Assembly: GCA_958430865.1 (NCBI GenBank)
Contig: CAUDNR010000110.1
Coordinates: 6,007-40,296, forward strand
Reading direction: 5' to 3'
Source: Entrophospora sp. SA101
Lineage: Eukaryota; Glomeromycota; Glomeromycetes; Entrophosporales; Entrophosporaceae
DNA: 34,290 bases
Made by a program: the position numbers and the translations under genes. This document shows, piece after piece, positions 1 through 34,290 of this stretch. How positions within the stretch are numbered: the first letter of the stretch is position 1; each line of letters opens with the position of its first letter. Below the pieces are notes generated by a model. That model was not told the DNA's origin, made no database searches, and worked only from the letters and a program-made list of their open reading frames with translations.

Positions 1-234
1 TGTTAAGAATATATTTATTTTATTGTCTTGAAAGCAATATTAAAAAGTTTTAATAATGATCGGCATATTATAAAATTTTGCTTTGTGGATCAACCAATCA
101 CAGATAAAGCCCGCTATGTTAGTGGACACTGTTGCAGATCAAATGTGACGAATGTGACATTCAATAATTTATTGGGGTTGGTCACAATGGTTGATCATCA
201 GAAAATTACTATATAGGTACGGATTTTTTAATGT
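1..234. other. No gene recognised
   Basis: A 62-codon ORF (28-216, plus) occurs here but has no recognisable domain, signal or neighbour link. I do not call it a gene. Confidence 0.4.
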
Positions 235-262
235 TACACACACACACATATATATATATATA
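235..262. repeat. CA/TA microsatellite
   Basis: A run of (ac)n passes into (at)n, a simple dinucleotide repeat. No function is inferred. Confidence 0.9.
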
Positions 263-291
263 TCATCAAAACATTATAGTATAATCAAAGA

Positions 292-1020
292 TTTATTTAA
301 ACTTTAAAACGTAAAGGCTTGATAGTCAAGCAAGCTGTTGGAATAATCCTTCCGTGATTGTATTTGCAGTTGCTCAATTAAGGGCCTGTCAGAGAGTTTT
401 TTTCATTTATATTAGTAAAAAAATTTTTTGTAAAGGTTCAAAGTTATCAATTTTATTGATTTTACTATAAACAATTGAAATTTATTTAAACTTTAAAACG
501 TAAAGGCTCGATAACCAAGCAAGCTGTTGGAATAATCCTTCCGTGATTGTATTTGAAGATGCTCAATTAAGGAGCTATCAGAGAGTTTTTTTCATTTATA
601 TTATATAGTAAAAAATTTTTTTGTAAAGGTTCAAAGTTGTCATTTTACTATAAACAATGGAAATTTAGATAAATTTCAGAATCTAAAGGTTCAATAACCA
701 ACTAGCTATGGGAATAATCTTTCCGTGATTATATTTCCAAACACACAGTTAATAACCGATCAGAGAGTTTTTTTTATTTATATTAGTAAAAAATTTTTTT
801 GTGAAGGTTCAAAGTACTATTATGATGGAAATTTAGATAAAACTTTAAAATGTAAAGACTCAATAATCAAACTAGCTGTGAGAATAACCCTTCCACGATT
901 TCGTTTAAAAACACTCAATTAATGACTAGTCAGAGAGTTTTTTTCATTTGTATTAGTAAAAAATTTTTTTGTAAAGGTTCAAAGTTATCAATTTTGTTGA
1001 TTTTACTATTAATGATGGAA
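292..1020. repeat. Tandem array of four ~180 bp units
   Basis: Four diverged head-to-tail units begin near 292, 481, 664 and 831. Each carries the same order of landmarks: actttaaaacgtaaaggct, a segment like aagctgttggaataatcctt, tccgtgattgtattt, tcagagagttttttt, and a block like agtaaaaaattttttttgtaaaggttcaa. Unit length is about 170-190 bp. The last unit runs directly into the left inverted repeat of the transposon at 1021, so the element sits at or inside the array. The chance ORFs at 725-922 and 922-1119 are repeats of this unit, not genes. Confidence 0.85.
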
Positions 1021-3667
1021 ATTTGGGGTCTGATCAATAGAAACGAGGCATGTCACCAAAAAGTCGATTTTGAGTTAACAATATTTTTATATGTAATTCA
1101 TCGCAAAGAACATTTTTAACTTAGTAACTATACCCACTTTGCTTATAAATGTTTTGAGATATTTGAGGAAAAGTGAAAGGGCGTTAGTCAAATTACGTTA
1201 CATGTAACACAAGCAATTATTGTAAATTAACGTTCTACACATTTTTACAGGTTTTATTATAATGATTACATAATTTAAATGTCTTCTACACATTTATTTT
1301 TTGACAGTGTTTTTGATGAAACACATCCAGAGTTAATAGACCTACAGGAATCCTTTTCTAAAATGAAAATATCATTTCAATTAGATGCAGATTTTAATGA
1401 AGAAACTGAACAAGAAGTACTAGTTATATCAGATATTGAAGATGAAAGTTCAGAAGAAAGTTATCAAGAAACAGAAATTCTATCTAATGAACAAATTAAA
1501 AAATTTAAAAATATTTACTTAAAAAAAAAAATTGAGGATGATGAAATTACAGAATCTGATCAACATAATATGGATATGGATATAGATATAGATATAGATA
1601 AATATATGGAAATTTTTAAAAAAAAGAATTGCTGTGGAAAAGAATGTTTCAAAAATTTAAATTATGAAGAGGTTAAAATTAGGTATAAATGCTTCATTGA
1701 ATTAAAAAAAATTGAACAGGATATTTTTTTAAAAGGTATTCTTGCTGCTAGTATGAAAAGTGAATTAAATTATACTGGAGCTAAAAGACAAAAAATGGAA
1801 ATTGAATACCAATTTAATGGAGTAAATATATGTTCAAAGGCATTTATGGGCATTTATGGCATAGGTAAAACAAGATGGAATAATATTAGAAACCATTTTT
1901 CTAATGACGATATAAAAAAAAGACAAAATGCATTAATGGGGAGAGTAGGTAACAGAACTACACCATTTGATACAGTATTAAAAATACTTATTTTTATTAT
2001 AAAATTTTCTAATATCAATGGGCTTCCATCACCTGGTAAATATAAATGTGAATTATTTTTTAATAAAAAATTGTTAATTTTATTAATTATTATCATAGGA
2101 AGAAACTTTAGGAAAGACACAAACCATTAATTTTTCTTCCTGCAAATGAAACCTACAGTTCTATATATAATTATTATTCCAATTCGATTGATGAGGTTCC
2201 TGATATATTATCAGTTTCATATTCAACATTTTGTCGCATATGGAAAACATATCTTCCTGATATAAAATTCCTTACTCCTAGAAGTGATTTATGTGGATTT
2301 TGTAAGGAACATAGGTTCAATGCAAAATATTGGACACAGGAAGAAAAGGATAAAAAATTATAGAATGGAGTAATCATATTACTTGGGCATTTAATGAACA
2401 AGAATATTACAGGTATATATTTATATTTATTGAATTTATTTGTTCATTTATTTATTTTTATTTTATTTTTTTATTTTTAGAGATTGTATAAAAAATTCAA
2501 AAGAGGCATTTAAGAATTTAACTCAAGATATAAATCCCATTAGACTTGCAAATTCACTTGATATCAAATTTCATATTTCATGGGATTTTGCTGAACAGGT
2601 TCATATTCCATATTCTTCACAACAAGTAGTATGTATTATATTTTTTATAAATAATTTTATGAAAGGCAAATAAATAAAATTTAAAATATATTTAATTGAC
2701 AAATAGGGTAGTTCATTTTTTAAAGCCTTGTATAAAGTTCAAGTATTTGGTATTTGTGAAGATTTTAGACCTAGACAGGTAAATAATTAAAATTTTTTCA
2801 ATTGATTTTAAATTATATAATAAATAATCAACATAATTACTATCTAGATTAATTACCTGATAGAAGAATCACAATTTGTTGGCAAAGGAGCTGATACTGT
2901 TATTTCTTTAGTGCATAATTATTTTGAATTGTATAGTCTTGGTGAAAAAGAAATAATCATTCATGCTGATAATTGTTCAGGACAAAATAAAAACAATGCA
3001 ATGATTCAGTATTTAGCATGGAGAGTATTAACAGGTAAACATAAAAAAATCACATATTCTTTTATGGTCCCTGGCCATACTAAATTTAGTCCTGATGGAT
3101 TTTTTGGACTATTCAAATTGAAGTTAAAAAATTCTGAAGTTGATGATTTAGAAGACCTTGTTAAAGTTGTAAATTCATCAACAAAAGGATATAATATTGC
3201 ACAAACAATTTTTGATGAAACTAGGGAAAAGAAAGTCTTATTTTACAGTTGGACTAAATACTTAAAAACTTTTTTTAAACCATTGCCAAACATTTTAAAA
3301 TATCATCACTTTATTTTTAATCAAGAACAACCAGGAATTATATATGTTAAAAAAAGTATTGACAGTGAACTTTTAATAGTTGACATAACTGAAAATTTAG
3401 ATAATATTGACCGAGTTTTGGAAAGAAAAAATCCAGTAGGTTTATCTGCTGATAGAAAAAAATATTTAAGTGAAGAAGTTTCTAAGTATGTTCAAAATCC
3501 TGTCAAAAAAAATTTTTATTGTAATTTCTGAATTTTTGAATTTTGATTTAATAAAATTTGGCAATGATCTACGACTCAGGGGTTTTGGGGTCAAAAATCT
3601 TATTTCTTAATTTTCTCAAAACATGATTTTGGTGACATGCCTCGTTTCTATTGATCAGGCCCCAAAT
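1021..3667 (+). mobile_element. DNA transposon with terminal inverted repeats and an intron-bearing transposase
   Basis: The left end begins atttggggtctgatcaatag at 1021. The reverse complement of the right end (3667 back to about 3621) reads atttggggcctgatcaatag and continues through aaacgaggcatgtcaccaaa, so the inverted repeat is at least 40 bp with one mismatch in the first 18. The 2.65 kb between the ends holds a single transposase gene on the plus strand. I could not recognise a convincing target-site duplication: the A/T flanks allow several 2-4 bp alignments with none exact beyond 2 bp. The superfamily is uncertain. The transposase belongs to the large fungal/metazoan group that I recall being labelled DUF7869. 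Confidence 0.85.
1279..3531 (+). pseudogene. Transposase of the DNCxGQNKNN / GHTKF family, five exons, two 1-nt frameshifts
   Basis: Inferred exons are 1279-2035, 2099-2412, 2481-2628, 2707-2778 and 2848-3531; all four introns are GT-AG and 63-78 bp. The product would be about 655 residues. It has an acidic N-terminus, a Cys cluster near residue 115 (NCCGKECF), NGLPSPGR near 250, a Cys pair in DLCGFC, then HADNCSGQNKNN (about residue 470) and MVPGHTKFSPDGFFG (about 510), which look like the catalytic core of an RNase H-like transposase. The frame is lost twice: at about 2120, and in the A-run at about 2353, each consistent with one missing base. The protein continues sensibly in the next frame both times. 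It is therefore a recently dead copy, or the A-runs are sequencing errors. All Trp codons here are TGG, unlike the cassettes at 10-17 kb. Family identity rests on my recognition of the motifs. Confidence 0.8.
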
Positions 3668-3723
3668 ATAAAGAATTTAATAAAAACTAATAAAGTAATA
3701 AAATTTGCAGTTGACTGAAATAT

Positions 3724-4262
3724 TTTTATTCATTATCAGTATAGATTGGTTTGGGACAAGTGATGTCTTTAAACTCATCTTTCACGAATGGACGAATATT
3801 CTGGTAAAGATATTCTTGTCTTTTGTAATCCAAAGGAGGTGGTGTTAACACTAAAATAGATAAAGTTCTAATTTCTTCAAAAATATCTGATTTCTTGGTT
3901 TTCAATAAATTGAATTCAGCAAAAGGTCCATTAGCAACTTCTTGAACTTTGACCATACCAAGATTAGTTGCTTCAAAAAGAAAATGTTGACATTTCTGTA
4001 TACTTGGTAACTTCTTAAAATAAATTCTCAAAATAGCTTTAATATCTAAATATTGAAAACCTCTTCCACCTTCATAACATTGAGCTTTATTCAATCTAGC
4101 TGGGCTAGACTTTTTTACCACCTCAACCACATGATCTAGACAATCTACTCTGGTTCTTCTATAGAGTTTTTTAATCATCCCAAAATTACCATCACATTTG
4201 AATTTGGTATGTCCAGGAATCATGAAATTCAATTCAATACTTTTATAATAACCACTCCATAT
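3724..4262 (-). pseudogene. Truncated transposase, C-terminal third (copy B)
   Basis: The minus-strand frame carries MIPGHTKFKCDGNFG, CYEGGRGFQYLDIKA and VLTPPPLDYKRQEYLY, closely matching the C-terminal parts of the copies at 11168-12059 and 15539-17264. The DNC/GQN block and everything upstream are missing. Homology stops abruptly at about 4255-4262, inside the segment that reads VICGYYES in the other copies, and unrelated sequence follows. The segment contains no Trp codon, so it gives no information on the code used. It lies just beyond the right end of the transposon at 1021-3667. Confidence 0.8.
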
Positions 4263-5345
4263 AAGAAGAAGCATATATTTATCATCTGAAACATCTATTA
4301 TACATGACCTAGTTTTAAAATAGTTATCTTGGTTATCTCATTGAATTGTTCCTTGGTCAAGATTAACTGTGCATCCTGTAATAGATTCATCTTGTTTACT
4401 ATGGGTTACTAAAATTTATGAATAGGACTATCCTTTATTTCATCAATGGGACATCTATTGTGTGCATTAACTATAATTTGTTGTTCAATGGCATCAACAA
4501 CATCTATATAATTTGTAGTTGGGTTTTTAATATTATTTTCTGATTAATCTGTCACTACTTTATACAATCATCATTATCATTTCCTTCTTCCATTTTTATA
4601 AAAGAATTGATTGAAAGTTTTTTAATGAAAAATGTAAGGGTAAAAAAATAAATTTGTGTATCAATTTAAAATTAAGTGTACATTGCCAGAAGACTCCAGA
4701 TTAGGTAAAAAATAACTGATGATAATAATAATAATTATACACCATCACCAAAACTCCTAATAAAAATAATAATAATTCATGGAAAATAATATTCATAATT
4801 CTTTCGAAGTAAAACGCAATAATCCCGATTGCCAAATTAGTAATAGCGAATTTAAACAAAACAAGTTTTTCTACATTACCGAATATGGTATAGATTAATT
4901 GCCTAATTTCGACTAGAATTATTATACCCGATCGAAGATTAAAGATTGTTACATTTGCGATCTTCATTTAAAGTATATCATTGATTGTCACTTAAAATGT
5001 TATAAATAGAGCAAGACAATATATTAAAAAAAAGTAGATGCTTTGTTAGAATAATATAGAATAATAAATAACATTTGGATATGAAGACTAGAATTATAAT
5101 TAAAAATGATTTATTATTTATGATTTATTTAGATTAAATCTCACAAATGTTTTGTTGTCACCACCACCAAAGCAAGAAAAGAGGCAATACTTTCAATTGC
5201 ATATAATATTTAATTAAAAAATGTGTTTACATCAATCACTTAAATTATTATATTAAAATTAGCAATAATAAATTTTATTTCAAATTAAAAAATTAAATTC
5301 ATAAAGTAAAAAACATCCATCAACAACATACATATAAAAAGAAAA
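4263..5345. other. No intact gene; possible coding relic at 4263-4600
   Basis: On the minus strand, 4600 down to 4263 holds short coding-like stretches (an acidic start MEEGNDNDDC, then DVVDAIEQQIIVNAH) broken by stops and shifts. This may be the remains of the gene that recombined with transposase copy B. A hydrophobic 88-codon ORF at 4701-4967 (minus) has no recognisable family and biased A/T composition. The rest is A/T-rich spacer containing the 3' flank of RPA1. Confidence 0.4.
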
Positions 5346-8300
5346 CTACAATTTTTCTAATTCATTTATTTTTTCACATAAATGATTAGTCTCAGCTACA
5401 TAATCAATTTCTGAAATAGCCACCAAGTTATTGTTTACAACAGTCTTCTCCTACAAAATAAAATGATCCCACTTATATTTATATTTATTTATTTATATAA
5501 TTATTATAATAATTGCTATAGTATTTAATACTTACATTAAAAGTTTTTAGCTGAGTACAAACTTTAAATATGTAAGACTCCCACAATCGATTTTTTATAT
5601 GATTTTCATAACCATAAGGATCAAAATCCTAATAAAATGTATATATATATATATATATTAGAAAATTAAAAATATTAATTAATGAATAGAAAAAAATATG
5701 ATATAAATAAACAATTACTCTAAGTTTACGGAAATCATCAGCAGGCATGCCCAGAATTAATGCAGCTGTTTCATCAAAACAATTCATCCATGCACTATCT
5801 GAATGATCAGTTATACGAATTGGTAAAATATATCTATAACAAACAAACAAAACAAACAACATCAATAAATATTAATATTTAAAAAAAATTTTCCATTAGC
5901 AAGTAACATTATACCTGTAGGTTGGAGTCTCAAATGATTTTGAACATCTATCACAACTCCAATTATTGCCACTTCCAAATACTTTCTTTTTGCAAGAACT
6001 GCATGAAGGATAAATAAGTTCTTTGCCTTTATTATGTATGTAAGCAACAGTAGCCCTAACAGTGAAATAGTCAGGCTTGGAAATAAATATATAGATGAAG
6101 TTAAAGCTAGATGCATAAAAACAATAAACACATATATAAATTCATGTAAAACTATTACTTTTTCTTTACGTCCTAAAGTTTTATCAGATTTAATTTCTTC
6201 TAATGACTTTTGAGCCTCTTTTATGTTGATTGATCGACTTAATGAATTGAATTCTAACTGAGATCCACCTGTACTATACCTAAAAACAATAATATGAACA
6301 CATTTTTAATTAATTTAAAAATTATTATATATAATCAATCAATTCATTAGCCAATCAATAAATTAATAATCAGTAATACCATTCTGATAACTCAGTTGCT
6401 TCTGGTAATGAAGGATTTGTAATCAGGACAGTGCTGTTTGTTGTTGATAAACCTTTACCTGAGGGGATAAAAATAATTAATCACTTGCAAATAAATAAAG
6501 ATATGGTACATGTATAAAATATTATTAAAGATTTTGAACCTCTAAAATCACTAACACGAGCAGATTTAATAATAATTACTGAGCCAATAGTACAATCCAA
6601 ATTATCAATGAGATTCCTCCATATTGTCACCGTAATCTCATAACCACTTTTATCGACTATATCAATTTCTTGTTTTTGAAGCTACAAATAATTTAACACC
6701 AAAATAAAAGAAAATAAATCAATTGATGAACTTTCAAAAATTAACAAAAGAAACTTTTTAACAAAATATATATATTAAAGATAAATACTGTTTTTTGATC
6801 ATTTTTTGTTGAAACATCAAGGATTTCATGAATATATCTAACAACACCAATAACATCTATTAAAATAATATGTATAATATTAATAAAAAAATAAAAAAAT
6901 AAAAAACCATTATTAGAAATCACAATTACCAATATGAGTGTCTTTATCAATGCTAAGCAGTTTTTCAAATGTCACAAATTTGAAACTCAATTCACTATCC
7001 AAGGAATCAGTATCAGTGCACTATAAAAGAAAAAGGAAAAAGATTTTTTTAAAAAATTAATGTTATGGGGTGTAAAAACCTATGTTTACATACCAGTCTA
7101 ACTTCACTGCTATTTTCAAAGTGTAATTCATATTTATGACCTTGATAAATTGGATTTTTGTTTAGAGCTACTTTCAACTTGGTCATATAATATGCCTATT
7201 TGAAATTAAATAATTAATAATTGATATGTATTATTAATAAAAAGGGTAATTGAATGAAAATTTATACTTTGTTCTCCTTGAGTAGTTCATAAAATTTATC
7301 CACACAAAATGTAAATGCTGTAGCTCTGATCTCTCCCTAATTAGATTAATTGTTAGTAATTGGAGAGGAATGATGGTAATAATAAATGAGTTTCTAATAT
7401 CCTGATGAATAATTGAATTAAAATTGTAACTCGTACTGATTTATCCATTAAAGTAACATTGAAAAGTCTTCCTTGTCCACGATTGTTAGACCACTGTTTA
7501 ATATCTGATTTATATACTACAAATGCTTTAATAGTGAAACTGAACAAATAATAAATAATAAAATATATAATTTTAATGAAGCCATAAAATTAATGTTCTC
7601 AAAAAATAATTTAATATACATACTGAGTATTAAAGTGATTGATTTGCTTGATTTCTAATATAGCCGAAGAAGGCACTGGTCTACTAAAATCACTTTAATT
7701 TTAAAAATTTTAAGCAAAAAAAAGATTATTATACAAAATTTATTGATCAATACCTATTATTATTATTATTGTTGTTATTATTGTTATTATTGTTATTATT
7801 ATTATTAGATTGGCTTTGGAAGGAAGGGTTAGCAGGAAAGTTATAAGGATGTGGTGGGTTCTGTTGTGGCATCTGTGATTGAAATGGTTGTGGTGCAATG
7901 TTTTGAGAGAATTGGGATGTTTGTGGTGCATAGTTTTGTTGTAGTTGCTGGGGAGGTAAAGCTTGTGAGTACTGTCGAGGAGGCAACATTTGAAAGTATA
8001 GTTGGTGAGGTAAACCTTGTGCTTGTTGATTATACTGTCGTTGTTGCTGTTGTGGTTGATGCTGTTGCAGTTGTGGTTGATGCTGTTGTTGTGGGAAATT
8101 TTGAGATTGTTGATTTCTTGGAGGCAAATTTTGAGGTTGTTGTTGGTGATATTGCTGTTTTTGTGATTCTTGAGGATAAAGAGTAGATTGATTAAAAATC
8201 CTGGACTGTTGTTGTTGGATCAATTGTGGAGGCAAAGATGATTGAGGGGGTTGATTAAAAATCCTGGACTGTTGATTTATTAATGGTTGTTGCATCATTT

Positions 8301-9502
8301 GTGATGATTGAGACATTTGAGGAAGAGGCTGACTAAAGATCCTGGATTGTTGTTGAGATGATTGAGGTGGCCTTGGTTGTTGTTGGTTTGATCTTTGATA
8401 CATTGTATTATTGCTGCTGCAATTGTTGTTATCATTTCCACTGTTATTGTTGTCATTATTACCACTATCGTCATTGTTGTTGCCATTATTATTATTGGTT
8501 TCTTCTGTTACTGTTAATGGTAAGTTTTGTTCATCAGAAAAAGGTGAATTTGTGTGACTTATCAAGTTGAACTCATTAACTATAATAATACTAATATTTA
8601 ATATCGTTACCATTGTAGATTATAATTATAATAAATAATTAGTTAGTTAATTAATAATGTATTTGCCAGTAAACCTAGTAATGAATATTAAAACTTTACT
8701 TTTTTGAATCATCTTGATTACTATATGTATAGTTGGTCACAAGGATGATGTCTCCTATTTCAAGATGCATTTTTTTCTTTCGTGATTTTATCATATCTGC
8801 TAAAATATAGCCTAAATAAAAAACAGATATATTCATTTCGTCATGTAAACATAATAATCTAATTGCAACATTCAAGAAAATAATAAATAATTACACATGA
8901 ATATGGAGACGCCATCTGTAGATAAATGTCTAATAGTTATATGAAATATGTATAATATTTATTTATTAGTCAAAGTCAAATATTCTATGTATGTATCATT
9001 GCATAGACTATGTATGGAGCATAAAAACCATGAAATCAAAGGAAAACGCGCGATAAAAATATAAAAAATGTAAAAATATATAAAATACTTGCTTAACATA
9101 TTTATTAGATATTATTCCTGGGCTTACTTTTGTGATCTGTAACCGAAGATTTGGCAAACTTGTCATAGGTAATTTCTTCAAATATTCAATGAGCTGTCCT
9201 GGGCCATATTTTCGACTCAGCCCTTCCAAGACGCTCGCATCCTTCTCTTCTATTATCACATGTGGATCTTTAGTTCTGTTGTATGTGAAATCAAAATTAT
9301 GTGAATTTGAAATTCACATGTGAAAATTGAAATTTAAATTCACATATGTGAAAAAAATTTTATATATAATAAAACTAGAGTGACGACGAGTGATGGCGGG
9401 CGATGACCACCACCGCCACCATTCTTAAAACACTTACCCAGCTGCTTCTCCAGACGTATTATTTTTGCTTCTTCCATTTCTTGCTGCCTTGTCTTTGGGC
9501 AT
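5346..9502 (-). CDS. RPA1: Replication protein A large subunit (RPA70 / Rfa1), 18 exons
   Basis: This is the largest subunit of the heterotrimeric single-strand DNA binding complex for nuclear replication, repair and recombination. Exons (descending): 9502-9438, 9275-9128, 8929-8895, 8811-8700, 8590-7754, 7692-7624, 7539-7437, 7336-7268, 7195-7094, 7020-6930, 6856-6789, 6681-6540, 6458-6380, 6279-6159, 6075-5915, 5833-5719, 5628-5536, 5450-5346, about 837 residues. An N-terminal OB fold ([10 protein letters not shown]) is followed by a Q/N-rich linker (about 120-400). DBD-A starts at [18 protein letters not shown] and continues as GEIRATAF...[13 protein letters not shown] follows ([13 protein letters not shown]). 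DBD-C has a zinc ribbon CSSC...CDRC (about 705-725) and ends near IFKVCTQL. Phases agree at every junction except between exons 2 and 3, where a small exon or odd splice is missing from my model. Exons 1-2 could therefore belong to a separate short gene. Other fungi have about 600-620 residues; the excess is the linker and the N-terminal module. Confidence 0.92.
7754..8560 (-). repeat. Q/N-rich low-complexity linker of RPA1 with SRIF repeats
   Basis: A single exon encodes about 270 residues dominated by Gln, Asn, Pro and Ser, ending in a run of 17 Asn. The motif QQSRIF(N/S)Q recurs three times. In DNA terms it is a degenerate CAA/CAG/AAC repeat tract. It lies between the N-terminal protein-interaction OB fold and DBD-A, where RPA70 normally has a much shorter flexible linker. 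The long plus-strand ORFs at 7851-8186 and 8358-8570 are antisense shadows of this repeat. Confidence 0.9.
9372..9426. repeat. Hairpin-forming sequence in RPA1 intron 1, shared with 19190-19228
   Basis: The plus strand reads aactagagtgacgacgagtg, then a GC-rich block (ggcgggcgatgaccacc...), and ends ccaccattctt. The counterpart at 19190-19228 starts aactagagtgacgagtggtg and also ends accaccattct. Each block can fold on itself through ggtgg/ccacc. Both lie just inside the 5' part of a gene whose protein starts MPK, pointing to a dispersed repeat or a duplicated 5' gene module. Confidence 0.7.
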
Positions 9503-10087
9503 TTTTATTTTAAAAATAAAAAGTTTAAAGTTTATTTGATCGACCGACAAACGCGTGCGCATTAATTATTTATCCCATTGGTATTTTTTTTTGGTAGGAC
9601 AGACGCGAATTGATTTTTTTTTCTTTTCTTTTGGAAAAACAATTTACTTTTCAAAGATGAAAAAACACGAGTGATGTTTGGTTTATGGTTTGGTTTGGGT
9701 CTCCTAAATAAGACGTGTTAATAACTAACCAGAGGTGCTTTTTTTTACTTGTATTGATATAATGTGGTGTCTTATTTTATATAAACATTTTAATTGGAAT
9801 CAAGACGCAGAGCAGATCTTGCTGGGTAATTATAAGATTTTCATTGATAATATTTTGTTTTTCGTAATCATTAATAATACTATTATAAATATTATAATCA
9901 CAAGATATCAAGGCAGCCACCATTGAAAAAGAGACATTTTGAGTATGCAACGTTTGATTACAGGAAAATAGCAGGTGTTGAAGCACGCACACTGTCTTGA
10001 ACACTTACAGTCATTCTCTCACGTTCCTCATGTACAAAGGCTAATCTGACCAAGATTTCCATGATGATATGATGATGCAGTTGAATT
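9503..10087. other. RPA1 upstream region; no gene seen
   Basis: The sequence gatcgaccgac followed by aaacgcg at 9538-9554 sits about 35 bp upstream of the RPA1 start. It matches gatcgatcgac followed by cacgcg at 19306-19322, about 32 bp upstream of the gene at 17671-19272, so it is a candidate shared promoter element. The ORFs at 9735-9926 (plus) and 9777-10004 (minus) overlap each other and show no family features. Confidence 0.4.
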
Positions 10088-10355
10088 TCAGGGGGGGGGG
10101 CGCATGGCCCTGGAGTTTATCATGATTGCACCAATCGTCAATGACACTTTCACTAATCTTCCCAGACCAGAGAAGGCTGCAGGCACGCTGGCCGAAAAGT
10201 TGCCTGCAACAATCCTACCTCTAGATAAAAATGGCACTGTGACCAAATCGCAACTCTGGAGGAATATCAAGAGAATCTGCAACTTGTTTCAAGCACAGGA
10301 GGTTACAATTCAGAGCAGGGTTTGTGGCCCTGAAATTGCATTTGGACTCTGATAT
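10088..10355 (+). other. GC-richer island with an unidentified 82-codon ORF
   Basis: After a run of ten G (10091-10100), the ORF 10104-10352 starts MALEFIMIAPIVNDTF and ends CGPEIAFGL. Its base use is clearly different from the surroundings: roughly half G+C and balanced codons with C or G at third positions, against under 30% nearby. I recognise no family. It has no visible intron, partner gene or terminator. It could be a transferred or inserted fragment, the end of a larger coding sequence truncated upstream, or an ordinary short gene of unusual composition. The opposite strand also stays open for 64 codons and cannot be excluded. Confidence 0.4.
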
Positions 10356-10434
10356 TAAGAGGAAAGTTGTAAAATAGTTTTTGTTTTGTATAATCACTTT
10401 CCTAAATGCTCTGTTTCTCTGATGCTAACCAATT

Positions 10435-10962
10435 TTAATGATTTTGGGTAGGGGTTTTTGGCCAATCTCATCCTTCATATCCTTTTTCTAAAATTCCTTT
10501 TAAAGTTAAATTATCTTCTATTTTGCCTTCTCTTACTCAATTTCTAAATAACTCTTTACTTTCTTCAGAGTTTAATTTGATAAGGTTAATAAAGATATCT
10601 CTTTTTGCCTTATTTCTTACCCGTCAATGAATACTTGATTGTTTCCAATAAGGAAAATATTGATAAGCAGCGAGAATTACATTTCCACGAGCTGCTTCAG
10701 TAGGATACACCTTACAGAACCATTCTCATTCTTCTTGATTGCAATGAGCTGCTCTCATAATTTCATTAACTACATCTACATCAGGATTATCAGTATAATG
10801 TCTCTTACTCAACATAGTAGCTATTCATTCTCTAATTTCATCATTGTTCAACTGTTTAAATTGTGTTTCTTGTTCTTTATCTGCTAATTGCCTCTTTAAA
10901 TTTTCATTTTCTTCTAATAGTTGTTTATTTCTCTCTTGGAATTCATTTATTGTGTTTACCAT
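10435..10962 (-). CDS. Coiled-coil protein, intact only if TGA is read as Trp (cassette 1, downstream gene)
   Basis: From ATG at 10962 the frame runs 175 codons to TAA at 10437-10435 with no TAA or TAG inside, but with five TGA (10825-10827, 10726-10728, 10624-10626, 10537-10539, 10468-10470). Read as Trp these give REWIATML, QEEWEWFC, IHWRVRNK, FRNWVREG and GWDWPKTP. Three further Trp are TGG. Residues 5-35 are a strongly charged heptad-like coiled coil (QERNKQLLEENENLKRQLAD). The rest is a Trp-rich helical domain with a Cys/His patch that I do not recognise. It has no intron. It lies 205 bp downstream of the transposase on the same strand. The gene at 14613-15374 occupies the same place in the second cassette and shares the start MVN.IN and the coiled coil, but has a different C-terminal domain. 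Under the standard code it would be a pseudogene with five nonsense codons and no frameshift. Confidence 0.7.
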
Positions 10963-10974
10963 GATTTTATTTAT

Positions 10975-11063
10975 ATGCTCTTTTAATATACTAATATACT
11001 TATATCCTTTTTATGAGGGCATATTAAGTATATAAATTATTTTAGTACTTTTTTACTTTAAAA
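10975..11063 (-). promoter_or_regulatory. Conserved spacer upstream of the coiled-coil gene (cassette 1)
   Basis: On the minus strand this reads tttaaagtaaaaaagtacta, then aaataatttatatacttaat, then tataag/atattaaaaga ahead of the ATG. Nearly the same order and spacing occurs at 15391-15470 before the second coiled-coil gene, although the C-terminal coding parts differ. Such preservation of a non-coding spacer suggests a promoter or leader. No clear Shine-Dalgarno sequence lies at the usual distance; aaaaggatat is about 40 nt from the ATG. Confidence 0.5.
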
Positions 11064-11167
11064 CTAACAATATTTGTCAAAAGATTAAACTTATTAAACT
11101 TAATGACAATAATGGGACAAATTAACAAGTGTGATAGAGTAATGAAGGTGTTTTTGTTCTAAATATT

Positions 11168-12059
11168 TTATTTGTTGCCAGTATAGAATGGTCTTGGACA
11201 AGTAATATCTTTGTATTCATCTTTCACAAATGGGCGAATATTATGATAAAGATACTCTTGTCTTTTGTGATCCAAAGGAGGTGGTGTTAACACTAAAATA
11301 AATAAAGCTTTAATCTCTTCAAAAATATCTGATTTCTTGGTTTTCAATAAATTGAATTCAGCAAAAGGTCCATTAGCAATTTCCTGAGCTTTGACCATAC
11401 CAAGATTAGTTGCTTCAAAAAGAAAATGTTGATATTTCTGTATACTTGGTAACTTCTTAAAATAAATTCCCAAAATAGCTTTAATATCTAAGTATTGAAA
11501 ACCTTTTCCACCTTCATAACACTGTCTTTATTTAATCCAGCTGGACTAGACTTTTTTACCACCTCAACCTCATGATCTAGACAATCTACTCTGGTTTTTC
11601 TGTAGAATTCTTTAATCAGTCCAAAACTACCATCACATTTAAATTTAGTATGTCCAGGAATCATGAAGTTTAGTTCAACACTTTCATAATAACCACAAAT
11701 TACCAAATATAAATAAAACCAAACAGTTACATTATTTTTATTTTGTCCGCCAGCATTATCACAAGTAATCTTTAAATATTTTTCACTTTTATTCAATTTC
11801 TTAATTCCATCAAAAATCATACTGAGAGTGCCATTGAGTCCTTTTCCTATAATTTCATTTTCATTAAGAGCATAATTAATTTGCTCCCTTACTGCTTCAT
11901 CTTGAATACCAAATAAGTGAACTTTGCATGAACTAAGATAATAAATTTTACTTACTTGTTGATCTAAATGTGGTACATGAACATTTTGGGCTCAATCATA
12001 ACTATAATGAGCAGTAGCATCAATACCACAATATTGTGTTTTACCCTTGGAATAATGTT
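11168..12059 (-). pseudogene. Intronless transposase fragment with TGA as Trp (cassette 1, copy C)
   Basis: From 12059 downward the minus strand encodes TQYCGIDATAHYSYD, a TGA (11994-11992), AQNVHVPHLDQQVSKIYYL, then ITCDNAGGQNKNN, MIPGHTKFKCDGSFG and, after a 1-nt deletion near 11523, CYEGGKGFQYLDIKA to a stop at 11170-11168. It covers roughly the C-terminal half of the family. The relative at 1279-3531 has introns at QQ|V and before INYL; this copy reads straight through both points. The Trp in VTVWFYLYL is TGG here and TGA in copy D. The 5' half is cut off at about 12060 by a small inverted-repeat element. Confidence 0.8.
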
Positions 12060-12062
12060 GAT

Positions 12063-12200
12063 GGTTTGTATTCGCGGATACCGTAAGGAGGTCACACAGG
12101 GTCATACAACATTAAAATCAAGTGTTTTTAAGGGATTTTTTGCTGTTTCAATATTGTGTAACCCTCTTAACAGTATTCATGGTATCCACGAATACAAACC
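12063..12200. mobile_element. MITE with 20-bp inverted repeats, truncating transposase copy C
   Basis: The left end ggtttgtattcgcggatacc (12063-12082) and the right end ggtatccacgaatacaaacc (12181-12200) are inverted with one mismatch. Inner sequences (gaggtcacacagggtcatac versus the inverse of taaccctcttaa) show further weaker inverted similarity, so most of the 138 bp could fold. No coding capacity is seen. It lies exactly where homology between transposase copies C and D stops. The chance ORF at 11968-12243 spans it and is not a gene. Confidence 0.8.
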
Positions 12201-12358
12201 CTATTTAGGACATGATTGTTTAGAAATAAAGAGAATTTTATAGATGATAACAAAAGAGTATAATCATATTATTTATTTCAATAATTTGGTATTTAATACT
12301 CAATGATAAATATCAAGAGTTAATTTTTGTTTTTCTGCACAAACAACATTCTTTTTAG
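12201..12358. other. Spacer; upstream exon of the following gene not found
   Basis: An A/T-rich stretch between the MITE and the first recognisable exon of the nuclease-like gene. An intron acceptor (ttttttag) at 12351-12358 implies an upstream exon, which I cannot identify. Confidence 0.4.
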
Positions 12359-13889
12359 AAATGGAAGAGTAAAGTAGAAGAACTGGAGAGGGAGATTATT
12401 ATACTTACAAAAAAATTAAAAAATTCAGAAACTGCAGGTAAAAATCTCATAGCATAAATATTAGATTGGGATCTAATAAATATGCATAAATTAATTTGTT
12501 CCATTTATCTATATGTATATTTGAAGAATTGTCTATTATATTTTTCGTAACCTTAACTAACCTGTACCATTTTTTTTTTTGATCCTCTTCCTTTTTTAAT
12601 TAAATATGTGACCCTGTTCATTCCTCTTCATTTGTTCTGGATATGTTGATTGTTTTGGTTATGAATATATAATATTACTCTAGTTGTGGAAACTTGTATA
12701 ATTAAATTATCATATTTGAGAAAAATGAAAACTGTTCAAGTAAATATAAATAAGGCAAACAATAAAGACTAGTGCCATAATCCAAAAAAGGAAAAAGTAT
12801 GGTTGCAAAAGTGGTCGCAAAGGTAATTGCAACCATTTTTTATGTGCCATAAATACAATTACTACCATCATCATAATTTACAGCACTAGTCTTTAGCAAA
12901 CAAGTATCCAATAAACTACTTTACAGCACTGGGATTGAAACATCTTGAATTTGTTATTAAAACAGAAAAAAATGTGATTCAAATGACAGAAGATACTCAA
13001 TTAATGAACATCATATCAACCACACCACAAGCACCCATTTTAATTTTTCATACAAGTAAGTAACATTAAATCTGGCATTTTACAGTTTTTGTTATATATT
13101 AATGATTGAAAAATCATTTTTTTAGTGGCATGGCCTTTTTCCAGTTATACCTTTCCAGAAGCCTCAAATTTGTTTAACCTTAAAGTAAACAGCATGGGAG
13201 AATGTCCAGTTTATCATCAAGGGATGGCAGATTTGGTTGGCATGGATCGTTACATTAATGAAACTGTTTGGGACCTTATGGTAACTTTGATAATTTATTT
13301 CTTACTCACTAGATATATTATCTAATTATATGATATTTTATTAGTGTTTACACAGAGCATATGGTGATGTTTCTGGAACAAACAAAGCACTATATTCCGT
13401 TTTTATAAGAGCTGTTCTTGTTGGAATCATCCACACCTATAACCCTGCAGACAATTATTTACTTCTTGAACAAAAGGTAATTATGGGAAGTTATGGAATG
13501 AGGCCTGTTGATTTTGCAATCAAAAAAGGAAACCAGTTTATTGGTATAACAGAGGCAAAAAAAGAAGCCATTAGCAAGGGTTTTGCACAAAACCTGATCC
13601 AGTTGCTTCTTATATGGTCAGTTTTTATATTTTCTTGTAACAATATATTTTTGATGATTCCTTATTATTATGTTTGCATTTATTTATTTATTAGGAAAAT
13701 CAAAAAAGAAAAGATAATGAGGAAACTGATGGGTTACAAGTTCTATTTGGAATTGATTCCACAGGCTCTCAATGGTTTTTTCATCGTTTAATTCATGAAC
13801 CTAATAAAAAATATCCAATCGTTCAGAGAAGTTCTCTTTCACCCATCAATCTATCTGTAATTGGTCATGAATTTGATAAAAAAAGGTAA
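12359..13889 (+). pseudogene. PD-(D/E)XK nuclease-like (Crinkler/REase-type) gene, five exons, one frameshift
   Basis: Exons inferred from GT-AG sites and matching phase are 12359-12437, 12897-13055, 13126-13280, 13345-13616 and 13695-13889 (TAA). The first encodes a coiled coil (KVEELEREIIILTKKLKN). Exons 2-3 contain INYFTALGLKHLEFVIKTE and AWPFSSYTFPEASNLF. Exon 4 has the nuclease-like signature GMRPVDFAIKKGNQFIG followed by TEAKKEAISKGFAQNLIQ, i.e. D...E-x-K plus a downstream Q, as in REase-fold domains of Crinkler-like proteins that are abundant in these fungi. At about 13603 one base appears to be missing: the frame then resumes as ASYM and, after an intron, ENQKRKDNEETDGLQVLFG. The C-terminus ends early at DKKR. 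The start exon is missing or was lost upstream. The active-site call is by pattern only; catalysis is not certain. Confidence 0.65.
12763..12895. mobile_element. Stowaway-like MITE, copy 1 (TA target site)
   Basis: The sequence aagactagtgccataatcca and the inverse ...tttacagcactagtctt form terminal inverted repeats. TA flanks lie at 12763-12764 and 12894-12895. The 129-bp interior contains ggttgcaaaagtggtcgcaa. A near-identical copy lies at 24436-24569. Size, TA duplication and lack of coding sequence fit a Tc1/mariner-type MITE. It sits in an intron of the nuclease-like gene, and the A of its right TA plus the next G make the AG acceptor of the following exon. Confidence 0.88.
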
Positions 13890-14612
13890 ATGAGGAAGTT
13901 TCTGCATTATTCAGTTATTTAAAATGGTCTATTGTAAAATAGTAAATTATAAATCACGGGAAACTGATATATAAATCGGAAATGATTTACGAAGTTACAC
14001 GCAAATAAAAATCGGAAAAACTGATCAAGTGATAACAGTTCAATTTATTCAAACGCCAATAAAATAATTGACTCACGGAAATATTGGAAATATAAATATT
14101 CCAACATTCTAAAATTTAACGGATTACAAAGTCTCGGAATAATATTTAAATGAAAGAATTTTACATGACTCATGTTGACTAGAAATTACTTGAAAATAAT
14201 TCTACATGGAAGGTTTAAATAATGATTAAAGAATACATTAATTAGTATAATTTAGGATTTTAAAGAAATCGGAGAACTAGATGATAGAACCTCTAAAATG
14301 TATAAATACGTTGTAAATTTCTCTTTCATGTAATCTTTAGTTTTTTAACTCAAATATTATAATAAATAAACCTTGACCTTGTCCTTATGGTCTTCGAATA
14401 TTATACTTTCGTAATGATAATAAATCTCCCTAACGACGAATTTATACTATATAATATAATTATTTTCTCTTATTTTATATTTGTCTCTATTAATTTTTTT
14501 ATTTTTTTATTTCTTTTCTTTTCTTTTAGTGCTTTTAGTGAGATCAGAATTTACACTCTTGTTCATCTCCCTTTGCTATTTCCAGAACTCTATATTCTAA
14601 TTTCATATTAAT
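13890..14612. other. No gene seen
   Basis: A/T-rich spacer. The ORF at 14387-14611 is low-complexity, T-rich and has no features of a gene. No tRNA-like or other RNA structure was noticed. Confidence 0.5.
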
Positions 14613-15374
14613 CTACTTACTTTTCTGAATGATAAAAGCTTGGAATTTCTCTTTAGTTTTTTCTTTTGCTTTACTTACTAATTGTTTAAACTTTTGGAAT
14701 CTATTTTCTTTTTGTTGTTTTGGTAAAGCTGGTAATTCTTTGTTTGCTAAATTATCTCTTCAGTTTATTTCCTGATTTTAGTTGACAAATTATTTTCCAA
14801 CAAATCTATTCGGTCTAAGAGTTTGCCCATTGCAGCATCATGTTTTAGTATCACTTCATTCATTTGGCATTTTCTCCACTTCATAGCTGTGTTTAATGCT
14901 TTTTCAGCTTCCTCTTGCTCCATTTCCACTTCATCTTCCAACTCTTCTACTTTCATTTCCAGTTCTTTTTGCTTTGCTTCTAATTCAGCAACTTTTTCTT
15001 CTAAAACAGCATTCTTTTCTTTTAATTCCTTTTTTTCTTGGTAAGTAAAACCAAAAGCTTCTTCATAATTTAATGCTTCACTACCAAAACTTTTAACAAA
15101 ATTTTCAGGAGTGAATCCATCACTGAAAACAACTCTTCCAATTTCAATTCCATTCTTTTTTGGATGACTTACTCAACCATTGTTAGGTCAAGTAAATCTT
15201 TCTAAGGTACTTAAACTTGTTCCAATATTCTGAACTTTCAGTAAGGCTGTGAACAGTATTTCAAATTCTTAATTTAAAGTTTTCTTCTTTTTCAGCTGAT
15301 TGTTTCTTCAATAATTCTATTTCATTTATTAGTGTTTTGTTTGCTTGTTGTTGTTTGTTTATAATGTTTACCAT
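14613..15374 (-). pseudogene. Coiled-coil protein with TGA as Trp (cassette 2, downstream gene), two frameshifts
   Basis: Starts MVNIINKQQQANKTLINEIE at 15374, the same start and position as the gene at 10435-10962. One extra base near codon 37 moves the frame to EFEILFTALLKVQNIGTSLS. It then reads through two TGA (15188-15190, 15173-15175) as RFTWPNNGWVSHPKKNG, followed by FSDGFTPENFVKSFGSEAL. A long charged coiled coil (about residues 110-170, repeated EE/KE heptads) contains MKWRKC with TGG. A further shift near 14768 leads to INWRDNLANKELPALP, where W is TGA (14760-14762), and the frame ends in TAG at 14613-14615. The central domain is not recognised and is unrelated to the C-terminal domain of the cassette-1 gene. 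Under the standard code it would carry five or more disruptions. Confidence 0.6.
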
Positions 15375-15390
15375 GGTTTTTTTTTTTTAT

Positions 15391-15470
15391 ATATTCTTTT
15401 AATATGCTTATATCCTTTTTATAAGGTGTATTAAGTATATAAATTATTTTAGTACTTTTTTACTTTAAAA
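15391..15470 (-). promoter_or_regulatory. Conserved spacer upstream of the coiled-coil gene (cassette 2)
   Basis: This is the counterpart of 10975-11063. On the minus strand it contains ttttaaagtaaaaaagtact, aaaataatttatatacttaa and aaaaaggatataagcatatt before the ATG at 15374. The close match between cassettes marks it as part of the mobile or duplicated unit and a likely promoter/leader. Confidence 0.5.
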
Positions 15471-15538
15471 GCAGAAAAAGATTAAACTTAATGGCAGCAA
15501 GAGACAAATTAATGAGTGATAAAATCATGGAAGTGATT

Positions 15539-17264
15539 TTATTCGTTTCCAGTATAGATTGGTCTTGGGCAAGTAATATCTTTGTATTCATCTTTCACAA
15601 ATGGCCAAATATTCTGGTAAAGATATTCTTGTCTTTTGTAATCCAAAGAAGGTGTTAACACTAAAATATATAAAGTTCTAATTTCTTCAAAAATATCTGC
15701 TTTCTTGGTTTCAATAAATTGAATTCAGTAAAAGGTCCATTAACAGCTTCTTGAACTTTGACCACACCAAGATTAGTTGCTTCAAAAAGAAAATGTTGAT
15801 ATTTCTGGATACCTGGTAATTTTTTAAAATAAATTCCCAAAATTGCTTTAATGTCTAAATATTGAAAACCTTTTCCACCTTCATAACATTGAGCTTTATT
15901 TAATCCTGCTGGACTAGACTTATTTACCACTGCAACCGCATGATCCCGACAATCTACTCCTGTTCTTCTATAGAATTTTTAATAATGCTAAAACTACCAT
16001 CACATTTAAATTTGGTATGTCCTAGAGCCATGAAATTCAATTCAATACTTTCATAATAACCACAAATTACCAAATATAAATAAAATCAAATAGTAGTATT
16101 ATTTTTATTTTGTCCACCAGCATTATCACAAGTAATCTTTAAATGTTTTTCACCTTTATTCAATTTCTTAATTCCATCAAAAATCATACTAAGAGTTCCA
16201 TTAGGACCTTTCCTATAATTTCATCTTCATTAAGAACATAATTAATTTATTCTCTTGTTGCTTCATATTGAATACCAAATAAATGAACTTTACATAGACT
16301 AAGGTAATAGATTTTACTTACTTGTTGATCTAAATGTGGTACATAAACATTTTGGGCTCAATCATAACTATAATGAGTAGTAGCATTAATACTGCAATAT
16401 GGTGTTTTACCCTTTGAATAATTTTGGTTAACTAATTTCTTTGCTCTTCTTCCAATTTGGTATTTTTATTATAATAATTTCTTTCTAATCTTGCTTTAGA
16501 CAGATGTTCTTTAAATCTTTTGAGTAAATCTTTAGCTTCTTCTTCTTGGCGAGCATTAGTGTAAACCATCTCTAAAATGTTGACAAGTATCACACAAATC
16601 AGTTCTTGGACTCATAATTTGAATTTCTGGTGTCAATTGATGTCATAACTTTCTGAAAGAATCATACTTCAAGGACTTTAAATTACTATCTTCTTCTAAA
16701 CCAGCCAGAAAATTTCTGTGCACAGATTTATAACTCATTTCAGCTGGTAAAAATGTAACTGATTGAGTTATTCTATTGTTACTTCTTCCTGGACTTGGTA
16801 ATCCATGAACTTCTGCATAATTTTCAAGGAAGTTTTTACTACTTTAGCAATATTTTTATCAATTACCATTTTGGTTTTTCATTGAGACGTCTTCTTTTAT
16901 ATGTCATGAACTCTTGATATAAGTCCATTGTTTATTAGATGATTTCTGATATTTTCAAATAAGTTCTGCCAATCCCCAACATATTGAGATAAGTTTCTTG
17001 ACAAAGTAGTGTATTATGATCCCAGTGATAGAAAGTCCTTTTATTAAACCCAGTTTTCTTTTTAAGGCGTCTACTAGTGCTTGTTAATCCACCATCCATT
17101 GCCTTAAGTTGGGCCATTAAAAATATGTCTTGTTCTACTTTAGAAAGGGCTTGAAAGGATTCCCTTAATTCTGCAAATTCTTCCTTAGGAATTCTTGAAG
17201 AACAACTACATTTACATACTTTTTCCAAAAAAATCGATTGCTTTTTGATATTCATTAGAACCAT
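15539..17264 (-). pseudogene. Intronless transposase with TGA as Trp, near full length, decayed (cassette 2, copy D)
   Basis: The N-terminus (17264-16935) matches the family: CKCSCSS, KVEQDIFLMAQLKAM (relative at 1279: KIEQDIFLKGILAAS) and YLNMLGIGRTY. Downstream come NYAEVHGLPSPGR, LPAEMSYKSVHRNFLAG, SFRKL-TGA-HQLTPEIQ, SPRTDLCDTC, HYSYD-TGA-AQNVYVPHLDQQ, ITCDNAGGQNKNN, TTI-TGA-FYLYLVICGYY and CYEGGKGFQYLDIKA, ending in TAA at 15541-15539. The three TGA (16645-16643, 16360-16358, 16088-16086) fall where relatives have Trp or another aromatic residue: Trp (TGG) in IWKTYLPDI at the first, Trp (TGG) in copy C at the third. At least five indels and one or two TAA/TAG show decay. None of the four intron positions of the 1279-3531 gene is occupied by an intron. 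The first domain has a Cys cluster that could bind zinc. Confidence 0.8.
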
Positions 17265-17670
17265 TGCATTTATTACCTTTGTGAATATTTTTCATATACA
17301 CTTATCCCTATATATATAATTTTATGTCCACTTTGTAATTTTTTTTAAAATTATTCAAAATCAAAATCATGTGAAGCAAGCTTTGCATTATGTATTGAGA
17401 AGAAATTTTATTGTGGGCATGATTTCATAATTCCATCAAATTTGAAATAAAAATAATATGTAAAATGGAGAGTTCTTATTTTAGAGAAATAATGATAGAA
17501 ATATTTGTCATAAATTTATTTTTTTGTTGCCTAAAAACATATATCATTTAATTGAATCAACAAATAATTATCACATGAAAAGATAAATTATGTTGAAATA
17601 TCTTCACAATTTACATAATCATTTACAAGGATATCAACGCATTTCTGTTAAATGCAAATATTCAATTAAG
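17265..17670. other. Spacer; no gene seen
   Basis: A/T-rich, with no ORF of note between transposase copy D and the 3' end of the next gene. Confidence 0.5.
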
Positions 17671-19272
17671 TTAATCAAGTTTCAGGTAATAATAATATGA
17701 CATATCTAAAAAAAAAATGCAAACTTCCAATTTGATGAAATGTTTGAAATTAAAGTCTATCAATGGCATGGTTGATACATCAGTTGCTAGTTTACTTGTA
17801 ATTAAGCTCCATGATACATATAAACCTCCATTTTGTAAATTCATTACATAAGTTTTCAATAATTCTCCTGTAATTCCGATTTAAAGATTAGTAAGAAAAT
17901 AATAAGTTGTAAATTATATATAAAAATGCTAACCTGCATTAACTAACATCATTACTTGTCCTGGACCTCCTTTTTTATTTAATTGCTGGTTTAATGCATT
18001 TTTACCTCTTAGATGTATCTTTCTAAAATCCATTTGTTTTAATAAAGGACTAGTTCCAATAGGTTTAATTTCTGACAATAAAAAGGGAACATCATTTATA
18101 ACACATGAAAAGTCAGGTCTTTGAGATGTTCCCAACACACTGCGATTAAATCTGACTTCATATTTCTTGTGTGCAGTAAAGATATTATTGATGTGAATTT
18201 TTAATAATCTATTGCAATGTTCATCTTCGGACATTTTAATTGAAGAAATTGTAGGTAGTGTCTCACATAATCCATTAAAAATTTGTGCTGCAGATCTGCA
18301 CATTTGGTCTTCACCTGCATTGATATAACTATCCTGGTTCATTAAATGTCTTTTCATTGCATTGTGAAGAATATTCGATGCAACATTTGGAACAATTGGT
18401 TCTTGAATATAAAATGGGTTGTTCTTAAGTATTATACACCCATTCATCATCACTAACCCTACAAAAAGTTTAGGTGCTTAAAATGTATTTAAATCATGCT
18501 TAAAATCTACTTGAAGGTGCTTAAAATGTGCTTAAAACATACCTTTTTTAATAATGAACAAAATTAAGTATGTTTTAAGTAACCTTTTAAGTGTATTTTA
18601 AGTGTATTTCAAGTATGCTAGTTTACCATCAAAAGTATGTTTTAAGTATATTTTAAGTATATAGTATATTTTAAGTGTGTTTTGAGTATAATTTCATATA
18701 CTTAAAACATACTTAAATCTCACTTAAAATGTTCTTGTTCTCTTCCATTGGTATATTTTAAGTATATGATGTATATTTTAAGTGCATTTTAAGTATCTAA
18801 ACTTTATGTAGGGTAAATGGACAAGGTTTACAAACTACAAATACTGAATTCAATGCTAAGACTTCATAGATATCATTCCAACTTAAACCATCATTTTTAA
18901 ATTTTTTAATAACCAATTCCTGATAATTTCTAAATCTTTGCGAAATATTGATTGTACCATCAACTATCCATTCTTGAGTTGATTCCTGATTTAAGTTTTC
19001 AATTAATGAACTGATTTCAATATCATTTATTTCATTGAACTGTGATCTTTTTTTTCTTTTTTTTTTTGAATTGCCTTGATTGGTAATATCTTTAAGGGCA
19101 GGTTGTTCTCCTCCCTTTTGATTTCTTTTTTTAATTTCCTTTGTTCTTGGTTGGATTATTTTTTTAAAAAAATGAATGTTAATTAATTGAACTAGAGTGA
19201 CGAGTGGTGGCGATAACCACCACCATTCTCTCGGCTGTCTTGTTGTTTTCGTTTATTTTGTTCTTTAGGCAT
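17671..19272 (-). CDS. PD-(D/E)XK nuclease-like protein with MPK start
   Basis: Exon 1 begins MPKEQNKRKQQDSREN at 19272. Exon 2 (about 19160-18832) encodes a Lys-rich stretch (NSKKKRKKRSQ, possible nuclear signal) and VIKKFKNDGLSWNDIYEVLA. A 373-bp intron (18831-18459) joins in phase to exon 3 (18458-17934), which has SILHN-like helices and the motif RPDFSCVINDVPFLL then SEIKP, i.e. PD...E-x-K of restriction-endonuclease folds, followed by KKGGPGQVMMLVNAG. A 66-bp intron leads to exon 4 (17867-17671) with LQNGGLYVSWSLIT. The exon 1/exon 2 junction is not convincing: the only in-phase GT-AG there would be 29 bp, so exon 1 may be disrupted by the hairpin repeat at 19190-19228. The family is one I associate with lineage-specific, expanded proteins of these fungi. 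A DNA-binding or nuclease role is inference. Confidence 0.6.
18465..18800. repeat. Degenerate minisatellite inside an intron
   Basis: About 25 irregular copies, on both strands, of a 10-14 bp unit like ttttaagtatat / ttttaagtgtat. It fills most of the 373-bp intron of the nuclease-like gene. Spacing is irregular and units are not separated by unique spacers, so this is not a CRISPR array. Confidence 0.8.
19190..19228. repeat. Hairpin repeat shared with RPA1 intron 1
   Basis: aactagagtgacgagtggtg followed by gcgataaccaccaccattct. The segment ggtggcgataaccacc can form a short stem. It matches 9372-9426 and interrupts the reading frame just after the first 16 codons of the gene at 17671-19272. 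Confidence 0.65.
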
Positions 19273-19324
19273 TTTTTTATAAAAATTTTTTTAAAAAAGA
19301 TTGTTGATCGATCGACCACGCGAC

Positions 19325-19388
19325 CCAATGAAAAGCACAGGGGACAGGCGAATTTTGCAGATCCCTGTCCCCTGTACTTTTCATTGGA
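19325..19388. repeat. Near-perfect inverted repeat (hairpin), 24-bp arms
   Basis: ccaatgaaaagcacagggga and its inverse (cccctgtacttttcattgg) flank a 14-bp centre. The arms match over about 24 bp with one or two differences. It lies directly upstream of the MPK gene, at promoter distance. It may be a very small MITE or a regulatory hairpin. Confidence 0.75.
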
Positions 19389-19471
19389 CCGTTAAAGAAT
19401 ATAGGCTAATATTTTCTAAGGATGAAAAAGATTTTTTTATATATTAATATATAGTTGGGGAATTTCTCGCA

Positions 19472-19664
19472 AATGGGGTGCAACAAGCAGAAAGGAACCC
19501 ATTGGTACTTTATTGATTTTGAGTTAAAGTCACGCCTATATGAAATCTGCCTCGGTGAACATTGTTAACTTAGAAACCATACCCACTTAGCTTAATAGAC
19601 TTTCCTTTAAAGTTGTAAAAACACTCTAGTCAAATGCAGATCCCTTTCTGCTTGTCGCATCCCA
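19472..19664. mobile_element. MITE related to the transposon at 1021-3667
   Basis: The left end ggggtgcaacaagcagaaagg and the inverse of the right end, gggatgcgacaagcagaaagg, form inverted repeats. The interior shares gattttgagttaa, gaacatt..ttaacttag, atacccactt.gctta and tagtcaaat, in the same order, with the left subterminal region (1066-1190) of the transposon at 1021. It is therefore probably a non-autonomous element of the same superfamily but a different family (different tips). It has no coding sequence. Confidence 0.75.
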
Positions 19665-21542
19665 AAACTTTTAGGAATTTGAATCAATTGACGGATTTGA
19701 AACATTGGTTGAAGTATGTCCTTGGAGAACGTGGTGAAAATGTAAATAAATAAATTAGTTTGTGTGATAAACATTTTATTAATGTAATTAATAAAAACAA
19801 ATGAATGTTATATATGTGTGTATAATTTGAAGTATATAATAATGTCTAATGCTTTTTAGGCATAAATAATAATTATAATTATGTATAAATAAACAAAACG
19901 GAGGGAAAAGTGGGGCTTATGTGCAATGATTGTAGAAAATAATTTCACAAACCAATTAATTATAATCGAGAATTTAAAGTTGGTAGCTCGCTCACTTAGA
20001 TATTTGTACTGTGACAAACGCATCTAGTATTCACTGGTCAAAAATTTTGATTTTGACAGGAAATTGATTCATTCTACAAATTTAGAAAAATTAGTTAAAG
20101 GAATTAATTAATATTAATATTCTTCATACAATAACCGCGTTTATTGAACAAATTCTTTCGTGTAACAATATGAAAATTATTTAAACACGTAAAGATCTTG
20201 TAGAATTTTATTACTTTTACTTGGATTGACGAAAATGATACTGTTGTTTCTTATATTTGGCGTGATCTACATTTTATTTATCATACAGCAAATGTTTGAT
20301 TTCTTAATAATTGTGAGTGACAGAGCACAATGATGCACATTTGGGGCATACTGCAATAAAATGAACATTTTAATTTGTATGGTGCGGGTTACCCTAACAC
20401 ATCAAATAACTTTAAATCTAAAATAGAGAAATATTATGCTTGTCTAAAAAAAAATTAGAGATGATATTGATAGCTATTGACTCGTTCTAGAACCTATTGT
20501 TGAGAAAATTTTATATGTAACATATAAAAACACCTATCTAGCTTTAAAGTTGATCAATTTTTATTTAATGTGTTAATGTGACTCACTATACTACCAAAAA
20601 TTTCAGAGTTCAAATGAATTTCATTCTAATATAAATTTCTTATTATTATGTGCAATGTTGTAGTTTCAAATGTTTATGTGTCATTAAACAATATAATCGT
20701 ATCAACCAATAAACCTATCAATCCATATCTAACATTCTGACATAAATTATGAATTTTCTTTTATGAAATAGCTGTGTTTCTAGATCCTAAATCAAGACTA
20801 ATCTGATTCATTCAAAGAAATGTGTTCCTTTTTGCATGTGAGTCTGTATATATAAATTATTTAAAGCAGAATCTATATATTCTGATATTACTCTAAAAGA
20901 TGACTATTCTAATATAAATTTCATTGTTATGCAATATCTTATATACTAAAGTCTATTTAAGTTCATTTACATATTTATATAATTTTAATTTTTAATTTTT
21001 AAATCAGAATTTTTTCCATTAAAACTGGAATCAGGATGATGCAAATGACTGCATTTTTTACCAAAATCATAGAGTACATTTTCAATAACTTTCCATGCCT
21101 TCAAATGCCAATTGGAAGTTACTCACGCTATTAAATATTCCACATAGAACCTTTTTTGCTCTCTTACATGTGAGCAATTTAATGGTTTCCAGCACAGAGG
21201 TAGATTAGTAGATTGGTTGAAACAGACCAAGCTCCTCATTTTAGAATTTTTCGTATGCTTCGTCATCAACATACTCTCCACACTCTCACTCTCGTCTACG
21301 ATCTAAGCTGATAAAATTTTCCCGTTTGTTTCACAGAAGTTTGATTATAATTGGACATGTGACATTTATAAAAAAAACTTTTTTTCATCATTTTAAATAT
21401 AAAAGAAGGTATGTATTATTGAACTTTATTTATTCATTGATCTCAGTTAGTTTATTCTATTAATTATTTAATCCTTTATTGTTCTAAATATTCGTTCATT
21501 ATTAATTCTAGATCTCTCTGATTTAGTTTTTTTTTTTTGAAA
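19665..21542. other. Intergenic; RPS16 promoter side
   Basis: Nearly 1.9 kb of A/T-rich DNA without a supported gene. The last 300 bp contain a pyrimidine-rich stretch (ctctccacactctcactctc at about 21272) and a possible 5' UTR intron acceptor (tgtttcacag at about 21337), plausible for a ribosomal protein promoter and leader. Confidence 0.45.
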
Positions 21543-22264
21543 ATGGCACAAGTACAAGCTGTTCAAACCTATGGTCGTAAGGTTTGTAATAATAATTGAT
21601 ACAGTGACAAGAGCAACATCAAATAATTTAATTAAAATTTATTAAATTATAAAATTTCTAATTTACCTTCATCATTTCATTTGTTTTTAGAGAACTGCAA
21701 CTGCGGTGGCACATTGTAAAGCCGGCAAAGGTTTAATCAAGATCAATGGATCACCATTACATTTAGTTGAACCAGAAATTTTGAGATTCAAAGTCTATGA
21801 ACCAATTCTAATCCTAGGTCAAGATAAATTTGCTAAAGTTGATATTAGAGTACGTGTAAAAGGTGGTGGTCATACCTCACAAATCTATGCGATTCGTCAA
21901 GCTATTGCAAAATCTATTGTAGCATATTATCAAAAGTATGTTGACGAGGCTCAAAAAAAAGAGATTAAAAATACTTTGATTCAGTATGACAGAAGCTTGT
22001 TGGTATCTGATCCTCGTCGTTGTGAACCTAAAAAGTTTGGTGGTGTTGGTGCTCGTGCAAGGTTTGTATTATATTTTTATGATGAATTTTAAAATTATTG
22101 CACACATGCACATATATATCTATATTATTTTTATATTAATTTATAATATCTTCTTTAGATACCAAAAATCTTACCGTAAATATATTATAATTGTTATTGT
22201 TGTTATTATTTTCTAAATATTAACTAATATTTTCTTCTTTCCCCTTCTCATATAAATAGGTTAA
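21543..22264 (+). CDS. RPS16: 40S ribosomal protein S16 (uS9), four exons
   Basis: A component of the small ribosomal subunit whose C-terminal tail reaches the decoding centre and P-site tRNA. Exons: 21543-21581, 21691-22061, 22159-22175 and 22260-22264, giving 143 residues, the usual length. Sequence landmarks are [17 protein letters not shown] at the N-terminus, [18 protein letters not shown] in the centre and the universal ending GARARYQKSYR. The final Arg codon is split: C ends exon 3, and GT starts exon 4, followed immediately by TAA. The last coding exon thus has five bases. Without intron 3 (gtaaat...aaatag, 22176-22259) the frame would run on into 12 foreign residues, which is why I prefer the spliced model. 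Highly expressed and essential in all eukaryotes. Confidence 0.97.
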
Positions 22265-22644
22265 TTTTTATATATTATGAGAAGGAATTAATCATAGAAT
22301 TAAAAAATAATAACAATAATAATATTTATGAATTAATATCTACATATATAAATTATTTTTATTAATTCAAGTGAATTTCATTATACCAGCCAAAAATATG
22401 TATGTTGCCACGTGAAGTCTATTGATAACCGGATAATCTGTTATTGCACTTTTGATCAATTATTGCAGTTATTGCCTTCTTCAATATGTACAAATAAATA
22501 TATCCTCAAACCAACAATATAATTCTTTTATTTGCGCTTCATGTGATGTTTAGAAGGCCTATTGCCTAACTTTCAATTTTCATCAATATAATAGATTAAA
22601 GATATCCTTGGAAAAATTTTAATGGAAAATTTAGTGTAAAAGCA

Positions 22645-23415
22645 TACAGTCAAAGCTTGTTATGGACACTTGATTCCAGGAATTTTTGTCCACTATAACG
22701 AATTTCCACTATAAAGAAAAATCTCTTTATAGTGGACTTATTATAAATAAATTGAAAAGTCCCTTATAACGAGATCAAATTTTATTAATGTACAACACAT
22801 ATATACGTAGTAAATAAAAACTGTCCAACATAAGTTGTTTTGCATTATCCTGAACACGTTTATGAATTTTTAATTTTAAACTATTAATCATTTTTAATTC
22901 TTGATAGCTAATTGTAAAGTTATATGGTGGATTTTTTAAATATTGAATCACTTTTTCTAAACTATTTAATGCCTCTTTATCAGAAATAACCATCATTTCT
23001 ACTTCTTCCACTTCATCAGAATCATCAACCTTGGGATTTGGTTCCTAATAATTTCTTCATCATTAAAAAAGAGGATAACGTACAAAAATTAATTTATTGT
23101 TAAAAAAATTAACCAAGACAGAATACTTTATTACCGCCATCAAAAAAGGATAATGCACAAATAATTTTGTTAACACATTGATTGCCGTTTAGAAACCACA
23201 TTAACATTAACCATTAATGTAAAAGATTGCATGATTTCCACTATAACGAACTATATCAAAATTTTTAAAAGTCCATTATACACAATAAAGAGGTTTTATT
23301 AAAAAGTCCACTATAACGAGCAAATTTTATTATAAAGAGAATTGGGGAAATAAAAAAAGTCCACTATAGGCAAAATCCACTATAACGAGATCCACTATAA
23401 CGAGCTTTGATTGTA
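22645..23415 (-). mobile_element. Pogo/Tigger-like element with TA target site, internally deleted
   Basis: The left end cagtcaaagcttgttatgga (22647 on) and the inverse of the right end, caatcaaagctcgttatagt, are inverted repeats. TA flanks lie at 22645-22646 and 23414-23415. The motif ccactataacga recurs several times near both ends, as is usual for this group. The interior keeps only the C-terminal end of the transposase (22775-23011, minus). At 767 bp it is too short to be autonomous. Confidence 0.82.
22775..23011 (-). pseudogene. Pogo/Tigger-type transposase, C-terminal remnant
   Basis: EEVEMMVISDKEALNSLEKV then LKNPPYNFTISYQELKMIN and a tail QLMLDSFY resemble the C-terminal tail of DDE_1/jerky-type transposases that are common in these fungi. 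The catalytic domain is absent. It lies inside the inverted-repeat element 22645-23415. Confidence 0.6.
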
Positions 23416-24072
23416 TGTCGTTCGTTTATAATAAATTTATCTTGATATTAATATAACGGATAATGATGACCTTTGCTCTTTTTGGCTATTATAATTTTAA
23501 TAAGATAATCACACATAATAACGCACGATTAATAAATGTATTATTATTATTATTAGATATAATGTATTATTGTATAATAATGTATTATAATTAATGCATA
23601 ATAACGTATGTTAACTAATGTATATAAGAGATGTGTAAATAAACAACATCATAATTTATAATTAATTTTCTTGATACACATGTAAAACTCAATAAGTCGT
23701 TCATTTATTTATATTTATCAAGCATTTAAACAATTGATTGCTGTGCCCGACTTATCAAGTTTACATGTGTATTATTTTTTCGTATTTTATTTTTAATGCG
23801 GGCCATGCATGTCAAAAGATTAAAAAGTGAAATTTCTTACAAGAATTCTCAATAAATACGAACAAGGATAGAAGATTATTGTAATGATAACAACGCTAGC
23901 ACTTTAAACGAATGAATGTATCAGACAGAATGTTATATTTTTATTTTTAGTGCAACATATCACATGATTTAATCCGATCATGAAATTCAAAAAATTTTGC
24001 TGATGATTTTTAAATTTATCTTAGTTACATGACTTTGTGTCACTAAATGAACTTTGTATTTGATAAAATGCA
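23416..24072. other. Spacer with a small MITE; no gene
   Basis: Very A/T-rich, with stretches of att/aat repeats at 23540-23630. The only structured item is the MITE at 23675-23771. Confidence 0.5.
23675..23771. mobile_element. 93-bp MITE, TA target site
   Basis: cacatgtaaaactcaataag at the left and the inverse cacatgtaaacttgataagt at the right are inverted repeats, flanked by TA on both sides (23675-23676, 23770-23771). The tip matches catatgtaaactcgataagt at 26890, so the two belong to one family, probably pogo/mariner-like. Confidence 0.78.
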
Positions 24073-24330
24073 AGTTTGAATATCCCTGAAGAGAATATTG
24101 TCTATGAGGTTCCAGAAGATGATAAAATCATCAAAGAACTTGCAGAAATATAAAAAATAAAATGAATGTACCTGCTGACAATTCTGAGAAGATGACAATA
24201 AGCCTTGAGGAAGCATTAAAGGTCTTGAAACTATACATGTATTTTTATTGCAGCAAGAAAATGCCAGCAAACAAATAAAATTGGTTAATAAAATTGAAAG
24301 ATATATCAATGTAAATTCATCAAAACAACC
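24073..24330 (+). pseudogene. Pogo/Tigger-type transposase C-terminal relic
   Basis: Coding fragments NIPEENIVYEVPEDDKIIKE, then ISLEEALKVLK, then (other frame) LLQQENASKQIKLVNKIERY appear in order on the plus strand, broken by TAA and at least one frameshift. They resemble the C-terminal tail of a DDE_1 transposase, of a different subfamily from the one at 22775-23011. No terminal repeats were found. Confidence 0.6.
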
Positions 24331-24435
24331 ACAATGGATAGTTATTTTAGTATTACTGTATTTAAAATATTGCGTATCATGTGCAACCAATGAAATCGCT
24401 TCTCTCTATAAATGCCCAAGGGAGTGCATTTATGG

Positions 24436-24569
24436 TAAAGACTAGTGCCGTAATCCAAAAAAAGGAAAAAGTATGGTTGCAAAAGTGGTCGCAAAGGTAA
24501 TTGCAACCACTTTTTATATGTCGTGAATACAATTACTACCATCATCATAATTTACGGCACTAGTCTTTA
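24436..24569. mobile_element. Stowaway-like MITE, copy 2
   Basis: aagactagtgccgtaatcca to the inverse ...ttacggcactagtctt, with TA on both sides. It differs from the copy at 12763-12895 at only a few positions, mostly C/T changes. The inverted repeats here are perfect (gcc/ggc), so this copy is nearer the ancestor. Confidence 0.9.
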
Positions 24570-25467
24570 ATTTATGGAGGTCAGGTTAGTAAAATTGACG
24601 AAATCTGCTCAATTGACACACAATTACACTGCATCTAAGTTCTCCAAGAAAAAAATTTTTTCATGATTTTTTTTATTTGGTAGAATAAATCTCAAAGATT
24701 TCAAAAAATGTACTATAACTTTTTGTTTTTCTAACTTTTTTATATTGGGCATCTCCAGATTCCAAGAATTTTACATATAAAATTGAAATATTTAAAAAAT
24801 TGAGAAACTTATTTATTTGTACTAAACACATAGAATATGGGTTTTTATTACGAAAAAACCTTTTAAACAATAAATTTTCTGCCTAAAACTCGAGTTTTTT
24901 TATATTTAATATAAATATGTCGGTCATTGCCTTTTTATTCTTTTTATTAAAGCTCTTATTATTTGTTATACTAGAATAAATATAACCTTTTGGGAATAAA
25001 AAAATTATTATAATTATGTTTTATGTGTGTGTTGATGTGCGTTGTGGTTTTAATTATAGGGAGGCGTGAGATTCTACGTATTTTGAGGGAAAATTTTATA
25101 AATTAACGAATTAATTATTCAAAATTTTGATTTAACGATATCTCGATTTAGCGGATAATTTTCCTTGGTACAAACATGTCCGTTAAATCAAGACACTGTA
25201 ATATTTTGAATCATATAAATAGAATAACAATATTTATTAAAAAATAATTTGAAATAAAATATAATATTTTTCTTGTAAATTAAAATTCACAATAACCGTT
25301 AGAATCTTTCACTATATATTAATTATTAAACATATTCTAATTATTTAATTATTACAAAATAATTAAAATAAATTTAATTTCTATTGCTATTGGAAGATTA
25401 CATAAATAATAAAATTAAAGAAAAAAATATTGTAATTGATGATGTAAAATTTTTTTTAAAAGTATAA
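24570..25467. other. Spacer with a transposon end; no gene
   Basis: At 25126-25201, the inverse strand reads tacagtgtcttgatttaacg gac..., followed by further tttaacg/ttagcgg motifs. This resembles the tip of another TA-inserting element, but no matching partner was found. The remainder is A/T-rich with no supported ORF; 24673-24870 (minus) is biased and unsupported. Confidence 0.45.
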
Positions 25468-25725
25468 TTAACATTTAGCCGGATCTCCACAATTGCCTAC
25501 GCAACGACAAACTTTTTCTCCAGCGATGTTACATGGACAACATTGACCTTTGCCAAAATGGCCTTGAGCTGCACAACTAGCTTTACAAGCGACTCTACCA
25601 CCGGGGACGTTACAAGAAACACGTTTATTTAAAACATGACCTTCATTAATGTTACCAGTTGGTGTTGCTGAAGTAATAGCAATGATAAAAAGATAAAAGG
25701 TAAGAAAAAAGAGAATAAATTTCAT
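25468..25725 (-). CDS. Secreted defensin-like cysteine-rich peptide (85 aa)
   Basis: An intronless 85-codon ORF. Residues 1-20 are a hydrophobic signal peptide. Residues 21-35 are a short pro-segment ending in a dibasic Lys-Arg (34-35), a typical Kex2 cleavage site. The predicted mature peptide (36-85) has ten Cys at 38, 47, 51, 62, 63, 65, 73, 75, 79 and 85. The spacing C-x3-C (47-51), G-x-C (60-62) and C-x-C (73-75) is the cysteine-stabilised alpha/beta signature of defensin-like peptides. It is basic and Gly-rich. The role could be antimicrobial or as a secreted symbiosis effector; the sequence cannot tell. It is isolated from other genes and surrounded by transposon relics. The start is the only Met giving the signal peptide. 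Confidence 0.85.
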   Translation of the reverse strand: MKFILFFLTFYLFIIAITSATPTGNINEGHVLNKRVSCNVPGGRVACKASCAAQGHFGKGQCCPCNIAGEKVCRCVGNCGDPAKC

Positions 25726-27222
25726 TTTGATTTTTTAAGGTTATATAGAAGATTAAGTATATATGTTTGTGTTTCTAGTTTTTAGAAAATAATTTATTGT
25801 TATTATTTGTATTTTTGTATTTTTGTATTTTTGAATTAGAAAAAAAATCGAGTGGAATTGATGTATTTATAAAAAAATTCATTTCTTTCTTTTCTTTCTT
25901 AGTATATTAGGAAATCAAGATAAGCTTACTATTTTTTTATATCAGAAAACAAAAGGTTATTTTTCAGTTAATATTTAATATTAAATTTGCATAAATTTTT
26001 AGCCACAATAACAATACATTATAACACTTGTTTTAACGGATTATAACAATAATTAAATTCGCATTTCAACGGATTTTACGAATTTTAAAAATCTTTTGTT
26101 ACACATTGAAACGCGATTTATACTGTACATATAGCATGATGCGCCGATTTTTTTACAATTATTAATATCAATTATGTTTTAATACATGAAAATTATAAGC
26201 TATCCTCTAAACGGTCAAATCTATTTCCTTAAATTTTTTAGTGCAATAGCGCAGCGATGGTCAACATTTTACAAATCAATGATGAATGCCAATCTAAGAC
26301 AATTCTTTTCTTTTCCGAGATGCTTGCATGATTATCCAAAATAATTATCCCAAAATGTTTCATCAATTTCTTATCCTATCGTATCTTATTATATGAAATT
26401 GTAAAAGAATAAAAAAGCATAATTTATTCATTAACAGGTCAAAAATATCCGCCCACGAGAACATTTGACATGTGAACTTCCCATATTGAAGGGACTTACT
26501 GCTTTTGTTGAAAATGAGTCATAATGAAATAGATTTTTTTTGTTTTAATATGTTTGAAATTTGTGGTGTAGTCGCCATTTTGGAAAAATAAGGAATTTAC
26601 TAGCCCTACCGATCTTATATGTATCTATATAAAAAGCTCCCTGGTTGATAAATGATTTGCGAATTAATAGTATTCATTTATTAATTTCTATCTTCGCGTT
26701 AGTATTATGCAACATGAAAATCAAATATTATTATAATTTCCTTTTTGTATTAACAGACAATTAAATTTAAACAATAGTGGTTTTTGAAATTCATATATTC
26801 ATTTTCTTGATTTAGCGGATTTAGCGGATTTTCCATATACTGTACATTCGATTTACTGGATGTTTCTATTAATATTAATATTAATATACATATGTAAACT
26901 CGATAAGTCGGTTTTGGCCAAAAAGTTTCGCCCCTTTTTTTTACTATATATTTAAAAAAATTCGATAAGTTGGTCGATCTATATAAAGTCGCGACAAGCG
27001 CTAAGTATAATTAAATGAATCACTATAAGTCGGTTTCACGTGATATTTCATTATGTGATTTAATAATTTTTTGTTCATAATATTTCATCATTAGCAAAAT
27101 GATAAAATATCTGATGTAAAAAAACCATCATTTAGAAGGAAGAGATCATTCTCAATTGCGAACTACATTCATATTTTATTATCTCCATCAGTTATAATGC
27201 GTAATCATACATCCATTTTTTC
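25726..27222. other. No gene; scattered transposon-end motifs
   Basis: A 1.5-kb A/T-rich stretch. Motifs such as ttttaacggattataac (26031), tttcaacggattttacga (26064) and gatttagcggatttagcgga (26812) recur here and at 34215, suggesting ends of one decayed element family. At 26886-26935 the sequence catatgtaaactcgataagt continues cggttttggcc and resembles the tip of the MITE at 23675. No tRNA recognised. Confidence 0.45.
26886..27030. mobile_element. Pogo-like element end, partial
   Basis: The tip acatatgtaaactcgataag tcgg matches the inverted-repeat tip of the MITE 23675-23771. A second aaattcgataagttggtcg (26958) and actataagtcggttt (27021) suggest subterminal repeats. The other end was not found. 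Confidence 0.45.
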
Positions 27223-27530
27223 TTGTCAAGTGACCTCTTACGTCTTACCAATGATATAGTAGATAGAAAAATATATAAATGGGTACTTACTATTGTAGAT
27301 ATCGTCAATAGATTTAAATATGCCATTCCACTCACTTCTAAAAATAGTTCAGAAGTTGCTAAAGCCTTTAAGAAAATTTAAGAAAATCCAAATATTCCTC
27401 TTACTTGGCCTCGACTACTGCAATGTGATGGGGGGTGTGAGTTCATGGGCGAAACTTCAAGATTAATGCAAAAACAATGTGTTACAATCTGAGTAATTGG
27501 TCTATATTCCCATCGAGGACTCGCAATCGT
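27223..27530 (+). pseudogene. Integrase (rve-type DDE) core fragment
   Basis: The plus strand reads KWVLTIVDIVNRFKYAIPL, then QCDGGCEFMGETSRLM, then VIGLYSHRGLAIV. These fit the first Asp (TIVD), second Asp (CDGG.EF) and the run-up to the catalytic Glu of a retroviral-type integrase core. TAA and TGA interrupt the frame, and the reading stops at 27530, where the hAT-like element begins, so the third catalytic residue is absent. It may come from an LTR retroelement or a large integrase-bearing DNA transposon; too little remains to decide. Confidence 0.65.
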
Positions 27531-28839
27531 TAGGGATTGGAACGGTTTAACCCAAACTGGTTCAACCGGCGGTTTGAAACCGAACCGATGCGGTTTGGTT
27601 TACACATTTCAAACCGCGGTTTATTGATCCGGTTAAACCCCAGTTCAAACTCCGATTCTTGAAACTGAGCTGTTTACACGTTACATTTCAAAGATTGGTC
27701 ACACTTGTTCGTTTTATATCTTTTTATTCGTTTTATAAAATATAAAATGTAAAATTATAAATAAGGTCTTATTTCTTTTAACAAGATAATTAATTACACT
27801 TATAATCTACCATGCTCACTAGTACTACGACTTAAGAAAGAAAAGAAAGATGTCAGCTACTACTATTTACTATTATTATCATTATATACAAGGGCTAAGA
27901 AGAAAAAATATATTGATAAAGAAAAAATATTTTAATTGAATTGGATTTATCAATTTTATTCAATCATTCATTTTGTTAATTCTATTTTATTTGATTTATC
28001 AATTTTATTCAAATTACATATTAGTTTATTTAAAAATCTTACTAACTGATCCTGTGGTCCTAAATTTTGAATTGGATCTGACAATAAAATTTAACTATGT
28101 TTATTTTTTTATTGTTCATAAAAGAAAATTATGAATTTTTAATATTCCATGAATCTCACTTGTAATGCTGTAAATATAGTACATGCAATAAAAAGTCTTT
28201 TAGAAGAATTAGATTTATCATCAAAAATATTGAGCATAATAACTGACAGTGCAGCAGCAATTGGTAATGTTGTGCATGAAAATTAATTAAATTTTGGGGT
28301 GGGTTACAATATTCCAATTGGCTAATTTGAGTGTGACTTTCAAATAATTTGGAGGGGAAATAAAAAATGAGTGTTTTTACAAATAATGGTTATACCATTG
28401 TGGTTCCCACATATTCAATATTGCTGTATGGTATGGATTGCAAGTTCATGATGAGACAGTCACTAAAGTGCATAATTTATGAAGGAGGTCGTAATTCTAT
28501 AATCTTATGGGGGATTTTAACAGATATTTCAATCACAATTAATTGAATTATTGTGCTACAACTTGATATAGAGATCAGGTGGAACTCCAGCTATTTGATG
28601 CAAACAATTTAAAGTACAAGCAAATATGAAGAGAATAGATAGTAGTGGTGTTTAAAATAGCCTTAATTGTTGGAACAAATTTTTCATTTTTATAAAAATA
28701 GATCACCAATAAAATTATAAAACTGCAGTTAAGTTTGGGTTTGAACTGCAGTTCAAACTGTGGTGGTAAACTGCCAGTCAGTGCAATTCACTAGCCAAAC
28801 TGGCAGTTTATAAACCAAACCAAACCATTCCCATCCCTA
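27531..28839 (+). mobile_element. hAT-like transposon remnant
   Basis: The left end tagggattggaacggtttaa and the inverse of the right end, tagggatgggaatggtttgg, are inverted repeats with the typical hAT tip. Both subterminal regions are rich in short inverted motifs (aaccg/cggtt on the left; actgcagtt, actggcagt on the right). Inside, 28163-28285 (plus) encodes a hAT-type transposase fragment. No convincing 8-bp target duplication is visible. It interrupts or abuts the integrase fragment at 27223-27530. Confidence 0.65.
28163..28285 (+). pseudogene. hAT transposase fragment
   Basis: CNAVNIVHAIKSLLEELDLS followed by KILSIITDSAAAIGNVV matches the hAT core in which an Asp (TDSA) is catalytic. 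About 41 codons survive before a TAA; flanking coding sequence is lost. Confidence 0.6.
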
Positions 28840-29004
28840 CATTCAACTCAGCTTTAAAAAGGAATTGATTTATAACATAAAAAAAATTTAGTCTCATTTT
28901 TAGTCAAAGATCTTTCTTAATTTGGAAAATAATAAATTTAAAAGTTTCAAAGATTTATTTAAGATAAAAAACAAACAAGAAATTAGATTTAAATAAAAGA
29001 ATAG

Positions 29005-29245
29005 TTAAATTTTAATTTCATCATACACAGAATCAGGAACTCTCCTGTGATGATCTATACTTTTTCGCTGCAAACTCAGCTAATCTTCCTGAAATTCCCT
29101 TTCTATAAACATCCATATATCTCCAGCTTTTTTGTGCATAACGATGAATTGTTGTTAAGGATACTGAATTTAATGCTTCTGGTACAACTATTTGTAAACT
29201 TGACCACTTATAATCACAATTTTTCTTTGCAGCTCCCCAAAACAT
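29005..29245 (-). pseudogene. C-terminal end of a DDE_3 (Tc1/IS630-like) transposase
   Basis: FWGAAKKNCDYKWSSLQ, then VPEALNSVSLTTIHRYAQKS and WRYMDVYRKGISGRLAEFAA are typical of the extreme C-terminus of transposases common in these genomes. A single-base shift near 29047 changes the tail; in the next frame it continues VPDSVYDEIKI and ends at 29005. The catalytic core is missing. Family assignment is by recollection of similar proteins. Confidence 0.55.
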
Positions 29246-29750
29246 TAGATATAAGTATTACAATAAAGAAAGAAATTTTCTGTATTTCGAATGAGTTTTT
29301 TACACCACTGGTATTTTTAATCCATTAAGTCTTTCCATAAATTGACACTAAAATATACAGTCGTACTATAAATAGATGCTTAATTTGAAAGTCCGAACTT
29401 TTAAGTCAAATTCACTTTATATAATTGGCTTTTTATGTAAAAAAAAAAGTTATTAGTTAATTTATTAACTTTACAAATAGTGATGGTATATTTCCTAAAT
29501 AGTAAAGATAAATAACTTCTAATTGGCTAATAATTTATTCACGCGATTTAAAAATAATAGAGTGTTTCATGAATAAGTGTTCCGGTGCTCACTGGAACAG
29601 AAACTTAACAACTATGGTCGCAACATTTTACATACAATCAATTACTTTGGCAAAATAGTGACTCAAATTTTAATTAATTTGTCAAAACTTTTTTTAATTT
29701 TTTTTTCTCAAAAAGTATAGAGCTCTTCCTTTATTTTTTAAAGTCTTTAA
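29246..29750. other. Spacer; no gene seen
   Basis: A/T-rich region between the transposase relic and the 3' end of NUP82. The ORF at 29047-29328 (plus) is an antisense shadow. Confidence 0.5.
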
Positions 29751-32700
29751 TTACTCTTTTATGGAAATATTATCCAAATTCAAATTTTTTAGTTTTTCTT
29801 GTGCTACCTGGATTTTACTTGTTGCTTCTTCAATAAGTTCCATCCTAATAAAGTACATGATTAATTGATTGATTGATATTGATTACCACAAAAAAAAAAT
29901 ATCAAGATTTATTCTTACTCTTTGTCTAAAGCAGTCTCAACTTTGTGTAATTGACTTCCGGTAAGTAAATGAATTTGATTAGAATTAGAATGATTTGATT
30001 TTGACTTTGGCTGATTGTATTTAGACAGTTTTGAGTGCCGTAATTGTATCTTTAAATATATAAAAGTTTTTTTTTTTTAAAAAACAATTATGATTAAATA
30101 TATTATATTATATATATATATATATTATATAAAACAAATTTACCTGTTTTACTTTAGCTTTTAAACCATTTTCATCATTTAAATCTTCTTGAACTCGATT
30201 TAACATATCAAAATACTCATTTTCAAATTCTCCGAGAATTGGATTTGATTGAATTATTCTTTTTTGAAGAATTTGATTGGCTTTACTTTCTAAAAAAGAA
30301 TGTTTTTGTTTGATTTTATTTACACGATCATCCAATTCTGAATTAAGATGTTTATTCTCTTCCATGGTATTTTTAAGATCCTGTAAAAGATCTGCTTGAT
30401 GTTTTATCATTTGAAATTGTAATTTTATTCTTAAAATAAAAATAACTCAAGCCAGTTAATTATATTACATGTGTATAAGGGAATATATAAATCAATATAA
30501 ATACCTATTAATTAATATGTGAGCAGAAGATTTAATTGGTATTATTTCATTAACAATTGTTAACGAAATTCCTCTTATCAATTCACTATTAACCCTATCA
30601 AATTCTTTGGATGATTGTTTATTGCCAATTTGTGACAAAAGAATTGGTTGACAAGTTAATCCTTGAGAAGTTAGAACTTCTTGTAGTTTGATTGGAAACT
30701 CTAGTTTATCTGTTTCGGGAAATCCCATACTTTTCAAACGAGTAACATCATCAATTGACAATTTAATTGGTGTAGTTCTACTCTCTAAAGGAAATCCTTT
30801 TAGTTGCAGTGTGGAAGTTAATATCAGAACCAAATATCCTAGATGAGCATTATCAACTATCACTAAACCTATTAAAGGATCTGGATTACTATTAAACATA
30901 ATTTATAAGTTAAAAATAATTAAATAATATTTTTATATATATATAAATAAATATATATAAAGTTACCTAGGAATCACACAAGCAATCCAACTAACTTCTG
31001 ATTTTTTTTGATTTTTAAAAAATTGTCCCATCGCTGAACTATTACTATTACTATTATCATCATCCTTACTACTACTACTACTATCACCATTATTATTATT
31101 TTTATTATCATCATTAATAGTATCTGTGATAATTTCTTCCAAATCCTTTAACCAATTACCAAGTCGAATTGCATGAACACCTGCAAAATTACACACATAA
31201 AACATGTCTTTGTATTGAGGGTCTTCTAATAGAACTGGATGATTTAATGAAGTTGTAATTTTACTTGAGAAGGGACTATTTGAAGTTGGTGTAACAAAAC
31301 TTTTAATAAATCCTAAATCAATGCTTTCATATAATAAAAGAACAGGAGAGTCAATGAATTCGTTTAATCCCTAATAAAATAAATAAATAAATCATTTATA
31401 TTTGTATATAATAATTATAATAATAAAATTATTAATATTATAAAAATTATTGATTATATATATATTTATTTCCAACAAACGATAAAATAACAATGTACCT
31501 GAATTTTCCAAAATGCTTCAATTTTATCAACTTCAAGAAAGATATCTAATCTACCATTACTAGAAGCTATAACAATTACACTAGTGGGTTGAGTATTCAA
31601 ATAGATTATGTCACTAGCATCAAAAGGATGATGTGATAATTCCAAAGGATTTGGTCTCATTGAAAATGGTCCTTGCAACAATAAATCATTTTGAATATTT
31701 GCAGGAGAAGAAAATTCTACCTTGAATGATGATGGTGGTGATGGTGATGGAAGTTTACTAATTTGTTGAGACACATCACAAATCCATCTGTATTGCAAAT
31801 GATATTGATTATACAAATAATCATACATATGAAGATTTGAATTAGATGGTAAATGTTTTTCAGCCTCTTGATATTTTTTAAAAATTATGCAACTTAGTTG
31901 CTCGATAAATATTCTACTATTAAAGCTTTAATTCATTAAATTATTAAAAGTTAATAATTAGATTTAATGTAATAATATTTTGTAAAAGAAAAATAAATTT
32001 TTTTACCAATTTTTTGGTACTATTGGACACATTGCATAAACATCTCCGTTATCAAATAAAACATATACAGTAAAATTAGACCAGCCTTTATTACCTTGAC
32101 CAAAACAAAAAGAAACTGCTTTTGGTATTTCAGCACCAAAAGAAAAAGTTTTTTCTGGATTTTCACTGAAACAAAATTTCTGTTCTGGCTCATTACAATC
32201 ATTAGATATATTGTACATCCTATCATTTCACAGATAAATAAGTATAAGTAAAAATTTTGTTTTGTTTATAATAAGAATTATATAAATAAATCTAATATAT
32301 TGCCTTAATATTGCATCTTCAGTCAAAACCAATAAATGAGGTATTCTAGTTAGTGGATGCCATAATATCTTTGAAATAGGACTTGATCCTTCCATATGAT
32401 GAAAAGATCCAATTGGATATGTTCTATTTATTTTGATAATTATTTTATAAATATTAAATTAATCTTTTCATTTATATCAATAAATAATATGTAAAAATTC
32501 TTACACACAATCAACTTTTTTTTCTGATGCTGATAAATTAAATTTAACTAATGGTAAGCGAACTACTGCCAATTCGTAATCACCAGCAACCGAAATCACA
32601 TTCCCTTTTTCTTTAAAATTTACTATTAAAGATCTAATTTTAAATTTAATTTTTGGTGTATTAAGTACTATATATTTAACATTCAACATCCATTTTGGTA

Positions 32701-33157
32701 CATGATGATGACTATCATTATCGTCATCATTGTCATGATTACTGTCATCACTTTCAGACATTTCATGCAGTTCATCATTTTCATTTGCATATTGCCAAGC
32801 ATCTTTAAACTCCAATAAATTTAATATTCTTATTTCGGATCCTACAGCTAATATAAGATTATTTCCCTCAATAGCTATACATGTTTGTTTTCTTTTTGGT
32901 TTTCCATAATTCTCCAATCCTATTGCTTTTTATGTTTGATTAGAGAGATGATTTTTTTTTAAAAAATTTTATAAGTAGCTATATTTGTTTAGAGACAAGC
33001 TTATTTATTGATTGTACTTACTATCTCCTGATAATTTTACACTGTCGGAATAAAAAACCGGATGATCACTAACATATTCTAACCAACTTGAATTATCCAT
33101 AATTTTAATTATTGTGGTTTGCAAAATAGTTGATTTTTGCAGATCCGTGTTACCCAT
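29751..33157 (-). CDS. NUP82: Nucleoporin Nup82/Nup88, ten exons
   Basis: A cytoplasmic-face component of the nuclear pore complex that anchors the mRNA export platform. Exons (descending): 33157-33022, 32919-32505, 32423-32304, 32219-32007, 31916-31499, 31370-30967, 30888-30505, 30429-30144, 30049-29919, 29844-29751; all phases agree, giving about 866 residues. An N-terminal beta-propeller (about 1-580) includes LILAVGSEIRILNL, ISKILWHPLTRIPHLLVLTE, SSFKVEFSSP, IIYLNTQPTSVIVIASSNGR and VDKIEAFWKIQ. An Asn/Ser-rich low-complexity insert follows GNWLKDLEEI in exon 6. The C-terminal ~200 residues are coiled coil (DLLQDLKNTMEENKHLNSEL), as expected for assembly with Nup159/Nsp1 partners. A Met at 33100 (MDNSSWLEYVSDHPVF) is an alternative start 19 codons in. 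Intron 3 uses a GC donor. It is somewhat longer than yeast Nup82 (about 710) and human Nup88 (about 740) because of low-complexity inserts. Confidence 0.88.
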
Positions 33158-33718
33158 AATTTTTTTTTACAAAATTCTCTTGTCGCGAAAGATAAATATT
33201 ATAAAACTCTTAATTTTAATATTTTTTAATTCAGTTTTTTTATGAACTTTCCCTAATTAAACTTTATAATATAATCTATAGAAATCTCAAATGTGGTTGA
33301 ATATAAAATATTTAATGAAAATTAAGAAAAATTATATATATATATTTTATTTTCAATTGAAATTTTTTGAAATTTCATTGATCCCTTCCCAAAACTACCT
33401 ATTTTTTGTGAACTTTTCCTAATTAGTATATACAATAAAATATAAAGTGTGGTTAAATGTAAAATATTTAGTGAAAAGTGAGGAAAACCATGTATTTATT
33501 GTTCCTTTTCAATTGAAATTTTTTGAAATTTCCCAAAATTAGCAACACTATTTCTAATTTTTTTTGTGAACTCTCTTTAATTAGCACCTATAACATATTA
33601 TATCAAAATTTCAAGTGTGGTTAAATATAAAACATAGTAAGAAAAGACTGATGATAATGTTTTCCCAATGAAATCTTTTGAATAATAATAATTATTTTTC
33701 AAATTTTGTTTAGCCAGG
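33158..33718. other. Upstream region of NUP82; no gene
   Basis: Three imperfect direct repeats (around 33243, 33410 and 33560) share gtgaactttccctaatta, an ataatata stretch and caagtgtggttaaatataaa, followed by a tttcaattgaaattttttga block, each unit about 160 bp. They form a diverged tandem repeat that may include promoter sequence. Confidence 0.55.
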
Positions 33719-34180
33719 GATGGATGAACAAGATATTGTTTCAAGGGAATATTTAATTGGGATATGTTTTTTATGTCAAATCTGCCTTAGATGCAAAGTA
33801 GATCAAACTTTTCTAAATTATGATTGTGAATTGGAAAAAAAACCTGTTAAAAATGATTTTAATTCAAAAAAAATTTGATCCAACCTCAAATACTTTAAAA
33901 GGGCAACAAATACTTTTATTTAAAGAAAAAATAGATATTATGGATATGGTTTTAGTTTCACCAAAAGTTTTTCTTTTTGTTTTGTAATAGCTGTAATTCA
34001 AACCTTCATAGATCAAAATATAAAATACATACAACTCTACCAACTCAAGAATTCATTACTGCTGCTACTATTACTCAACTAAACCAAGAATTCATTGCTG
34101 CTGCTACCACTGCTCAATTAAATCAAGAATCTACTACCACTACTACTACTCAACCAACTCAAGAATTCATATTTCAATAA
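33719..34180 (+). pseudogene. Broken ORF with Cys motifs and a short C-terminal peptide repeat
   Basis: It starts MDEQDIVSREYLIGICFLCQ, with further Cys (ICLRC), then breaks at an A-run near 33870. It resumes as FDPTSNTLKGQQILLFKEK and, after another shift near 33978, reads FCNSCNSNLHRSKYK. The Cys pairs (CFLCQICLRC; CNSC) suggest metal binding. The end is a peptide repeat with three copies like TQLNQEFIAAAT / TQPTQEFIFQ. Both breaks lie in homopolymers and could be sequencing errors or real decay. I do not recognise the family. Confidence 0.4.
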
Positions 34181-34290
34181 AAAAATGTCATCATCAGTCT
34201 TTTCTTACAATGTTTTAACGGATTTAGCGGATTTTTATATATATTCGGTATACTGGATATTTTTTTAAACCTTCTCATGTCGTACATTAA
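34181..34290. repeat. Dispersed ttagcgga motif
   Basis: tttaacggatttagcggatt followed by tttatatatattcggtatac. The same order of motifs (ttagcgga, then a tact.gg box) occurs at 26812-26860, so this is probably one end of a repeat family. Confidence 0.5.

Follow-up and report, generated by a model that had tools for sequence, protein, structure and literature searches.

The window, a stretch of 34,290 nucleotides in contig CAUDNR010000110.1 of the Entrophospora sp. SA101 assembly, contains two minus-strand cassettes, each with a DUF7869 transposase and a coiled-coil cargo gene whose frames include TGA codons, read as tryptophan under code 4 (Table 1). The cassette 1 transposase piece at 11488-12063 (minus strand) holds one TGA, at Trp-316, and one TGG, at Trp-407, and the cassette 2 transposase, projected on an open copy, holds four TGA, two TGG and two TAA. 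Together with the two coiled-coil frames, the recount comes to 12 TGA and 7 TGG, in agreement with the twelve TGA and about six TGG of the initial annotation. The truncated cargo gene of cassette 1 is near-identical, by eye, to the 329-aa open frame of locus L037 (L011). The standard-code relative in the same window comprises several frames, whose breaks are introns by the account of the initial annotation (putative splicing), and its last frame, 2911-3531, closes with a TGA stop at 3529-3531.

Table 1. Features of the code-4 cassettes and related elements in the window.
Feature	Position	Strand	Remarks
Standard-code DUF7869 relative, 41-bp terminal inverted repeats (98%)	1021..3667	+	
Third code-4 transposase fragment (last 183 aa)	3726..4278	-	Sole Trp column covered (last) is TGC; no TGA
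Part of the repeated arm	9570..10454	+	Abuts inverted cassette 1
Cassette 1 ORF2, truncated coiled-coil cargo gene	10435..10962	-	Counted frame 10435-11010: 5 TGA, 3 TGG
Cassette 1 ORF1, DUF7869 transposase, C-terminal part (codons ~293-587), one frameshift	11168..12063	-	Pfam DUF7869 E=1.5e-14
Small inverted-repeat element, 20-bp arms (95%), at the cassette 1 transposase break	12063..12200	.	
Cassette 2 ORF2, coiled-coil cargo gene, start read by eye	14765..15375	-	Frame 14765-15268: 2 TGA, 1 TGG
Cassette 2 ORF1, transposase with frameshifts	15542..17301	-	TGA at Trp columns 141, 220, 316, 407; TGG at 93
Cassette 2 left end TACAAAGTGGACATAAAATTATATATATAGGGATAAGTGTATATG	17293..17337	-	Adjoining sequence absent from other compared copies
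Isolated right-end sequence match GCAGTATGCCCC	20342..20361	-	

The code-4 pieces of the window matched Pfam PF25273 with 54.5, 52.7 and 36.3 bits, and the frame of locus L036 reached 62.6 bits against a gathering score of 26. No convincing relative of the transposase was found in the PDB (best E 0.26), and the structure predicted for the window piece (mean pLDDT 38) was too low in confidence for use.

The element family and its use of TGA

A first look at the 101-Mb source assembly gave 1644 candidates, of which 74 were scored, and 75 matches to the full 590-aa transposase were obtained. In-frame TGA occurs in every one of the 75, and 40 are free of TAA and TAG, the totals being 243 TGA, 79 TAA and 26 TAG. 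The two cassettes described initially as using UGA for tryptophan do possess real TGA-coded frames, but their number understates a family with so many candidates. Transposase frames of 571-597 aa are open in code 4 in 7 of 30 loci; not all broken frames are proven, as indels may be sequencing errors. In-frame TGA is present in the closest relatives, which are neither the standard-code, TGG-only genes nor the copies equally rich in TAG and TAA that would have spoken against the initial reading. The nearest relatives free of stops in the matched stretch, at five listed places, are merely 41-44% identical.

An alignment of 31 transposase copies was built from 19 ten-kb loci, the three window copies, L040 and eight short loci, without L019; longer versions stand in for L001-L005 and others of the first 30 loci. 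In this alignment, 79 of the 85 in-frame TGA fall on 5 of the 590 codon columns, all of them Trp columns, which also hold 55 TGG. The 24 TAA and 5 TAG outside the terminator are scattered over Y, Q, E, K and other residues. With L019 added, 82 of 87 in-frame TGA lie at Trp columns. Among the Trp codons of four ORF2 cargo genes, TGA dominates over TGG (24 of 32). At conserved Trp columns TGA behaves as a synonymous alternative to TGG, more often than chance would give.

The family consists of intronless DUF7869 transposons of about 4 kb with cargo genes. Its gene set includes the transposase, a variable coiled-coil or larger cargo (ORF2), a small CxxC/coiled-coil protein (ORF3) and an extra gene on the opposite strand for a protein of about 90-100 aa. 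ORF3 lies 13-15 nt downstream of ORF2 in the five loci with an ORF2 frame of at least 190 codons. The TGA-coded cargo is variable and includes a 1025-aa protein and a HIT-domain protein; large cargo frames of 1021-1063 aa, with 15-19 TGA, are open in code 4 at eight places. For the HIT cargo, the best NCBIfam model is Mycoplasma HinT, far under its cut-off (21.8 of 130 bits), and the best PDB match is 3imi (1.4e-8), a Bacillus protein. The same cargo shows 32% identity to a HIT-domain stretch on C923, a contig flagged as bacterial.

Nuclear residence, selection and decay

In a comparison of eight loci, the right end stayed constant while the flanks next to it differed, and the flanking genes are eukaryotic, among them a SPOC-domain gene and Tc5-type transposase pieces. 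With the inverted-repeat element at the cassette 1 break, these observations support the residence of the code-4 copies in nuclear DNA, where the initial annotation had placed the cassettes. Long terminal inverted repeats were not found in the code-4 copies examined, whose left and right ends give only a short inverted match, CAAAGTGAACAT, and no defined left inverted-repeat end was found among the copies compared. An 8-bp candidate target-site duplication lies directly at both ends in one of seven copies tested (L033), with no consistent duplication. At least seven fetched loci have the arm on the upstream side of a code-4 copy, and a tRNA-Val call in L036 sits within it. Three contigs considered bacterial on ABC pairs (C447, C976 and C1379) were dropped, having no TGA; the C1379 piece, of 241 bases, contains just the element right end beside an unassigned flank.

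For the 25 copies with more than 1400 filled positions (300 pairs), the median pairwise dN/dS under code 4 was 0.15 at a median dS of 0.41. In columns with at least 18 copies, alleles present in three or more copies showed an N/S of 0.17-0.19 of neutral and no TAA or TAG, whereas alleles private to one copy showed 1.02 of neutral and 30 TAA/TAG; the outcome was unchanged with 32 copies. Since shared variants are strongly constrained and private ones neutral, the genes evolved under a code in which UGA is Trp, the nuclear copies being decaying deposits. Evolution under such a code is strongly supported, and the initial proposal that the cassettes evolved in a table-4 genome is borne out by the TGA/TGG synonymy at Trp columns, the low dN/dS and the freedom of widely shared variants from TAA and TAG. 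A tree of 25 copies is star-like, with a median end branch of 0.072, and the source pool is diverged, with mosaic alleles among the copies. L042 and L043 have one stop and one frameshift in common, which argues that not all copies are independent arrivals.

Source of the elements and alternative explanations

UGA encodes Trp in the Mollicutes-related bacteria known inside such fungi, and fungal mitochondria likewise read it as Trp. Three bacterial rpoB genes in the assembly contain in-frame TGA, and a pattern search of the 101 Mb for tRNA(UCA) gave one match, on the flagged bacterial contig C792; the pattern is insensitive, as the three rpoB genes suggest three strains. These findings point to a Mollicutes-related endobacterium as the likeliest, though unproven, source. 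The donor proposed in the initial annotation is plausible, such contigs being present; against it, no listed transposase copy lies on them. Among the matches listed, none of the 75 full-transposase matches (68 contigs) falls on the 15 contigs of the incomplete bacterial-flagged set, nor is any contig flagged in two further transposase lists (123 and 122 contigs). Database searches returned no relatives of the transposase piece in genome_contigs, and none of the 590-aa transposase in plasmids, phages or viral_contigs; the bacterial rpoB piece had one match in genome_contigs (46%, MAG). A literature search with thin coverage of subscription journals found no report of UGA-coded transposons in the nuclei of fungi.

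We consider the following explanation the most probable, at about 0.6. The element genes would be kept by selection in a compartment where UGA is Trp, most likely Mollicutes-related endobacteria, whose DNA appears to be present in the same assembly. Copies from this diverse pool would enter the fungal nucleus repeatedly and insert, probably by transposition; there UGA would be a stop, the element genes could not be made, and every copy would decay neutrally. Code-4 selection in the source pool, neutral private decay, dispersed copies with eukaryotic neighbours, and TGA-containing bacterial genes in the assembly are observed directly. Against this explanation stand a codon usage closer to the nuclear sample, an active source that was not seen and the lack of relatives in the outside collections searched, as well as the lack of a defined left end and of a consistent target duplication, the unexplained arm in at least seven loci, and the stop and frameshift common to two copies.

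The strongest alternative, in our view unlikely, is an ordinary nuclear transposon with nuclear master copies, the fungus or a dedicated suppressor tRNA decoding UGA as Trp. The best-preserved copies do lie on contigs without a bacterial flag, high copy number is normal in nuclear amplification, and the codon usage of the element (GC3 0.20, AGR:CGN 119:14) is closer to the nuclear sample (0.19, 35:26) than to the single 239-codon bacterial rpoB piece (0.31, 2:10). However, TGA is used freely beside TGG and prevails in the cargo, indicating no visible cost of UGA under selection, while the neighbouring standard-code relative terminates in TGA. The narrow ORF2-ORF3 gap also argues against nuclear decoding, as does the tRNA(UCA) search, whose sole match lies on a contig flagged as bacterial; neither the window nor 20 fetched loci gave a call of a UCA-anticodon tRNA.

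Next in probability, and also unlikely, is a mitochondrial plasmid or mobile element that entered the nucleus as numts do. Code 4 and the gene spacing would be compatible with it, and the ORF2 leader has ATATAAGTA, identical to the yeast mitochondrial promoter nonamer, in 8 of the 15 copies shown. On the other hand, a pool with such median dS and mosaic alleles is improbable in one mitochondrial lineage, the best matches of the HIT cargo are bacterial by name or origin, and no polymerase domain was found among eight element proteins scanned.

It is quite improbable that the family goes back to a single old import and that a standard-code transposase of its superfamily then multiplied the dead code-4 copies within the nucleus. 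Stop-free relatives exist in the same genome, in the window (1021-3667) and at the five listed places, many copies have the upstream arm in common, and the stop and frameshift common to L042 and L043 fit nuclear multiplication. Yet long-dead copies would be expected to share stops and to approach neutral N/S, contrary to the constraint on variants in three or more copies, and arm and transposase divergence are uncorrelated (-0.22 in 21 pairs, -0.19 in 55 pairs).

Very improbable are assembly or amplification chimeras joining endobacterial DNA to nuclear contigs. Bacterial genes do occur in the assembly, some contigs (C459 and C1359) carry inverted or repeated duplicates, and published assemblies of the fungal group appeared contaminated, according to PMC10507103. 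The constant right end against differing flanks, the eukaryotic genes and elements in these flanks, the neutral private changes and the lack of listed copies on flagged contigs all argue otherwise. Finally, conversion of TGG to TGA by cytosine deamination (RIP-like decay) with an unchanged code is hardly credible: a G-to-A change in TGG does yield TGA and many copies show decay, but at columns 220 and 316 TGA stands in 55 of 56 copies, TAG and TAA are fewer and scattered, and TAA/TAG alleles are present in at most two copies.

Implications and comparison with known systems

The age and origin of foreign DNA in nuclei are usually judged from similarity only. In the present case the genetic code itself shows where selection took place, and the contrast of private and shared variants distinguishes existence in the source from nuclear decay. 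Tentatively, a transposon that lives and is selected in an endosymbiont under one code could transpose repeatedly into the host nucleus, where the different code of the host would silence each copy on arrival; the host genome would then preserve, as fossils, the mobile elements of the symbiont and the changes in their cargo. If the source were confirmed, the mobile elements of endosymbionts would be traceable in host genomes, and passage of DNA from resident bacteria to the nucleus would be frequent enough for many copies. For annotators, a repeat full of stops in such a genome may be an intact gene of another code.

Numts and endogenous mitovirus copies are code-4 frames lying inert in nuclear genomes; the present element differs from them in being a transposon, in the precision of its right end, in its many copies and in its cargo. 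It resembles DUF7869 (PF25273) transposases in a C-terminal region above the curated cut-off and has a standard-code relative in the same window, but is intronless, uses UGA for Trp, carries extra cargo and has a conserved right end, the 41-bp inverted repeats of that relative not being found. The presumed partners are those of the gene exchange between fungi and their Mollicutes-related endobacteria; the transfers reported in PMC10507103 go from host into bacterium, whereas the present case is one of a mobile element repeated within the host nucleus. Cargo-carrying transposons likewise combine one transposase with changing cargo genes, from which the present element is set apart, by general description, by its size of about 4 kb, its DUF7869 transposase and its foreign genetic code.

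TGA as a tryptophan codon in a transposase family

The initial annotation had placed TGA at expected tryptophan positions in two copies of the transposase and in a pair of coiled-coil genes (10435-17264), and this is borne out with a count of 12 TGA and 7 TGG. DUF7869 was matched above cut-off by those window transposase pieces that cover this domain. A DUF7869 relative with inverted repeats, whose last frame uses TGA as a stop, and a small inverted-repeat element adjoin the window copies or sit at their break.

The assembly searched comprised 101.3 Mb in 2123 contigs, the window being part of contig C105; judging by gene content and the initial annotation, it is probably that of an arbuscular mycorrhizal fungus. 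A 590-aa transposase query gave 1644 first-look candidates, of which 74 were scored, yielding at least 75 matches. All 75 contained in-frame TGA (243 TGA, 79 TAA, 26 TAG), which was the sole in-frame stop-type codon in 40 of them, and open frames of 571-597 aa under code 4 (UGA read as tryptophan) were present at 7 of the first 30 loci. The code-4 transposase family is thus large, these counts of candidates, matches and open frames being lower bounds.

In these genes, TGA encodes tryptophan. Across 31 aligned copies, the five tryptophan columns held TGA 79 times, TGG 55 times and other codons three times; 6 of 85 in-frame TGA lay off these columns, and the 24 TAA and 5 TAG outside the terminator were spread across many residues. 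With the further locus L019 included, 82 of 87 TGA fell at tryptophan columns. The mixing of TGA and TGG resembles that of A- and G-ending codons for K, E and Q, with a lower A-ending share for tryptophan (0.59, five columns) than for K (0.78), Q (0.90) or E (0.91). Two tryptophan columns showed TGA in 55 of 56 copies, which needs no special cause, since invariant A-ending columns are also frequent for K (26 of 51).

Element structure and cargo

Features of the element and of related sequences in the window
Feature	Position or sequence	Description
Left end	..CTACAAAGTGAACATAAAATTATA..	shortly upstream of ORF1
ORF1		transposase
ORF2		variable coiled-coil protein, about 290-340 aa in longer frames; start common to copies
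ORF3		about 200 aa, CxxC motifs
ORF4	opposite strand	about 90-100 aa; query copy without tryptophan
Right end	..ATGTTCACTTTGTCTGGTTTTGTTGCAGTATGCCCC	followed by eight different flanks, 7 of 8 starting ATAT
DUF7869 relative	1021-3667	41-bp inverted repeats
Third transposase fragment	3726-4278	

The inverted match between the two ends is limited to CAAAGTGAACAT. ORF2 and ORF3 are separated by 13-15 nt at five loci (L035, L036, L041, L042, L043), a count that leaves out L032, with its shorter upstream frame and gap of 2. Four ORF2 genes together contain TGA and TGG at 24:8, and the ORF4 query gave 150 matches from 1211 candidates. At L040 the usual cargo is replaced by one of about 1025 aa; of its 18 matches, eight are open frames (1021-1063 aa) that contain 15-19 TGA. 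The L039 cargo is a HIT-domain protein with 8 TGA; many of its 71 matches are broken pieces, and it leans towards a bacterial relative.

In 8 of 15 copies, the leader carries ATATAAGTA, identical to the yeast mitochondrial promoter nonamer, within about 60 bases upstream of ORF2. At L044 and L048, code-4 copies are interrupted directly after ORF1 by sequences starting GTGATCCGCC or GTGGTCCGCC, probably another inserted element.

Nuclear residence, selection and decay

Flanks of element copies include a SPOC-domain gene, a Methyltransf_4 gene, DDE_1/Tc5 transposase pieces and a protein-kinase-like frame; 5 of 10 scanned flank frames had a match, and a recognisable neighbour was not present at every fetched locus. 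In at least seven loci the left end adjoins a roughly 2.5-kb upstream arm, with 63-83% pairwise identity and no long frame in the arms examined. How far the arm has diverged bears no relation to transposase divergence (correlation -0.22, 21 pairs; near part -0.19, 55 pairs). The association could reflect recombination, or insertion that repeatedly took place next to a single type of nuclear repeat. The arm (window 9570-10454; upstream in L034, L036, L041 and L043-L047) is bordered on one side by code-4 transposons and on the other, judged by eye, by the first exon of genes transcribed divergently, with PIF1-helicase-like pieces at L034, again by eye.

Selection and decay are separable in the transposase copies. 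Under code 4, median dN/dS was 0.15 and median dS 0.41 (300 pairs). With alleles binned by the number of copies carrying them, N/S relative to neutral expectation was 1.02 for one copy (495:167; 30 TAA/TAG), 0.57 for two (140:85; 5 TAA/TAG), 0.19 for three to five (72:132) and 0.17 for six or more (63:131), the last two bins having no TAA/TAG; a 32-copy repeat gave 1.00, 0.60, 0.18 and 0.18. A stricter count of private changes, made against other copies, gave 264:123, a ratio of 0.74, or 0.45 in nine well-preserved copies, which implies that some of the private change still bears the mark of selection, as expected if it arose before insertion. A tree of 25 copies has a star-like shape. In alignment codons 456-515, alternative sequence modules appear shuffled between copies, which suggests that copies recombined in the source pool or underwent gene conversion.

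Possible source compartments

The TGA-coded transposon phenomenon is real and surprising. Judged from its pattern, the mechanism is very likely (probability about 0.9) that DNA entered the nucleus repeatedly from a UGA=Trp compartment. The selection results are read as a diverse source pool translated with UGA as tryptophan, and nuclear copies that decay independently. A stop and a frameshift common to L042 and L043 indicate some multiplication or exchange inside the nucleus.

The assembly itself also contains bacterial rpoB genes, all with in-frame TGA, on three contigs (C2074, C555 and C1799), which suggests three strains; bacterial-type beta subunits outscore eukaryotic ones for a 239-aa piece of one of them. 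Class-I tRNA synthetases and GTPases that contain TGA occur on further contigs, and contigs with TGA-sense bacterial genes also include C792, C293 and C923. Fifteen contigs were flagged as bacterial, picked by eye from gene match lists; their code and host group point to Mollicutes-related endobacteria, and a tRNA(UCA)-pattern search of the assembly gave one match, on flagged C792. Direct and inverted duplicate matches inside single contigs (C459, C1359, C1904, C1428) may be real or amplification artefacts.

The earlier proposal that the cassettes evolved in a table-4 genome agrees with the UGA=Trp selection pattern of the genes. Against an endobacterial source, none of the 75 transposase matches (68 contigs) lies on a flagged contig. 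Flagged contigs are likewise absent from the contig sets with further element matches (123 and 122 contigs listed). If the flagged contigs total at least about 0.77 Mb, as summed from listed coordinates, an even spread predicts about 0.6 of the 75 matches on them, so this absence is weak evidence, but contigs of an active source should be richer in the element. Element codon usage is also closer to the nuclear sample. Mitochondria are a possible source compartment. Two published studies report Mollicutes-related endobacteria from fungi of this group, along with genes passing from host to bacterium and contamination of assemblies (PMC10507103, PMC11423566). An endobacterium is the likeliest source compartment, with odds somewhat in its favour.
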